DNA of 64,000 nt, taken from positions 62,001 to 126,000 of the forward strand of contig NZ_QGDQ01000003.1 in NCBI RefSeq assembly GCF_003149145.1. The letters are read 5' to 3'. This stretch comes from Quadrisphaera granulorum (GTDB lineage: Bacteria; Actinomycetota; Actinomycetes; Actinomycetales; Quadrisphaeraceae). Both the position numbers and the translations under genes were made by a program. Shown here in pieces: positions 1 to 64,000 of the stretch. Position 1 is the stretch's first letter; each line of letters starts with the position of its first letter. The notes beneath the pieces were generated by a model. That model was not told where the DNA came from. It searched no databases and saw only the letters and a list, made by a program, of their open reading frames with translations.

Positions 1-1454
1 ACGAACGCCGCCACCGGCAGCTCCGGCGCCACCGCCACGAAGTTGGCGAACGGCGTGACGTCGTAGGTGTCCAGCGCGGACACGTCGCCGACGGGCAGCA
101 CGGAGTCGTTGCGGATGCCGCCCCCGTTCTGCAGCGCCACCACCGGCGGCTCGATCCCCGCTGCCTCGGCACCGGCGCGCCCGGCCGCCAGCAGCGAGTC
201 GGCCACGAGCGAGCCCAGCCCCGTCTCCCGCGAGCGCACCGCGTCGCGCCGTCCATCCAGCGGAACCTCGCTGCGGGCCACCACCTGCGAGGCGAGTCCG
301 TCGACGTAGGCCGCCACCGGCTCCTCCACCTCGGCGACGACGTCGGGGTCGGGCGTCACCGCGTCCGGCCCGGTGGACGTCACGGGCACCGGACGGCTGG
401 CGACGTCGTCGACGGCCACGAGCCTGCCTTCGGCGTCGAAGTCGACCACGAGCTGACCGACGTAGCGGTACAGCCCGCTCGTGGTGACCACGGGCACCCG
501 GGCGCCGTCGGCGGCCCCCACCACCGTCGGGTACGCCAGCGGCGCGCCCGCGGCGTCGGTGCTCACCTCGTCGCCGGGCAGCAGCGCGTCGCCCGGGGAC
601 GCCATGACTTCCCCGCCACCGGCGGACACGACGACGTCGACCCCGCGCAGCTGCGGCACGAGCGCGACCTCGTTGTCGACGTCCTGCAGGTGCGAGACGA
701 GCACGATCTTGGTCACGCCGTCCGCCTCGAGCGCGGCGGCCTGGGCGTTGGCGATGTCGGCGAGATCCGGGTCGACGCGGACCTCACCGAGGCTCGTGAG
801 CTCGGGCAGCTCCGGCGTCGTGAGGCCGATGACGCCGAACCGCTCCCCCGCGGACTCGACGACGGTGGACGCGACGACGGTGCCGTCATCCGCCTCGGCC
901 TGCAGGCGGGGCTCGCCGGACAGGTCGAGGTTGGCGGCCACGAAGGGGGTCTCGTCACTGACGGCGTCGAGGTAGTCGGCGAGGAAGTCGGGCGTGAGGT
1001 CGAAGTCGTGGTTGCCGATGGCGCTGGCGTCGAAGCCCGCGGCGTCGAACGCGAGCGCGTCGTACAGCTCGCCGGTGCCGTCCAGGCGGCTCGCGTCGAG
1101 CTGGGGCCCGGGCAGGAAGAGGTCTCCGCCGGCGAGGGTGAGCACGGGGCCCCGGGCCTCCGCTGCGGCCCGCTGGCGCTCGACCAGGGAGACGAAGCGG
1201 GCGGCACCCGCCTGCTCCGCGCCGGACTCGTCGGTCTCGGGCAGGAGCGCGGACTCGAGGTCGTTGGCGTGCAGCAGGGTCAGCCGCACCCCGCCCTCGG
1301 CGGGGACGGGCGCCGGCTGCTGGGGCGCCACGGGGACGACGGGGACGACGGGTGCTGCAGTGTCAGCGGCCCAGGCTGCGCCTGCGGACCCGAGCACGAG
1401 GGCTGTGGCGGCGAGGGCGGCGGAGGCCGAGGAAGCGCGTCGCGAAGCGGTCAC
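1..1454 (-). CDS. Secreted 5'-nucleotidase / UshA-type metallophosphatase (C-terminus outside window)
   Basis: Enzymes of this family hydrolyse nucleotides and related phosphoesters outside the cytoplasm to recover phosphate and nucleosides. The chosen GTG start gives a Sec-like signal (MTASRRAS, hydrophobic stretch, AAWA cleavage site near residue 29). The metallophosphatase domain follows: HANDLE at about 62-67, GGD near 110 and GNHDFD at 147-152. The C-terminal nucleotide-binding domain shows the diagnostic QNGGGIRND near residue 440. The frame is open to the window edge, so at least 484 residues are present and the end is missing. The first metal motif reads D-x-E where UshA has D-x-H. 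A TATCGT box lies 7 bases before the start. The substrate cannot be fixed from sequence. Confidence 0.9.
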   Translation of the reverse strand, partial: MTASRRASSASAALAATALVLGSAGAAWAADTAAPVVPVVPVAPQQPAPVPAEGGVRLTLLHANDLESALLPETDESGAEQAGAARFVSLVERQRAAAEARGPVLTLAGGDLFLPGPQLDASRLDGTGELYDALAFDAAGFDASAIGNHDFDLTPDFLADYLDAVSDETPFVAANLDLSGEPRLQAEADDGTVVASTVVESAGERFGVIGLTTPELPELTSLGEVRVDPDLADIANAQAAALEADGVTKIVLVSHLQDVDNEVALVPQLRGVDVVVSAGGGEVMASPGDALLPGDEVSTDAAGAPLAYPTVVGAADGARVPVVTTSGLYRYVGQLVVDFDAEGRLVAVDDVASRPVPVTSTGPDAVTPDPDVVAEVEEPVAAYVDGLASQVVARSEVPLDGRRDAVRSRETGLGSLVADSLLAAGRAGAEAAGIEPPVVALQNGGGIRNDSVLPVGDVSALDTYDVTPFANFVAVAPELPVAAF

Positions 1455-1461
1455 AAACCGG

Positions 1462-1467
1462 ACGATA
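1462..1467 (-). promoter_or_regulatory. Candidate -10 box (TATCGT) of a leaderless transcript
   Basis: TATCGT on the minus strand ends 7 bases before the GTG of the nucleotidase gene, and there is no Shine-Dalgarno sequence. The same arrangement recurs at several other genes here. No -35 is evident. Confidence 0.4.
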
Positions 1468-1546
1468 CGGACATTCCCTGCGGAACGGGAAGCCGAGACC
1501 TTGACGGTTGATGACGCTTCCTTGACCATCCGTCGACACGACCACA

Positions 1547-1606
1547 GGGTGGCCGACTGCCCATGATCACGGTCGACAAGCCGTGATCATGGGCAGTCGG
1601 CCACCC
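1547..1606. terminator. 26-bp perfect inverted repeat, likely terminator
   Basis: Two perfectly complementary 26-base arms (1547-1572 and 1581-1606) flank an 8-base loop. The hairpin lies just past the stop of the glycerophosphodiesterase gene, so it probably terminates that transcript. There is no T-run, as is usual in high-GC actinobacteria. The arms contain CCATGATCACGG, a core shared with the hairpin at 10978-11032. Confidence 0.75.
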
Positions 1607-1615
1607 CCGCGGCGA

Positions 1616-2683
1616 TCAGCTGGCGACGGGCTGCCCCGCCGGCGCGCCGGAGGCACTACCGCCGCGGCGGGCACCCGGCACAGCCTTGCCCGTCGCCCAC
1701 AGGCGACGCGCCTCGAAGGCGGTGTCGGGGTGGTCGGTGAAGATGCCGTCCACCCCCGCGTCGAGGAACGCCAGGTGCTCCACGAGGGCGCGCCCGGGCG
1801 CAGCGTCGGACATGCCCACCCGCAGCGACGGCGGCAGGAAGGAGTTCTCGTTGCGCAGCGTCCACACGTGCACCTCCAGGCCCGCGCGGTGCGCGTCGGC
1901 CACGAGGGGGGTCGCCGGGCCGAGGGTCCCGTCGGCGGCCACCGGCAGCACCATCTCCTTGCTGGGCGCCAGCACCTGGGCGTAGGTGGAGACCTCGCGC
2001 AGGCCCCACGGGGTGCACGCGGCACGGCCGGCGTCGTTGTCCTCGACCAGCTGCACCAGCGGCACGGTGAGGCCCTCGGCCCGCAGCCGGCGCAGGAACC
2101 CGGCCTCGAAGCACTGCAGGGCCACCGGCGCGTCGGGGGTGTCCAGACCGAGGCCGCGCAACTCGGCGATGACCATCGCCGCGATGTCGAAGCCGTCGGC
2201 GGCGTAGCGGGAGGGGTCCTTGACCTCCGCGGTGACCACGATCCGGCGGCCCAGCTCGGCCCGTAGCTGCGCGGCGAGCTCGAGCAGCTCGACGAAGGTC
2301 GGCACCTCGTAGAGGCCGTCGTAGACGGTGGTCGTGGGCCGCAGGTGCGGGCGCGGCTCCACGGCGCGCAGCGAGCGCAGCTCGGCGTAGGTGAGGTCCT
2401 CGGTGAACCAGCCGGTCACCTCCCTGCCCTCGACCACGCGCGTGCAGCGACGCGTTGCGAACTCCGGTCGGGTGGCGACGTCGGTCGAGTGCGTCACCTC
2501 GCTCTCGTGGCGCAGCACGAGCACGCCGTCGCGCGTGGGCACGAGGTCGGGCTCGATGCGGTCCGCGCCGAGGCGCGCCGCCAGCTCATAGGACGCCAGG
2601 GTGTTCTCGGGCCGGTACCCGCTGGCGCCGCGGTGTCCGATGACGGACGGGACCACGCCGACGAGCGGTGACGCGCTGCTCAC
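1616..2683 (-). CDS. Glycerophosphodiester phosphodiesterase
   Basis: This family cleaves glycerophosphodiesters from phospholipid head groups into glycerol-3-phosphate and an alcohol. The 355-residue TIM-barrel protein opens with HRGASGYRPENT (residues 17-28) and continues with EPDLVPTRDG and LVLRHE, the metal and catalytic motifs of the GDPD family; the final strand motif GIFTDHPD lies near the C-terminus. The GTG at 2683 was chosen because GGAGAG lies 9 bases upstream and the catalytic His then sits where the family has it. No signal peptide is seen, so it is probably cytoplasmic. Its product would feed the glycerol-3-phosphate genes at 11-18 kb. It is divergent from the Nudix gene. Confidence 0.92.
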   Translation of the reverse strand: MSSASPLVGVVPSVIGHRGASGYRPENTLASYELAARLGADRIEPDLVPTRDGVLVLRHESEVTHSTDVATRPEFATRRCTRVVEGREVTGWFTEDLTYAELRSLRAVEPRPHLRPTTTVYDGLYEVPTFVELLELAAQLRAELGRRIVVTAEVKDPSRYAADGFDIAAMVIAELRGLGLDTPDAPVALQCFEAGFLRRLRAEGLTVPLVQLVEDNDAGRAACTPWGLREVSTYAQVLAPSKEMVLPVAADGTLGPATPLVADAHRAGLEVHVWTLRNENSFLPPSLRVGMSDAAPGRALVEHLAFLDAGVDGIFTDHPDTAFEARRLWATGKAVPGARRGGSASGAPAGQPVAS

Positions 2684-2846
2684 GAAGACCCACTCTCCTC
2701 CCCGGACGTGGATGCCCGCGGGACAACTGATGAACAGGAGGTGCAGATGTGACGAATCCGTCTCCGCCATCGGACATCGGGCCGCCCGGCACGAGCCGCA
2801 GGTGCCCTGAGTCACCCGCTGCGCGGGCAGCGCCACCCACCAGGCC

Positions 2847-2852
2847 TAGGCT
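2847..2852 (+). promoter_or_regulatory. Candidate -10 box (TAGGCT) before the Nudix gene
   Basis: TAGGCT stands 6 bases before the ATG at 2859 with no ribosome-binding site between, the leaderless pattern repeated across the window. No -35 match is seen. Confidence 0.4.
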
Positions 2853-2858
2853 CCGGGG

Positions 2859-3416
2859 ATGGACGACGGGAGGCACGCGCAGGGTCCACTGGCCATGCTG
2901 CTCGCGCGCGTGCCTCCGGAGCTGCGCGGTCGCGCGCACACGGCGCTCCTGCGCGCCTTCCGCGTCACCCCCGCGCCCATGCGCCGCGCTCTCGTGCGCG
3001 CCGGCACCCCGAGCTTCACCGTGGGGGCGGTCTGCGCCGTCGAGCACGAGGGGTCCGTGCTGTTCCTGCGCCAACCCCACCGCGGAGGCTGGTCGCTGCC
3101 GGGTGGCCTGCTCGACCGTGGCGAGGCGCCCGCGCCGGGCGTGGAGCGGGAGGTCCGCGAAGAGACCGGTCTGCGCGTCAGCGTCGGCGCTCCCGTGACG
3201 GCCCTCGTGGAGCCACGGGTGCGCCGGGTCGACATCGTCTACCGCGTGGTGGTCGCTCAGCGCCCCGAGGTGGTGCCGGGTGGTGAGGCCCGCGACTTCG
3301 CGTGGCTCACCCCCGAAGAGGCCGGTCACGACGCCGACTCCGCCACGCGATCCATCCTGGCAGGGCTCACCGCGGCACTGGCCGACGGGGCCCGCGACGG
3401 ACGGCTCCTTCCCTGA
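2859..3416 (+). CDS. Nudix hydrolase
   Basis: Nudix enzymes hydrolyse nucleoside diphosphates linked to another moiety and often clean up oxidised or excess nucleotides. The 185-residue protein carries a complete Nudix box at residues 83-105 (G-x5-E-x7-REVREETGL), with the catalytic REVREE helix intact. The 50 residues before the domain are basic and have no obvious role. It is the first gene of a + strand run: the nucleotidyltransferase-like gene overlaps its stop, then galM, then the AI-2E-type gene. The substrate cannot be predicted from the box alone. Confidence 0.9.
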   Translation: MDDGRHAQGPLAMLLARVPPELRGRAHTALLRAFRVTPAPMRRALVRAGTPSFTVGAVCAVEHEGSVLFLRQPHRGGWSLPGGLLDRGEAPAPGVEREVREETGLRVSVGAPVTALVEPRVRRVDIVYRVVVAQRPEVVPGGEARDFAWLTPEEAGHDADSATRSILAGLTAALADGARDGRLLP

Positions 3417-4414
3417 GCCCTGGTCCGCCGCTCGCGGGGGTCGTGCTCGCGGCCGGGGCGGGCAGTCGGCTGCGTCCCCTCACCGACCAGCTGCCCAAGG
3501 CGCTCGTGCCGGTGGGTGGTGTGCCGCTGCTCGACGGCGCCCTGGCCCGCGTCGCTGCGGCACTCGGTGCTGCTCGCCCCACGCCACACCGGGTGGCGGT
3601 CAACGCGCACGCCCTGGCCGAGCAGATCGCCGACGCCGTGACGGGCCGGGCCCATGTCAGCCGCGAAGACCTCCTCCCGCAGCAGCAGGAGGAGGACGAC
3701 GACGACGACGGACGCTCGCGCCCAGCAAAAGCTGCGCCTCCGGCGCTGCGCTCCCCAGTAGCGCCTCCGGCGCTCGGGACGGCTGGGGCGCTCGGCGCGC
3801 TGCGCGACTGGCTCGCAGGGCGCTCGGTGGTGGTGACCAACGCCGACGTGTGGATGCCCGAGGGGCCCGCGCAGCTCAGCGAGCTGGTGCGCGGCTGGGA
3901 CGGCCGGCGGTGCCGCCTCCTGTGCGAGCCCGCAGCGGCCGGCGCCCGCGCAGACTTCCGCACCGCTGACGGCACGGGCGTGCGCTACCTCGGCTCCTGC
4001 GTGCTCCCGGCACACCTGGTGGCGAGGCTGCAGCCGACGCCGTCCGGCCTGTACGAGGTGCTCTGGCGCGACCTCGCCCAGCGGGACGGCGACGACAACG
4101 GCGATGACCAGGGCGGTGACGAGGGCCTCGACCTGGCCGTCGTCGCGCCCGGCGGCGCCGTCGACTGCGGCACCCCGGCGGACTACCTGCGGGCCAACCT
4201 CCTGGCCACCGGCGGTGCCAGCGCGATCAGCCCGGGGGCGGTGGTGCGCGGCACGGTGGAGCGGTGCGTCGTGTGGCCGGGGGCGGTCGTGGAGGCCGGA
4301 GAGCACCTCGTGGAGGTCGTCCGCGCGGGGACGGCGGAGCGGCCGCTCACGGTGGACGCTGCGGAACCCGTCACCCGACCGGTCACCGAGCCGCCGCGAG
4401 ACAGCAGCACCTAA
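3413..4414 (+). CDS. Nucleotidyltransferase-like protein (GlmU/RmlA fold)
   Basis: The protein begins with LAAGAGSRLRPLTDQLPKAL, the signature loop and pyrophosphorylase motif of NTP transferases that activate sugar phosphates. NADVWMPEG fits the metal-binding Asp, and GGAVDCGTPADYLRAN resembles the end of the catalytic domain. Residues near 80-115 form an unusual acidic and Pro/Ala-rich insertion (Q-rich, then five Asp). The start is uncertain. A CTG at 3413 overlaps the Nudix stop as CTGA and retains the first beta strand; the in-frame GTG at 3443 would cut that strand, and the GTG at 3302 would add an Arg-rich stretch that looks like shadow translation. The sugar is unknown. Confidence 0.7.
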   Translation: MSPGPPLAGVVLAAGAGSRLRPLTDQLPKALVPVGGVPLLDGALARVAAALGAARPTPHRVAVNAHALAEQIADAVTGRAHVSREDLLPQQQEEDDDDDGRSRPAKAAPPALRSPVAPPALGTAGALGALRDWLAGRSVVVTNADVWMPEGPAQLSELVRGWDGRRCRLLCEPAAAGARADFRTADGTGVRYLGSCVLPAHLVARLQPTPSGLYEVLWRDLAQRDGDDNGDDQGGDEGLDLAVVAPGGAVDCGTPADYLRANLLATGGASAISPGAVVRGTVERCVVWPGAVVEAGEHLVEVVRAGTAERPLTVDAAEPVTRPVTEPPRDSST

Positions 4415-4417
4415 CCT
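4412..4417 (+). promoter_or_regulatory. Candidate -10 box (TAACCT) before galM
   Basis: TAACCT lies 6 bases before the ATG at 4424 and overlaps the preceding stop codon. The six bases between are all C, so no ribosome-binding site is present, which fits a leaderless start. Confidence 0.4.
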
Positions 4418-4423
4418 CCCCCC

Positions 4424-5431
4424 ATGGCAGTACCCGCCTCCGGTGAGCAGCACGAGATCAGCGCCGGTGCGCTGCGGGCGGTGGTCACCGAGGTCGGCGG
4501 CGCGCTGCGCTCCTTCACCGACGACGGGCGCGACCTCGTCGTCCCGTTCGACCTGGCCTCGCCCCGCAGGCACTACCGCGGCTCCGTGCTCGCGCCGTGG
4601 CCCAACCGCACCGGCGACGGGCGCTGGGCCTGGCAGGGCACCGAGCAGCAGCTGGCGCTCACGGAGCCGGACCGCTCCTGCGCCCTCCACGGCCTGGTGT
4701 GCTGGCAACCCTGGGACCTGGTGGAACGGTCCATCGACTCCGTCGTCCTGACCACCACGGTCTGGCCGCAGACCGGTTACCCGGGCCACCTGGAGCTACG
4801 CGTCAGCTACCGCCTCGTCGAGGAGGGGCCCGATGCGGGCCTGACATGGGAGCTGGAGGCGACGGGCATCGGCGAGGTCCCCGCGCCCTACGGCTCCTCG
4901 ATCCACCCGTACGTCGTCGCCGGGCCAGGCCGCGTGGACGACTGGACCTTCGAGCTGTCCGCCGATGCCGCCCTCGCGGTCGACCCCGAGCGCCTGCTGC
5001 CGGTCCTCGACGACGACGGCCGCGAGCAGCTGCGCCCTGTCGACAGCACCGACCTCGACTTCCGCGGTGGCGCGCCACTGCGCGGGCGTTCCATCGACGA
5101 CGCGTACGCGCAGCTGTCCGGCCCGAGCGCCGGCACCGCCCGGGTGCTCACCGCCGACGGCACCGGCGTCGCCATCCACTGGGACCCGCAGGACTGCCCC
5201 TGGGTGCAGGTGCACACCGCCGACCGACCCGAGCCCGAGGACGACAGGGTGGGGCTGGCCGTGGAGCCCATGACCTGCCCGCCGGACGCCCTGCGGACGG
5301 GCACGGACCTGCGCGTGCTGGAGCGCGGCCAGAGCACCCGCTCGTGGTGGCGCATCGAACCGCTGCGCGGGACGGGCGCCGGCACCAGAGGCGGCGCCGG
5401 CAGCGAGACGCTGGGGCTGACCGGGCCGTGA
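4424..5431 (+). CDS. galM: Aldose 1-epimerase family protein
   Basis: The galactose mutarotase fold interconverts alpha and beta anomers of aldoses. The 335-residue protein has the expected signatures: APWPNR near residue 62, LHGLV near 88 with the catalytic-type His, SSIHPYVV near 148, and LAVEPMTCPPDAL near 282 with the Glu that serves as base in this family. Its length fits the family. It follows the nucleotidyltransferase-like gene by 9 bases, and its stop overlaps the next start (GTGA). Membership is clear, but the natural sugar is not, and some relatives act on hexose-6-phosphates. Confidence 0.88.
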   Translation: MAVPASGEQHEISAGALRAVVTEVGGALRSFTDDGRDLVVPFDLASPRRHYRGSVLAPWPNRTGDGRWAWQGTEQQLALTEPDRSCALHGLVCWQPWDLVERSIDSVVLTTTVWPQTGYPGHLELRVSYRLVEEGPDAGLTWELEATGIGEVPAPYGSSIHPYVVAGPGRVDDWTFELSADAALAVDPERLLPVLDDDGREQLRPVDSTDLDFRGGAPLRGRSIDDAYAQLSGPSAGTARVLTADGTGVAIHWDPQDCPWVQVHTADRPEPEDDRVGLAVEPMTCPPDALRTGTDLRVLERGQSTRSWWRIEPLRGTGAGTRGGAGSETLGLTGP

Positions 5432-6891
5432 GCGCATCGGTCCCGGACGTCCCCGCCGCACCCCCACCCCACCCTGCGGTGGGCTCGCGCAGCCTGCGGC
5501 TGCTCGTGGCGGCTGCGGCCGTCGTCGTCGTCATCGCCGGTCTGAGGGCCTTCTCCGGCAGCATCGGGCCGGCGTTCCTGGCGCTCGTCCTCGTGATCGT
5601 GGTGCACCCGCTGGGCGCGAGGATCCAGCGGCTCGGCGCCTCGCCGTGGGTGCCGCAATGGGTGGCGACGTGGACCGGGGTCGCGGCGAACCTCGTGGTG
5701 GTCTACCTCATCGTCGCGGCGCTGGCGGCGTCGCTGGCGTGGGCGGCGGTAGAGCTGGCCACCACGCTGCCGCAGTACGTAGACCAGCTCATCGAGCTGC
5801 GCGACGAGTTCCTCGCGTTCATCACCGGGCTCGGCTTCGACCAGGCCGAGCTCATCCGGATGATCAACAGCGCCAACCCGTACGACCTCCTGGGGTACGC
5901 GCAGACGCTGGTGTCGGGGCTCGCCTCGGGTCTGACCGACTTCGCGTTCGTCCTGCTGCTGCTGTTCTTCCTCGTGCTCGACGCCGCGCCCTTCCCCAAG
6001 CTCCTCGACCAGGCCTCCGAGCTGCACCGCGACGCCGTGGAGTCGATCCGGACCTTCGCCTCCGGCACGCGCCGCTACCTCGTGGTCTCCACGGTGTTCG
6101 GGGCCATCGTCGCGGTGCTCGACGTCGTGGCGCTGGTGTGGCTCGGGGTGCCGCTGGCGCTGCTGTGGGGTCTGGTCTCGTTCGTCACCAACTACGTCGC
6201 CAACATCGGCTTCCTGCTGGGCGTGGCTCCACCGGCGCTGCTGGCACTGCTGGCCAACGGCCCGGAGAACGCCCTGCTCGTGATCGTCATCTACACGGCC
6301 ATCAACGTGGTGATCCAGGGCCTCATCCAGCCGAAGATCGTCGGGAACGCCGTGGGCCTGTCGGCCACGCTGACGTTCCTGTCGGTGGTGTTCTGGGGCT
6401 TCGTGCTGGGTGGGCTCGGGGCGCTCCTCGCGGTGCCGCTGAGCCTGCTCGCCCGCGCCGTGCTCATCGACGCCGACCCGCGCGCCCGCTGGATGCTGCC
6501 GCTGGTCGCCGGGAGCACGCGCGGAGTCCCCGTGCGCAGGCCTTCGCTGCCGCACGTCCACCTGCCCCACGTCCACAGGCCGCACCTGCCGCAGCGTCAC
6601 CCCTCGCCGGCGCCCGTCCCCGTCACCACGTCGACGACGGGCACCGCAGCGTCCGCCCCAGCTGCGCCCACGCCTGTCGAGCGTGATGAGCCGGTCGAGT
6701 ATCCCGATGGGGTCGAGCTCTCCGAGCCGGGGGAGCAGCCCAGCCCGACGTGGGCCGCTGCCGAGTGGACCGGGCGTCCCGGCGAGCAGAGCTGGCCGCC
6801 GGACCAGCCTGCGGCTCCCGAGGAGCCGACGGGCCGTCGCGCAGCCCTGGCGCGGCGCCTGCGCTCGGCCGCCGGCCGCCGCCCCCGCTGA
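5428..6891 (+). CDS. AI-2E family transporter (PerM-like)
   Basis: The GTG at 5428 overlaps the galM stop by four bases. The 487-residue protein has about seven to eight hydrophobic segments in the AI-2E/PerM layout: two near the N-terminus, two around residues 90-200, and four between about 210 and 340. The last part includes the conserved FVTNYVANIGFLLG-type loop and QPKIVGNAVGLS. The last 140 residues are a cytoplasmic tail with a Pro/His repeat (LPHVHLPHVHRPHLP) and an acidic, Pro-rich end. Family members are exporters of uncertain substrate, some being cation-proton antiporters, so quorum-signal transport should not be assumed. Confidence 0.85.
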   Translation: MSASVPDVPAAPPPHPAVGSRSLRLLVAAAAVVVVIAGLRAFSGSIGPAFLALVLVIVVHPLGARIQRLGASPWVPQWVATWTGVAANLVVVYLIVAALAASLAWAAVELATTLPQYVDQLIELRDEFLAFITGLGFDQAELIRMINSANPYDLLGYAQTLVSGLASGLTDFAFVLLLLFFLVLDAAPFPKLLDQASELHRDAVESIRTFASGTRRYLVVSTVFGAIVAVLDVVALVWLGVPLALLWGLVSFVTNYVANIGFLLGVAPPALLALLANGPENALLVIVIYTAINVVIQGLIQPKIVGNAVGLSATLTFLSVVFWGFVLGGLGALLAVPLSLLARAVLIDADPRARWMLPLVAGSTRGVPVRRPSLPHVHLPHVHRPHLPQRHPSPAPVPVTTSTTGTAASAPAAPTPVERDEPVEYPDGVELSEPGEQPSPTWAAAEWTGRPGEQSWPPDQPAAPEEPTGRRAALARRLRSAAGRRPR

Positions 6892-6904
6892 TCCCCACCC
6901 ACCG

Positions 6905-6982
6905 CCGCCCCATCCGACGAGATTCCGCCCCATCCGACGAGATTCCGCCCCATCAGGCCTTCCGATGGGGCGGGATTTCGTC
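6905..6982. terminator. 20-bp direct repeat and 19-bp hairpin between convergent genes
   Basis: A 20-base unit occurs twice in tandem (6905-6924 and 6925-6944) and half of a third copy follows. The second copy plus the partial copy (6936-6954) pairs with 6964-6982 through 19 bp with two G-T wobbles and a 9-base loop. The structure sits between the AI-2E-type gene and a convergent gene ending at 7027, so it probably terminates both transcripts. Confidence 0.65.
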
Positions 6983-7026
6983 ACAAGGGGCAGGAAGCCG
7001 ATCGAAGGGGCGGAAGGCGGGGTTGA

Positions 7027-7506
7027 TCAGCGGCGTGGCTTGCCCGCAGCGAGGGCTTCAGCGGCCTGGGCGACGCGGCTGGCGCGCGTGTCGGCCTTCT
7101 TGGCCTCTTCCACCCAGCGCACCCACTCCTTGCGATGGCTGGGCGCGAGCCCCTCGAAGAAGGCGGTGGCCCCCGCGGCCGCCACGGCGGTGGCGAGGTC
7201 TTCGGGGACAGCGAGCGGCGCAGGCTCAGACGCCACCGCCAGCTCGACGTCGATCTCGTCACCCGCGGCGAGACCCGCAGCGGTGCGAAGCTCGGAGGAC
7301 AGCGGGATCATCACGGCGCCGCCCATCGAGCCCGGCGTTGTCGTCCACGTGTAGGGCAGGGTCGACCCGTCAGCCCGCGCCACGGTCACCTGGAGCAGCG
7401 GCCGCTTGCCCGCCCCGAGAGCGTCCAGGACGTCGGCCGGTACCTCGATGCCGGTGGCGTTGCCTCGCGGGTTGAGGACGGCGGCGCGGTATTTCACGCC
7501 GCGCAT
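7027..7506 (-). CDS. DUF1905/YdeI-like protein
   Basis: This 159-residue protein has an N-terminal beta-rich domain of the DUF1905 type (VLNPRGNATGIEVP, then TWTTTPGSMGGAVMIPL and AGDEIDVEL). A short C-terminal helical part follows (PSHRKEWVRWVEEAKKADTR), typical of YdeI/OmpD-associated proteins. No catalytic residues are known and the role is unknown; it is probably cytoplasmic. The ATG at 7506 has GGGGAG a few bases upstream. A hairpin separates it from the guaA operon. Confidence 0.75.
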   Translation of the reverse strand: MRGVKYRAAVLNPRGNATGIEVPADVLDALGAGKRPLLQVTVARADGSTLPYTWTTTPGSMGGAVMIPLSSELRTAAGLAAGDEIDVELAVASEPAPLAVPEDLATAVAAAGATAFFEGLAPSHRKEWVRWVEEAKKADTRASRVAQAAEALAAGKPRR

Positions 7507-7525
7507 GCTCCCCGGCTCGGCGGGC

Positions 7526-7573
7526 CGCCGTCCAGACCCAAGCCTCCCTCAAAGCCGGCAGGTCTGGACGGCG
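7526..7573. terminator. 13-bp hairpin, terminator of the guaA operon
   Basis: Arms 7526-7538 and 7561-7573 are perfectly complementary over 13 bp around a 22-base loop. The hairpin lies 24 bases beyond the stop of the last gene of the SURF1-guaA operon on the minus strand. Confidence 0.5.
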
Positions 7574-7596
7574 AGGACGCGCGGCCTGTCAGGCAG

Positions 7597-7953
7597 TCAG
7601 TCCTTCGGCAGGCCGCGGCTGCGGCCCCACGCCTCCGCGGCTTCACTGGCCACCACGACGGCGGCCGTCACGGACAGCACCGCGGGCCACGCGCCGATGC
7701 GCTTGGCCAGCGGGTGCGAACCGCCCATCGCCGCGGTGTAGATCGCTCCGAGGACTGCCGCGCCGACCGGGCCGGTGCTCTTCGTCCACTGGCGCCCGCA
7801 CCACGTGCCGGCCAGGCCGAACAGCGTGCCGCCGATCTCGCGCTTGGTGGCGCGGGCCACGGCGAAGCCGCCGATGAGGCCGGCGGCCGCCACGACGGAC
7901 GGACGCAGCAGCAGTCCGCCGCTGCTCGTCAACGGGAATGTCTTCTCGCTCAT
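7597..7953 (-). CDS. Small membrane protein of unknown function
   Basis: I do not recognise this 118-residue protein. It has Ala/Gly-rich hydrophobic stretches around residues 15-33, 60-75 and 85-102, separated by short basic loops such as RATKRE and GRQWTKS. This suggests a small inner-membrane protein with its charged tail in the cytoplasm. It starts 7 bases after the guaA stop, so it is almost certainly the last cistron of that operon. The neighbourhood says nothing firm about its role. Confidence 0.65.
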   Translation of the reverse strand: MSEKTFPLTSSGGLLLRPSVVAAAGLIGGFAVARATKREIGGTLFGLAGTWCGRQWTKSTGPVGAAVLGAIYTAAMGGSHPLAKRIGAWPAVLSVTAAVVVASEAAEAWGRSRGLPKD

Positions 7954-7958
7954 CAGAT

Positions 7959-9588
<1,630 letters not shown>

Positions 9589-9592
<4 letters not shown>

Positions 9593-9996
9593 GCAGAAGC
9601 TCCAGGGGTCGAGGGCACGGAGGGGCCGGAGCGGCCGGCGCGCACATCGGCGACCACGCGGCGTTCCGCCCAGAACGACAGCAACGGCACCACGCCGCAC
9701 AGCACGAGCACGACGAGGCGACCCAGTGGCCAGCGGAGCTTGCTCCACAGGTCGGCCACGGTGATGAGGTAGACGAAGTACACCCAGCCGTGGACGTAGG
9801 AGATGACGTCCCACGCGGAGTCGCGCCCGCCGAGGAAGCCGTACTTGACCACCATCTCCAGGCACAGCAGCAGGAGCATGACGCCGGTGGCGAGCGCGAA
9901 GATCCGGTAACGCGTCAGGGAGGCGCCCGGATCGCGGTGCACCCGAGGCGCCTGGCGGGCGTTGGCACTCCCGGATCGCTGGCCGGTGCCGCTCAC
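9589..9996 (-). CDS. DUF3817 family membrane protein
   Basis: The 135-residue protein has three hydrophobic segments (about residues 30-50, 65-82 and 92-110) and the pattern YGFLGG...[13 protein letters not shown] typical of DUF3817 integral membrane proteins, common in actinobacteria. Its function is unknown. It overlaps SURF1 upstream by ATGA and guaA downstream by GTGA, so the three are translationally coupled. That is the best clue for co-expression, not for function. Confidence 0.8.
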
Positions 9997-10928
9997 CGGT
10001 GCGCCTGGGGGGTGTCGGGCTGGGTCAGCTGTCGGGCGTCGGGCACCGTGACATCCTCCCAGGCCCGCAAGCCCCCTCGCGTCGCGTGGGGGTCGGTCGG
10101 GTGCTCCGCAGCAGCTCCCGCGCGGCCGCCGTCGTCGCCGTCGTCGTCCTGATCACCCTCACCGCGGGTCTCGAGCGCTGCGAGGCGCTGGTCCTCGAGC
10201 TCGTCGTGGTGGCGATCCTTGACGATCTTGCCCCAGAGCACCAGGGCGAACGCCGCGAAGAGCCACCACTGGAAGGCGTAGGAGAGGTTCTGCGGGTCGA
10301 GCCGCGGCACGGGGGCCTCACTGGGGACGGCGGTCAGCGCACCACCCGAACTCAGCGCACCTCCCGAACTACTGGCCGGCTCACGTGACGGCACGGACCC
10401 GGCGTCGGCCAGGAGGAAGCCTGTGTAGAGCCGGCCCGGCCAGACGTTGACGAGATCACCGGAGCTCACCGCGCGCAGCTCGCCATCGGGGTCGAGACCT
10501 GCGGGCTCCTCGGAGATCATGAGTCGCCCGGTGATCTCGACGGCGCCGCTCGGCGCGGCCGGCAAAGGCTGCCCGGCGGGGAGCCAGCCCAGCACCACGG
10601 GGAGCAGACCCCCACTGGAGCTCTCGGTCAGGGCTGCGACCACCCAGCTGCCGTCGCGACCGTCGAGCTGGCGGTCAGGCGCCTGCTCAAGGGGCAGGTC
10701 GGCCCAGGTGCCGCTGACACGGACCCGCTGGTGGTCGGCGTGGCCGGTGAAGTCCGAGGCGGGCTGCAGCACGTCGCCGATGGGCACCACAGTCTCGGTG
10801 GGCGAGATGCGCGCGTGCGCCTGGGAGCGTCCCAGCTGCCACTCCCCCAGCACGGAGAAGAGCACCGCGGCGCTGAGCATGAGCGCGAGGAGGCCCAGGT
10901 TGGCGGGTCTCAAGGCCGTGCGCAGCAC
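9993..10928 (-). CDS. SURF1 family protein
   Basis: SURF1 proteins help assemble haem-copper cytochrome oxidase in the membrane. The 311-residue protein has the family layout: an N-terminal membrane helix (residues 10-28) followed by LGEWQLGR, a large extracytoplasmic domain with VRVSGTW and VVLGWLPAG, a second helix preceded by [16 protein letters not shown] (about 220-240), and a long acidic cytoplasmic tail. A Ser/Gly-rich repeat ([12 protein letters not shown]) breaks the middle domain. It heads the operon with DUF3817 and guaA. TAGCCT lies 6 bases before its GTG start. Confidence 0.88.
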
Positions 10929-10934
10929 CCCTCC

Positions 10935-10940
10935 AGGCTA
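10935..10940 (-). promoter_or_regulatory. Candidate -10 box (TAGCCT) of the SURF1-guaA operon
   Basis: TAGCCT on the minus strand is 6 bases before the GTG at 10928. The six bases between read GGAGGG, so a Shine-Dalgarno reading is also possible here; spacing to the start would be unusually short. Confidence 0.35.
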
Positions 10941-10977
10941 CGGCGAGCACGAGCCTGCCCTGGCACGCCCGACGCTC

Positions 10978-11032
10978 TCCGTGATCATGGGCGTTGTGCA
11001 CGGCGAGTGCGCACAACCCCCATGATCACGGA
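10978..11032. terminator. 22-bp inverted repeat behind glpK
   Basis: Arms 10978-10999 and 11011-11032 pair over 21 of 22 positions with an 11-base loop. It lies 11 bases beyond the glpK stop and upstream of SURF1. The outer arm CCGTGATCATGG is also present in the hairpin at 1547-1606, pointing to a repeated terminator family. Confidence 0.7.
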
Positions 11033-11043
11033 AGGGGTCCGGG

Positions 11044-12561
11044 TCAGTCGTCGTCGTCATCCACCCAGTTCAGGGTGCGCTCGACGGCCTTGCCCCACTT
11101 GCGGTAGTACCGATCAGCGACGGCGCGCTCCATCGCGGGCTCCCACCGCTTGTCCTCGGCCCACTGGGCGGTCAGCTCGTCCTCGTCGGCCCAGAAGCCC
11201 ACCGCCAAGCCCGCCGCGTAGGCAGCACCGAGCGCCGTGGTCTCGGCGATCTTCGGGCGCACCACCGGCACGCCCAGCACGTCCGCCTGGAACTGCATGA
11301 GCAGCTCGTTGGCAATCATGCCGCCGTCCACGCGGAGCTCGGTGAGGTCGACGCCGGAGTCGGCGTTCATCGCCTCGAGCACCTCGCGGGTCTGGAACGC
11401 CGTGGCCTCCAGCACGGCGCGGGCCAGGTGGCCGCGGTTGACGTACCGGGTCAGCCCGACGATGGCGCCGCGGGCGTCCGAACGCCAGTGCGGCGCGAAC
11501 AGACCCGAGAACGCCGGCACGAAGTAGCAGCCGCCGTTGTCGTCCACCGACTTCGCCACCGCCTCGATCTCGGCGGCACCGCCGATGAGGCGCAGGTTGT
11601 CGCGCACCCACTGCACCAGCGAGCCGGTGACGGCGATCGAGCCCTCGAGCGCGTAGACGGGCTTGCGGTCACCGATCTGGTAGCACAGCGTGGTGAGCAG
11701 GCCGTTCTTGCTGGCCACAGCCTCTTCGCCGGTGTTGAGGAGCATGAAGTTGCCGGTGCCGTAGGTGTTCTTGGCCATGCCCTTGCTGAAGCAGACCTGT
11801 CCGAAGGTCGCGGCCTGCTGGTCTCCCAGCGACCCGGCGATCGGCACGCCCGCGAGCAGCCCCTGGGCCCGGGCCTTGCCGTACACCTCGGAGTTGGACA
11901 CGATCCGCGGCAGCATCGAGACCGGGATGGTCATCTCCGCGGCGATGTCCTGGTCCCAGCTCAGCGTCGCGAGGTCCATGAGCATGGTCCGGGAGGCGTT
12001 GGACACGTCGGTGATGTGCAGGCCGCCGTCCACCCCGCCGGTCATGTTCCAGATCAGCCAGGTCTCGATGGTGCCCATGAGCAGGTCACCGGCCTCGGCC
12101 TTCGCGCGGGCCCCGTCGACGTTGTCGAGGATCCACTTCACCTTGGGCCCGGCGAAGTACGTGGCGAGCGGCAGACCCACGCGGTCCTTGTACCGCTCGG
12201 CTCCGCCACCGAGCTCGCCCAGCTCTCGCACGATCTTGTCGGTGCGGGTGTCCTGCCAGACGATGGCGTTGTAGACCGGCTTGCCGGTGGTGCGGTCCCA
12301 CACGACGGCGGTCTCGCGCTGGTTGGTGATGCCGACGGCGGCGATGTCGCCCGAGCTGACGTTGCCCTTGCCCAGGGCCTGCCCGACCACCTCGCGGGTG
12401 TTGGACCAGATCTCCTCGGCGTTGTGCTCCACCCAGCCGGCCCTGGGGAAGATCTGCTCGTGCTCCTTCTGCCCTACGGCCACGACCTTTCCGTCGTGGT
12501 CGAACAGCATGCAGCGGGTGCTCGTGGTGCCCTGGTCGATGGCGGCGATGACACTGGCCAC
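11044..12561 (-). CDS. glpK: Glycerol kinase
   Basis: GlpK phosphorylates glycerol to sn-glycerol-3-phosphate. The 505-residue protein matches the FGGY kinase family along its length: [11 protein letters not shown] at the N-terminus (phosphate loop), [42 protein letters not shown] and the ATP-site [13 protein letters not shown]. The C-terminus ends in four Asp. The GTG at 12561 is preceded by CAGGAGG. It follows glpF on the same strand by 63 bases, so glycerol entry and trapping are encoded together, with glpD further upstream. Confidence 0.97.
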
Positions 12562-12624
12562 GGTGGGGTTCCTCCTGGTGCGTCGTTGCAGGTGAGTGGG
12601 AGTGGATCTGTACTAACAGGTGGC

Positions 12625-13350
12625 TCAGAAGGCGCGGGCCACCAGCCCGGCGAGGACACCGCCGATGACGGGGCCGACCACCGGCACCCACGCGTAGCCC
12701 CAGTCGCTGGAGCCCTTGTGCTTGATGGGCAGCAGCGCGTGGGCGACACGCGGCGCGAGGTCGCGGGCGGGGTTGATCGCGTAGCCGGTGGGGCCGCCGA
12801 GGGAGGCACCGATGCCGACGACGAGCAGCGCCACGTTGAGCGGGCCGACCTGCGTGGGCGTGTTGCCGAACTGGAGGATCACGTAGACGAGGGCGAAGGT
12901 GCCGATGACCTCGGTGACCACGTTCCAGCCGTAGCTGCGGATGGCCGGGCCGGTGGAGAACGTCCCGAGAATGGCGCCGGCGTCCTCCTCGGCGTCGTAG
13001 TGCTTGCGGTAGGCGGCCCAGGCGAGCACGGCTCCGATGAACGCGCCGATGAACTCCCCGGCGAGGTACACGACGGTGCTGGCGAAGGTCACCGGGACGT
13101 CGGGGGCGTAGGTCTCCGACCCCGAGGCGAGCAGCCCGAGGGTGACGGCCGGGTTGAGGTGGGCACCGGAGCGCCAGGCCACGAAGACGCCGATGAACAC
13201 CGCCAGGCCCCAGCCGAAGCTGATGAGCAACCAGTCGGCGCCGCGGCCCTTGGTGCGGGCCAGCAGCACGTTGGCGACCACGCCCACGCCGAAGAGGATG
13301 AGCATGGCGGTGCCGAAGACCTCGGAAAAGAACACGTTGGTGAGTGACAC
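12625..13350 (-). CDS. glpF: Glycerol uptake facilitator (aquaglyceroporin)
   Basis: This MIP-family channel lets glycerol diffuse across the membrane. The 241-residue protein shows six hydrophobic segments and both pore motifs: HLNPAVTLG in the first half and NPARDLAPR in the second. The Asp after the second NPA motif is characteristic of glycerol-conducting rather than water-only channels. The GTG at 13350 was preferred because AGAGG lies about 7 bases upstream and the first membrane helix follows at once. It sits between glpD and glpK on the minus strand. Confidence 0.93.
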   Translation of the reverse strand: MSLTNVFFSEVFGTAMLILFGVGVVANVLLARTKGRGADWLLISFGWGLAVFIGVFVAWRSGAHLNPAVTLGLLASGSETYAPDVPVTFASTVVYLAGEFIGAFIGAVLAWAAYRKHYDAEEDAGAILGTFSTGPAIRSYGWNVVTEVIGTFALVYVILQFGNTPTQVGPLNVALLVVGIGASLGGPTGYAINPARDLAPRVAHALLPIKHKGSSDWGYAWVPVVGPVIGGVLAGLVARAF

Positions 13351-13390
13351 GGTCGGACCTCTCTGTCCGGGGAAGGCGTTCGGTGTGACC

Positions 13391-13408
13391 CGCACCGCAT
13401 CCGGTGCG
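13391..13408. promoter_or_regulatory. 7-bp hairpin upstream of glpF
   Basis: CGCACCG and CGGTGCG are separated by four bases, between the glpD1 stop and the glpF start. It could be a weak terminator behind glpD1 or an operator for glpFK; the sequence does not decide. Confidence 0.3.
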
Positions 13409-13484
13409 AGGCTGTTCTGTCAGTAGCTCTCAGTGCTAGCCGGTGATCGTCGAATGAACGCTGCTGCCAGGCACCCTCCTGCGT

Positions 13485-15242
13485 TCAGCCGCCGACGGCC
13501 ACCGGAAGCGGCCTGATCTCCGGAGCGCGCAGCCGGGCCCGCTCTGCGGAGGCGTCGTCGGGCTCCACCTCGGCGGCCCGCTCGGCAGCGACCCGCTCCA
13601 GATAGGTGCCCACCTCCTGCTCGACCCGCTCGGCGGTCCAGCCCAGCGGCCCCGCCATGAGTTCGGCTGCGGCGCGGGCCGCAGCGGTACCGCGGTCGGC
13701 CCGCTCGTAGGAGAGGCGAGTGCGGCGAGTGAGCACGTCCTCGAGGTGCAGCGCACCCTCGTGGGTGGCCGCGTAGACGACCTCCGCGCGCAGGTGGTCC
13801 TCCGCGCCCTCCAGCGGCTGTCCGAGGGACGGGTCGGCGTCGACGAGCGCGAGCACCTCGTCGACGAGCGACCCGTAGCGGTGCAGGAGGTGCTCCACCC
13901 GCTCCTCGCTCCAGCCGCGCGCGGCAGCCAGACGGTGGCGCTGGTTCCAGCGGACGGCGTAGCCGTCGGCGCCGGCCAGCGGCAGGTGCTCGGTGATCGA
14001 GGCCGGCACCTCACCGCTGGGGTCCCCCGGGGCGCGGTCGGCCAGGGCAACGTCGACGACGTCGCGGGCCATCACCCGGTACGTCGTGTACTTGCCGCCG
14101 GCGATGACGGTCAGGCCGGGGCGCACCGTGGCGGTGGTGTGCTCGCGGGAGACCTTCGTGGTGGCCGACCCGTCGGAGGCGACCGGCTGGATGAGCGGAC
14201 GCAGCCCGGTGTAGACACCGAGGACGTCGTCGCGGGTCAGCGGCCTGCGCAGCACCGCGTTGGCGTGCTGGAGCAGGTAGTCGACGTCGGCGGCGCTGGC
14301 CACCGGGTGGTCCTTGGCGAGGTCCCACGGGGTGTCGGTGGTGCCGATCACCCAGTGCGTGCGCCACGGGATGATGAACAGCACGCTCTTCTCGGTCTTG
14401 AGGATGAAGCCGTCGTCACCGGCCACGGCCTCCCTCGGGATGACGATGTGCACGCCCTTGGACGCCCGCACCTGCAGGCCCTGCGCGCGGAACAGCTCCT
14501 GGGTCTCCTCGGTCCACACGCCGGTGGCACCGATGACGTGCCGGGCGCGCACGGTCAGGTCGCGGCCGGTCTCGAGGTCGACGGCGGTGACGCCGGCCAC
14601 GCGGCCGCCTTCCTCCAGGTACCCGGTGACCCTGACCCGGCTGGCCGCGGCGACGCCGTGGCCGACCGCGGTACGGACGAGCACCTCGACGAAGCGGGCG
14701 TCGTCGACCTTGGCGTCCCAGTAGCGGATGGCGCCGACGGCGACGTCGGGGCGCAGCGACGGGGCCACCCGCGCCAGCGCACTGTGCGAGAGGTGGCGAT
14801 GCAGCGGCACCCCGCGACCGCCGATGCGGCCCAGGACGCCAGCCAGCACGTCGTACAGGGCGATACCCGCGCCGACGTAGCAGCGCTCCCAGACGCGGTG
14901 CTGCAGCGGGTAGAGGAACGGCACGGGGTGCACCAGGTGCGGGGCGAGCCGCCCGACGAGCAGCCCGCGCTCGTGCAGCGCCTCCTTGACCAGGGCGAAG
15001 TCGAGCATCTCCAGGTAGCGCAGGCCACCATGCACGAGCTTGCTGGCGCGGCTGGAGGTGCCGGAGGCCCAGTCGCGCTGCTCGAGCAGGCCGACGGTGA
15101 GGCCTCGGCTGGCGGCGTCGAGGGCCGCGCCGGCGCCGGTCACACCACCGCCGATGACGAGGACGTCGAGCTCCTCCGCGGTCAGGCGCTCCAGGGCGCG
15201 GTCGCGGGCAGCCGGCGAGAGCGCCGTGGTGGAGGACGTCAT
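13485..15242 (-). CDS. glpD: Glycerol-3-phosphate dehydrogenase, FAD-dependent (copy 1)
   Basis: GlpD oxidises glycerol-3-phosphate to dihydroxyacetone phosphate at the membrane and passes electrons to quinones. The 585-residue protein has the FAD-binding VLVIGGGVTGAGAALDAASR near residue 30, then QRDWASGTSSRASKLVHGGL, GVHIVIPR and IGTTDTPWD, and the C-terminal helical domain with AEVVYAATHEGALHLEDV. Asp then Trp after the QR pair is usual. The ATG at 15242 has GAGAGG about 7 bases upstream. It leads the glpD-glpF-glpK run and is divergent from the SorC-type regulator. A second glpD lies at 16531. Confidence 0.95.
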   Translation of the reverse strand: MTSSTTALSPAARDRALERLTAEELDVLVIGGGVTGAGAALDAASRGLTVGLLEQRDWASGTSSRASKLVHGGLRYLEMLDFALVKEALHERGLLVGRLAPHLVHPVPFLYPLQHRVWERCYVGAGIALYDVLAGVLGRIGGRGVPLHRHLSHSALARVAPSLRPDVAVGAIRYWDAKVDDARFVEVLVRTAVGHGVAAASRVRVTGYLEEGGRVAGVTAVDLETGRDLTVRARHVIGATGVWTEETQELFRAQGLQVRASKGVHIVIPREAVAGDDGFILKTEKSVLFIIPWRTHWVIGTTDTPWDLAKDHPVASAADVDYLLQHANAVLRRPLTRDDVLGVYTGLRPLIQPVASDGSATTKVSREHTTATVRPGLTVIAGGKYTTYRVMARDVVDVALADRAPGDPSGEVPASITEHLPLAGADGYAVRWNQRHRLAAARGWSEERVEHLLHRYGSLVDEVLALVDADPSLGQPLEGAEDHLRAEVVYAATHEGALHLEDVLTRRTRLSYERADRGTAAARAAAELMAGPLGWTAERVEQEVGTYLERVAAERAAEVEPDDASAERARLRAPEIRPLPVAVGG

Positions 15243-15334
15243 GGTCAGGCCTCTCGGTCGGGGGCCGCCCACGTCGGCGGCCCGTCTCCGTTCGCCCCGA
15301 CTCTGGCTCCCTCAGTCCCCGTGAGGCAATCTTC

Positions 15335-15348
15335 TGCACAGACGTGCA
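15335..15348. promoter_or_regulatory. Candidate operator TGCAC-N4-GTGCA in the glpD1/regulator promoter region
   Basis: This 14-base inverted repeat lies in the divergent region between glpD1 and the SorC-type regulator. A nearly identical site occurs at 15562-15575 inside the regulator gene. The pairing suggests binding by the adjacent regulator. Confidence 0.4.
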
Positions 15349-15398
15349 CACTCCGGCCGCCGCCCTGCGGAGGCCCCATACCGGCGAGGAGGGATGCG

Positions 15399-16364
15399 GT
15401 GCCCGACGTCGAACGCCTCGAGCGCGTCGCACGGAAGTACTACGTCAACAGGGAAACCATGGAGTCGATCGCCACCGCGGAAGGGGTATCGCGCTCCACC
15501 GTCTCACGTCTTCTCGACGCAGCCCGCGCCGCCGGTGTCGTGTCCATCCAGGTGGTCCCTGTGCACGGACGTGCATCGGCGATGGAGCAGGAGATCACCG
15601 CTCGGCACGGTGTCTCAGCCCGGGTGGTCCCCCTCCCGGACGGCGTCAGCGCCGTCGAGCGGCTCCACCACGTGGCCCGCACCACCGGCCGCGTGCTCGA
15701 CACCGCGGTGGGCGCCGGGATGATCGTCGGGGTCGCCTGGGGGACGACGACGAGCGCCGTCAGCGAGCACCTGCTCGCCCGCCCGCTGGCCGACGTCCAG
15801 GTGGTGCAACTCAACGGCGCCATGAACACCCACAGCAGCGGCGTCGGCTACGGCACCGACGTGCTCGGCAGGTTCGCCGCCGCCTGGGACGCTCAGCTGC
15901 ACCTCTTCCCGGTGCCGGCGTTCTTCGACCACGTGGAGACCCGGCAGGCGATGTGGCGCGAGCGGAGCGTCCAGCGCGTGCTGCGCCTCCAGCACGCCGC
16001 CGACGTCGCCGTGTTCGGCATCGGCGCCTTCGGTGGGGCGGTGCCCAGCCGTGTGTGGGCGGAGGGCTACCTCACCGGCGCGGACCGCGCGGCCCTGGCC
16101 GCCACCGCCGTCGGCGACGTCTGCACCGTGTTCCTGCGCGCTGACGGCTCCTGGGAAGGCGTGCCCCTCAACGACCGCTCCTCCGGACCGGTGCCGCCGG
16201 TGCTGCGCCGCATCCCGCGACGCGTCTGCGCGGTCGCCGACGAGCACAAGGTGCCCGGTCTCCTCGCGGCGCTGGCGGCGGGGCTGGTCACCGACCTCGT
16301 CCTCGACGAGCGGACGGCGCGCGAGCTGCTGCTGGTGCGCACGGTCCCGCGCCGCGCCACGTGA
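15399..16364 (+). CDS. SorC/DeoR-type sugar-binding transcriptional regulator
   Basis: The 321-residue protein has an N-terminal helix-turn-helix (ARKYYVNRETMESIATAEG then VSRSTVSRLLDAAR, residues 8-45) and a C-terminal SorC-type effector domain of the phosphosugar-isomerase fold with VGVAWGTTTSAV, VVQLNGAM and FGIGAFGG. Such regulators bind phosphorylated sugars or polyols and usually repress neighbouring catabolic genes. The GTG at 15399 follows GAGGAGG by 6 bases. Its position between two divergent glpD genes makes glycerol-3-phosphate or a related metabolite the likely effector; this is inference. Confidence 0.88.
   Translation: MPDVERLERVARKYYVNRETMESIATAEGVSRSTVSRLLDAARAAGVVSIQVVPVHGRASAMEQEITARHGVSARVVPLPDGVSAVERLHHVARTTGRVLDTAVGAGMIVGVAWGTTTSAVSEHLLARPLADVQVVQLNGAMNTHSSGVGYGTDVLGRFAAAWDAQLHLFPVPAFFDHVETRQAMWRERSVQRVLRLQHAADVAVFGIGAFGGAVPSRVWAEGYLTGADRAALAATAVGDVCTVFLRADGSWEGVPLNDRSSGPVPPVLRRIPRRVCAVADEHKVPGLLAALAAGLVTDLVLDERTARELLLVRTVPRRAT
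15562..15575. promoter_or_regulatory. Second TGCAC-N4-GTGCA site, inside the regulator gene
   Basis: TGCACGGACGTGCA differs from the upstream site at 15335-15348 by one base in the spacer. The two are 227 bp apart, a spacing that could permit a repression loop. Confidence 0.35.
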
Positions 16365-16401
16365 CGCGCTGAGCCACCTGACGGGCGATGGAGCATGGTC
16401 G

Positions 16402-16453
16402 AGGTCCGGCCCCTGCGGGGTGGGCTGACCTGCACCCCGCAGGGGCCGGACCT
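16402..16453. terminator. 21-bp perfect hairpin behind the SorC-type gene
   Basis: Arms 16402-16422 and 16433-16453 are fully complementary over 21 bp with a 10-base loop. It lies 37 bases past the regulator stop and 77 bases before glpD2, so glpD2 probably has its own promoter. Confidence 0.75.
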
Positions 16454-16530
16454 ACGCTGAACCGCAGCGGGACGGTGCGCCCCACGGGCCGCCGTCCTGA
16501 AAGACCGAGGGCGCGAGGGAGCGGATCGTC

Positions 16531-18261
16531 ATGACGGCTGCGACGCAGGACAGCACGCTGGGTCCGGAGTACCGCGAGCGAGCCTGGAAGGCCCTGGGCG
16601 AGGCACCGTTCGACGTGCTGGTCATCGGCGGTGGGGTGACCGGGGCAGGGGTCGCGCTCGACGCCGCCACCCGCGGCCTGCGCACGGCCGTGGTGGAACA
16701 GCGCGACTGGGCCTCCGGCACCTCCTCACGCTCGTCCAAGCTCTTCCACGGCGGCCTGCGCTACCTGGAGCAGCTGAACTTCTCGCTGGTGCGCGAGGCA
16801 CTCAAGGAGCGCGAGCTCATGCTCACGCGCATCTGCCCGCACCTGGTCAAGCCGGTCTCGTTCCTCTACCCGCTCAACCACCGGATCTGGGAGCGGCCGT
16901 ACATGGCGGCCGGCCTGACCATGTACGACACCATGGGCGGCGCCCGCTCGGTGCCGGGCTTCAAGAGCCTCACCCGCCGAGGCGCGCTGCGCCTGGCGCC
17001 GGGCCTCAAGCCCGACGCGTTCGTCGGGGCGATGCGCTACTACGACGCCCAGGCCGACGACGCCCGCCACACCCTCGCCGTCGTGAGGACCGCAGCCCAC
17101 TACGGCGCCGTCGTGCGCAACAGCACCGAGGTGGTCGCGCTGCTCCACGAGGGAGACCGCATCGTCGGGGCCACCGTGCGCGACGTCGAGACGGGCCAGA
17201 CCACCGACATCCGCGCCACCGTCGTCATCAACTGCACCGGTGTGTGGACCGACGACATGCAGCACCTCGCCGGCGGCCGCGGGCGGTTCCGGGTGCGCGC
17301 CTCCAAGGGCGTGCACATCGTCGTCCCCCGCGACAGGTTCGCCTCCGAGACCGGGCTCATCCTGCGCACGGAGAAGTCCGTGCTGTTCTTCATCCCGTGG
17401 GGAACCCGGTGGATCATCGGGACGACGGACACCGACTGGTCCCTCGACAGGGCCCACCCGGCGGCCACCCGCGCCGACATCGACTACATCCTCGAGCACG
17501 CCAACACCGTGCTGCGCACCCCGCTGACCAGGGACGACGTCCGCGGTGTGTACGCCGGGCTGCGCCCGCTGCTCGCGGGTGAGTCCGAGGGCACCAGCTC
17601 GCTGTCGCGCGAGCACGCCGTCGCGCGCCCGCAGCCGGGGCTGGTCTCCATCGCGGGCGGCAAGTACACGACGTACCGCGTCATGGCGGCCGACGCCGTC
17701 GACGCCGCCAAGGCCGACCTCGGCTCCCACGTGCCGCCCTCGGTCACCGAGCACGTGCCGCTGCTGGGAGCGGATGGCTACCACGCCCTGGTCAACCAGG
17801 TGCCGTCACTGGCGCGGCGCTACCGCGTGCCGGAGCACCGGGTACTCCACCTGCTCAACCGGTACGGCTCGGAGACGCTCGAGCTGCTCGACCTGGGCCG
17901 GGAGACGCCTGACCTGCTCGAGCCGCTCGAGGGTGCCGAGGACTACCTGCGCGTGGAGATCCTCTACGCGGCCACCCACGAGGGGGCGCTCCACCTCGAC
18001 GACCTGCTCGCCCGCCGCACCCGGATGTCCATCGAGTACGGGCACCGCGGCGTGGGCTCGGCGCAGGCGGTGGCCGACCTGGTGGCGCCCGTCCTCGGGT
18101 GGGACGCCGAGCGGATCGCCGAGGAGGTCCGCAGCTACACCGAGCGCGTGGCCGCCGAGCGGGCCAGCCAGGAGCTCCCCGACGACGAAGCCGCCGACGC
18201 CGCCCGCCGCGAGGCCCCCGACTCCCGGCCGTTGGTCAGCGCGTCAAAGCCTCGCCCCTGA
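16531..18261 (+). CDS. glpD: Glycerol-3-phosphate dehydrogenase, FAD-dependent (copy 2)
   Basis: This 576-residue paralogue of the protein at 13485 keeps all GlpD features: VLVIGGGVTGAGVALDAATR near residue 30, QRDWASGTSSRSSKLFHGGL, SKGVHIVVPRD, FFIPWGTRWIIGTTDTDW and the C-terminal EILYAATHEGALHLDD. GGGAG lies upstream of the ATG. It is transcribed in the same direction as the regulator but behind a strong hairpin. Two GlpD enzymes around one regulator suggest division of labour, for example glycerol catabolism versus lipid turnover, but sequence alone does not show which does what. Confidence 0.95.
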   Translation: MTAATQDSTLGPEYRERAWKALGEAPFDVLVIGGGVTGAGVALDAATRGLRTAVVEQRDWASGTSSRSSKLFHGGLRYLEQLNFSLVREALKERELMLTRICPHLVKPVSFLYPLNHRIWERPYMAAGLTMYDTMGGARSVPGFKSLTRRGALRLAPGLKPDAFVGAMRYYDAQADDARHTLAVVRTAAHYGAVVRNSTEVVALLHEGDRIVGATVRDVETGQTTDIRATVVINCTGVWTDDMQHLAGGRGRFRVRASKGVHIVVPRDRFASETGLILRTEKSVLFFIPWGTRWIIGTTDTDWSLDRAHPAATRADIDYILEHANTVLRTPLTRDDVRGVYAGLRPLLAGESEGTSSLSREHAVARPQPGLVSIAGGKYTTYRVMAADAVDAAKADLGSHVPPSVTEHVPLLGADGYHALVNQVPSLARRYRVPEHRVLHLLNRYGSETLELLDLGRETPDLLEPLEGAEDYLRVEILYAATHEGALHLDDLLARRTRMSIEYGHRGVGSAQAVADLVAPVLGWDAERIAEEVRSYTERVAAERASQELPDDEAADAARREAPDSRPLVSASKPRP

Positions 18262-18302
18262 AGCCCTGTCCCTGGAGCCCTGTCCCTGGAGCCACCCGGC
18301 GA

Positions 18303-19451
18303 TCAGGTCGGCTGGTAGGGACTGACGACGACCTCGACGCGCTGGAACTCCTTGAGGTCGGAGTAGCCGGTGGTCGCCATGGCCCGGCGTAGCGCGCCGA
18401 GCAGGTTGCTCGTGCCGTCCGGGGTGGTGCCCGGGCCGAGGAGGATCTCTTCCAGCGACCCGACGGTGCCCACCCGCACCCGGCGGCCGCGCGGCAGGTC
18501 GGGGTGGTGCGCCTCGGGCCCCCAGTGCCAGCCGCGGCCGGGAGCCTCGGTGGCGCGGGCCAGGGCTGCGCCGAGCATCACAGCGTCGGCGCCGCAGGCG
18601 ACGGCCTTGACGACGTCGCCGGAGCGGCCCATGCCGCCGTCGGCGATGACGTGCACGTACCGGCCGCCGGACTCGTCGAGGTAGTCGCGGCGGGCGGCGG
18701 CGACGTCGGCGATGGCCGTGGCCATCGGGGCGTGGATGCCCAGCGCACCGCGCGTGGTGTGCGCGGCGCCCCCGCCGAAGCCCACGAGCACACCCGCGGC
18801 GCCGGTGCGCATGAGGTGGAGCGCCGCGGTGTAGCTGGCGGCGCCGCCGACGACGACCGGCACCTCGAGCTCGTAGATGAACTGCTTGAGGTTGAGCGGC
18901 GCGTCGGCGCCGCTGGCGGCGACGTGCTCGGCGGAGACGGTGGTGCCACGGATCACGAAGAGGTCGACCCCGGCGTCCACCACGGTCTTCCACAGCTGGG
19001 CGGTGCGCTGGGGAGAGAGCGCCCCGGCCACCACGACGCCCGCGTCACGCACCTGCTTGAGCCGCAGCGCCACGAGCTCGGGGTCGATGGGGGCGCTGTA
19101 GATCTCCTGCATGCGCCGCGTGGTCGCCGGGGAGCCGGTGGGGACGTCGTCCTCCATCGCGGCCACCTCGGCCAGCAGGGGCTCCGGGTCTTCGTAGCGG
19201 GTCCACAGACCTTCGAGGTCGAGCACACCGAGGCCGCCGAGCTTGCCGATGGCGATGGCGGTGGCAGGGCTGACCACCGAGTCCATCGGGGCCGAGAGCA
19301 CCGGCAGCGCGAAGTGGTACGCGTCGATCTGCCAGGACACGCTGACCAGCTCGGGGTCGCGGGTGCGGCGACTGGGGACGACGGCGATGTCGTCGAGGGA
19401 GAAGGCGCGCCGGCCGCGCTTGCCGCGACCGATCTCGATCTCGTAGGCCAT
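18303..19451 (-). CDS. guaB3: GuaB3 family IMP dehydrogenase-related protein
   Basis: The 382-residue protein is a TIM barrel of the IMPDH/GMPR family without CBS domains, the form called GuaB3 in actinobacteria. It begins MAYEIEIGRGKRGRR, a GuaB3 hallmark, and contains SLDDIAVVPSRRTRDPELV, LPVLSAPMDSVVSP, VIADGGMGRSGDVVKAVACG and a C-terminal LRRAMATTGYSDLKEFQRV. It is shorter than true IMPDH and lies immediately downstream of guaB, as in Streptomyces and Mycobacterium. Its exact reaction has been debated (IMPDH-like or GMP reductase-like), so the call is kept at family level. CAGGAG precedes the ATG. Confidence 0.93.
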   Translation of the reverse strand: MAYEIEIGRGKRGRRAFSLDDIAVVPSRRTRDPELVSVSWQIDAYHFALPVLSAPMDSVVSPATAIAIGKLGGLGVLDLEGLWTRYEDPEPLLAEVAAMEDDVPTGSPATTRRMQEIYSAPIDPELVALRLKQVRDAGVVVAGALSPQRTAQLWKTVVDAGVDLFVIRGTTVSAEHVAASGADAPLNLKQFIYELEVPVVVGGAASYTAALHLMRTGAAGVLVGFGGGAAHTTRGALGIHAPMATAIADVAAARRDYLDESGGRYVHVIADGGMGRSGDVVKAVACGADAVMLGAALARATEAPGRGWHWGPEAHHPDLPRGRRVRVGTVGSLEEILLGPGTTPDGTSNLLGALRRAMATTGYSDLKEFQRVEVVVSPYQPT

Positions 19452-19498
19452 GGGTGCTCCTGTCAGTGGTGCAGCTGGTCAGTAGGCGGTGCGACCGC

Positions 19499-21052
<1,554 letters not shown>

Positions 21053-21090
21053 TCACGCGTCGGTCTGGGCACAGGAGCCCGGAGGACGCA

Positions 21091-21128
21091 GCGACGGCCC
21101 GGCACCCCGAGGGGTGCCGGGCCGTCGC
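21091..21128. terminator. 18-bp hairpin behind the response-regulator gene
   Basis: Arms 21091-21108 and 21111-21128 are perfectly complementary, giving an 18-bp stem capped by a CGAG turn. It lies 45 bases beyond the stop of the response regulator and separates it from guaB. Confidence 0.8.
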
Positions 21129-21172
21129 GCCGGGTGGAGCCCGGTGGAGCGTGGGGTCAGCGGAGCGTGAGG

Positions 21173-21787
21173 TCAGTGGACCATCCCGAGGCGGAAGCCC
21201 TTCGCGACGGCCTGGGCGCGGTCGGCGGCGTCCAGCTTGCGGAACAGGCGCCGCGCGTGGGTCTTCACCGTGTCCTCGGAGAGGAAGAGCTGCTTGCCGA
21301 TCTCGGCGTTGCTGCGGCCCTCGCCCATGCCGGTCAGCACCTGCAGCTCGCGCTCGGTGAGCGCGGGCGCGGCACCGGGCTCGGTGCGGCGTGCGCCACG
21401 CCCCCGGACGCCGCTGTCGCTCATGGCGCCGATGACGGCGGCGACGAGCTCCGAGCGGGTCGCGTCCTTGACCACGTAGCCGCGGGCACCCGCGGCGACG
21501 GCACGAGCGACGCCTTCGACGTCCTCCGCCACGGTGAGCATGAGCACACCGGCTCCAGGGTGGCGGGCCAGCAGCCTGCGGGCCGCCTCCACGCCCCCGA
21601 TGCCGGGCATGCGCACGTCCAGAAGGACCAGCGCGGGGCGCTCCACGGGCCACCGGGAGAGGACTTCCTCGCCCGAGCTGGCACCGACCACGCGGCCCAC
21701 CCCGGCCACGCCTGCCACAGCCCGCCGCAGGTTCTCACGAACCAGCGGTGAGTCATCGCAGACCATCACCGTCGCCGTCGCAGACAC
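21173..21787 (-). CDS. NarL/LuxR-family response regulator, BldM-like
   Basis: The 204-residue protein has a receiver domain followed by a LuxR-type helix-turn-helix. The phosphorylation pocket looks complete: CDD near residue 10, LLDVRMPG with the acceptor Asp near 57, LTVAED (Thr) and YVVKDAT (Lys). The DNA-binding part reads LTERELQVLTGMGEGRSN and SEDTVKTHARRLFRKLDA. The GTG at 21787 follows GGAGGT by 6 bases. No histidine kinase is adjacent. Next to guaB in Streptomyces lies bldM, an orphan regulator of development, and this gene has the same architecture and place, so orthology is a fair inference but not proven. Confidence 0.88.
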   Translation of the reverse strand: MSATATVMVCDDSPLVRENLRRAVAGVAGVGRVVGASSGEEVLSRWPVERPALVLLDVRMPGIGGVEAARRLLARHPGAGVLMLTVAEDVEGVARAVAAGARGYVVKDATRSELVAAVIGAMSDSGVRGRGARRTEPGAAPALTERELQVLTGMGEGRSNAEIGKQLFLSEDTVKTHARRLFRKLDAADRAQAVAKGFRLGMVH

Positions 21788-21893
21788 CGTTCCACCTCCA
21801 TGTGCGCCGACCCGAGCAGCCGGCTGTCCTGAAGGAGTCATCGGCACGCCCCAGGCCGACCTGAGACCTGAAGCGGTGGCACGTGCGGGCGTT

Positions 21894-21919
21894 CGGGTGA
21901 ATCCGGCGGACGTCACCCG
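21894..21919. promoter_or_regulatory. CGGGTGA-N12-TCACCCG inverted repeat upstream of the response regulator
   Basis: The perfect 7-bp arms lie about 110 bases before the start of the BldM-like gene and downstream of the MerR-type gene. It may be an operator for autoregulation; no consensus is firm enough here to name the protein. Confidence 0.3.
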
Positions 21920-21977
21920 GCCGCACCAGACGAGGCGAACCACGCCATCGCTGCTCATCGGCGATCGAGCGGGTAGT

Positions 21978-23072
21978 TCAGGGTTCGGTGGCCTCGAGGA
22001 GGACGTCGAGCGCTTCCGACAGGGCGGGGGCTCGCAGAGCGGTGCGGCCCTCGGGGACGGCGGCCCACGCCCACCCGGCGCCCGAGAGCACCAGCCGCGC
22101 GGGGTGCCGCAGCCGCGGGAGCGGTCCGAGCTGGGCCGCGGCGTCCTGGACGGAGCGCTCGGCGTGGACGAGGACGGCAGCCGGGCCGGTGCGCCGCACC
22201 GCGGCTGCCACGGCCTCGCGGGGCAGCCCCGGCGAGAGCACCCAGGGGCGCACGCCGTTGGCGGCGACGGCCGCGGCGAGCACGTGCAGGGGCAGCGGGT
22301 CGATCTCGCCCTCGGCCGCGGCGAGCAGGACGACGGCGGTGGTGCGCTCCGGCGGACGTCGCAGCGCGCGCAGCGCCTCGAGGGTGGCCGCGGTGAGCAG
22401 CACCTCGGAGTCGACCCCGGGGCCGGTGGCCTCCCAGCGGTGCCCGAGAGCTTGGCGGGCGGGCTCGATGACCTCCTCCCAGGCACGCAGCGGGCCCTTG
22501 GCGCTGCACGCGGCGAGCACGGCGGCCGCGGCTCCGGGTGCATCGCCGGCGAGCACGGCCCGTTGGAGTGCTCCCTGCCCCGCGGGCGAAGGGCGGCGGG
22601 TCAGGGGCGTGCGGTCAGCCGGGAGCACGGCGCTCCAGACGCCGAGCTCCGCGGCGAGCAGGGCGGCCGCCGGGGCGTCCGAGGGGGCGGCCGCGGCGTC
22701 GTCGACGTCCTCCCCGCCGAGGTCGTCCGAGCCGTCACCGGCCGATGCGGCCACGGCCAGCGCCGCCTCGCTCGGGTCGGTGTTCAGCGCCGTGGCGGCG
22801 GCCGTCACGGGCGGGACACCTTCGAGCGTGAGGCGGCGCATCACGACCAGGCGGGCGAGGTCCTCCGGGGTGTAGCGGCGGTGCGAGCCCGATTCGTGCT
22901 CGCTGGGGCCCAGCCCGTAGCGGCGGGCCCACGTCCGCAGCGTCGCCGGGGCGACGCCGAGGCGACGCGCCGCCGCCGCGACACCCAGCGACACGCCCGA
23001 GGGGGCGGCGTGGGGAGTGGGCACCCCGTCAGTGTGGTCGGGTGGCGTGGGCGTCGCCACCGCGCCCCCCAC
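21978..23072 (-). CDS. MerR-family regulator with degenerate cobalamin-binding-type domain
   Basis: The 364-residue protein starts with a MerR winged helix: GVAAAARRLGVAPATLRTWA, then RRYGLGPSEHESGSHRRYTP and EDLARLVVMRRL (residues 28-82). An acidic Ala-rich linker follows. The rest resembles the helical cap plus Rossmann fold of CarH/LitR-type B12 photoreceptors (GALQRAVLAGDAPGA, WEEVIEPARQALGHRW, VVLLAAAEGEIDPLPLHVLA). The D-x-H-x-x-G cobalt-ligand motif expected there is missing, so B12 is probably not bound, as in CarA-type relatives that act without it. GGGGGAG precedes the GTG. The gene lies between the BldM-like regulator and whiB, on the opposite strand to whiB. Confidence 0.8.
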   Translation of the reverse strand: MGGAVATPTPPDHTDGVPTPHAAPSGVSLGVAAAARRLGVAPATLRTWARRYGLGPSEHESGSHRRYTPEDLARLVVMRRLTLEGVPPVTAAATALNTDPSEAALAVAASAGDGSDDLGGEDVDDAAAAPSDAPAAALLAAELGVWSAVLPADRTPLTRRPSPAGQGALQRAVLAGDAPGAAAAVLAACSAKGPLRAWEEVIEPARQALGHRWEATGPGVDSEVLLTAATLEALRALRRPPERTTAVVLLAAAEGEIDPLPLHVLAAAVAANGVRPWVLSPGLPREAVAAAVRRTGPAAVLVHAERSVQDAAAQLGPLPRLRHPARLVLSGAGWAWAAVPEGRTALRAPALSEALDVLLEATEP

Positions 23073-23168
23073 TCAGCTCTCCCCCGACTCTCCATCGACG
23101 GCGCATGAGGTGTCGCGCGACGACACGGCGTGATGCGGGTGTCACTCGAACAACCCAGTCCGAGGTGC

Positions 23169-23197
23169 TTGAACAACCTTTGAAGCGGTTGTAGTGT
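23169..23197 (+). promoter_or_regulatory. Promoter of the whiB gene
   Basis: TTGAAC (23169-23174) and TAGTGT (23192-23197) are separated by 17 bases, a good housekeeping-type promoter. Transcription would start near 23204, leaving a leader of about 154 bases. The spacer contains CAACC-N8-GGTTG, a possible operator. Confidence 0.55.
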
Positions 23198-23357
23198 CAT
23201 CAACATCGAGTCGAGAGCGACCGACGGGCCGCTCTGACCAGGGGGTACCCCAGAGACAGCGGATCTACACCCGCTGCGCCATGAAGGCACCCTCCCGCTC
23301 CGTCACCACGTGCACCGCCCCAATCACCTGAGCACCACGCGAACCCCGGAGGACCCC

Positions 23358-23690
23358 ATGGCCGAGATCTCCCGCCTGCCCGGCCCCGTCGCCGACATCT
23401 GGGAGTGGCAGCTGCAGGGCTCGTGCCGCGAGCACGACACCAACCTGTTCTTCCACCCCGAGGGCGAGCGTGGCCCGGCGCGCCGCAACCGCGACGCCGC
23501 CGCCGTCGCCATCTGCGCCGCCTGCCCCGTCGTGGAGGACTGCCGCCAGCACGCCCTCACCGTCCGGGAGCCGTACGGCGTGTGGGGTGGCCTCACCGAA
23601 GACGACCGCGAGCGCATCTACGCCGCCCAGCGCTCCCGCCGCACCCCGAACCCGGTGGTGGCCGAGACCCGCATCGCCGAGGTCGGCTGA
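23358..23690 (+). CDS. WhiB-family iron-sulfur regulator (WhiD/WhiB3 type)
   Basis: WhiB proteins carry a 4Fe-4S cluster and partner with the principal sigma factor to control development, redox response or virulence. The 110-residue protein has the four cluster Cys residues at 23, 53, 56 and 62 (C-x29-C-x2-C-x5-C), the GVWGG turn at 74-78 and a basic C-terminal RSRR motif. GGAGG lies 5 bases before the ATG. Its place next to groEL/groES and the BldM-like regulator matches whiD of Streptomyces and whiB3 of Mycobacterium. The leader before it is long and contains a 16-codon open frame at 23281-23331. Confidence 0.95.
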   Translation: MAEISRLPGPVADIWEWQLQGSCREHDTNLFFHPEGERGPARRNRDAAAVAICAACPVVEDCRQHALTVREPYGVWGGLTEDDRERIYAAQRSRRTPNPVVAETRIAEVG

Positions 23691-23721
23691 CCACAGACCC
23701 CGCACCAGCGCGACGCAGCGC

Positions 23722-23763
23722 ACGACGAAGGCCCCGGACCTGCAGGTCCGGGGCCTTCGTCGT
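23722..23763. terminator. 19-bp bidirectional hairpin between whiB and groEL
   Basis: Arms 23722-23740 and 23745-23763 pair perfectly over 19 bp with a TGCA loop. It lies 31 bases past the whiB stop and 28 bases past the convergent groEL stop, so it should end both transcripts. Confidence 0.85.
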
Positions 23764-23791
23764 TGCTCAGTCGTTCGACCGAGCGGTCAGC

Positions 23792-25405
<1,614 letters not shown>

Positions 25406-25476
25406 CTACTTCCTGATGGCTTCCTGGGTGGCTTCCTGGTGACGTACTGCTGACGCTCTGGGTCAGGGACGACGAA

Positions 25477-25519
25477 CGCCCCGGGGCCCCCGCCGTCCGG
25501 CGGTGGGGCCGCCGGGGCG
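25477..25519 (-). promoter_or_regulatory. Hairpin between groES and groEL
   Basis: Arms 25477-25490 and 25505-25519 pair over 14 bp with one bulge, and the loop forms its own small GC helix. It lies in the 166-base gap of the operon and may be a processing or attenuation structure that sets the ratio of the two chaperonins. Confidence 0.45.
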
Positions 25520-25568
25520 AGCCGTGATCAGAGGTCGATCAGAGGTTCAGTGAGCGCTGTCGAGTCGC

Positions 25569-25862
25569 TCAGGCGACGACGGCGAGCACGTCGCGCGCCG
25601 AGAGCACGAGCAGCTCCTGGCCGCCGTACTTCACCTCGGTGCCGCCGTACTTGGAGTAGATGACCTTGTCGCCGACCTTGACGTCGAGCGGCACACGGTT
25701 GCCGTTGTCGTCGACGCGGCCCGGGCCCACGCTCAGGACCTCGCCCTCCTGGGGCTTCTCCTTGGCGGTGTCCGGGATGACCAGACCGGACGCGGTGGTC
25801 TGCTCGGCGTCGAGGGGCTTGACGACGATGCGGTCCTCGAGCGGCTTGATGGAGACCGACAC
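25569..25862 (-). CDS. groES: Co-chaperonin GroES
   Basis: GroES caps the GroEL ring. The 97-residue protein has the standard length and motifs: [20 protein letters not shown], the mobile loop around residues 18-35 with [36 protein letters not shown] and the C-terminal [13 protein letters not shown]. The GTG at 25862 is preceded by GGGGAGGT. A promoter and two CIRCE operators lie 100-170 bases upstream, so repression by HrcA and heat induction are expected. Confidence 0.97.
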
Positions 25863-25957
25863 GGGCGGACCTCCCCTTCGCTGATGGTGCGGAACGGACG
25901 GATGCGCGCGCCGGGGGGCCAGGGCGTCGTCGCGGGTGCCGCTCCGACCTCGGGCGC

Positions 25958-25982
25958 TGGCACTCTCACAGGGAGAGTGCCA
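25958..25982. promoter_or_regulatory. CIRCE element 1 (HrcA operator)
   Basis: TGGCACTC-N9-GAGTGCCA is an 8-bp inverted repeat with the exact 9-base spacer of CIRCE (consensus TTAGCACTC-N9-GAGTGCTAA). It lies just downstream of the predicted groES transcription start. Confidence 0.88.
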
Positions 25983-25988
25983 AGAAGG

Positions 25989-26018
25989 ACAGTAGTGAGG
26001 CCGTCAGCACTCGGTCAA
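25989..26018 (-). promoter_or_regulatory. Promoter of groES-groEL
   Basis: On the minus strand TTGACC (26018-26013) and TACTGT (25994-25989) are spaced by 18 bases. The -35 falls inside the spacer of CIRCE element 2, and the start point would lie just before CIRCE element 1. Confidence 0.7.
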
Positions 26019-26030
26019 CCCGAGTGCCAG
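26004..26030. promoter_or_regulatory. CIRCE element 2 (HrcA operator) over the -35 box
   Basis: TCAGCACTC-N9-GAGTGCCAG matches CIRCE with the right 9-base spacer and three changes in the arms. The -35 hexamer of the groES promoter is within its spacer, so HrcA bound here would directly block RNA polymerase. Confidence 0.8.
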
Positions 26031-26065
26031 CTCACCCCACCGCCAACACCCGCCCCCTCGCCCGG

Positions 26066-27667
26066 TCAGACCAGCGAGCAGACGGTCTTGACCTCCAGGT
26101 AGCCCGCCAGGCCCTCCATCCCGTTCTCCACGCCCCACCCCGACGTGCGGCGACCGCCCTTCACCAGCTCCGGGGAGAACACGGAGTGGCAGTTCACCCA
26201 CACCGTGCCGGCACGCACGCCGTCGACCACACGCTGCGCGGTGCGCAGGTCAGTGGTCCACACGCTGGCGGCCAGTCCGTAGTCGGTGTCGTTGGCGGCG
26301 GCGAGCACCTCCTCGACGTCGTCGAAGGCTTCGACCACGACCACCGGCCCGAAGACCTCCTCCCGCACGAGCGGCGAGGCCGGGTCCGCCCCCACCACCA
26401 CCGTCGGGGCGAAGAAGCACCCGCCGCCGGAGGCGTCGGCCACGGGTCCTCCGGTGCCCACCACCTGTGCCCCGGCGACCACGCCGTCAGCCAGCCGCTG
26501 CGCCACCCGCGCGGCGTGCGCGGGACTGGCCAGGGGGCCGAGCTGGGAGCCCGGGTGCAGGCCGTGCCCCAGCGGGGTCGTGGCCGCGAGCGCCGCCAGC
26601 GCCTCGACGAAGGCGTCGTGCGCGCGCCGCTCCACGTAGACCCGTGATCCCGCGACGCACACCTGCCCCGAGTTCGCGAAGATCCCCCGCGCGACGCCGG
26701 GCACCGCGGAAGTCATCTCAGCGTCGGCCATGACGACGGCGGGCGACTTGCCTCCCAGCTCGAGCGTAAGCCGTGGCAGGTGCCCGCCGGGGCGCCCCGC
26801 GGAACGCACGATGGCGCGGCCGGTCGCCGTCGACCCGGTGAAGGCGACCTTGTCGACACCTTCGTGCTCCGCGAGCGCCGCCCCGACCGTGCCGCCGCCG
26901 GTCAGCAGCGACACCACCCCGCGCGGCAACCCCGCCTCGTCGAGCGCCTGCACGACGAGCTGCACGAGCCGCACGGACGTCAGCGGGGTGTCCTCGGCGG
27001 GCTTGAGGACGACGACGCAGCCCGCCGCGAGCGCCGGCGCCACCTTCATCGCCGCCATGAGCAGCGGGGAGTTCCAGGGGGTGATCGCCGCGACCACGCC
27101 CACGGGCTCCAGCACGGTGCTCGCGACGAGGCGCGTCCCCGGCGCCGCGTAGGGGGGCAGCGGCGCTGAGGGCCGGAAAGTGGTGCCGGTGACCTTGGTG
27201 GCCGCCCCGGCGAAGTAGCGGAACTGCTCTACGGCGCCCGCCACCTCACCACGCGCGGTGGCGAGGGTCTTGCCCTGGTCGAGGACCTCCAGCTGCGCGA
27301 GCTCCTCGGCGTGCTCGGCGAGCAGGTCGGCCACCCGCCACAGCAACCGGCCGCGGGCTGAGGGGGTGGCTGCCCACCAGGCGCCGGGGCGGTGGTCGTC
27401 GAGGACGGCGCGGGCCGCGACGACGGCCGGACCCACGTCCGCGGCGGAGGCCTCGGCCACCTCGGCGAGCTCCGCACCGGTGGCCGGGTCGCGGGTGGTC
27501 CGGCGCTCCCCGGTCGCGGCGGGGCGCCACTCCCCCGCGGTGAACAGGCCCGCCGGCTCGGCGCTCCAGGCGTCCAGCAGCGCCCCTACCGGCGCGGACA
27601 CCGCTCCGGTGGGCGGCCGGCCGCCGTCGACGAGATCGTTGGGCCGAGACACGGGCACGGCGCTCAC
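26066..27667 (-). CDS. Aldehyde dehydrogenase family protein
   Basis: Members oxidise aldehydes to acids with NAD(P)+. The 533-residue protein shows the conserved residues: TPWNSPL with the catalytic Asn, KPAEDTPLTS, FTGSTATGRAI, LELGGKSP with the general-base Glu and NSGQVCVAGSR with the nucleophilic Cys, then EEVFGPVV. It is about 40 residues longer than usual at the N-terminus. The GTG at 27667 overlaps the amidohydrolase stop (GTGA). It is the last gene of the catabolic operon and would oxidise the aldehyde made by the decarboxylase or the GMC enzyme. The true substrate is unknown. Confidence 0.9.
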   Translation of the reverse strand: MSAVPVSRPNDLVDGGRPPTGAVSAPVGALLDAWSAEPAGLFTAGEWRPAATGERRTTRDPATGAELAEVAEASAADVGPAVVAARAVLDDHRPGAWWAATPSARGRLLWRVADLLAEHAEELAQLEVLDQGKTLATARGEVAGAVEQFRYFAGAATKVTGTTFRPSAPLPPYAAPGTRLVASTVLEPVGVVAAITPWNSPLLMAAMKVAPALAAGCVVVLKPAEDTPLTSVRLVQLVVQALDEAGLPRGVVSLLTGGGTVGAALAEHEGVDKVAFTGSTATGRAIVRSAGRPGGHLPRLTLELGGKSPAVVMADAEMTSAVPGVARGIFANSGQVCVAGSRVYVERRAHDAFVEALAALAATTPLGHGLHPGSQLGPLASPAHAARVAQRLADGVVAGAQVVGTGGPVADASGGGCFFAPTVVVGADPASPLVREEVFGPVVVVEAFDDVEEVLAAANDTDYGLAASVWTTDLRTAQRVVDGVRAGTVWVNCHSVFSPELVKGGRRTSGWGVENGMEGLAGYLEVKTVCSLV

Positions 27668-29082
27668 CACGCCACGTCGGGCAGACCGTGCTCGGCCACC
27701 CACGCCTCGCGGCGCGCGAAGAGGCCGGGCGCGGTGGCGCGGGCCTCGTCGACAAGTTCGCCGAGGTCGGCGTTCACCAGCGCTCCGTCGCGGACGACGG
27801 CGGCGCCGTCCACCCAGACGTGGTCGACGTCGGAGCCGCGCACGGCGTGGACGAGGTTGTGGTGGACGTTGAGCAGCGGCCCGGAGGTGACCAGCGGCGT
27901 CATCCGCGGGGTGCGCGAGCGCACGGCCACGACGTCCGCCTTCTTGCCCACCTCCAGCGAGCCCAGGTCTGCCTCGCGCCCCAGCGCTCGGGCGCCGCCG
28001 GTGGTGCCGAGCGCGAAGGCGTCCCAGCTGGGCAGTGCGGCGGCGTCGAGGTCGCGCAGCTTGGCGAGCAGCGACGCCGTCTTCAGCTCCTCGAACATGT
28101 CGAGGTTGTTGTTCTCCTTCTCGCCGTCGGTGCCGAGGCCCACGGCCACGCCGGCCGCGAGAAGCTCGCGCACGCGCGCGGTGCCACTGGCCAGCTTCAT
28201 GTTGCTGACGGGGTTGTGCACCACGCCGACGCCGCGGTCGGCCAGCAGGGAGATCTCGTCGTCGTCGAGCCAGATCGCGTGGGCGAGCACGGTGCGCGGG
28301 GCGTCGAGCATCCCCAGCTGCTCCAGCGCACGCACCGGGCGCGCGCCGTAGCGCCGCTCGAACTCGGCGACCTCCTCCGCCGACTCGCTGCAGTGCGTGT
28401 AGAGCCCGGTGCCGAGGTCCTGCGCCATCGCCACCGCACGCCGCTGCGCGGCCTCGACGACGTAGAAGGGGTGCTCCAGCCCCACCCACACCTCGACCCG
28501 GCCGCCGGCGGCGCCGTGGTGATCGGCGGCCAGTCGCTCGACGTCGTCGAGGGTGTCGAAGAAGTGGTGCTTCGGGTGCTCCGCGGCGTACGGGACCGCG
28601 ACGAGCCGGTTGCCGAGCAGCTGCGCCGAGCGCGAGCCCCCGGCGAGGAACCGCCACATGTCGACGACGGTGGTGGTGCCCGCCAGCAGACCCTCGGCGT
28701 AGCAGAGGCGGGTGGCCACCTCAGCCTCGTGCGCGGTGAGCACGCGGTGCATGGGGTCGATGTGCACGCGCAGCCACTCCCACACCGGCAGCTCCTCCGC
28801 GGTGCCCCGCAGCAGGCCCGAATGGTGGTGGGCGTTGACCAGGCCGGGCATGAGCAGGTGGTCGGGTAGGTCCTCGACGACGACGCCGGGGTGTTCCGCC
28901 GTCACGGCGGCCACGACGTCAGCGCGCGGGCCGACGGCGGTGATGCGGTCTGCGTGCAGCGCCACGGCGCCGTCGGCGATGACCGTGCGCGCAGCATCTC
29001 CCACGACGACGACGCCCGCCGCCAGGACGCGCGGCTCCCCGCCGGCCGAGGTGCTGACCTGCGCCGTGACCGACCCCGTCAC
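27664..29082 (-). CDS. Amidohydrolase, TRZ/ATZ/SsnA-type deaminase
   Basis: This metal-dependent hydrolase class removes amino groups from purines, pyrimidines, triazines and related compounds. The 472-residue protein has the family ligands in order: NAHHHSGLLRG (two metal His), THCSES, HAIWLDDDE and LGTDGEKENNNLDMFEE with the catalytic Asp. The small beta domain frames the barrel at both ends (VLAAGVVVVGD and SLEVGKKADVVAV). The GTG at 29082 overlaps the GMC stop, and its own stop overlaps the aldehyde dehydrogenase start. A deaminase of a ring or amino compound fits; I cannot name the substrate. Confidence 0.88.
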   Translation of the reverse strand: MTGSVTAQVSTSAGGEPRVLAAGVVVVGDAARTVIADGAVALHADRITAVGPRADVVAAVTAEHPGVVVEDLPDHLLMPGLVNAHHHSGLLRGTAEELPVWEWLRVHIDPMHRVLTAHEAEVATRLCYAEGLLAGTTTVVDMWRFLAGGSRSAQLLGNRLVAVPYAAEHPKHHFFDTLDDVERLAADHHGAAGGRVEVWVGLEHPFYVVEAAQRRAVAMAQDLGTGLYTHCSESAEEVAEFERRYGARPVRALEQLGMLDAPRTVLAHAIWLDDDEISLLADRGVGVVHNPVSNMKLASGTARVRELLAAGVAVGLGTDGEKENNNLDMFEELKTASLLAKLRDLDAAALPSWDAFALGTTGGARALGREADLGSLEVGKKADVVAVRSRTPRMTPLVTSGPLLNVHHNLVHAVRGSDVDHVWVDGAAVVRDGALVNADLGELVDEARATAPGLFARREAWVAEHGLPDVAW

Positions 29083-30650
29083 CGACGCACCGCCCACGGC
29101 ACGAGCAGGTCCGCCGCGCGCTCGGCCAGCGTGACCACGGCAGCGAGCGTGTTGGCGGTGGGCACGGTCGGGAACGCGGACGCGTCGGCCACGCGCAGGC
29201 CATCGACACCGCGGACCCGCAGCTGCGCGTCGAGCACGGCGCGCTCGTCGTCGTCGCGTCCCATCGCCGCGGTGCCGCAGGCGTGGAAGAAGGTGGTGCA
29301 GGCCAGACTCATGAACTCCTCCAGGTCGGTGTCCGAGCAACTGTCGAGGCCGGGGTGCGCCGCGGGCCGGGGTGTGAGCCGCTGCGCGCCCAGAGCCGTG
29401 AAGACCGGGCCGTCAGCCAGGTCGATGACGTCGCGCAGGCCCTGGAGCAGCGCGGCGCGGTCCGCCGGGTCGGCCAGGAGCTGCGGGTGGATGTCGACGG
29501 CGCCTCCCGGCGCCACGTCGCGCACCACGAGGTGACCTCGGCTGCGCGAGCCCATGAGCCCGACCCCCAGCCCCACGAGGTGTGGATCGGACCGGTCCAG
29601 CCCGTGGGCCTCGGCGACGGCGGGGGTTGCGCACGCAGCCTGGGTGACGAAGCAGTGCAGGTCCGGGGCGTCGCTGCGGGGCTTGCCGCTGCGCCAGTTC
29701 CACACGGCCCCGCCGCCGTTGTCCCGCGTTCGACCGCGGGGCTCGGGCATCCGCAGTGTCACACCTTCGAGCAGCGGGTGGTCCTGAAGGTTCCTGCCCA
29801 CGCCGCCCAGGGCGCTGACCACGGGCACGCCGAGCCGTGCGAGGTCGGCCGGGTCGCCGATGCCGGAGGCCAGCAGCAACCGCGGCGTCTCGACCGCGCC
29901 CGCGCACAGCACCACCTCGCCGCCGCTCCTCACGCCCGCGGTCACCGGCTGGCCGTCGAGGAGGTGGACGACGCCGCTCGCGCGCCCGTCACGCATCTCG
30001 AGGCGCAGCGCGGGGCTGCCCGTGAGCACCGTGAGCGAACCGCTGCCCGACACGTCCTCGAGCGGTGGGAGCTCCCGCAGGTAGGCGCGTGAGGTGCTCC
30101 ACCGGCGCGACCGGACACCGCCCGCGCCGTCGTCCTCGGCCGCGGCGGTGAGCTCTGCCAGCTCGGCGAAGCCGTCCCAGCCCTGCCGCCCGGCCGCCTC
30201 CACCGCGTCGACCAGGGCCGTCGCGACGGGGTGCGGGTCGCGCGGGCGCTCGATGCGCAGCACGCGCTCGGCGCGCTCCAGGCAGGGCGCGACGTCGGCC
30301 CAGCCCCAGCCCGGCACGCCCCAGCCGTCGTAGTCGCTGGGGTGGCCGCGGTACCAGAGCATCGCGTTGGTGCTGCTGGACCCGCCGAGCACGCGCCCGC
30401 GGGGCAGCGGGATCCGCCGGCCGGCCGTCCGGGGCGACGGCGCATAGGAGACACCCCAGTCGAGCTCGCCGCCGAGCATCGCCGGCCACGCACCGGCATC
30501 GGCGACGTCCTCACGGCCGACGTCGTCGGGGCCTGCCTCCAGCAGGAGCACGGACGCGCCGCGCTCGGCCAGGCGTCGGGCCACCACGCAGCCCGCTCCC
30601 CCACCGCCGACCACCACGTAGTCGTGCGCAGCACCGCTCACGGGAGCCAT
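29079..30650 (-). CDS. GMC family oxidoreductase
   Basis: GMC flavoproteins oxidise alcohols such as choline or glucose to aldehydes or ketones using FAD. The ATG-initiated protein of 523 residues starts with YVVVGGGGAGCVVARRLAER (FAD site) and continues with PRGRVLGGSSSTNAMLWYRG (GMC signature 1), GAVETPRLLLASGIG (signature 2) and the C-terminal HACGTAAMGRDDD and PTVPTANTLAAV carrying the active-site His/Asn region. The in-frame GTG at 30680 is an alternative start that would overlap the decarboxylase gene by 14 bases. It precedes the amidohydrolase with a GTGA overlap. Confidence 0.9.
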   Translation of the reverse strand: MAPVSGAAHDYVVVGGGGAGCVVARRLAERGASVLLLEAGPDDVGREDVADAGAWPAMLGGELDWGVSYAPSPRTAGRRIPLPRGRVLGGSSSTNAMLWYRGHPSDYDGWGVPGWGWADVAPCLERAERVLRIERPRDPHPVATALVDAVEAAGRQGWDGFAELAELTAAAEDDGAGGVRSRRWSTSRAYLRELPPLEDVSGSGSLTVLTGSPALRLEMRDGRASGVVHLLDGQPVTAGVRSGGEVVLCAGAVETPRLLLASGIGDPADLARLGVPVVSALGGVGRNLQDHPLLEGVTLRMPEPRGRTRDNGGGAVWNWRSGKPRSDAPDLHCFVTQAACATPAVAEAHGLDRSDPHLVGLGVGLMGSRSRGHLVVRDVAPGGAVDIHPQLLADPADRAALLQGLRDVIDLADGPVFTALGAQRLTPRPAAHPGLDSCSDTDLEEFMSLACTTFFHACGTAAMGRDDDERAVLDAQLRVRGVDGLRVADASAFPTVPTANTLAAVVTLAERAADLLVPWAVRR

Positions 30651-30666
30651 CAGTGGTGCTCGCCCC

Positions 30667-31377
30667 TCAGTTGTGTTCACTCGGACCCATGATCGTCACG
30701 CCTTCGGTCGCCTCGACGTGCCGCACGAACCGGTAGGTGTCCTCGCGCCCGTCGGAGTGCTTGCGACGGACCACGGGATGGCCCGCCGCGGCGTGCCCCT
30801 CGGGCGAGGTGTCGACCTTGGCGACGACGACGTGCGGCGCGGCCTGGTCCGCGAGGCCTGCGGCGCACGCCGCGGCGAACGCTTCGACGTCGCGCACCGT
30901 GCTGGCGTGCACCACCCCGGCGCCCCGGGCGATGGCGGCCAGGTCGACCGTCCCGGACGACGTGTGGGTGCGCGGCCCGCCGATCGACTGGTACCGCTCG
31001 TTGTCCCACACCACCACGAGGAGGTTGCCGGGCTGCTCGTTGCCCAGCGTGGCCAGCACGCCCAGGTTGAAGAGCAGGCCGCCGTCGGTGTCGAGGGAGA
31101 CCACGCGCCGGTGCGGCAGTCCCAGCGCCAACCCGAGGGCCTGCGGCGTGACGCACCCCAGCTGCTGCTGGAACAGGCTGGCCTCGCGCAGGTGTGGCGC
31201 GGCCGTATACCACTCGTCGACGGCGCCGCCGAGGGAGAGCACCACCAGCTCGTCCGTCAGGAGCGCCGCGAGCGCTTCCATCGCGGAGTACCGCGTCATC
31301 GCGGAGGCCGGTGGGCGGACCACGGGGCCTGAATTGCTGGTTGGGCTGCTCGTCGGCGTGCTCATCGAACCGCTCAT
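30667..31377 (-). CDS. Thiamine-diphosphate decarboxylase, beta subunit (sulfopyruvate/phosphonopyruvate type)
   Basis: Split decarboxylases of this kind remove CO2 from sulfopyruvate or phosphonopyruvate to give an aldehyde. The 236-residue protein is the cofactor (PP) half: TRYSAMEALAALL, LGCVTPQALGLALGLPH, VSLDTDGGLLFNLGVLATLG and VVVWDNERYQSIGG. The Mg-ThDP motif is normally G-D-G ... N-N; here it reads T-D-G ... D-N, a deviation. The first 25 residues are a Ser/Thr/Pro linker not needed for the fold. The ATG overlaps the alpha-subunit stop (ATGA). Family level is firm, the keto acid is not. Confidence 0.8.
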   Translation of the reverse strand: MSGSMSTPTSSPTSNSGPVVRPPASAMTRYSAMEALAALLTDELVVLSLGGAVDEWYTAAPHLREASLFQQQLGCVTPQALGLALGLPHRRVVSLDTDGGLLFNLGVLATLGNEQPGNLLVVVWDNERYQSIGGPRTHTSSGTVDLAAIARGAGVVHASTVRDVEAFAAACAAGLADQAAPHVVVAKVDTSPEGHAAAGHPVVRRKHSDGREDTYRFVRHVEATEGVTIMGPSEHN

Positions 31378-31874
31378 CGAACCGTGCTCCCGCCGAGCAC
31401 GACCGCCGAGTGCTGGTAGGCCGAGTACGACCATTCGTACGCGTCGACCACGGCCTGCTCGATGCCCGCCTCCTCGCGCACCACGCGGTAGGGGATGCGC
31501 AGCGCCGCGAGCATCGGCTCCATCGTGATCCCGTGCGGAACGGCCCACCAGTTGTTCTCGCCCAGCTCCCCGCGGTAACTCATGATCATGACGACGGGGA
31601 TGCCCGAGCCCAACCCCATCCGCGCCAGCGGCTCGGCGGCCGCCCGCAGCCCGGAGTTCTCCATGCACAGCACCGCGCGCTTGCCCGACAGGAACACCCC
31701 GCCGCAGATGGCGGCGCCCTCGCCCTCGTTGGTGCAGGGGACGGTGCGGATACCGGGGTGCGCGTCCAGAGCCGGGTAGAGGGGCTTGAGCAGCGAGTCG
31801 GGCAGGTAGCTGGCGAGGGTGACGCCGGCGCGCTCCAGCCCGGCGATCACCGCCTGCACGGCGGTCGGGGTCAT
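31374..31874 (-). CDS. Thiamine-diphosphate decarboxylase, alpha subunit (sulfopyruvate/phosphonopyruvate type)
   Basis: This is the pyrimidine-binding half of the split enzyme. The 166-residue protein contains ASYLPDSLLKPLYPAL, CTNEGEGAAICGGVFLSGKR with the catalytic-type Glu, ENSGLRAAAEPLARM, and IMSYRGELGENNW followed by GITMEPMLAALRIPY, a pattern shared with ComD and the N-terminal half of phosphonopyruvate decarboxylase. GAGGAG lies 4 bases before the ATG. It overlaps the beta subunit by ATGA and lies 79 bases downstream of the flavin monooxygenase gene, with a heptamer repeat between them. Confidence 0.8.
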   Translation of the reverse strand: MTPTAVQAVIAGLERAGVTLASYLPDSLLKPLYPALDAHPGIRTVPCTNEGEGAAICGGVFLSGKRAVLCMENSGLRAAAEPLARMGLGSGIPVVMIMSYRGELGENNWWAVPHGITMEPMLAALRIPYRVVREEAGIEQAVVDAYEWSYSAYQHSAVVLGGSTVR

Positions 31875-31884
31875 CTGTCTCCTC

Positions 31885-31930
31885 GGGTCTGAGGTCTGGG
31901 GTCTGGGGTCTGGGGTCGGAGGTCTGGGTG
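31885..31930. repeat. Heptamer tandem repeat (GGTCTGG)n
   Basis: About six imperfect copies of a seven-base GGTCTGG unit fill the gap between the monooxygenase and decarboxylase genes. It could change length by slippage; no protein or RNA function is evident. Confidence 0.6.
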
Positions 31931-31953
31931 GCTTGGCGATCGGTGGGTGGCAG

Positions 31954-33291
31954 TCAGAACTCGGCGAGGTGGCCGCGCAGCGTGCCGGCCGTGTAGCGGG
32001 TACGCACCAGGCCGCGCCGCTGCAGCACGGGGACGAGGCCCTCGGTGACCTGGACGACGTAGTGACGCGAGAGCCGGTGGAACGGCGTCGTGATGAGGAA
32101 GCCGTCACCGCCGACCTGCTCGGCCGCCGCCTCGAGCTGGTCGGCGACGTGCTCGGGGGTGCCGACGAGGTCGAGGGAGGAGTTGGTGCCCGCGTCGGCG
32201 GCGAGCTCCCGCAGCGGCTTGGGGCTGGGACGCCCCTCCGCATCGACCTGGGCGAACTTGACCAGGGTGCCCAGTGACCCACGGGCCGACCCCGCCAGCA
32301 ACTGCTCAGGAGGGGGTAGCGGCGCGTCGGGGTCGAGAGCGGTGAGGTCCACGCCGGTGTAGGCGCTGAACTTCGCCAGCGTCGTCGCGAGCGCCGTCGG
32401 GTGGGCGGCAGAGCGCGCCAGCGCCGCGCGGGCCTCGCCCTCGGTCTCGCCGAGCACGGGAGCCACGAGAAAGAGCACGCGGAGGTCGTCGGGGTCTCGG
32501 CCTGCGTCGACCGCGCGGCGGCGCACGTCGTCGCGGACCTCCTTCATGGCCGCGGGGCCGTTCGCCACGGCCAGCACGAGGTCGGCGTTGCGCGCGGCGA
32601 AGGCGCGCCCCGTGGGCGAACCGCCGGCCTGGCAGTACAGGGGCCGGCCCTGCGGGGAGCGCACCGTGGTGAGGGGTCCGGCCACCGGGTAGCGCGGTCC
32701 GGTGGCGTGGACGGCGTGCACGCGGGTGTGGTCGGCGTAGGTGTGGGTGGTGCGGTCCATGACGACGGCGTCGGGGTCCCAGCTGTCCAGCAGCGCGCTG
32801 ACGACGTCGACGTGCTCCTGCGCCCCGGCGTACCGCTCGTCGCGCTCGGGCAGCGCCGGCAGCCCGGCGTTGCGTGCTTCGGCGTCGTCGGTGCTCGTGA
32901 CGATGTTCCACCCCGTCCGCCCACCGGAGAGCGAGTCGAGCGTCGAGAGCAACCTGGCCACCAGGAACGGCGGGTACAGCAGCGTCGAAAGCGTGGTGAC
33001 CACACCCAGGTGCTGGGTGGCCGCCGCCATGAGCGCGGACAGCGGCGCGGGGTCGTGGCGCGGGGCACGCACGCCGGTGCGCAGCAGCAGCTCGCGCGTG
33101 CCACCGGCTTCGGCGGACACCGCCAGGGAGTCCTCCAGGAGCACGAGGTCGAAGCAAGCCCGTTCCAGCGCGCGGGCGAGGTCGGTGTGGAAGGCGCCGT
33201 CCCAGGGGCTGCCGCCGGCGGAGGCGAAGGGGGCGTCCCACTCGTCGGGTCCGAAGTAGGTGAACCACCCGAGGTGGAAGGGCCTGGCCAC
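31954..33291 (-). CDS. LLM-class flavin-dependent monooxygenase (NtaA/SnaA/DszA type)
   Basis: These enzymes use reduced FMN and O2 to oxygenate or cleave organosulfur, amine or heterocyclic compounds. The 445-residue protein begins RPFHLGWFTYFGPDEWDAPF and has TTLSTLLYPPFLVARLLSTL, SLSGGRTGWNIVTSTDDAEA and CQAGGSPTGRAFAARNADLV, the pattern of the NtaA/SnaA/DszA branch of the bacterial luciferase fold. The GTG at 33291 follows GGGGAG. It is the first gene of the six-gene catabolic operon. A partner flavin reductase is not in the window and would have to be supplied from elsewhere. Confidence 0.88.
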   Translation of the reverse strand: MARPFHLGWFTYFGPDEWDAPFASAGGSPWDGAFHTDLARALERACFDLVLLEDSLAVSAEAGGTRELLLRTGVRAPRHDPAPLSALMAAATQHLGVVTTLSTLLYPPFLVARLLSTLDSLSGGRTGWNIVTSTDDAEARNAGLPALPERDERYAGAQEHVDVVSALLDSWDPDAVVMDRTTHTYADHTRVHAVHATGPRYPVAGPLTTVRSPQGRPLYCQAGGSPTGRAFAARNADLVLAVANGPAAMKEVRDDVRRRAVDAGRDPDDLRVLFLVAPVLGETEGEARAALARSAAHPTALATTLAKFSAYTGVDLTALDPDAPLPPPEQLLAGSARGSLGTLVKFAQVDAEGRPSPKPLRELAADAGTNSSLDLVGTPEHVADQLEAAAEQVGGDGFLITTPFHRLSRHYVVQVTEGLVPVLQRRGLVRTRYTAGTLRGHLAEF

Positions 33292-33440
33292 CGCTGCTCT
33301 CTCCCCGTCCGCGTGCCACCCGCCGTGGGCTGCACGCCGTCCGACCACCGGCCCTCGCACCCGGTGGCGGAACAGCACCCGTCGGCCGCGGGAGCGGTCG
33401 GGGCGGCGCAGGGGAGCTGCGCGTCGCCGATGGTGCACGT

Positions 33441-33468
33441 CACGGACGCGGCATGGGTTGCGTCCGTG
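33441..33468. promoter_or_regulatory. CACGGACGC-N10-GCGTCCGTG inverted repeat in a divergent promoter region
   Basis: Perfect 9-bp arms separated by 10 bases (one helical turn) lie between the divergent monooxygenase operon and the methyltransferase gene. The geometry fits a dimeric repressor site. A direct repeat of GGTGCGGTG follows at about 33475-33495. Confidence 0.4.
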
Positions 33469-33527
33469 TTACGGGTGCGGTGACAGGTGCGGTGGGACGT
33501 CACGGCGTCTGCTGCGAGGATCGACGC

Positions 33528-34847
33528 GTGCCGCAGGGACCCGCCGACGCGTCGTCGTCCCCGTCGTCGTCCTCATCCTCTTCGTCGTCGGCAGCGGCGA
33601 GCGTCGCGCCGCTGCTGCGCCCCGAGGGATGGGCGCTGCTGGAGGCGCTGCCGCCCTACACCGGGCCCGACGCGGCGATGGCCCTCGGCGAGCGGCTACG
33701 CGCCGAGGGCGCCCCGGCGCAGGTGGTCGCGGCCGCGCTGACGCAGTCGCGGCTGCGCGCGCGGGCCGAGGCGAAGTTCGGGCCGTTCGCTGCCGGGATG
33801 CTCTTCACGGCCGAGGGCTTGGAGCAGGCGACCCGCCTGCAGGTGGCAGCCCACCACGCGCGGCGCTTCCGCGACGCGGGCTGCACCCGCGTCGCCGATC
33901 TCGGCTGCGGCATCGGCGGTGACGCCATGGCTCTGGCCTCCCTTGGCCTGGGGGTGCTCGCCGTCGACAGGGACGAGGCCACCGCCGCCGTCGCCACCGT
34001 CAACCTGCGGCACTGGCAGGACGCACGAGTACTGAATGCCGATGTGCTCGACGTGCTGGGCCGACTGGGTGAGGACAGGGACGACGGCGATGACGTGGGC
34101 CGCATCGACGGCGCGTGGCTCGACCCGGCCCGCCGCACGGCCTCGGGGCGGCGGGTGCTGGACCCGCACCACGCCTCGCCGCCGTGGAGCGCGGTGCTCG
34201 ACGTCGCCCGTCGTGTGCCCGCCACCGGGGTGAAGCTCGCGCCGGGCGTCGCGCGCGACATCGCGGCCGGGTCGGGGTTGTCCGCCGAGGTGCAGTGGGT
34301 CTCCGTCGACGGCGACGTCGTCGAGGCCACGTGCTGGTTCGGCCCGCTCGCGCGCCCCGGCACCGCGGCCAGCGCTCTCGTGCTGCGCTCGCCCGAGCGC
34401 GGCGGCTCCATCACCCTCGTCGACGACGAGGGCCTGCAGACCCCGCCCGCCGTCGGCTCGCCCGCCGAGCTCGGCACCTACCTCTACGACCCCGACGGCG
34501 CCGTCGTGCGCTCGGGCCTGGTGGGCCAGGTGGCCGCGCTCGTCGACGGGTCGCTGCTCGACCCGACCATCGCGTACGTCACCTCCGAGCGGCTCGTGGC
34601 CACGCCGCTGGCGCGCGCGTTCGCGGTGGAGGAGGTGTGGCCGTTCGGGCTGAAGGCCCTGCGCACCCGCCTGCGCGACCGCGGCGTCGGCGCGGTGGAG
34701 GTGCTCAAGCGGGGCAGCGCCGTCGACGTCGAGCAGCTGCGCCGGTCCCTACGTCTGGAGGGCACGCGACAGGCGACGCTCGTACTGACGCGCATCGCGG
34801 GGCGTCAGCACGTGCTGCTGTGCCGCCCCGCCTCGCCCGTCGCCTGA
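33528..34847 (+). CDS. Class I SAM-dependent methyltransferase with THUMP-like C-terminus
   Basis: The 439-residue protein has a Rossmann methyltransferase core: RVADLGCGIGGDAMALASLG (motif I, SAM site), VLAVDRDEATAAVATVNL, and GAWLDPARRTASGRR, which resembles a catalytic DPP/DPA-type motif. The C-terminal 90 residues (FGLKALRTRLRDRGVGAVEV and VLTRIAGRQHVLLC) fit a THUMP-like RNA-binding domain, suggesting an RNA or nucleobase target. Near the N-terminus is a run of nine Ser encoded by TCG/TCC repeats. The GTG at 33528 has GAGGA 7 bases upstream. It is divergent from the catabolic operon and may be a core gene rather than part of it. Confidence 0.82.
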   Translation: MPQGPADASSSPSSSSSSSSSAAASVAPLLRPEGWALLEALPPYTGPDAAMALGERLRAEGAPAQVVAAALTQSRLRARAEAKFGPFAAGMLFTAEGLEQATRLQVAAHHARRFRDAGCTRVADLGCGIGGDAMALASLGLGVLAVDRDEATAAVATVNLRHWQDARVLNADVLDVLGRLGEDRDDGDDVGRIDGAWLDPARRTASGRRVLDPHHASPPWSAVLDVARRVPATGVKLAPGVARDIAAGSGLSAEVQWVSVDGDVVEATCWFGPLARPGTAASALVLRSPERGGSITLVDDEGLQTPPAVGSPAELGTYLYDPDGAVVRSGLVGQVAALVDGSLLDPTIAYVTSERLVATPLARAFAVEEVWPFGLKALRTRLRDRGVGAVEVLKRGSAVDVEQLRRSLRLEGTRQATLVLTRIAGRQHVLLCRPASPVA

Positions 34848-34869
34848 TCGTGACCCGGCCGCAACGCTG

Positions 34870-34885
34870 GAAACAGCTCCGTAAC
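34870..34885 (+). promoter_or_regulatory. GAAAC-N6-GTAAC, possible GlnR site
   Basis: GAAAC, six bases, then GTAAC matches the internal part of the GlnR box known from Streptomyces (GTnAC-N6-GAAAC repeated every 11 bases). It lies about 50 bases before a TAGCGT box at 34918-34923 and upstream of the transporter/deaminase operon. Only one pair is present, so this is tentative. Confidence 0.35.
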
Positions 34886-35011
34886 ACCACCGTCCTCCCA
34901 GCGACGCATACCGCTCCTAGCGTCCCGGCTCGTTGACCGCGGGCTGCCCGCTCGCGGTTGTTCCCCCCGCAGCGCGGATGCACCGCGAGCGCCACTGACC
35001 CGGGAGGCCCC

Positions 35012-36169
35012 GTGCCGTCGATCGACCCCCACCACCAGCAGCTGGTCCGCAACGCGCTGGCGCGTCGCTCCTTCCTGCGGATGGCCGGACTCGCCGGCCT
35101 GGGCGTTGCCGGTGCCAGCGCCCTCGCGGCGTGCGGCGGATCGTCGGACGAAGCGCCCTCCAGCGGCGGCACCAGCGGTGGCGCAGCCAACTACGGCGAG
35201 CTCGCCATCCAGCTCTCGTGGATCAAGAACATCGAGTTCGCCGGTGAGTACTTCGCCGATAGCAAGGGCTACTTCAAGGACGCGGGCTTCTCCAGCGTCA
35301 ACCTCATCGCCGGTGGCGCCGCGGGCACCAGCGCCGAAGCCGCTGTCACCACCGGCAAGGCGCTCGTGGGCCTGTCGGCTCCCACGCTGACCGCACCGGC
35401 CATCAACGAGGGCGCCCCCCTGAAGATCATCGGTGCGACGTTCCAGAAGAACGCGTTCTGCATCGTCTCGCTCGCCTCCAACCCGATCGCCGACCCGGCG
35501 GCGATGAAGGGCAAGAAGATCGGCGTGCAGTCCGGCGGCAACGAGCAGATCTTCTCCGGCCTGCTCAAGGCCAACAACATCGACCCGAGCTCGCTGACCA
35601 TCGTCCCGGTCCAGTACGACCCGACCGTCGTCACCACCGGCGAGGTCGACGGCTTCATGGCGTACGTCACCAACGAGCCGATCCTGCTCAAGGGCAAGGG
35701 CTTCGACACCGTCGAGTTCCTCTTCGCCGACCACGGCCTGCCGCTCGTCACGGAGACGTTCACCGTCGCGCAGGAGACCATCGAGAAGGACCGCGACAAG
35801 CTCAAGGCGTTCCTCAAGGCCGAGATCCTCGGGTGGACCGACGCGCTCAACAATCCCGCGGAAGGCGCCAAGCTCGCGGTGGAGACCTACGGCAAGGACC
35901 TCAACCTCAACCTCGAGGAGCAGATCGAGGAGATCAACGCGCAGGCCACCCTCATCGTCTCGGAGGACACGGTGAAGAACGGCCTGTTCACGATGACCGA
36001 CGAGCTCATCGACATCAACATCAAGTCCCTGGAGACCGCCGGTACCTCGATCACGGCGGAGAAGCTTTTCGACCTCTCGCTGCTCAAGGAGGTCTACTCC
36101 GAGGACCCGTCGCTGATCACGGGCCCGACCCTGACGCCCGAGGCCGCGTCGGCAGCCGCCACCTCCTGA
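35012..36169 (+). CDS. ABC transporter substrate-binding lipoprotein (NMT1/SsuA/TauA type)
   Basis: This 385-residue protein would capture the solute for the permeases at 38-39.8 kb. Its signal has a twin-arginine motif (ARRSFLRM) and a lipobox ending LAAC, so it is probably Tat-exported and lipid-anchored. The mature part is an NMT1/THI5-like two-lobed binding protein (QLSWIKNIEFAGEYFA, GAAGTSAEAAVTTGKALVGL, IGVQSGGNEQIFSGLL, VDGFMAYVTNEPILL). Such proteins bind sulfonates, nitrate, thiamin pyrimidines or riboflavin. The GTG at 35012 follows GGGAGG. A deaminase gene directly downstream suggests a nitrogenous base as solute, which is inference. Confidence 0.9.
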   Translation: MPSIDPHHQQLVRNALARRSFLRMAGLAGLGVAGASALAACGGSSDEAPSSGGTSGGAANYGELAIQLSWIKNIEFAGEYFADSKGYFKDAGFSSVNLIAGGAAGTSAEAAVTTGKALVGLSAPTLTAPAINEGAPLKIIGATFQKNAFCIVSLASNPIADPAAMKGKKIGVQSGGNEQIFSGLLKANNIDPSSLTIVPVQYDPTVVTTGEVDGFMAYVTNEPILLKGKGFDTVEFLFADHGLPLVTETFTVAQETIEKDRDKLKAFLKAEILGWTDALNNPAEGAKLAVETYGKDLNLNLEEQIEEINAQATLIVSEDTVKNGLFTMTDELIDINIKSLETAGTSITAEKLFDLSLLKEVYSEDPSLITGPTLTPEAASAAATS

Positions 36170-36176
36170 CCCACCA

Positions 36177-36212
36177 CCCCCGCGGCGGCCGGACCTCCGG
36201 CCGTCGCGGGGG
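36177..36212. promoter_or_regulatory. 16-bp hairpin behind the binding-protein gene
   Basis: Arms 36177-36192 and 36197-36212 pair over 15 of 16 positions with an ACCT loop, 7 bases after the stop. Such structures often protect the 3' end of a binding-protein message and lower expression of downstream cistrons. Confidence 0.6.
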
Positions 36213-36235
36213 CGCCCACCCGGGAAGGGACCCGC

Positions 36236-37222
36236 ATGGACGCAGCCCTGCTGCCCAAGGCCGAGCTCCACGTGCACGTCGAGGGCACCCTGGAGCCCGA
36301 GCTCGTCGTGGAGCTCGCTCGACGCCACCGCGTGGCGTTGCCCACCGCTGACCCCGAGCTGCTGCGGGCGGCGCGCCACTTCACCGATCTTCAGTCGTTC
36401 CTCGACCAGTACTACGACGCGGCGGAGCTGCTGCGCACCGAGCAGGACTTCCACGACCTCATGGCCGCCTACCTGGCGCGCGCCGAGCGGGCCGGCGTGC
36501 GCCGCGCCGAGGTCTTCCTCGACCCTCAGCACCACACCGGTCGCGGTGTCCCGCTGGAAGCCGTGTTCGGCGGCCTGAGTGCCGCGGCCGCGGCCAGCCC
36601 CGTCTCCGTGGACCTCATCCCGTGCTTCCTGCGTCATCTCGGCCCGGACGCGGCGCTGGAGGCGCTGCGCACCTGGCTCCCTTACCGGGAGCACTTCATC
36701 GGCGTCGGCCTGGACTCCACGGAGATCGGCAATCCGCCCGCCGCCTACGCCCCCGCCTACGCCCTGGCCGCCGCCGAGGGCCTGCACCGCACCGCGCACG
36801 TCGGCGAGGAGGGCACCTCGGCGGACGTCGCGGAGGCCCTCGACACCCTCGGCATCGAGCGGCTCGACCACGGCAACCACGCCCTGGACGACGTCGAGGT
36901 CGTGGCCCGGCTGCGCGACGCGGGCACGCCCCTGACCGTGTGCCCGCTGAGCAACGTGGCACTGCGCGTCGTCGACGACCTCACCGCCCACCCGCTGCCC
37001 GCCATGCTCGACGCGGGCCTCGTCGTGACCGTCAACAGCGACGACCCTGCCTACTTCGGTGGCTATGTCGACGACAATTTCCGCGCCCTGCGTGATGTGG
37101 TGGGCCTCACCGACGCCCAGCTGACCCAGCTGGCGATCGCCTCGTTCGACGCCAGCTTCGCGGAGCCCGCCGCCCGGGCCACCTGGCGCTCCGAGGTGCT
37201 CGCGGCAGCCTTGATCCCGTGA
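36236..37222 (+). CDS. Adenosine deaminase superfamily, adenine-deaminase-like
   Basis: The 328-residue barrel enzyme has all metal and catalytic motifs of the family: [13 protein letters not shown] (HxH), AHVGEEGT (His and catalytic Glu), [17 protein letters not shown] and [11 protein letters not shown]. The last motif, with PAYFGGY, is the one seen in fungal-type adenine deaminases rather than adenosine deaminase, so conversion of adenine to hypoxanthine with release of ammonia is the best guess. GGAAGGGA precedes the ATG. The gene is inside the ABC importer operon, 66 bases after the binding protein and 67 before the ATPase. Confidence 0.85.
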
Positions 37223-37289
37223 CCGCTCCACGGGGCGCCCCGACGCACGCCCCGGCAGACCTGCCCCACCCCGACCACCGAGGAGCACC

Positions 37290-38135
37290 GTGACCACTCA
37301 GTCCACTCCCGCGACCACGACGACGGCGGACCCCGCCCGCGGCGGCGCCCCCGGCAGGACGGGGCTCGACATCCGCGGCCTCACCAAGACCTTCACCTCG
37401 GGCCGGCGCACCGTGACGGCCCTCGACAACGCCAACCTGACCACCCCGCAGGGCTCGTTCCTGTCGCTGCTGGGCCCCTCCGGCTGCGGCAAGTCGACGG
37501 TGCTGCGGATCCTGGCAGGCCTGGAAGACGCGACGTCGGGCCAGGCGCTGGTCAACGGCCTCACGCCGCTGGAGGTGCGGCGCCAGCACAAGCTCGGCAT
37601 CGCCTTCCAGGACTCGGCGCTCCTGCCGTGGCGCAGCGTGGCCTCCAACATCAAGCTGCCGCTCGAGGTGGCGGGCGTGAAGCCTGACCAGGCCTACGTC
37701 GACGAGCTCATCGAGCTCGTCGGCCTCAAGGGCTTCGAGAAGGCCAAGCCGGGGCAGCTGTCCGGCGGTATGCGCCAGCGCGTCTCCATCGCCCGCGCGC
37801 TCGTGGTGAGGCCCGAGGTGCTGCTGCTCGACGAGCCGTTCGGGGCACTGGACGACATGACCCGCCAGCGACTCAACCTCGAGCTGCTGCGCATCTGGAC
37901 CGAGAAGCCCGCCACCACGCTCATGGTCACGCACGGCATCGCCGAGGCGGTGTTCCTGTCGGACATCGTCGCGGTGATGAGCCCCCGCCCGGGCCGCGTG
38001 CTCGAGGTCGTGCCGATCGACCTGCCGCGTCCGCGGACCCCCGAGATGATGCGGACCCCGGAGTTCCACGCCCTGCACGACCACCTGTCGGGCCTGCTGT
38101 TCGGCCGCGGCGGCGCTGCGATGGGCGGGCACTGA
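37290..38135 (+). CDS. ABC transporter ATP-binding protein (SsuB/TauB type)
   Basis: The ATPase powers import by the two permeases that follow. The 281-residue protein has Walker [10 protein letters not shown] near residue 65, the Q-loop [16 protein letters not shown], the signature [15 protein letters not shown], Walker [13 protein letters not shown] and the switch His in [10 protein letters not shown]. The sequence around the Q-loop (LLPWRSV..NI.LPLE) is typical of the nitrate/sulfonate/taurine group. The first 25 residues are a Thr/Pro-rich tail. AGGAG lies 4 bases before the GTG. It overlaps the next gene by one base (TGATG). Confidence 0.95.
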
Positions 38136-38962
38136 TGACCGACCAGACCTTCGCTCCGCCGACGGAGCACGAGGTCGCGGCGCGCGTCCGGATCTCCCGG
38201 GAGCGCCCGCGCTGGCTGGCCGGCGCCATCGGCATCGTCGGCATCCTGGTGCTGTGGTCGCTGCTGGCGGTCACGGTCTTCGCCGACGGCGGGGGTGTGC
38301 CGACCCCGTGGGCGGTCGTCGCCAAGATGGGCTCCGACGGGTGGTCCCTGTACGGGCCCAACGCGAGCATCACCGTCGGCAGTGCCGCGCAGGGCTTCCT
38401 GTGGGGCAACGCCTTCGCCCTGCTGCTGGCCGGCGCCGTCCTCGTCGTCCCTCAGCTCGACGGTCTGGTCACGCAGCTCGGCGTCATCAGCTACTGCATC
38501 CCGCTGACCGCCATCGGCCCGATCATCCAGATCGTCTTCGGGGGGCGCTCCACCTCGATCTTCCTCGCCGCGGTGGCCGTCTTCTTCACCACGCTCATCG
38601 GCGCCCTGCTCGGGCTGCGCGCCGCTGACCGCACGAGCATCGACATGGTGGCCGCGTACGGCGGCAGCCGGCTGCAGCAGCTGCTCAAGGTGCGCCTGAT
38701 CTCGTCGCTGCCGAGCCTGCTCGCCGCCCTCATGATCGCCGCTCCGGCCGCCATGCTCGGGGCGATCATCGGCGAGTACCTGGGCGGCGTCGACAGCGGC
38801 CTCGGGGTGGCCCTCACCAACGCCCAGCAGCAGTTCGACGTGCCCCGCACCTGGGGCCTGGCCATCGCCACCGGCGCGATCGCGGGCGCCGGCTACCTCA
38901 TCTTCAGCCTCGTCTCGCGTGCCGTCACCCCGTGGTCGGCCGGACAGGAGGGCACCTCGTGA
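38135..38962 (+). CDS. ABC transporter permease (SsuC/TauC type), first
   Basis: The 275-residue protein has six hydrophobic segments and the EAA loop that contacts the ATPase (AAYGGSRLQQLLKVRLISSLPS, shown in part as AYGGSRLQQLLKVRLI). The membrane topology fits the BPD_transp_1 fold. It is encoded between the ATPase and a second, different permease, so the channel is a heterodimer. Most sulfonate-type importers have a single homodimeric permease; two permeases are more typical of some pyrimidine and nitrate-related systems. Confidence 0.92.
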   Translation: MTDQTFAPPTEHEVAARVRISRERPRWLAGAIGIVGILVLWSLLAVTVFADGGGVPTPWAVVAKMGSDGWSLYGPNASITVGSAAQGFLWGNAFALLLAGAVLVVPQLDGLVTQLGVISYCIPLTAIGPIIQIVFGGRSTSIFLAAVAVFFTTLIGALLGLRAADRTSIDMVAAYGGSRLQQLLKVRLISSLPSLLAALMIAAPAAMLGAIIGEYLGGVDSGLGVALTNAQQQFDVPRTWGLAIATGAIAGAGYLIFSLVSRAVTPWSAGQEGTS

Positions 38963-39840
38963 GCGCACCCGCCACCACCCCGACCAGCACGGCACCGGCG
39001 AAGGCCCCCGCGCCGCCCGCGGGTGATTCCGTCAACCCGGCCGCTCACATCATCGGGACGGCGGTGTGGCGGGCCTTCCGGCCGCTCGTCGTCTCCGCCG
39101 TCGTCGCCCTCGTCGTGTGGTGGGGCTTCCTCGCGGCGTTCGAGATCAGCCCGTTCGTCGGCAAGACGCCGCAGGCCGTGTGGGCCTACCTCGTCACCGA
39201 CGCCGACGCCGCGGCCAACCGCGCCACCATCGCGGAGCCCCTCGGCGTCACGCTCCAGCACGCGCTCATCGGCTTCGTGGCCGGCATGCTGGCCGCCCTG
39301 ATCGTCGGCGGGGCGTTCGTGGCGTCGTCGGCGCTCGAGCAGTCGCTCATGCCGATCGCCATGCTCCTGCGGTCGGTGCCGCTGGTGGCCATGACCCCGA
39401 TCATCGTGCTGATCTTCGGCCGTGGCCTGGGCTCCATCGCGGTCATGGGCGGCATCGTCGTGTTCTTCCCGGCGCTGGTGAACGTCGTCCAGGGTCTGCG
39501 GTCGGTCCCGCCGACCTCCCGCGACCTCGTGCACGCCTACGGCGGCTCGGACCTGGCCGTCATGCGCCGCGTCGGCATCCCCACCGCGATGCCCGCGATC
39601 TTCGCTGCCGTCCGGATCTCCGTGCCCGGCGCGCTGACCGGCGCCCTCGTGGTGGAGTGGCTGGCCACCGGTGACGGCATCGGCTCGCAGATCCTGTCCG
39701 CCATCGGTGGCTTCCGCTACGACGAGGTGTGGGCGCTCATCGTGGCTGTCACCGCCACCTCGGTGGTCCTGTACACCCTGGTCGGCCTCCTGGAGGGGCT
39801 GGTCCTGGCGCGGTACGCCCCGCACCGCCTCACCCGCTGA
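38959..39840 (+). CDS. ABC transporter permease (SsuC/TauC type), second
   Basis: The GTG at 38959 overlaps the previous stop (GTGA), with AGGAGG 7 bases upstream. The 293-residue protein has a 35-residue Ala/Pro/Thr-rich cytoplasmic start, six hydrophobic segments, and the EAA loop HAYGGSDLAVMRRVGIPTAM. It differs clearly from the first permease. VEWLATGDGIGSQILSAIGG near the end is conserved in this transporter group. A short hairpin follows its stop, which would close the importer operon. Confidence 0.92.
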   Translation: MSAPATTPTSTAPAKAPAPPAGDSVNPAAHIIGTAVWRAFRPLVVSAVVALVVWWGFLAAFEISPFVGKTPQAVWAYLVTDADAAANRATIAEPLGVTLQHALIGFVAGMLAALIVGGAFVASSALEQSLMPIAMLLRSVPLVAMTPIIVLIFGRGLGSIAVMGGIVVFFPALVNVVQGLRSVPPTSRDLVHAYGGSDLAVMRRVGIPTAMPAIFAAVRISVPGALTGALVVEWLATGDGIGSQILSAIGGFRYDEVWALIVAVTATSVVLYTLVGLLEGLVLARYAPHRLTR

Positions 39841-39847
39841 CCCACCC

Positions 39848-39872
39848 CGCTCTCCACCTCCCGGGGAGAGCG
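39848..39872. terminator. 8-bp hairpin closing the ABC importer operon
   Basis: CGCTCTCC (39848-39855) pairs with GGAGAGCG (39865-39872) across a 9-base loop, 7 bases after the permease stop. The stem is short, so some read-through into the nucleoside hydrolase gene is possible. Confidence 0.45.
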
Positions 39873-39905
39873 ACGGCGCCGGCGGCGGCTGCCAGGCTGG
39901 ACTGC

Positions 39906-40874
39906 GTGAGCAGCACAGCCCCAGCCGCCGACCGGCGCCGCGTCGTCCTCGACACCGACCTCGGCACCGACGTCGACGACGCCCTCACCCTCGCCCTGCT
40001 GCTCGGCTCCCCCGAAGTCGAGCTGGTCGGGATCACCACCGTCTACGGCGACACCGACCTGCGCGCCCGCGCCACGTCGCGCCTGCTGGAGCTGGCCGGC
40101 GTCCCCGGTCCAGGAGTCCCGGGTGGCATCCCGGTCCGGGCAGGGGCCCCGACGCCGCTCTCGGGCGCGGAGGTCTGGTGGGCAGGCCACGAGGGCTCCC
40201 TGCTGGGAGACCTCAGGACGGCGACGACGACGCCCCCTGCGCCGGGCACTTCTGCTGCTGACGACGCCGCGGACTGGCTCGCGGCGACGGCCGCCGCTGC
40301 GCCCGGCGAGGTCGACCTGCTCGCGATCGGCCCGCTGACCGGTGTCGCGACGGCGCTGCGGCGCCACCCGGAGCTGGCCGGCCACCTGCGCTCGCTGGTG
40401 CTCATGGGCGGCCGGTGGGACGGCGCCCGCACCACGGACGGGCTGCTGGAAGACGAGCACAACCTCCGCAGTGACGCCGTCGCCGCCGCGGAGGTGCTGA
40501 CCTGCGGAGCGCCGACCGTCGTCGTCGGCCTGGAGATCACCCGGCAGGTGCGGCTGGAGGCCGCGGACGTGGAGCGGATCGCCGCGGCTGGGCCGCTCGG
40601 CGCAGTACTCGCGGCGCAGGTGCGGCAGTGGTGGGAGTTCTGGGACGAGCCCTGGGGCATCCCCCACGACCCGGTGACCGCCCTGCTGCTCGTCGAGCCC
40701 GGCGTGCTCGAGCTCGGCCCTCCGGGCCGGGTGGACGTCGACGAGCGCGGCGCCGTCGTCCACGTCCCCGACGACCGCGGCGCCGTCCGCGTGGCGGTCG
40801 GTGTGGACGCCGAGCGTGCGGCCGCGGCCGTGGTCCGGCGGGTGCTGGCGGGATGCACGGCGAGTCGCCCCTAG
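39906..40874 (+). CDS. Nucleoside hydrolase (IUNH family)
   Basis: These enzymes split ribonucleosides into base and ribose. The 322-residue protein has the calcium-binding signature VVLDTDLGTDVDDALTLALL near residue 14, ITTVYGDTDLRAR, LLAIGPLTGVATALRRHPEL, LVLMGGRW, and the C-terminal PHDPVTALLL carrying the last metal Asp. The His usual in the active site of purine-specific members cannot be assigned with confidence. The gene lies between the importer operon and an adenosine-deaminase-like gene, so purine nucleosides are likely substrates. A CAGGCT box lies 7 bases before the GTG. Confidence 0.88.
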   Translation: MSSTAPAADRRRVVLDTDLGTDVDDALTLALLLGSPEVELVGITTVYGDTDLRARATSRLLELAGVPGPGVPGGIPVRAGAPTPLSGAEVWWAGHEGSLLGDLRTATTTPPAPGTSAADDAADWLAATAAAAPGEVDLLAIGPLTGVATALRRHPELAGHLRSLVLMGGRWDGARTTDGLLEDEHNLRSDAVAAAEVLTCGAPTVVVGLEITRQVRLEAADVERIAAAGPLGAVLAAQVRQWWEFWDEPWGIPHDPVTALLLVEPGVLELGPPGRVDVDERGAVVHVPDDRGAVRVAVGVDAERAAAAVVRRVLAGCTASRP

Positions 40875-40877
40875 CCT
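40872..40877 (+). promoter_or_regulatory. Candidate -10 box (TAGCCT) before the second deaminase gene
   Basis: TAGCCT overlaps the nucleoside-hydrolase stop codon and lies 6 bases before the ATG at 40884, with only GCGCCC between. A leaderless transcript fits better than ribosome binding. Confidence 0.4.
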
Positions 40878-40883
40878 GCGCCC

Positions 40884-41870
40884 ATGACCGCGCGCGACCT
40901 CCGACTGCTCCCCAAGGCTTCCCTGCACACCCACCTCGAGGGGTGCATGCGCCCGTCCACTCTCGCCGAGCTGGCCGACGGCTACGGCATCCCGGTGCCC
41001 GAGACCCGCGGGTACGGCAACTTCGGCGCCTTCGCCGGGCTGTACGACGCCGCGGCGCAGTGCATCAAGTCCGAGGCCGACCTGCGCCGCGTGGTCCGCG
41101 AGGTGGTCGAAGACGCCGCCGCTGACGGCGCGGTCTGGGTGGAGCCCCAGCTGTGGCCCTTCTACGCCAGCCCGGCCCTGGCCGACCCGGGGCAGAACCT
41201 CGACATCGCCCTTGACGAGGGGCGGGCGACGGCGGCGCGCCTAGGGATCGGCTTCGGGCTGATGGTGACCGCCATCCGCGTGCTGCCGACGGAGGACGCC
41301 GAGGCGCTGGCGGAACTGGCGGTCACGCGGGCGGACCACGGTGTGGTCTCGTTCGGGCTCGCGCACGACGAGGTGCTCGGCCCGCCTGCGCCGTTCGCGC
41401 GCGCGTTCGCGGTGGCGCGTGCCGGTGGTCTCGTGGCCGCCCCGCACGCCGGTGAGCTGCTGGGCCCCGACAGCGTGCGGTCGGCCCTGGACGACCTCGG
41501 CGCCGGGCGCATCGCCCACGGCGTGCGCGCCATCGAAGACGCTGCCCTCGTGGAGCGGTTGGCCGCCGAGCGCATCTGCCTGGACGTGTGCCCCACCTCC
41601 AACGTGCTGCTCGGCGTGGTGCCGTCGCTGGCCGAGCACCCGCTGCCCCAGTTGCTGCAGGCGGGGGTGCCGTGCTCGATCAACACCGACGACTCCCTGC
41701 TCTTCGGACCTGGGTTGCTGGAGGAGTACGAGACCGCGCGGACGGTGCTGGGCCTCGACGACGCGCAGCTGGCCGTGGTGGCTCGCAGCGGTATCGAGGC
41801 GGCGGCGCATGCTCCGGCGGCGCTCGTGAACGCGGCGCTGGAGCGGGTGGAGGCCTGGCTGCGGGCGTGA
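40884..41870 (+). CDS. Adenosine deaminase family protein
   Basis: The 328-residue protein is a second member of the deaminase superfamily but only distantly like the one at 36236. It shows LHTHLEGCMRPSTLAELA (HxH), APHAGELLGPDSVRSAL (His and catalytic Glu), RIAHGVRAIED, CPTSNVLLGVV and INTDDSLLFG with the metal Asp. Motif spacing fits adenosine deaminase rather than adenine deaminase, but aminodeoxyfutalosine or methylthioadenosine-type substrates remain possible. It follows the nucleoside hydrolase by 9 bases. Together they would turn adenosine into base, ribose and ammonia. Confidence 0.85.
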   Translation: MTARDLRLLPKASLHTHLEGCMRPSTLAELADGYGIPVPETRGYGNFGAFAGLYDAAAQCIKSEADLRRVVREVVEDAAADGAVWVEPQLWPFYASPALADPGQNLDIALDEGRATAARLGIGFGLMVTAIRVLPTEDAEALAELAVTRADHGVVSFGLAHDEVLGPPAPFARAFAVARAGGLVAAPHAGELLGPDSVRSALDDLGAGRIAHGVRAIEDAALVERLAAERICLDVCPTSNVLLGVVPSLAEHPLPQLLQAGVPCSINTDDSLLFGPGLLEEYETARTVLGLDDAQLAVVARSGIEAAAHAPAALVNAALERVEAWLRA

Positions 41871-41942
41871 TGTCCGCCACGAAAGCGAGCGCGGGCCCCA
41901 GCAAGAGGCGCTCCGGACTGCACGAACGGCGTTCCGGGTGGT

Positions 41943-41962
41943 AGTTTCGGCCCACCGAAACT
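41943..41962. repeat. AGTTTCGG-N4-CCGAAACT palindrome (copy 1 of TTCGG-N4-CCGAA)
   Basis: The 8-bp arms are perfect. It is the longest of three related palindromes around the small gene at 42011, lying about 50 bases upstream of it. Confidence 0.6.
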
Positions 41963-42010
41963 TGGTGGCGCAGCTGCCACCCGGGACTCGGCACGGAAGG
42001 AGCGTCGGAG

Positions 42011-42223
42011 ATGTCCACTGCCGTGATCGCGCTGCTCGTGGCGCTCGCCGCCCCTGCGCTTCTGCTCGCCCTCACTCTCGCCGTGGCGGCCGCCCTTCCG
42101 GGCTTGCGCCCGCACCTGCACGTCCGCCCGCCCCGCGCTCTGCGCGAGCCGGTTGACCTCGCCGCCGCCCGTGCCACCGTGGAGCACCGGGCGCCGGAGT
42201 GGGCGCAGGCGCTGCACTCCTGA
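42011..42223 (+). CDS. Small single-pass membrane protein of unknown function
   Basis: I do not recognise this 70-residue protein. Residues 4-30 form one strong Ala/Leu-rich membrane helix, followed by a basic, Pro/Arg-rich segment (RPHLHVRPPRALREP) and a short amphipathic end. GGAG lies 8 bases before the ATG and codon use is typical of the window, so it is probably real. It stands alone between the deaminase gene and the exchanger gene and is bracketed by TTCGG-N4-CCGAA palindromes. Confidence 0.5.
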   Translation: MSTAVIALLVALAAPALLLALTLAVAAALPGLRPHLHVRPPRALREPVDLAAARATVEHRAPEWAQALHS

Positions 42224-42258
42224 GCGGCGGGCCATCGGCCGGGTTGTTCCGGCCCGGT

Positions 42259-42272
42259 TTCGGGTGACCGAA
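42259..42272. repeat. TTCGG-N4-CCGAA palindrome (copy 2)
   Basis: TTCGG GTGA CCGAA lies 36 bases after the small membrane-protein gene and about 225 bases upstream of the exchanger gene. Confidence 0.5.
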
Positions 42273-42309
42273 CTCCTCCAGAGCGTTCTCGCAGGTCAGC
42301 GCCGCGATT

Positions 42310-42323
42310 TTCGGGCGACCGAA
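42310..42323. repeat. TTCGG-N4-CCGAA palindrome (copy 3)
   Basis: TTCGG GCGA CCGAA is 51 bases from copy 2, close to five helical turns, in the leader region of the exchanger gene. The remaining 170 bases up to that gene show no further structure that I can name. Confidence 0.5.
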
Positions 42324-42495
42324 GTGCTTGGTCCTCGCCGTAGCAGCCGATAACGTCTGTGGCGGCCCGATCCACGGGTCACTCCTGACTCCATCAGACC
42401 ATCGCCGGTGAGCTGGTCGTGGGCCCACAGGCCCCCGGCTCGCCGGTGTCGCGCTGCGCCCGCTCCGGTGCGGCAGACCGCTGCAGAGGAACCTC

Positions 42496-43602
42496 GTGCT
42501 GCTCACCCTCGTCTTGCTGCTCGCCTGCGCCGTGCTCATCTACCTGGCGTGCGAATGGTTCGTCAACGCCGTCGAGTGGCTCGGCGTGCGCATGGCCGTC
42601 GGGTCGGCGGCTGTGGGCACCGTGCTGGCCGCCGCCGGCACGGCGCTGCCCGAGAGCGTGGTGACGCTGGTGGCGGTGCTGTTCGGCTCACAGGAGTCCG
42701 GTGCCGACGTGGGTGTCGGCGCGGCGCTGGGCGGCCCGCTCGTCGTGGGGAGCCTCGCGTACGCCGTCGTCGGCGTCGTCCTGCTCACCAACCGCAGGTC
42801 GGTCCGGCGTACGGCCCGGCTGAGTGCGGTCGCCCAGCCGGTGGGTGCCGCAGCGGCGGGCGGCCACGGCCAGGGCGGCCAGAGCTCTGCGGCGGCCGGT
42901 GGCCCGACCGACGCCGAGGCCGCGCAGCTGGCCGCGTTGGACACCCGCTCCCTCGCCCGCGACCAGACCTGGTTCCTGGTCTGCTTCGCCGCGGCGGCCG
43001 GTCTCGGCCTGGTGGCGTTCGCGGTCAAGCCGTGGCTGGGCTGGGTGTTCTTCGGTGCGTACGCGGTCTACTGCTGGCGCCAGGTCCGCGCCGGCGGTGA
43101 CGCCCACAGCGCCGAAGACCTCGAACCGCTCAAGGCGCAGCCGCGGCGCGAGCGGCCGAGCACCACCGCCGTCGTCGTCCAGGTGGTCGTGTCACTGGTC
43201 GTGATCTTCGGCGCGTCGCAGGTCTTCGTCGGCCAGCTCGAGTCGCTGGCCCCGCAGCTCGGGCTGCCGGCGTCCCTTGTCGCGCTGCTCCTGGCCCCTA
43301 TCGCCACCGAGCTGCCCGAGATGCTCAACGCGCTGATCTGGGTACGCAAGGGCAAGGTGTCACTCGCGCTGGGCAACCTGGCGGGCTCGATGGTCATCCA
43401 GGCGACCATCCCGACCGGCCTCGGTCTGGCCTTCACGGGCTGGCAGGTGCAGGGTCCGCTGCTCGTGGCCGCCGTCGCCACGCTGGTGTGCGTGAGCTAC
43501 CTGCTGGTGCTCTTCGCCACCCGTCGCGTCACGGCGGTGCGTCTGGCCGCGGCGGCCACCGCGTACGCCGCGTTCGCCGTCGGCCTGGCCGTCACCCTCT
43601 GA
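42496..43602 (+). CDS. Sodium/calcium exchanger family membrane protein
   Basis: The CaCA superfamily moves Ca2+ or other cations against Na+ or protons. The 368-residue protein has two inverted halves, each with an alpha repeat: GTVLAAAGTALPESVVTL in the first and APIATELPEMLNALIW in the second, both with the ion-binding Glu, plus GNLAGSMVIQATIP. About ten hydrophobic segments are visible. A Gly/Ala/Ser-rich cytoplasmic loop (residues about 115-160) joins the halves. GAGGA lies 5 bases before the GTG. The ion is not predictable from sequence. Confidence 0.88.
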   Translation: MLLTLVLLLACAVLIYLACEWFVNAVEWLGVRMAVGSAAVGTVLAAAGTALPESVVTLVAVLFGSQESGADVGVGAALGGPLVVGSLAYAVVGVVLLTNRRSVRRTARLSAVAQPVGAAAAGGHGQGGQSSAAAGGPTDAEAAQLAALDTRSLARDQTWFLVCFAAAAGLGLVAFAVKPWLGWVFFGAYAVYCWRQVRAGGDAHSAEDLEPLKAQPRRERPSTTAVVVQVVVSLVVIFGASQVFVGQLESLAPQLGLPASLVALLLAPIATELPEMLNALIWVRKGKVSLALGNLAGSMVIQATIPTGLGLAFTGWQVQGPLLVAAVATLVCVSYLLVLFATRRVTAVRLAAAATAYAAFAVGLAVTL

Positions 43603-43616
43603 CCCGTCCCTCTTCT

Positions 43617-43729
43617 CGCACTCTCCGCGGCAAGTGCGCCTCCTGCGCCTCGGGTAGCGCACTTGCCGAGGAAAGTGCGCTACCCGGGGGCGCTCTTCCC
43701 GCACTTTCCGCGGCACGTGCGGGAAGAGC
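43617..43729. terminator. Array of three related hairpins between convergent genes
   Basis: Three stems follow one another: a 6-bp stem (43617-43638), a 13-bp stem (43652-43685) and a 13-bp stem (43692-43729). All share a GCACTT/AAGTGC-like core, so they look like diverged copies. They lie between the exchanger gene and the convergent monooxygenase gene and probably end both transcripts. Confidence 0.65.
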
Positions 43730-43745
43730 AGGAGGACGACGAGGG

Positions 43746-45083
43746 TCAGCCCGCGGGCGTGGCGGCGGTGTGCGTGCCGATGGCCCACACGTAGGGCGGC
43801 GTCGTGCCGTTGACCGACCAGTCACCGACGATGCGCGCCTTGTAGATCACCGGGTTGTGCGAGGCGACCGTGCGGGCATTGCGCCAGTGCCGGTCGAGGT
43901 CCTTGGCCCGCGACGTGCCCGAGGCCCCGAGCGTGTTGAACAGCAGCGTCGCCGCGCGCGGCACGCTCTCGGAGAGCACCACCTGCGCCTGCGCAGTGGC
44001 GATCTCCGCGCGGACGTTGGCGGCGAGGTCGGCCTCGCCGTCGCGGTCGTGGGCGGTGTCGGCGGCACCCTGGACCGCGGCGGCCGCCGCCAGCGCGGTG
44101 GCCCGCGCCGCGAACGCGATCGAGGAGATCTCACCCGCGACGGCGAGGACCTGCGGGTCCTCACGCACCACGGGCGCCAGGCCGTGGCTGTAGGAGCGGG
44201 TGCGGGCACGCACCTCGTGCGCGGTGTCGCGCTCGACGGCGGCCGCGATGCCGGCATGCACCGCGAGCAGCACCAGCTGGTACAGCGCGGTCTGGTAGCG
44301 GAACCTGTCGTCGAAGGCCGCGAGATCGTCGTCCTCGACGAGGGCGTCGTCGAGGACGAGGGTTCCGGTGCCGGTGAGCTGCTGGCCGAACCCATCCCAG
44401 TCGTCGCTGACGGTGACGCCGGGCTGGTCCAGGCGCACCAGCGCGGTGACGGTGCCGGCGGCGGCGTCACCGGCCTCCTGTGCGGCGAGGGTGGCGTCGT
44501 CGGTGAGCTGGGCGACGACGTCGCTCCAGCCGGCGTAGATCGTTCCGGTCGTGTAGTACTTGCGGCCGCTGATGCGCCAGCGGCCGTCGGCGTCGCGGCG
44601 CACCTTGGTCGCCTGACCGCCGAGCGTGGTGCCGCCGGTCTCGCTCCAGGCGTTACCGGTCCACTCGCCGGCGGCGATGCGCGCGAACCACGCGTCGCGG
44701 TAGGGCCCTTCCGGCAGCGAGAGCAGGTGCTCGACCCACGCGATCTGGCCGCGGAAGATCTGCGGGAGGTTGGAGTCCGCAGCGGCCAGGTCGATGAGCA
44801 GCTCGGTGAAGGCCACGAGATCGAGCCCGTCACCGCCGTGCTCCACCGGCACGCGCAGCTGCGTGAAGCCCGCCTCGACGAGGGCCTGCACCTGCGCGCG
44901 GGGCAGTTCGTGGTCGACCTCACGCTGCACCACGCCCTGCGCCACGTCGTCGAAGACGGGCTGCAGGCGGGCGCGGGCCGCGGCAAGCCGCTCACGTTGG
45001 CTGCCGGCGGAGTGGGGCCGGCTGGTCGACGGGGCAGACGAATCGGCTGACGATGCGGCAGTCAGCTGGGTTGCGGTGCTCAT
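43746..45083 (-). CDS. DszC/SfnC-type flavin monooxygenase of the acyl-CoA dehydrogenase fold
   Basis: Members of this branch use reduced FMN to oxygenate organosulfur compounds for sulfur supply. The 445-residue protein shows the acyl-CoA dehydrogenase fold: FTQLRVPVEHGGDGLDLVAF, GQIAWVEHLLSLPEGPYRDA, GNAWSETGG, ISGRKYYTTGTIYAGWSDVV and a C-terminal helical domain ending RNARTVASHNPVIYKARIVG, a signature of the DszC group. The catalytic Glu of true acyl-CoA dehydrogenases is not evident. Regulation supports the call: a SAM-IV riboswitch lies in its leader. The ATG at 45083 has GAGGAG about 11 bases upstream. Confidence 0.85.
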   Translation of the reverse strand: MSTATQLTAASSADSSAPSTSRPHSAGSQRERLAAARARLQPVFDDVAQGVVQREVDHELPRAQVQALVEAGFTQLRVPVEHGGDGLDLVAFTELLIDLAAADSNLPQIFRGQIAWVEHLLSLPEGPYRDAWFARIAAGEWTGNAWSETGGTTLGGQATKVRRDADGRWRISGRKYYTTGTIYAGWSDVVAQLTDDATLAAQEAGDAAAGTVTALVRLDQPGVTVSDDWDGFGQQLTGTGTLVLDDALVEDDDLAAFDDRFRYQTALYQLVLLAVHAGIAAAVERDTAHEVRARTRSYSHGLAPVVREDPQVLAVAGEISSIAFAARATALAAAAAVQGAADTAHDRDGEADLAANVRAEIATAQAQVVLSESVPRAATLLFNTLGASGTSRAKDLDRHWRNARTVASHNPVIYKARIVGDWSVNGTTPPYVWAIGTHTAATPAG

Positions 45084-45139
45084 GCGACGGTGCTCTCCTC
45101 GGCGTTCGGTCATCGTTCACCAGGCGGCGATGCCCGGGC

Positions 45140-45262
45140 CCGACGAGGAGGAGCGCGTCGTTACCGGGCGCGGACGCCTGGTCCGGTCATCACCCGGAGC
45201 ACCCCACGACGCGGGGGTTGCCGGCCAGCGAGCCGGGGCTTGGCGCTGGCACTCATGACCTG
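45140..45262 (-). promoter_or_regulatory. SAM-IV riboswitch
   Basis: Read on the minus strand, the core (45260 to 45185) begins GGTCATGAGTGCCAGCG and ends GGGTGATGACC, closely matching the SAM-IV aptamer known from mycobacteria and other actinobacteria. P1 is GGTCAT with ATGACC, P2 is GCCAGCG with CGCTGGC, and P3 is CCCC with GGGG; GCCGGCAACC and GGGGTGC are conserved junction parts. A GGCG-TCCG-CGCC hairpin downstream fits the extra stem. A TACGGT box at 45274-45269 would start transcription right at the aptamer. S-adenosylmethionine binding should turn the monooxygenase gene off. Confidence 0.9.
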
Positions 45263-45277
45263 GCTCGCACCGTAGCG

Positions 45278-46348
45278 TCAGGGCACCCGGCGGGTCCAGG
45301 CCGGATCGAGGTACTTGCGCTGGGCGAGCTCGCGGGCAGCGGCCAGCTCGACGTCGGTGACGTCGTCGTCCGCGAGCCCGTAGCGGCCGCGGAACGACGC
45401 GGCCATGGCAGCGATGACGTCCTCGCGAGCCATGCCCGTCTGGGATCGCAGAGGGTCGACGCGCTTGCCGGCGCTCGTGGTGCCCTTGTCGGAGAGCTTC
45501 TCGCGCCCGATGCGCAGCACCTGCAGCATCTTCGTGGCGTCGATGTCGTACGCCATGGTCACGTGGTGCAGCACCGCGCCGGGCACGCGCTTCTGCGCCG
45601 CTCCGGCGATCTTGCCGGCCGCGGAGACGATGTCGTTGATGGGGCGGTACTCGGCCTTGACGCCCAGGTCACCGAGGGCTTCGAGCACCCACGCGTCGAG
45701 GTAGGCGTAGGAGTCGACGAAGCTCAGCCCGGCGACCAGGGATTCGGGCACCGTGAGCGACCACGTGATGGTGTTGCCGGGCTCGGCGAACATCGCCCCA
45801 CCCCCGCTGATCCGGCGGACGACGTCGACCCCCAGCGCCGATGCCGCCTCGGCGTCCACCTCGTTGCGCAGCGACTGGAAGCTCCCGATGATCACCGTCG
45901 GGCGGTCCCACTCCCACACGCGCAGCGTCGGGCCGCGGCGTCCGGCCGCGACCTCACCGAGCAGCACCTCGTCGAGCGCCATGAGGAGCTCGGGGCTCTC
46001 CGGGCCCCGGTGCACGAGCGACCAGGAGTGGTCGGCGAAGCTCGTCGCGCGGGCCAGGGCGCGCCGGACGACGACAGCGACGGCCTCCGGCGTGATCCCC
46101 AGGAGCACCGCTCCGGACGGCAGCGCGGCACGCACCCGGGCGGCGAGGTCGGCGGCGTCGGTGTCGGCGGAGACGCCCTCCAGCGCGCCGTTGATGGCCT
46201 CGAGCGCGTCGTCGGGTTCGAGGAAGAAGTCACCCGAGAGCCGCACGTCGCGCAGCACCGCGCCGGTGGCGGAACCGGCGCCGTCGTCGTCGACCTCGAG
46301 GTCGACGACGACAAGCTTGCCTCCGGGAACCTTGTACTCGCCGTGCAC
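45278..46348 (-). CDS. Lipoate-protein ligase family, accessory domain at the N-terminus
   Basis: The enzyme would activate free lipoate with ATP and attach it to E2 or H-protein lysines. Of its 356 residues, about 110-330 form the BPL/LplA catalytic domain: RVWEWDRPTVIIGSFQSL, RRISGGGAMFAEPGNTITWS and INDIVSAAGKIAGAAQKR, with the catalytic Lys. Residues 1-90 (YKVPGGKLVVVDLEV, LSGDFFLEPDDALEAINGAL) resemble the small accessory LplB/C-terminal domain, which in E. coli LplA sits at the other end. The GTG at 46348 has AGCAGG upstream. It follows tsaD by 32 bases. Confidence 0.85.
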   Translation of the reverse strand: MHGEYKVPGGKLVVVDLEVDDDGAGSATGAVLRDVRLSGDFFLEPDDALEAINGALEGVSADTDAADLAARVRAALPSGAVLLGITPEAVAVVVRRALARATSFADHSWSLVHRGPESPELLMALDEVLLGEVAAGRRGPTLRVWEWDRPTVIIGSFQSLRNEVDAEAASALGVDVVRRISGGGAMFAEPGNTITWSLTVPESLVAGLSFVDSYAYLDAWVLEALGDLGVKAEYRPINDIVSAAGKIAGAAQKRVPGAVLHHVTMAYDIDATKMLQVLRIGREKLSDKGTTSAGKRVDPLRSQTGMAREDVIAAMAASFRGRYGLADDDVTDVELAAARELAQRKYLDPAWTRRVP

Positions 46349-46380
46349 GGCGGAACCTGCTCTCTGCTTCGAACGACGCG

Positions 46381-47478
46381 TCAGACGATGATGGTGGACA
46401 CCGGCAGGCCGGGGTCGGTGGCCAGCTCCAGCGGTGACGGGCCGAGCCCGTCGGCCAGCACCAGCGCCCCGAGCGCCGCGACCATGGCCCCGTTGTCGGT
46501 GCACAGCCGCAGCGGGGGCACCCGCAGGTCCAGACCGGCGGCCTCGCACCGCTCGGCGAGCAGGCCGCGCACCCGCGCGTTGGCGGCCACCCCACCGCCC
46601 AGCAGCACGGTCTGCACGCCGCGCTCCTGGGCCGCGGTGACGGTCTTGCGGGACAGGACGTCGGCGACGGCCTCCGAGAAGGACGCGGCGACGTCCGCGA
46701 CGAACGCCTCGCCGAGCTCAGCGCCGGGTTCGAGGGAGCGGCGGTGGGCGTCGACCTGCCGCGCGACCGCCGTCTTCAGACCCGAGAAGGAGAAGTCGTA
46801 GGGGTGGCGGCGCAGGTCGTGCGCGGCCGTCAGGCCGCGGGGGAAGGCGAACGCGGCGGGGTCGCCGCGCTCGGCGGCGCGCTGCACGTGGGGCCCCCCG
46901 GGGTAGGGCAGGCCGAGCAGGCGGGCGACCTTGTCGAAGGCCTCGCCGGCGGCGTCGTCGAGGGTTTGGCCGAGCAGCTCCACGCGCATTGCCCCGACCC
47001 CCTGCCTCCCCTGATGCACGGGGCTGTGGACGTCGAGGAGCTCGGTGTGACCCCCGGAGACCAGCAGCGCGACACTCCGCTCCGGCAGCGCGCCGGAGAC
47101 GAGGACGTCGACGGCGACGTGCGCGACGAGATGGTTCACCCCGAGCAGCGGGACGTCGAGGGCGAGGGCGAGCGCCTTGGCCGCCGCCACGCCGACGAGC
47201 AGCGCCCCCGCGAGGCCAGGCCCGGCGGTCACCGCCACGGCGTCGACGTCGGCGAGGGTGACGCCGGCCTCCTCGCAGGCGCGGCGCATCGTCGGCAGGA
47301 ACGCCTCCAGGTGCGCGCGGCTGGCGATCTCGGGGACGACACCGCCGAACCTCACGTGCTCGTCGACGCTGCTGGCGACGGCGTGCCCGAGCAGCGTCGC
47401 CCCACGCACGAGCGCGACGCCGGTCTCGTCGCAGGAGCTCTCGATACCGAGCACGAGCGGATCAGCGGCCAGGGTCAC
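46381..47478 (-). CDS. tsaD: tRNA N6-adenosine threonylcarbamoyltransferase
   Basis: TsaD transfers threonylcarbamoyl to A37 of ANN-decoding tRNAs, working with TsaB and TsaE. The 365-residue protein has the ASKHA-fold motifs [35 protein letters not shown], the metal-binding VNHLVAH (His pair), [11 protein letters not shown] and [14 protein letters not shown]. The GTG at 47478 has no ribosome-binding site but a TACGCT box 6 bases upstream. In most actinobacteria tsaD directly follows rimI; here a phosphatase gene separates them. Confidence 0.97.
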
Positions 47479-47484
47479 GCGTCC

Positions 47485-47490
47485 AGCGTA
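47485..47490 (-). promoter_or_regulatory. Candidate -10 box (TACGCT) of leaderless tsaD
   Basis: TACGCT on the minus strand ends 6 bases before the GTG of tsaD. The intervening GGACGC is not a usable ribosome-binding site at that distance. Confidence 0.45.
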
Positions 47491-47511
47491 GGCGGGCCGA
47501 TCGCAGGCCCG

Positions 47512-47529
47512 GCTGACCGTGCGGTCAGC
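47512..47529. promoter_or_regulatory. GCTGACCG-N2-CGGTCAGC palindrome at the phosphatase stop
   Basis: The perfect 8-bp arms overlap the stop codon of the phosphatase gene and lie about 35 bases before the tsaD start. It may be a terminator or an operator for tsaD. Confidence 0.4.
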
Positions 47530-49546
47530 GCCCCAGGGAGAACCGGTCCAGCAACACCGGCGGGGTCTGCGGGGTCCGCACGTCGTAGACCCAGCTGAGG
47601 ACCTCGCCGGCACCTTCACCGGTTCCCGTGTCGAGCACGGTGAAGACCGCGAGGTCGTTGTCGGCCACGAACGGCTGCGGCTGACCCGTCGCATCCCTGC
47701 GGGGCGCCTCCGTGGGCACCACCGGCTCCAGGCCGCCGCGATTGCCCTGCGCAAGGTAGTTCTCGGGGTCCCACGGAGGCGGCGGCACGGGGCGCGTCCT
47801 GCCGCTGCGCGGATGGAAGGCCCCGTAGCTGTTGCCCGTGTTGGAGGTCTCCAGGAAGTGCGTTCCGCCCGGCGCGCGGAACCTGTTCCAGAGGTGGCTG
47901 TGGCCGTTGAGCACGAGGTCCGCCCCGGCGCGCTCCAGGAGGGGCTGCACGTCGCGTCGCAGGACGTCCTGGTCGTACGGGTACTCGTAGCGGACCCCGG
48001 CCAGCGCGCCGGTGGCGTCTCGCTCTTCCACCCGCACCGGGTGGGCGAACGGCGGGAGCACGTTGTCGCCCAGGCCCTGCGGGCCCTCGTGCAGCACGAC
48101 CACCCGGAAGCGCGCCTCCCGCCACGCGCGCGAGGCGAGCTCACGCTCCAGCCAGGCGTACTGCTCGCTGCCGGCGTCGAGAGGTTCGAAGACGAACTCG
48201 CCGTACCCCTGGGCCAGCGGGTCCGAGAGCGCTTCGCGGGCTTCCTGGAAGCGGCTGCCGTCCGTGCGGGCCGCCGGGTCCGCGTCGGCCTTCTGCCCGC
48301 GCCAGATGCGGGTGCCGAAGAGGACGACGAGCCGCACGTCGCCGAAGGTCGTGGCGTAGTAGCGCTTCCCGCCCGGAGAGTCCTCGGGGAGGGTGAAGAT
48401 CTCTTCGTAGGTGCGGGTCGACCACGACCTGTCCTCCACCCACGCGGCGCCGACCGCCGGGTCGTGACTGCCGGCCTGCGCGTCACCGGCGGCGGCAGCG
48501 GCCCGGCGGGCGCGCTCGGCGACGTCGCGCGGCACCGGAGCGTTGAACGAGGCGCCGAGCGTGGCGACGCCGGGTCCGGCGACCCGCCCCTGCACCTCGT
48601 GGTTCCCGATCGCGGGGAACAGCGGAGCGTGCTGGGCGATCTGTCCACCGCGGAAGACGGTGCCCCCGGTGGACTCGCGGCCGCCGTGGCCCTGCAGCGC
48701 CGCGAAGAAGCTGGAGCCGCGGGCGTCGTCGAACCACTCCGAGGCACGGTCGGGCACGTTGACGAGGTCACCAGCAATGACCACAGCGTCGAGCACACCC
48801 AGCTGCTCGGCGGCCGCCTGGAGGTTGGCCGGGGTGTTGGGCATCGACTGGTGGTCGCTCGTGAGCAGCAGCCGCAGCCGCTGGCCGGGTGCCGGTGCGG
48901 GCGCGAGGGTGAACGCGTCCGAGACTGCGGCCGCAGCCCCCGGTGCAGCTGCGACCCCCGCCGTCGTCGTGGTCGTCGTCGTGGTCGCCGTGACCGACGC
49001 GGTCACCACGCGGTACGGCGTGCGGCCCGGCGCGAGCCCCTCGATGCGGGCCTCGTACCGGCTGATCGGGCGCCGCGTCCACCGCGCGGGCGGCCGGGCG
49101 ACCTTCGACTGCTCGTCCTCGCTCGTGCGCGACAGCTCCGTGACCTCGGCCTTCACCGCGCGTACCCCGGGCACGGCTGCACCGGCGGCCGCGGCCACCG
49201 CGGCGGCGTGGTCCAGCGCCGGCACCCCCTCCCCCACGAGGACGGTCCCGACGGCGCTGCCCGCCGCCCCCTCGCTCATCCACACCACGTGCACGCTGCC
49301 CTCGCCGGGCAGCTGGAGGAAGGGGTCGGTGAGGACCACCGGTGCGCCCGGCGCCCCCTGCCGCAGACCCGGCGCCGAGGGTTCGGGCTGGCCGGCGGGC
49401 GGGGCTGGCTGGGCAGCGACAGCGGGTCGGGACACGGCGGGGACGACGACGGCGGGCACGGCGACGGCGGCGGCGAGACCGCTCACGAGCACCGACCTAC
49501 GGTCGAGGTCAGTCGGGCGGTCGGGTCCGGTGGGGTTCACGGGCAC
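47525..49546 (-). CDS. Tat-exported purple-acid-phosphatase-like metallophosphoesterase
   Basis: This 673-residue protein begins with a twin-arginine signal ([20 protein letters not shown]), then a Pro-rich linker and an N-terminal fibronectin-like domain ([10 protein letters not shown] ... [10 protein letters not shown]) as in purple acid phosphatases. The catalytic domain has [35 protein letters not shown] and [10 protein letters not shown], giving the metal ligands of calcineurin-type phosphoesterases; the first motif is D-x-Q rather than D-x-H. A run of eight Thr follows VTA. CAGGAG precedes the GTG. It is inserted between rimI and tsaD. Extracellular phosphate recovery is likely, the substrate unknown. 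Confidence 0.85.
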
Positions 49547-49660
49547 GGCGCAGCTCCTGGGGCGGGGTCGCGGGGCGGCCACCACCTTCACCGAGCACCT
49601 GGCACCCGAGGTGCACCCCGGGTGTCTGTGAGGCAGCGCCCCGGTGAACGGCGGGTCGCG

Positions 49661-50134
49661 TCAGCCGCGCACGCGGCGGCGCAGGACCAGCGCGTCCACG
49701 TCCTCGGGCTGGTAATAGCGCCGTCGCACGCCGATCCGCTCGAAGCCGCGGGCGGCGTAGAGCGCCTGGGCCGGGGCGTTGTCGGCGCGGACCTCCAGCA
49801 GCACGGAGCTGGCGCCGCCGCCGCGGGCCGCGTCCAGCAGCGCGTCGAGCAGGAGACTCCCGACGCCGCGGCGCTGCGCGCGGGGCGCCACGGCGAGGGT
49901 CTGCACGTCCGCGTCGGGTCCGGCGAGGGCGAGGCCGCCGTAGCCGAGCAGCGCGCCGTCGCCGTCGTCGTCCTCGTCCTTCTCGACCGCCACGAGGTAC
50001 GTGCGGCCCGGTGCGGCCAGCTCGGACCAGAACAGCTCCGCGCTCCAGGCGCTCGCGCCGAACAGCGCCGCCTCGACGGGCAGCAGCGCGTCGACGTCCC
50101 ACCAGCGCATCGGCCGGAGGCGCACGTCACTCAT
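49661..50134 (-). CDS. rimI: GNAT acetyltransferase, RimI-like
   Basis: RimI acetylates the N-terminal Ala of ribosomal protein S18 and may act on other proteins. The 157-residue protein has the GNAT core: RPMRWWDVDALLPVEAALF, WSAELFWSELAAPG, VQTLAVAPRAQRRGVGSLLL (acetyl-CoA loop), LLEVRADNAPAQALYAARGF and RRRYYQPEDVDALVL. The ALYxxxGF and YY patterns are typical of RimI. A short Asp/Glu stretch interrupts residues 51-58. It lies 29 bases downstream of tsaB, as is normal for this cluster. Confidence 0.9.
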   Translation of the reverse strand: MSDVRLRPMRWWDVDALLPVEAALFGASAWSAELFWSELAAPGRTYLVAVEKDEDDDGDGALLGYGGLALAGPDADVQTLAVAPRAQRRGVGSLLLDALLDAARGGGASSVLLEVRADNAPAQALYAARGFERIGVRRRYYQPEDVDALVLRRRVRG

Positions 50135-50163
50135 CGAGACATCACCCGCTACTCACTGACTGC

Positions 50164-50919
50164 TCAGCGGCCTGCGAGCGCTGCGGGTACCTGGGCGTCG
50201 GGGCGGCGCAGGTACATCGGTCGCGGTGGCAGCAGCTCGCCACCGGTGGCGAGGCGCCGGGCCACGAGCGCCCCGAGCACGCCCGGATCGGGGTCGAGCG
50301 GCAGCTCCACGGTGTCGTGCGCGTCCCCCGAGGCGCCCGCGAGCACGTCGGGTCCGGGCAGCGTGTCGCGGTAGAGCGCGGCGCCTCGGCCGACGGCGGG
50401 CAGCCCCTCCCCGGCGATGCCGGCGGCGACGTCGGCGGGGGTGTCCACCGCGGGCCCTGCGGTGCGACGCCAGCCGGAGAGCGGATCAGCGAGGGCGTCC
50501 GCTCCGCCGTCGATGGCGATCCGGGCCCAGTGCACTTCGCGGCGGCGAGCGTCGGCGGCGACGACGAATCCACCGGCGAGCGGTCCGCGGGCGCTGACCG
50601 GCGCGGCGGCGAGAGCGCTGGCCGCGAGGGCATCCAGACTGCTCACACCGTGCACGGGGATGCCGAGCGCCTCCCCGAGTGCCAGCGCGGTGACCACGCC
50701 GACGCGCAGCCCGGTGAAGGGCGCCGGACCGACCCCCACGGCGACGGCGCCGAGGTCGCGCCGGTCGACGCCGGCCGCTGCCAGTACCGAGCGGACCGAG
50801 GGGGCGAGCAGCTCACCGTGGCGGCGCGGGTCGTGGTGCTGCTCCTGGGCGAGCACACGCTCTCCCTCGAGGAGGGCGACGCCGACGGCGGATGAGGTGT
50901 CGAGGGCGAGCAGGAGCAC
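50164..50919 (-). CDS. tsaB: tRNA threonylcarbamoyladenosine biosynthesis protein TsaB
   Basis: TsaB is the inactive ASKHA partner that stabilises TsaD in t6A synthesis. The 251-residue protein starts LLLALDTSSAVGVALLEG and has HHDPRRHGELLAPSVRSVLA, VGVGPAPFTGLRVGVVTALA and ADARRREVHWARI, all conserved in TsaB; the later catalytic motifs of TsaD are absent. The GTG at 50919 has a TACGCT box 6 bases upstream and no Shine-Dalgarno. tsaE, usually just upstream, is here 2.5 kb away behind a MarR-transporter pair. Confidence 0.93.
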   Translation of the reverse strand: MLLLALDTSSAVGVALLEGERVLAQEQHHDPRRHGELLAPSVRSVLAAAGVDRRDLGAVAVGVGPAPFTGLRVGVVTALALGEALGIPVHGVSSLDALAASALAAAPVSARGPLAGGFVVAADARRREVHWARIAIDGGADALADPLSGWRRTAGPAVDTPADVAAGIAGEGLPAVGRGAALYRDTLPGPDVLAGASGDAHDTVELPLDPDPGVLGALVARRLATGGELLPPRPMYLRRPDAQVPAALAGR

Positions 50920-50925
50920 GTCGGC

Positions 50926-50931
50926 AGCGTA
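50926..50931 (-). promoter_or_regulatory. Candidate -10 box (TACGCT) of leaderless tsaB
   Basis: TACGCT on the minus strand lies 6 bases before the GTG of tsaB, the same hexamer and spacing as at tsaD. Confidence 0.45.
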
Positions 50932-50984
50932 GGCCGCTCGGGTGCGGCCCCGACCGCGGCGCCCGACACGCCGAAGGAAGTTGC

Positions 50985-51013
50985 TTGCACGCTGCACACA
51001 ACAGTCGTACATT
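50985..51013 (+). promoter_or_regulatory. Promoter of the marR-efflux operon
   Basis: TTGCAC (50985-50990), 17 bases, then TACATT (51008-51013) form a good promoter. The start point would fall at about 51020-51022, on the GTG itself. TTGCTTG occurs on both sides (50981-50987 and 51016-51022), flanking the promoter as a possible operator pair. Confidence 0.65.
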
Positions 51014-51021
51014 CATTGCTT

Positions 51022-51510
51022 GTGACATCCATCGACACGTCGAGCGCGCCAGCCCGCACGCCGGCCGCCGAGCAGCTGGTGGAGGAGTTCGGCTCGCTGA
51101 TGCGGGTCCTGCACCTCTACAAGGCGCAGTCGGCGATGCGCTCGGCGCACTCTCTCCTCTTCCCGGTGGCCCTTCACGGGCCGCTGCGCACCACGGCGCT
51201 GGCCGAGCTCGTCCACGCCGACCCCTCCACCACCAGCCGGCAGGTCGCCGAGCTCGTCGCCGAGGGCCTGGTCGAGCGCCAGGACGACCCGGCCGACCGC
51301 CGCGCCTGCCTGCTCGCCGCCACGGCCGCCGGCCGGGCCACCGTCTCGGCGATGCGCGCTCAGCGCGCCCAGCTCCTCGCGCAGGCCCTCTCCGACTGGG
51401 CGCCCGAGGAGATCACGGCCTTCACGGCCGACCTCCGCCGCTTCCGTGAGGCGCTCGCCGCCTCCGCACTCCCCTCCCTGCCCACTCCGCAGACCCCGCA
51501 GGAGCAGTGA
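51022..51510 (+). CDS. MarR-family transcriptional regulator
   Basis: The 162-residue protein has the winged-helix MarR core: VALHGPLRTTALAELVHADP, STTSRQVAELVAEGLVERQD and DPADRRACLLAATAAGRATV, the last being the wing with conserved DxRR. Helices at both ends serve dimerisation. It probably represses its own operon, which continues into the efflux gene with a one-base overlap (TGATG). The GTG at 51022 sits at the predicted transcription start, so the mRNA is likely leaderless; a TTG at 51016 is the only other start. Confidence 0.92.
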   Translation: MTSIDTSSAPARTPAAEQLVEEFGSLMRVLHLYKAQSAMRSAHSLLFPVALHGPLRTTALAELVHADPSTTSRQVAELVAEGLVERQDDPADRRACLLAATAAGRATVSAMRAQRAQLLAQALSDWAPEEITAFTADLRRFREALAASALPSLPTPQTPQEQ

Positions 51511-53258
51511 TGTCTTCCACCGCAGCGGCACCGCCCGCCGCCAGCGCCCCCGAGGGCGCCTTCACCCACCGCCAGATCATGACGATCCTGTCCGGCCTGC
51601 TGCTGGGCATGTTCCTCGCGGCACTCGACCAGACGGTCGTCTCCACCGCCATCCGCACCATCGCGGACGACCTCCAGGGCTACTCCCTGCAGGCGTGGGC
51701 CACCACGGCCTTCCTCATCACCTCGACGATCACCACGCCGCTGTACGGCAAGCTCTCCGACACCTACGGGCGCAAGCCGTTCTACCTGTTCGCCATCGGC
51801 GTCTTCATCATCGGCTCCGTGGCCTGCGCCTTCGCCTGGTCGATGTACTCCCTGGCCGCGTTCCGCGCCCTGCAGGGCATCGGCGCCGGCGGCCTCATGA
51901 GCCTGGCGTTCGCCATCCTCGGCGACATCGTGCCCCCGCGGGAGCGGTCCCGGTACCAGGCGTTCTTCATGGCCGTCTTCGGCTCCTCCAGCGTCCTGGG
52001 CCCGGTCCTCGGCGGACTGTTCGCCGGGCAGGAGCAGCTCCTCGGCATGGCCGGTTGGCGCTGGATCTTCTTCATCAACGTGCCGTTCGGCGTCGCCGCG
52101 TTCGCCGTCGTGATGCGCTACCTGCACATCCCGCACGTGCGCCGCGACCACCGCATCGACTGGTGGGGCGCCGCCGCTCTCATCCTCGCCCTGGTGCCGA
52201 TGCTCATCGTCGCCGAGCAGGGCCGTGAGTGGGGCTGGGGCTCCACCGACGCCATCACCTGCTACGTCCTCGCCGTGGTCGGCATCGCCGCGTTCATCGT
52301 GGCCGAGCGGGTCATGGGCGACGCCGCGCTCCTGCCGCCGCGCATGTTCCGCGAGCGCACCTTCTCCGTCGGCATCGTGTCCAGCTTCATCGTGGGCATG
52401 GGCATGTTCGGCGGGATGCTCCTGCTGCCGCAGTACCTGCAGGTGGTCAAGGGCTCCTCGCCCACCGTCGCCGGCCTGCAGACCCTGCCGCTGATGCTCG
52501 GCATCATGAGCGCCGCCGCAGTCTCGGGCCGCATCACCAGCAAGACCGGGCGCTACAAGATCTTCCCCGTCGTCGGCACGGCAGTGCTCGCCGTCGCCCT
52601 GGTCCTGTTCTCCCTCGTCGGCGCCGACACCCCGCTCGCGGTAACCATGGCGATCATGCTGCTGTTCGGCATGGGCCTGGGCCTGAACATGCAGTCGGTG
52701 ATCCTCGCCGTGCAGAACGCCGTGAGCCCCCGTGACATGGGGGTGGCCACCTCGTCGGTGACGTTCTTCCGGCAGATGGGCGGCACGCTGGGCGCCGCGG
52801 TGTTCCTGTCGCTGCTCTTCAGCCTCATGCTCGGCCGCATCGCCACCGCGTTCACCGAGGCGCAGGGCACCCCGGAGTTCCAGCAGGCGCTCGCCGCCAA
52901 CCCCGACCAGGCCCAGACCCTTGCCGGTGTCACCTCCGGCGGCGGGTCACTCAACGACACGTCGTTCCTCAACGGCCTCGACGCCACCCTGGCCCACCCG
53001 TTCCGGGTCGGCTTCTCCTCCGCGATGGACTCGATCTTCCTGCTCGCCGCGGCCATCATGGTCATCGGCTTCGTGGTGACGATCTTCCTGCCCGAGAAGC
53101 CCCTGCGGAACACCGCCGGTGTCCAGGCCCGCGCCGAGGAGGACGCCGCCCCGGCAGCCGCCGGCGGTCCCGCGGCCGGCGTCGCCGCCTCCGCCCCGAC
53201 GTCCACCACCCCCGTGGTGGAGGACGACGACGACGAGCGGGTCGGCGCCTCCCGCTGA
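51510..53258 (+). CDS. MFS drug/proton antiporter, DHA2 (14-TMS) family
   Basis: The protein is a proton-driven exporter of the EmrB/QacA group. Its 582 residues give about 14 hydrophobic segments. Diagnostic motifs are LDQTVVSTAIRTIADDL in helix 1 (motif D1), KLSDTYGRKPFYL (motif A), FRALQGIGAGGLMSLAFA (motif B) and SSVLGPVLGGLFAG (motif C of antiporters). The tail is acidic with an Asp run. AGGAG lies 5 bases before the ATG. Control by the MarR gene in front suggests induction by a toxic small molecule, as in many such pairs. Confidence 0.93.
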   Translation: MSSTAAAPPAASAPEGAFTHRQIMTILSGLLLGMFLAALDQTVVSTAIRTIADDLQGYSLQAWATTAFLITSTITTPLYGKLSDTYGRKPFYLFAIGVFIIGSVACAFAWSMYSLAAFRALQGIGAGGLMSLAFAILGDIVPPRERSRYQAFFMAVFGSSSVLGPVLGGLFAGQEQLLGMAGWRWIFFINVPFGVAAFAVVMRYLHIPHVRRDHRIDWWGAAALILALVPMLIVAEQGREWGWGSTDAITCYVLAVVGIAAFIVAERVMGDAALLPPRMFRERTFSVGIVSSFIVGMGMFGGMLLLPQYLQVVKGSSPTVAGLQTLPLMLGIMSAAAVSGRITSKTGRYKIFPVVGTAVLAVALVLFSLVGADTPLAVTMAIMLLFGMGLGLNMQSVILAVQNAVSPRDMGVATSSVTFFRQMGGTLGAAVFLSLLFSLMLGRIATAFTEAQGTPEFQQALAANPDQAQTLAGVTSGGGSLNDTSFLNGLDATLAHPFRVGFSSAMDSIFLLAAAIMVIGFVVTIFLPEKPLRNTAGVQARAEEDAAPAAAGGPAAGVAASAPTSTTPVVEDDDDERVGASR

Positions 53259-53299
53259 CGCCCGGCGCACCACCCGCCCGCCCTGCCGTTCCGCGCGGG

Positions 53300-53357
53300 T
53301 GATCATGCAGAAGACCCGCACCTCGAGCGCTCGAGGTGCGGGTCTTCTGCATGATTA
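53300..53357. terminator. 29-bp inverted repeat between convergent genes
   Basis: Arms 53300-53328 and 53329-53357 pair over 28 of 29 positions plus a G-T wobble, with no spacer. It lies between the efflux gene and convergent tsaE and should terminate both. The left arm contains TGATCATG, like the hairpins at 1547 and 10978. Confidence 0.8.
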
Positions 53358-53420
53358 ACGGGCGCAGTCCGGTCACGGCGCACTCCGGTCACGGGGCAGT
53401 CCGGTCAGTGCGCAGTCCGG

Positions 53421-53921
53421 TCACGGGGCGGGCAGCGCCACGCCGTCCCACCGCGCTCCGAGGCCGCGCAGCACCACCCGTCGTCCCTCGCCCTCGTCCG
53501 CCGTCGAGGGTCGCTCCAGCTCGACGACGAGCCGGTCGGCGGCCAGCTGCTCCACCAGTCCCGCGCCCCACTCGACGACGGTGACCGACTCCTCCAGTGA
53601 GGCGTCCAGGTCGAGGTCGTCGACCTCGTCGGCCGAGCCGAGGCGGTAGGCGTCCACGTGCACCATGGCGGGGCCGCCGACCAGCGAGGGATGCACCCGG
53701 GAGATGACGAACGTCGGCGACGTCACCGGGCCGCGCACGCCCAGACCGTCGCCCAGGCCCTGCGCCAGCGTGGTCTTGCCCGCCCCGAGGTCCCCTACGA
53801 GCACGACGAGGTCTCCCGCGCGCAGGAGCCCGGCGAGGGCGCGCCCCAGCGCGTGCATGTCCTCGGTGGTCGGTACCGACACCACCGACTGCGCTGACGG
53901 CACCTGATCCACGTCGTTCAC
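53421..53921 (-). CDS. tsaE: tRNA threonylcarbamoyladenosine biosynthesis ATPase TsaE
   Basis: TsaE hydrolyses ATP to cycle the TsaBD complex during t6A formation. The 166-residue protein has Walker A VGDLGAGKTTLAQGL near residue 43, the family signature VTSPTFVISRVHPS, HVDAYRLGSADE and VTVVEWGAG, in the standard order and length. The GTG at 53921 overlaps the alr stop (GTGA). It belongs to the alr-tsaE end of the long minus-strand operon. Its partners tsaB and tsaD are displaced downstream by inserted genes. Confidence 0.95.
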   Translation of the reverse strand: MNDVDQVPSAQSVVSVPTTEDMHALGRALAGLLRAGDLVVLVGDLGAGKTTLAQGLGDGLGVRGPVTSPTFVISRVHPSLVGGPAMVHVDAYRLGSADEVDDLDLDASLEESVTVVEWGAGLVEQLAADRLVVELERPSTADEGEGRRVVLRGLGARWDGVALPAP

Positions 53922-55243
53922 CGCTGTCCCCTCTCCAGCTCGGCGGTCACGCTGGCCTCGGCGAAGGCGCTGACCTCGGCGGCCTCTGCTGCCTCGACGG
54001 CCCCGACGGCCTGCTGCACGCCGGCCGTGCCGGTGTACCGGCGCGGCAACCGCGCCGACATCCGCGCCAGCACCTCGTAGCCGATGGTGCCGCACGCATG
54101 CGCCCAGTCCTCAGCGGTGGGGCCGCCCAGGGCGCCGTCACCGAAGAGCTCCACGAGGTCACCCGCGGCGGCCCGGTCGGCCCCCGGTAACCCGCCGAGG
54201 TCCACGACGAACTGGTCCATGCACACCCGCCCCGCCACCGTGGTGCGGCCCCCGGCCACCACCACGGGCCCGACGCCGCTGGCGGCCCGCGGCACGCCGT
54301 CGGCGTAGCCCAGCGGCACCAGGCCCAGTCGGGTCGGACGGTCGGTGGTGTAGGTGTGGCCGTAGGAGACCCCCTGCCCCGCGCCGACGTCCTTGACGAG
54401 CGCCAGGCGCGTCCGCACGGACATCGCCGGGCGCAGGCCCAGCAGCTCGGACGTGCCGACCTCGGGCCCGGGGGACAGGCCGTAGACGGCGATCCCGGGC
54501 CGCACGAGGTCGAAGTGGGTCTCCGGGGCGGTGAGGAGCGCGGCCGAGTTGGCGAGGTGCCGCAGCGAGAACGTCGCTCCCAGCCCCTCGGCGACGGCGA
54601 GCGCCTCGGTGAAGGCGCCGCGCTGCCGCGTCGTGCAGGGGTCGGCGGGCTCGTCGGAGCGCGCGAGGTGCGACCAGGCTCCGACGAGGTCCGCCAGGCC
54701 CTCCGCGCGAGCCACCAGGGCGGCGCGGACCGCGCCCGGCCAGTCCTGGGGCGCTGCGCCCCCACGGCCCATCCCCGTCTCCACCTCCAGGTGCAGCCGC
54801 ACGGGCCGCCCGGTCGCGCGGGCGGCGTCCGCGAGGATCTCCACCGCCTGCTGCGAGGAGGCCGACAGGTTGATCCCGGCGGCCACGGCCGACGCGACGT
54901 CCTGCCCGGGTGCCCACAGCCAGCACAGCACGGGCGCGGTCACGCCCGCCGCGCGCAGCGCGAGGGCCTCTGCGAGCTGCGCCACCCCCAGCCACGTCGC
55001 GCCGCCCGCGAGCGCAGCACGGGCCGCGGGCACCAGGCCGTGGCCGTAGGCATCGGCCTTGACCACCGCCATGACCGCGGCCGGCGCGGCGCGCTCGACG
55101 AGCAGCGCCGTGTTGGCGGCGATGGCGTCGAGGTCCACCACCACCTGACCGGTCCAGGTCGGGGCGAACAGGTCCTCGCGCGGGTCCCCGCGCAGATCCC
55201 CCTGCAGATCCCCGCGCAGATCTTCGCGTGAGGCGTCGGTCAT
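53918..55243 (-). CDS. alr: Alanine racemase
   Basis: Alr makes D-alanine for peptidoglycan with pyridoxal phosphate. The 441-residue protein has VMAVVKADAYGHGLVPAARA with the PLP Lys, HLEVETGMGRGG, LANSAALL, RPGIAVYGLSPG and GVSYGHTYTTDRPTRLGLVP, which holds the second catalytic Tyr region, plus GRVCMDQFVVD. It starts with an acidic repeat (REDLRGDLQGDLRGDPRED) made by a 12-bp tandem repeat, which is not part of the enzyme fold. The ATG at 55243 overlaps the nnr stop (ATGA), and tsaE overlaps its own stop. Confidence 0.96.
   Translation of the reverse strand: MTDASREDLRGDLQGDLRGDPREDLFAPTWTGQVVVDLDAIAANTALLVERAAPAAVMAVVKADAYGHGLVPAARAALAGGATWLGVAQLAEALALRAAGVTAPVLCWLWAPGQDVASAVAAGINLSASSQQAVEILADAARATGRPVRLHLEVETGMGRGGAAPQDWPGAVRAALVARAEGLADLVGAWSHLARSDEPADPCTTRQRGAFTEALAVAEGLGATFSLRHLANSAALLTAPETHFDLVRPGIAVYGLSPGPEVGTSELLGLRPAMSVRTRLALVKDVGAGQGVSYGHTYTTDRPTRLGLVPLGYADGVPRAASGVGPVVVAGGRTTVAGRVCMDQFVVDLGGLPGADRAAAGDLVELFGDGALGGPTAEDWAHACGTIGYEVLARMSARLPRRYTGTAGVQQAVGAVEAAEAAEVSAFAEASVTAELERGQR
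55180..55227. repeat. 12-bp tandem repeat in the alr N-terminus
   Basis: Four units of a 12-base GCAGATCCCCNN repeat, two of them nearly identical, encode the four-residue periodicity (R/Q)GD(L/P). Unit length is a multiple of three, so copy changes keep the frame. Confidence 0.7.
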
Positions 55244-56817
55244 GAGGGCCACTCCCGTCGGGTGAGCAGGTGCGCGACGACCCCGGGCACCGCCTGGGCC
55301 ACCGCCTCGGCATGCAGCGGGCCGCCCGCGCTGGCGGCCGCGGCGGCGCGTCCGTGAACGGCGGTGGCCAGGGCGCCGGCGTCGAACGGCGCGAGCCCGG
55401 CCGCCAGGAGGGTCCCCGCGATGCCGGCGAGGACGTCACCGGCTCCGGCGGTGCCGAGCCAGCCGGGTCCGTCGGTCTGGGCGCGCACGCGCCCGCCGGG
55501 GGTGACGACCAGCGTGGTGGAGCCCTTGAGCAGGACGACGGCGCCGGTCGCGCGGGCCGCGGCGCGCGCGTGCTCCAAGGGGCGCTGTTCGACGGCGGCG
55601 CGTTCCACGGGCTCACCGTCGGCCTCGACACCGAGATCGGTGAGCAACCGGGCCAGCTCGCCGGCGTGCGGCGTGAGCAGCACCGCGCTGCGCCGGGGGT
55701 CCAGCGGCCCGCGCCCGCGCACGCGCGCCGCGAGGCCGGGCAGGGCGCCGGCATCGAGCAGGCTCGGCACGCCGTCGTCCGCCGCCGCGGCGAGCGCCCG
55801 GGTCACCGGTGCCGCCTGGGCATCGTCGTCCGGATCCACTCCGGAGCCGACGGCCCACGCCTGGACGCGGCCCGGACCCGGCACCACCTCGGGCAGCCGC
55901 TGGCGCACGAGGTCGGTCGGCCGCGGCGGGCCGACGTAGCGGACCATCCCCGCTCCCGCGAGCACGGCGGCCGTGGTGCACAGCAGGGCGGCGCCGGTGT
56001 ACGTGTCTCCCCCTGCGACGACGCCGAGAACGCCGCGGGAGTACTTGTCGTCGTCGGGGCCTGGCACGGGCCACAGCAGCGCGGCCTGCTCGGGATCGAG
56101 CTCCTCGACGGCGGCAGGTCCCAGCACGGCGGGGTCGAGCCCGATGTCGACGACGACGATGCGCCCGGCCGCGCGCGCCGCGGGCGGCAGGAGCAGCGCG
56201 GGCTTGGCGGTGCCGACGGTCACGGTGAGGTCGGCGTGCACGCACGCGGGACGCCCGGAGGGGTCGCGGGGCAGGTCGCCACTGTCCGCGGCGACGCCGC
56301 TGGGGACGTCGACGGCGACGACCAGCGCGCTGGGGGGCACGGCCGCGACCAGCGCCGCCGCGGCCGGCGGTAGCCCGGGGCGGCCGCCGATGCCCAGCAG
56401 TCCGTCGACGACGACGTCAGCGGCCGACAGCACCGAAGGTGCGGCCAGCGCTGCCCGGGTGGGGCCCGCGTCGTCGTCGTCCAGCACCCTCCCCCCGGCG
56501 GCGCGCAGGGCGGCCAGCCCCCCGGCGTGTGCGCGCGAACCGGACAGGAGGGCCACCACCTGCGCGCCGCCGGCGGCCAGTCGGGCGCCCGCGTGCAGGG
56601 CGTCACCCCCGTTGCTGCCCGACCCCACGAGCAGCACCACGCGCGCGCCGTAGAGCCTTCCGCGCCGCCGCCGCACCTCTGAGGCCACCACCGCGGCGAT
56701 GCCCGCGGCCGCACGGAGCATGAGCGGGCCGTCCTGCCCGGCCGGGCGCGCCGCCAGGTCGGGGTCGGCGGCCTGTTCGGCGCGCCGGACGGCCTCGACG
56801 GCGTGCGCTGCGGTCAC
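55240..56817 (-). CDS. nnr: Bifunctional NAD(P)H-hydrate epimerase / ADP-dependent dehydratase
   Basis: This enzyme repairs hydrated NADH and NADPH. The N-terminal YjeF epimerase domain has [20 protein letters not shown] (residues about 60-80) and [15 protein letters not shown]. The C-terminal ribokinase-like dehydratase domain has [32 protein letters not shown] and [20 protein letters not shown] with the catalytic Asp. At 525 residues it is the full two-domain form. The N-terminal segment is degenerate compared with the usual epimerase start. The GTG at 56817 overlaps the acpS stop (GTGA), and its stop overlaps alr. Confidence 0.94.
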
Positions 56818-57185
56818 AGGGGCCCAGCCTGCCCCAGTCCCTCGGCGACGACGACGGCGGAGGCCACGCCCGCGTCGTGGGTCAGCGAGACGTGCCAGGA
56901 GGTGACCCCGAGCGCCGCCGCAGCGGCAGCCACGGTCCCGGAGACGCGCAGCACGGGGCGCCCCGACGGTGACTTCTCCACCTCTGCGTCGTGCCAGGCC
57001 AGACCCTGCGGCGCCCCGAGGGCCTTGGCCACGGCCTCCTTCGCGGCGAACCGGGCCGCGAGCGACTCCAGGGGCAGGTCGCGCTCGGCGGGAGTGAACA
57101 GCCTCGTCCGCAGCGCGGGCGTGCGCTCCAGCGTGCGCCCGAACCGCTCCACCCCGACGACGTCGATGCCCACGCCGACGATCAC
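56814..57185 (-). CDS. acpS: Holo-[acyl-carrier-protein] synthase
   Basis: AcpS transfers 4'-phosphopantetheine from CoA to acyl carrier protein. The 123-residue protein has [20 protein letters not shown] with the metal Asp, the motif [20 protein letters not shown] with the second metal Glu, and [20 protein letters not shown], all typical of AcpS. Length is standard. It precedes nnr with a GTGA overlap and follows glmS across a gap filled by a 12-bp tandem repeat, so its own promoter or leader contains that repeat. No ribosome-binding site is clear before the GTG. Confidence 0.95.
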
Positions 57186-57196
57186 GCCTCGACCAC

Positions 57197-57256
57197 CAGC
57201 TCGACCGCCAGCTCGACCGCCAGCTCGACCGCCAGCTCGACCGCCAGCTCGACCGC
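57197..57256. repeat. Five tandem copies of a 12-bp unit between glmS and acpS
   Basis: The unit CAGCTCGACCGC occurs five times without error from 57197 to 57256, with degenerate copies on both sides. It occupies almost all of the gap between the glmS stop and the acpS start. Perfect identity points to recent expansion. Confidence 0.9.
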
Positions 57257-57276
57257 CAGTGCGTCCACCGGCCGGC

Positions 57277-59241
57277 TCACTCGACGGTGACGGACTTGGC
57301 GAGGTTGCGCGGCTGGTCGACGTCCAGGCCCTTGGCGCTGGCGACCTCCATGGCGAAGACCTGCAGCGGCACCACCGTCACCAGCGGGGCCATGAGCGTG
57401 GGCACCCTCGGCACGCGGATGACGACGTCGGCGGAGCCGAGCACCGCGTCGTCGCCGTCCTCTGCGATGACGATGGTGCGGGCGCCGCGCGCCCGGACCT
57501 CTTGCGCGTTGGAGACCACCTTGGCGTGCAGGGAGTCGCGACTGTCCGGCGAGGGCACGATGACGAACACCGGCTGGCCGTCCTCCACGAGCGCGATCGG
57601 GCCGTGCTTGAGCTCGCCCGCGGCGAAGCCCTCCGCGTGCAGGTAGGCCAGCTCCTTGAGCTTGAGCGCACCCTCGAGGGCCACCGGGAAGCCGACGTGG
57701 CGCCCCAGGAAGAGCACCGACTTCGCGTCCGCCAGCTCGCGGGCAAGCTTGCGCACGTCCTCGGTGCGGTCGAGCACGGTCTGCACGGCCTCGGGCATCT
57801 GGTGCAACTGCCGCAGGACGCCTCGCACCTCGTCCGCGAACATGTTGCCGCGCAGCTGCGCCAGGTACAGACCCAGCAGGTAGCAGGCGGTGATCTGCGC
57901 GAGGAAGGCCTTGGTGGAGGCCACGGCCACCTCCGGCCCGGCGTGCGTGTAGAGCGCCGCGTCGGCCTCGCGAGGGATGGTCGAGCCCTGCGTGTTGCAG
58001 ATGGCGAGCACCTTGGCGCCCTGCTCGCGGGCGTGGCGGACCGCCATGACGACGTCCATCGACTCCCCCGACTGGGAGATGGCGACGACGAGCGTGCGCT
58101 CGGTGAGCACGGGGTCGCGGTAGCGGAACTCGCTGGCGAGTTCCACCTCCACCGGGATCCGGCACCAGTGCTCGACGGCGTACTTGGCCACGTGACCGGC
58201 GTAGGCGGACGTACCGCACGCAATGACGATGATCTTGTCGGTGCGGCGCAGCACGGCGGTGTCCATGCGCAGCTCGTCGAGGATCAGCGCGCCGCTCGCG
58301 TCGGTACGCCCGAGCAGCGTGTCGGCCACGGCCTTCGGCTGCTCGTGGATCTCCTTGTCCATGAACCACTGGTAGCCGCCCTTCTCGGCGGCCGCGGCGT
58401 CCCAGTCGACGGTGAAGGCGCGGGGCGTCACCGCAGCGCCGTCGAAGTCCGTGACCTCGACGCTGCTTGCCGTGATCGTCACCACCTGGTCCTGGCCGAG
58501 CTCGAGGGCCCGGCGGGTGCGGCCGATGAAGGCCGCGACGTCGGAGCCGAGGTAGTTGGCGCCCTCGCCCAGGCCCACCACGAGCGGGGAGTTGCGGCGA
58601 GCGCCGACCACAGTGCCGGGAGCGTCGACGTGGACGGCGAGCAGCGTGAACGCACCCTCGAGCTCGCGGCACACCTGCCGCATCGCCGAGGCCAGGTCGA
58701 CGGGGCCGCCGCTGGAGCCGTCCATCGCGCGGCCGAGCAGGTGCGCCACCACCTCGGTGTCCGTCTGCGACGTGAACGGCACGCCCTGCTCGAGCAGCTC
58801 CGCCTTGAGCACCGCGTAGTTCTCGATGATGCCGTTGTGGATGACCGCCAGGCGGCCGTCGGCGCTCGTGTGCGGGTGGGCGTTGGCGTCGGTGGGGCCG
58901 CCGTGCGTGGCCCAGCGCGTGTGGCCGATCGCGGCGCCCGCGTCCGGCACCGGCTCGGCCTCGAGGGCCTCCTCGAGGCGCGCCAGGCGGCCGGCGCGCT
59001 TGGCCACCCGCAGCTCGTGGGTGCCCTGCTCGCTGACCTGATCGCTGACCTGATCGCTGCTGCCGAGACTGCTCTCGGGCCTGCCCTCGGACTCGACGAC
59101 GACGGCGACGCCCGCGCTGTCGTAGCCGCGGTACTCCAGCCGCCTCAGGCCCTCCAGGACCACCGCGACGGCCTCGCCGCCGTTGGAGGCGTCGGGCCGA
59201 GCCGTCGGGCGAGGACCTGCGTAGCCCACGATGCCGCACAT
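57277..59241 (-). CDS. glmS: Glutamine-fructose-6-phosphate aminotransferase (isomerising)
   Basis: GlmS makes glucosamine-6-phosphate, the entry to amino-sugar and peptidoglycan synthesis. The 654-residue protein begins [11 protein letters not shown] with the nucleophilic Cys and has the glutaminase motifs [18 protein letters not shown] and [18 protein letters not shown]. Two SIS domains follow ([52 protein letters not shown]) and the C-terminus NLAKSVTVE is the family end. A loop around residues 50-75 (Ser/Gln/Asp-rich, [11 protein letters not shown]) is an insertion. No ribosome-binding site precedes the ATG; TAGCCT lies 7 bases upstream. Confidence 0.97.
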
Positions 59242-59248
59242 GTCCGGA

Positions 59249-59254
59249 AGGCTA
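59249..59254 (-). promoter_or_regulatory. Candidate -10 box (TAGCCT) of leaderless glmS
   Basis: TAGCCT on the minus strand ends 7 bases before the glmS ATG. Divergent coaA starts only 43 bases away and has CATGAT 8 bases before its GTG, so both messages may lack leaders. Confidence 0.45.
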
Positions 59255-59284
59255 CGGCTCCCGCGGCAGGCATGATGGCGACCC

Positions 59285-60292
59285 GTGGAACCCGCCCCGC
59301 CGCGTACCGGCCCGCCGACGGGCTCGCTGGCCGCGGGACGCTCCGCGGCGTCGCCCTTCGTCGACCTCGACCGGGCGTCCTGGAGCCGCCTGCGCGCCTC
59401 GACGCCGATGAACCTCACGGCCTCCGACCTGGAGCGGGTGCGGGGCCTGGGCGAGCGCATCGACCTGCGGGAGGTCGAGGAGGTCTACCTGCCGCTGTCG
59501 CGGTTGCTCAACCTCTACGCGGCGGGGGCGGCGCGCATGCACGCGGTGACCTCGACGTTCCTGGGAGACGCCTCGAGCACCGCCCCCCGGCCGCGCACGC
59601 CGTTCGTCATCGGCGTCGCCGGCTCGGTGGCGGTCGGCAAGTCGACGGTGTCGCGTCTCCTGCGCGAGCTGCTCTCGCACTGGTCCGACACCCCGCGCGT
59701 GGAGCTGGTCACCACCGACGGCTTCCTCATGCCCAACGCTGAACTGGAACGGCGTGGTCTGCTGGGCCGCAAGGGCTTCCCGGAGTCCTACGACCGGCGC
59801 GCGCTGCTGCGCTTCGTCACGGCCGTGAAATCCGGCGCGCCGGAGGTGCGCGCGCCGCTGTACTCCCACCTCGTCTACGACATCGTGCCCGGCGCGGAGG
59901 TGGTGGTCCGCTCCCCCGACGTCCTCATCGTCGAAGGGCTCAACGTCTTGCAGCCGGCCCGTCCCCGCAGCGACGGGCGCACGGGCCTGGCGGTGAGCGA
60001 CTTCTTCGACGTCTCGCTCTACGTCGACGCCCGCACCGAGGATGTCGCCACCTGGTACGAGGAGCGCTTCCTGCGGCTGCGCCGGACGGCCTTCTCGCGC
60101 CCGGAGTCCTACTTCCGGCGCTACGCGGACCTGTCCGACGAGGAAGCGCGGGCCCGGGCCCGCTCGATCTGGACCAGCATCAACGAACCGAACCTCGTCG
60201 AGAACGTGCTGCCCACGCGCGGGCGCGCCACCATCGTGCTCCGCAAGGCCGCAGACCACGCCGTGACGCGCGTGCGGCTGCGCAAACTGTGA
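59285..60292 (+). CDS. coaA: Pantothenate kinase, type I
   Basis: CoaA phosphorylates pantothenate, the controlled first step of coenzyme A synthesis. The 335-residue protein has [20 protein letters not shown] (Walker A) near residue 115, [44 protein letters not shown] and [11 protein letters not shown], all type I signatures. A disordered Pro/Gly-rich start of about 25 residues precedes it. It is divergent from glmS, with 43 bases between start codons. Coenzyme A made here is the substrate of AcpS nearby. Confidence 0.96.
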
Positions 60293-60298
60293 GGCCCC

Positions 60299-60352
60299 GT
60301 GATCTGTGAAGTTCGGGTGACCTGTGAAGTTCGGGTGACCTGTGAAGTCCGG
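60299..60352. repeat. Three tandem 18-bp repeats before crcB
   Basis: The unit GTGACCTGTGAAGTTCGG occurs three times (60299-60316, 60317-60334, 60335-60352) with one change in the first and one in the third. The third copy supplies the GTG start of crcB, so expansion may have moved or duplicated the start region. Confidence 0.85.
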
Positions 60353-60797
60353 TGACGGTGACGGCGGGCCCCCACACACGTCGTGGCGGCTGCTCGCGCT
60401 CGTGGCGTTCGGCGGTGCGCTGGGGGCTCCGGCGCGCTGGGCGCTCGCGCTGAACCTGCAGGGCGCCTCCTCGGGGTGGCCGACCGCCACGTTCCTCACC
60501 AACCTCGCGGGGGCGTTCGCGCTGGGTCTCGTGGTGGAGGCGCTGGCGCGGCTCGGACCGGACACCGGCGCACGTCGAGGGACCCGCCTAGCTGTCGGTA
60601 CCGGATTCCTCGGCGCTTTCACGACGTACAGCAGCTTCGCGTTGGAGGTCGACGGCTACCTGCGCGCCGGGAACGTCGCGCTCGGTGCGGGGTATGCCGC
60701 CGCGACCGTGGCGGGCGGGCTCGCGGCCGCGGCCGCGGGGGTCGCGGTGGGCTCGCTGGTCCGCCGGACCGGCGCGGCTGGCGGTGGGCGCCGGTGA
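60342..60797 (+). CDS. crcB: Fluoride efflux channel CrcB/Fluc, subunit 1
   Basis: Fluc proteins export fluoride as dual-topology dimers. The 151-residue protein has four hydrophobic segments and the signatures FGGALGAPARWALA and GFLGAFTTYSSFALEVDGY with the conserved Thr/Ser track, plus NLAGAFALG with the pore Asn. It carries a 15-residue N-terminal tail. The second crcB follows after 8 bases, so a heterodimer is likely, as in other actinobacteria. No fluoride riboswitch is visible upstream. Confidence 0.92.
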   Translation: MKSGDGDGGPPHTSWRLLALVAFGGALGAPARWALALNLQGASSGWPTATFLTNLAGAFALGLVVEALARLGPDTGARRGTRLAVGTGFLGAFTTYSSFALEVDGYLRAGNVALGAGYAAATVAGGLAAAAAGVAVGSLVRRTGAAGGGRR

Positions 60798-60804
60798 GCG
60801 GCTC

Positions 60805-61227
60805 ATGAACGGGACAGCGCTGCTCCTGGTGGTCCTGGGAGGCATCGTCGGAGCTCCCGCGCGCTTCCTCGTCGACGGCGCCATCACGTCCCGGTTGCGC
60901 CGTCGCGCCTCTCCCGCGGCTCAGGGCCCCAGCGCTGTGGTCCCGCCAGGGACCCTCGTGGTCAACCTGCTGGGCGCCTTCGTGCTCGGGGTGCTCGCCG
61001 GCCTGGCCCCACCCGGTGCGTCGACGTCCCAGGGCCCGCTGTGGCTCGTCGCGGGGGCGACGGGCTTCTGCGGGTCCTTCACGACGTTCAGCAGCGCCGT
61101 CCTCGAGGCGGTGCGGCTCGCGCAGGCCGGACGCTGGGGTGCCGCGGCGACGACGACGGCAGCGCACCTGATCGGCAGCCTGGCGGCCCTCGCCGCAGGT
61201 CTCACCGCGGGACTCGCGCTCGGTTGA
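60805..61227 (+). CDS. crcB: Fluoride efflux channel CrcB/Fluc, subunit 2
   Basis: The 140-residue partner has GGIVGAPARFLVDGAI, NLLGAFVLGVLAGL and GFCGSFTTFSSAVLEAVRL, matching the first copy motif for motif in four membrane segments. The ATG at 60805 is preferred; an in-frame GTG at 60784 would overlap the first copy. Opposite orientation of the two chains in the membrane is expected from the family. It is followed by convergent glmM. Confidence 0.92.
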   Translation: MNGTALLLVVLGGIVGAPARFLVDGAITSRLRRRASPAAQGPSAVVPPGTLVVNLLGAFVLGVLAGLAPPGASTSQGPLWLVAGATGFCGSFTTFSSAVLEAVRLAQAGRWGAAATTTAAHLIGSLAALAAGLTAGLALG

Positions 61228-61251
61228 CGACTGACCCGTCGGAGGGGGCCG

Positions 61252-62598
61252 TCAGAGGGCGAGGTGCTCCTGCACGACGGCCGCGAGCCGGTCTGCCACC
61301 GCCCGGGCCTGCGTCTCCTCAGCGGCCTCGACCATGACCCTCACGAGGGGCTCCGTGCCGGAGGGGCGCAGCAGCACCCGCCCGGTGTCGCCCAGCTCTG
61401 CGGAGGCCTCGGCCACCGCTGCCGCCACGTGGGGGTCGGTGGACGCGCGCGCCTTGTCGACCCGCGGCACGTTGACGAGCACCTGGGGCAGCCGCTGCAC
61501 CACGGAGGCGACCTCCGCGAGCGGCTGGCCGAGCTCGGCGACCCGCGCGAGCAGGTGCAGAGCGGTCAGGACGCCGTCCCCGGTGGTCTGGTGGTCCAGC
61601 ATCACCACGTGGCCGGACTGCTCCCCACCGAGGACGTAGCCGTGCTCGCGCATCGCCTCGAGCACGTACCGGTCGCCCACGGCGGTCTGGACCACCTCGA
61701 CGCCTGCGGCGCGCATGGCGAGCAGCAGCCCGAGGTTGCTCATGACGGTCGCGACGAGCACCGATCCCGGCAGCTGACCACGGCTGGCGAGGGCAAGGGC
61801 GAGCACGCCCATGATCTGGTCTCCGTCGACCACGGCGCCGGTCGCGTCGACGGCGAGGCACCGGTCGGCGTCTCCGTCGAAGGCGATCCCGGCATCAGCG
61901 CCGTGCTCGAGCACCGCGCGCTGTAGGGGCTCGAGGTGCGTCGACCCCACACCGTCGTTGGTGTTGAGGCCGTCCGGGGAGGCCCCGATGACGACGACGT
62001 CGGCCCCGGCGCGGCGCAGGGCCTCCGGCCCGACGCTCCAGGCGGCTCCATGGGCGCAGTCGACGACGACGCGCAGCCCGTCCAGCCGGTGCGGGAGCGT
62101 GGAGAGCAGGTGCTCCACGTACTGCCCGCCGGCGCCGACGTCGGAGGTCACCCGTCCGACGTCGGCGCCCGTGGGGCGCGCCCACGGCTCACGCAGGCGC
62201 GCCTCGATGGCGTCCTCCACCTCGTCGGGCAGCTTGTGGCCGCCGCGGGCGAAGAACTTGATGCCGTTGTCCGGCATCGGGTTGTGGGAGGCGGACAGGA
62301 CCACCCCGAGGTCGGCGCCGGTGGCCGTCACGACGTGGGCGATCCCCGGCGTCGGCAGGACCCCCACGTCGGAGACGTCCACGCCGGCGCTGGCGAGCCC
62401 GGCGACGACCGCCGCGGAGAGGAACTCTCCCGACGCCCGCGGGTCCCGGCCCACGACGGCGCGCGGACGGTGCCCGCTGAAGACGCCGGCGTCACCGAGA
62501 ACGTGCGCCGCAGCGACCGAGAGGTCGAGGGCGAGTTCCGCTGTGACGTCGACGTTCGCGAGACCGCGCACGCCGTCGGTGCCGAAGTAGCGACCCAT
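61252..62598 (-). CDS. glmM: Phosphoglucosamine mutase
   Basis: GlmM converts glucosamine-6-phosphate from GlmS to glucosamine-1-phosphate for UDP-GlcNAc. The 448-residue protein begins [20 protein letters not shown] and has the active-site Ser in [17 protein letters not shown], the metal loop [12 protein letters not shown], the sugar loop [10 protein letters not shown] and the phosphate loop [15 protein letters not shown], all in the right order for GlmM. It lies 53 bases downstream of rpsI on the same strand, the usual actinobacterial order. Confidence 0.97.
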
Positions 62599-62651
62599 GT
62601 GTCAGCCTCTGCTTCTCGTGCTGCGGGGAAGGCGCAGCCCGATGAGCAGGG

Positions 62652-63155
62652 TCAGCGCTTGCTGTACTGAGGAGCCTTGCGGGCCTTCTTGAGGCCGGCC
62701 TTCTTGCGCTCCTTGATCCTCGCGTCGCGGCTGAGGAAGCCGGCCTTCTTGAGGGAGGGGCGGTTGGCTTCGACGTCGATGCCGTTGAGCGCACGGGCGA
62801 TGCCCAGGCGCAGCGCACCGGCCTGGCCGGAGACGCCGCCGCCGTCGATGCGGGCGATGACGTCGAAGCGGCCCTCGACCTCGGTGACGCGGAAGGGCTC
62901 GTTCACCATCTGCTGGTGGACCTTGTTCGGGAAGTACGACTCAAGGTCGCGCCCGTTGATGGTCCACTGCCCGGAGCCCGGCACGAGGCGGACACGAGCG
63001 ACGGCCTCCTTGCGGCGACCCGTGGCGCCGCCGGGGGCGGTGATGCTGGCACCGCCACCGGCAGGGCCGGTGCTGGTGGTGGAGTAGCTGCTCAGCTCCT
63101 CCTCGTCGTAGCCGTCCTCGAGGGGGGCGTCGACGGGAGCGGTGTCGGTGCTCAA
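62652..63155 (-). CDS. rpsI: 30S ribosomal protein S9
   Basis: S9 lines the ribosomal P site with its C-terminal tail. The conserved part (about residues 45-167) has [49 protein letters not shown] and ends in [12 protein letters not shown], including the invariant SKR that contacts P-site tRNA. A 45-residue N-terminal extension, acidic then Ser/Thr/Gly-rich, is added, as in many actinobacteria. It follows rplM by 19 bases. Confidence 0.97.
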
Positions 63156-63174
63156 CGGAAGTCCTCCTGCGCGC

Positions 63175-63618
63175 TTACTGCGCGACCTGGGTCAGGGTGT
63201 ACGGCGTGGGCTTCTGGGCGGCGTGGGGGTGCTCAGGGCCCGCGTAGACCTTGAGCTTGCCGAGGACCTCGCGACCCAGGGAGTTCTTGGGGATCATGCC
63301 GCGCACGGCGCGCTCGATGGCGCGCTCGGGGTCGCGGGCGAGGAGGTCGGTGTACCGCTCCGACTTCAGACCGCCCGGGTAGCCGGAGTGGCGGTAGACC
63401 CGCTTCTGCTCCGACTTGCTGCCCGTGAGGACCACCTTGTCGGCGTTGATGATGATGACGAAGTCACCGGTGTCGACGTGCGGCGCGAACACGGGCTTGT
63501 GCTTGCCGCGCAGCAGACGCGCGGTCTGGCTGGCCAGACGGCCCAGGACGACGTCCGAGGCGTCGATGACGTGCCAGGCGCGGTCGACTTCGCCGGGCTT
63601 GGGGGTGTACGTGCGCAC
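63175..63618 (-). CDS. rplM: 50S ribosomal protein L13
   Basis: L13 is an early assembly protein of the large subunit. The 147-residue protein starts [20 protein letters not shown] (GTG start) and has [49 protein letters not shown] and [20 protein letters not shown], all conserved. AAGGT lies 6 bases before the GTG at 63618. A promoter is about 130 bases upstream, leaving a leader long enough for autoregulation, though none is demonstrable here. Confidence 0.97.
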
Positions 63619-63747
63619 GCTCGGACCTTCGCTCTGTGGACAGTGGTTCAGGGGGTGGTGCTGGGTACTGCTCGGGGGTGCTGTTCGACGACCTGTGCCG
63701 CAGGTGTGCCCACCGTTCACGGCGACGTCGAACGCACGACGGCCAGC

Positions 63748-63777
63748 AGACTACTCGGCGTCGCGGCGGCAGGTCAA
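63748..63777 (-). promoter_or_regulatory. Promoter of rplM-rpsI
   Basis: On the minus strand TTGACC (63777-63772) and TAGTCT (63753-63748) are separated by 18 bases. Transcription would start near 63741, giving a leader of about 120 bases before rplM. Confidence 0.65.
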
Positions 63778-63800
63778 AACGCGGGCTCGCTGGCAGGCCA

Positions 63801-63833
63801 GCCCCCGGTCAGCCCCCGGTCAGTCCCCGGTCA
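63801..63833. repeat. Three 11-bp repeats at the end of the upstream gene
   Basis: GCCCCCGGTCA occurs at 63801 and 63812 and as GTCCCCGGTCA at 63823; the last copy contains the stop codon of the gene that ends here. Its role is unclear. Confidence 0.6.
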
Positions 63834-64000
63834 GCCGCGGTCGGGGCCGTCGGGCACGACGTGCACCGCGGCTTCCTCGGCGGAGGCAGCTCCCCCGTCG
63901 ATGCCCGCGTCACTCGCCACGGCACTCTTCTCGCGGTCCTCCGAGGCGCCCTGGTCGGGCTCCACGAGCCGCCCGGCGCGCAGGTCGCCAACCTCGTCGT
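63831..64000 (-). CDS. C-terminal part of a DUF5709-like acidic protein
   Basis: The frame is open from the window edge to a TGA at 63833-63831 and uses the codons of a real gene. The 55 visible residues include DEVGDLRAGRLVEPDQG, ASDAGIDGGAASAEEAAVHV and an acidic end PDGPDRG. This pattern is, as far as I recall, the conserved end of DUF5709 proteins of actinobacteria, which have no known function. Most of the gene lies outside the window, so the call is provisional. Confidence 0.5.
   Translation of the reverse strand, partial: DEVGDLRAGRLVEPDQGASEDREKSAVASDAGIDGGAASAEEAAVHVVPDGPDRG

Follow-up and report, generated by a model that had tools for sequence, protein, structure and literature searches.

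The gene at 43746-45083 lies on the minus strand of the window, the 64,000-nt stretch of Quadrisphaera granulorum DNA analyzed here, and its product has an acyl-CoA-dehydrogenase fold. The question raised by this locus is what the protein does and what controls its expression. A sequence-only reading had drawn a SAM-IV riboswitch at 45140-45262, in front of the gene, and had taken the gene for a SAM-repressed sulfur-acquisition enzyme. The explanation favored here, with a probability of roughly 0.85, is a sulfur-scavenging monooxygenase that is under SAM-IV control and belongs to a SAM regulon. The features of the locus are listed in Table 1.

Table 1. Features of the SAM-IV leader and its gene (window positions; all on the minus strand)
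Feature	Position	Strand	Basis or remark
-35-like TGGACC	45293-45298	-	sequence; inside end of upstream lplA gene
-10 box TACGGT	45269-45274	-	TAnnnT similarly spaced in 7/9 SAM-IV leaders of the genome
SAM-IV riboswitch aptamer	45152-45260	-	full-length Rfam RF00634 match; pair counts in 18 aptamers
P1 (GGUC/GACC)	45260-45257/45188-45185	-	helix of SAM-IV aptamer
P2 (P2a/P2b)	45252-45223	-	helix of SAM-IV aptamer
PK-1 5' strand CCCGG, P2b loop	45233-45237	-	5 bp with J3/1 strand at 45193-45197
P3	45222-45198	-	helix of SAM-IV aptamer
PK-2 5' strand CGCGUCGU, P3 loop	45206-45213	-	8-bp complement of 45154-45161
P5	about 45182-45163	-	by hand and cmscan; two non-standard pairs
PK-2 3' strand ACGACGCG, 3' tail	45154-45161	-	pairs with 45206-45213; covariation in 18 aptamers
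Candidate anti-Shine-Dalgarno CUCCUCG	45144-45150	-	complements Shine-Dalgarno region; tentative, pairing no stronger than in shuffled leaders
Shine-Dalgarno GAGGAG	45095-45100	-	11 nt before start codon; also in relatives' leaders
Group D FMN-dependent monooxygenase (SfnB/DszC/MsuC group), 445 aa	43746-45083	-	profiles, PDB, Foldseek

Every defining feature that was tested assigns the leader RNA to the SAM-IV riboswitches, a class already known. An Rfam 15 search of the whole 64 kb returned SAM-IV (RF00634) as the sole family scoring above threshold, with 83.8 bits against a gathering cut-off of 38 (E 1.8e-13). The match covers model positions 1-116 of 116 and is complete at both ends. The sequence-only reading had named a covariance-model search as the check on its class assignment, and the assignment is borne out; the element it drew is the same one with a few extra bases.

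Pairing was examined in an alignment of 18 aptamers, composed of 10 orthologous leaders and the 8 other SAM-IV copies of the same genome. Overall, 93.9% of the paired cells hold a pair, vs 33-49% after the 3' partners are slid by one to three columns. The claim that P1, P2, and P3 are intact agrees with these counts: all three can be drawn, and they are paired in 97%, 100%, and 100% of cells, respectively. PK-1 is paired in every cell of its five pairs, one of which shows a compensatory change (CG to UA in four sequences). PK-2, formed by the P3 loop and the 3' tail, is a SAM-IV feature that is absent from SAM-I and is present in the window RNA. It has eight pairs in the window copy, is paired in 77% of cells, and accounts for 5 of the 11 pairs with two-sided changes. 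Its topology agrees with the SAM-IV cryo-EM structure paper (PMC6890682).

Transcription is predicted to begin at the aptamer itself. The TACGGT box stands 8 nt upstream of where the aptamer begins, and a spacer of 18 nt separates it from TGGACC. In the genome, 7 of the 9 SAM-IV and 4 of the 6 SAM-I leaders have a TAnnnT box whose end falls 6-10 nt upstream of the aptamer; among random 13-nt windows drawn from this sequence, 0.1% contain one. TGGACC recurs in three leaders of the same genus (L017-L019). Kineococcus leaders carry TGGACC or TTGAAC and lack TAnnnT, with a TTnnCT-like box at the equivalent position. The measured promoter consensus of Streptomyces lividans is TAnnnT/nTGACn (PMC8079986), and the SAM-IV transcript of Corynebacterium glutamicum starts 2 nt before the aptamer (PMC3890552). 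Because the TAnnnT box is conserved in place and these two precedents point the same way, a predicted start at or just before 45260, i.e., at the aptamer's first bases, is well supported. The earlier placement of the start by the TACGGT box therefore holds. The upstream gene (45278-46549) codes for LplAB, a fused lipoate-protein ligase that scores 551 bits and passes the cut-off, and the riboswitch promoter overlaps the last codons of lplA.

The protein encoded downstream shows only generic acyl-CoA-dehydrogenase domains in Pfam, and these weakly. Its best NCBIfam match is the SfnB family (TIGR04022), at 237.5 bits against a curated cut-off of 430.9, followed by the DszC family (NF043015), at 106.1 bits against 850; both cut-offs are missed. 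Single-sequence and profile searches alike rank TdsC, MsuC, and DszC at the head of the PDB. With the AlphaFold model (pLDDT 80), Foldseek ranks 1-27 are all DszC, TdsC, MAB_4123, or MsuC, ahead of every acyl-CoA dehydrogenase. The motif DRxWRNxRT..H[ND]P..YK is common to the protein and to DszC, TdsC, and MsuC. In 14 relatives the C-terminal motif, DRHWRNARTVASHNPVIYK, hardly varies, and its counterpart in the alignment with DszC is DRFWRNVRTHSLHDPVSYK. Judged by sequence and modeled fold, the protein is a group D FMN monooxygenase of an unnamed subfamily and a predicted S-oxygenase. The label "DszC-type" thus suits the fold and the group but not the family, for which the SfnB and DszC cut-offs are missed. 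The protein had also been called otherwise anonymous, which is not quite so: despite the missed cut-offs, homology alone is enough to put it among the sulfur-acquisition monooxygenases.

An in-frame ATG at 45113 was considered as the start and rejected; it is absent from relatives, and the start codon at 45083 is better. The next gene downstream is on the opposite strand, and 43746-45083 is therefore probably transcribed alone.

The pairing of RNA and gene is conserved. A SAM-IV aptamer lies just upstream in all 12 members that share about 67% identity or more and for which upstream sequence was available. These are the window copy, four from the same genus (L017-L020), and seven from Kineococcus, which belongs to another family (L022-L026, L177, and L185). 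A 45-47% identical homologue (L032) has a SAM-I aptamer directly upstream, and in Arthrobacter (L170), SAM-IV precedes the first gene of a pair, one gene upstream of the homologue. Two RNA classes therefore link the gene family to SAM sensing. Most relatives at 44-56% identity have no SAM riboswitch within 1.5 kb. Relatives of about 50% identity adjoin sfnG in Pseudomonas and Nocardioides, and one in Raoultella adjoins SsuA and an MFS transporter. In one Kineococcus genome, the orthologue and a gene for an MFS-type transporter are separated by divergent SAM-IV aptamers (L185:2802-3211).

The genome encodes nine SAM-IV and six SAM-I aptamers, two of the SAM-I copies falling just below the gathering cut-off. 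Their genes were annotated from the genome stretches around the aptamers. SAM-IV precedes MetY-MetX, two MetQNI-type importers, and a SufS-like class V aminotransferase. It also precedes luciferase-like monooxygenases, a sugar-type ABC permease, the 43746-45083 gene, and another SfnB/DszC-type gene. SAM-I precedes SfnG (565 bits, cut-off 383), SsuB-SsuA, a flavin reductase, and a MetY-like enzyme with a monooxygenase. Of two further SAM-I operons, one combines genes for a rhodanese, an SsuD-like monooxygenase, and an SfnB-like protein; the other combines an ABC transporter, a monooxygenase of NtaA/DmoA type, and an SfnB/DszC-type gene. For a few regulon genes, e.g., the sugar-type ABC transporters, a link to sulfur is not evident. 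TIGR04022 matches at four places in the genome, all four in SAM-riboswitch operons; as a rough estimate, the chance of this is near 1e-8 if such operons make up about 1% of genes. The other three SfnB/DszC-type proteins are 27-30% identical to the window protein.

Two places in the genome hold paired aptamers. On contig C23 (L009:6396-6730), two outward-facing SAM-IV aptamers 111 bp apart are flanked by the SufS-like class V aminotransferase and a luciferase-like monooxygenase. On contig C31 (L015:4110-4415), SAM-I and SAM-IV stand back to back before divergent operons, with the rhodanese, SsuD-like, and SfnB-like genes on one side and the sugar-type ABC permease on the other. Within the window, a cluster at 34958-41870 combines an ABC transporter of NMT1/SsuA-like type with a nucleoside hydrolase and two genes for adenosine deaminase. 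Because no Rfam riboswitch is found near it, this cluster may serve the salvage of nucleosides or bases rather than sulfur metabolism.

The proposed mechanism would run as follows. An mRNA would be driven by a promoter of housekeeping type that overlaps the 3' end of lplA, and, as judged from the promoter boxes and their conservation, would start at the first bases of the aptamer. When plentiful, S-adenosylmethionine would bind the P1/P3/PK-1/PK-2 core, as expected of the class. With SAM bound, the aptamer would reduce the output of the one gene that follows, most probably via the 68 nt between aptamer and start codon, by masking of the ribosome-binding site or by premature termination. Low sulfur, and with it low SAM, would turn the gene on, and its product would be an FMNH2-dependent, two-component monooxygenase belonging to the SfnB/DszC/MsuC group. 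This enzyme would S-oxygenate a small organosulfur compound as a step in sulfur scavenging; its most probable substrates would be sulfides, sulfoxides, or sulfinates on the route through dimethyl sulfide and dimethyl sulfone. The gene would be one unit of a SAM-sensing regulon with nine SAM-IV and six SAM-I leaders. SAM repression of the gene itself is predicted from the riboswitch class. Predicted SAM repression of organosulfur scavenging is well supported because the RNA-gene link is conserved, many of the regulon genes are sulfur genes, and relatives adjoin sfnG. The sulfur-acquisition role that had been assigned from the RNA now draws as well on SfnB/DszC/MsuC sequence and fold, on the genome's other riboswitch genes, and on the sfnG and ssuA neighbors.

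Several known systems resemble parts of this one. SfnG converts dimethyl sulfone to methanesulfinate, MsuC (group D) takes this to methanesulfonate, and MsuD frees sulfite (PMC8234197). The group D enzymes Dms1-Dms3 of Acinetobacter baylyi oxidize DMS and DMSO (PMC13352529), and are likened to the window protein by description, on account of the group D fold and sulfur scavenging. Candidate genes for the remaining steps of their route, from DMS via DMSO2, methanesulfinate, and methanesulfonate to sulfite, are found within the regulon of the window organism. Dms1-Dms3 are not known to be controlled by a riboswitch. DszC and TdsC (dibenzothiophene) and MsuC (methanesulfinate) are the closest solved structures by sequence and fold and share the motif described above. 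The window protein differs in being only 21-26% identical to them and in being encoded by a single gene without dszAB partners. SfnB is alike in its NCBIfam rank, its fold, and the sfnG or ssuA neighbors of the window protein's relatives; it differs in the score and in that the window gene would be under riboswitch control. The sfn genes of Pseudomonas are regulated by transcription factors, SfnR among them, and not by a riboswitch.

As a SAM-IV RNA, the window leader has the full-length match, P1-P3, P5, PK-1, PK-2, an actinobacterial host, and a predicted start just before the aptamer. Its predicted target, a group D flavin monooxygenase, is unlike the published ones. Those in the literature searched are an O-acetylhomoserine sulfhydrylase in Mycobacterium avium (PMC3774663), class V aminotransferases in two Streptomyces (PMC8079986 and PMC8269248), and cg1478 in C. 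glutamicum (PMC3890552). A survey of RNA regulons (PMC3766115) covers the actinobacteria as Corynebacteriaceae and Mycobacteriaceae only. The sequence-only reading knew of no description of the gene as a SAM-IV target, and the literature search likewise found no paper linking SAM-IV to an SfnB/DszC-type enzyme, the gene lists of the founding SAM-IV paper (Weinberg et al. 2008) lying outside its scope. The class is known; within the literature searched, neither the target gene nor the extent of the regulon appears to have been described. The assignment would give an unnamed monooxygenase subfamily of acyl-CoA-dehydrogenase fold a predicted role in sulfur scavenging at low SAM. It would also add organosulfur oxygenases to the SAM-IV targets in the literature searched, which comprise methionine synthesis and a class V aminotransferase. 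The conserved RNA-gene pairing points to uncharacterized monooxygenases and transporters as candidates for sulfur release, and the regulon provides a compact model system in which actinobacterial sulfur control is based on RNA.

The alternatives concern the enzyme, the aptamer, and the switching step. It is very unlikely that a true SAM-IV aptamer here precedes an ordinary acyl-CoA dehydrogenase with no sulfur role. The generic Pfam domains and the two missed cut-offs would fit such an enzyme, but DszC, TdsC, and MsuC outrank all acyl-CoA dehydrogenases by sequence and by fold, distant bacteria keep sfnG and ssuA beside their copies, and SAM control is kept in two genera. Least probable of all is a degenerate aptamer that has lost SAM binding. 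The window copy does score below most other SAM-IV copies of the genome, and its P3 is shorter by 3 nt; against this stand its full pairing, its conservation in two genera with compensatory changes, and SAM-IV core blocks that are invariant across the 18 aptamer sequences. A switch that turns the gene on with SAM is hardly to be expected either, even though the platform analysis gave no direction. The genes downstream of the genome's aptamers serve biosynthesis, import, and scavenging, for which feedback logic calls for repression at high SAM. Riboswitches of this clan generally repress expression in response to SAM, and an ON switch would run contrary to that.

The step by which a SAM-repressed gene of this kind would be switched off is more evenly balanced, and premature termination and translational control have similar chances, the former being put only a little below even odds. 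Termination is rated so high because published SAM-IV leaders give short transcripts: that of Streptomyces clavuligerus is among the strongest premature units (PMC8269248), and that of C. glutamicum yields a transcript of roughly 135 nt (PMC3890552). GC-rich hairpins can be drawn between aptamer and Shine-Dalgarno in relatives, but they are not significant in such GC-rich sequence, the window's genus and Kineococcus share little of the platform, and no terminator-like site with a U-run is present in 43500-45500. Two designs for translational control were tried, and neither is claimed. Sequestration of the Shine-Dalgarno is suggested by MFE folds, which pair most of it in 10 of 10 orthologous leaders, yet the opening energies are no higher than in shuffled sequence, with a marginal excess in two. 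A PK-2 3' strand that pairs with a downstream element and so hides the anti-Shine-Dalgarno can be drawn in ten leaders, with energies no better than those of dinucleotide shuffles. The mean z of the duplex between PK-2 and its competitor is -0.77 in the ten orthologous leaders and 0.06 in 48 SAM-IV leaders.

In five of the six SAM-I leaders of the genome (L082:15044-15134, L082:5938-6034, L083:7316-7417, L084:7191-7289, and L015:4110-4198), the P1 3' strand (GAUGGAGG or GAUGGGAG) resembles the Shine-Dalgarno of a nearby downstream start codon. SAM binding would therefore mask this apparent Shine-Dalgarno directly.

Short open reading frames directly 3' of some SAM aptamers encode peptides ending in S-x-x-C-R, e.g., MVMPPAGLSLVRRRHVDLLHHASALCRR. 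They follow SAM-IV on contigs C5 (L012:4088-4177) and C22 (L014, after 8580 on the minus strand), and SAM-I on contigs C31 (L015, after 4110 on the minus strand) and C27 (L083, after 7316 on the minus strand). Three of these peptides have weak NCBIfam matches to "putative leader peptide", under the cut-off. The arrangement suggests a SAM aptamer stacked before a putative cysteine attenuator. A tentative extension, rated well short of even odds, is that organosulfur scavenging is largely run by RNA in this organism. About 15 SAM aptamers of two classes would govern the DMS/DMSO2/sulfonate-to-sulfite route together with methionine synthesis and import, and some leaders would act as SAM-gated, cysteine-sensing attenuators, a two-metabolite gate. 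On C31 and C27, the apparent Shine-Dalgarno of the putative leader peptide lies within the P1 strand of the SAM-I aptamer.
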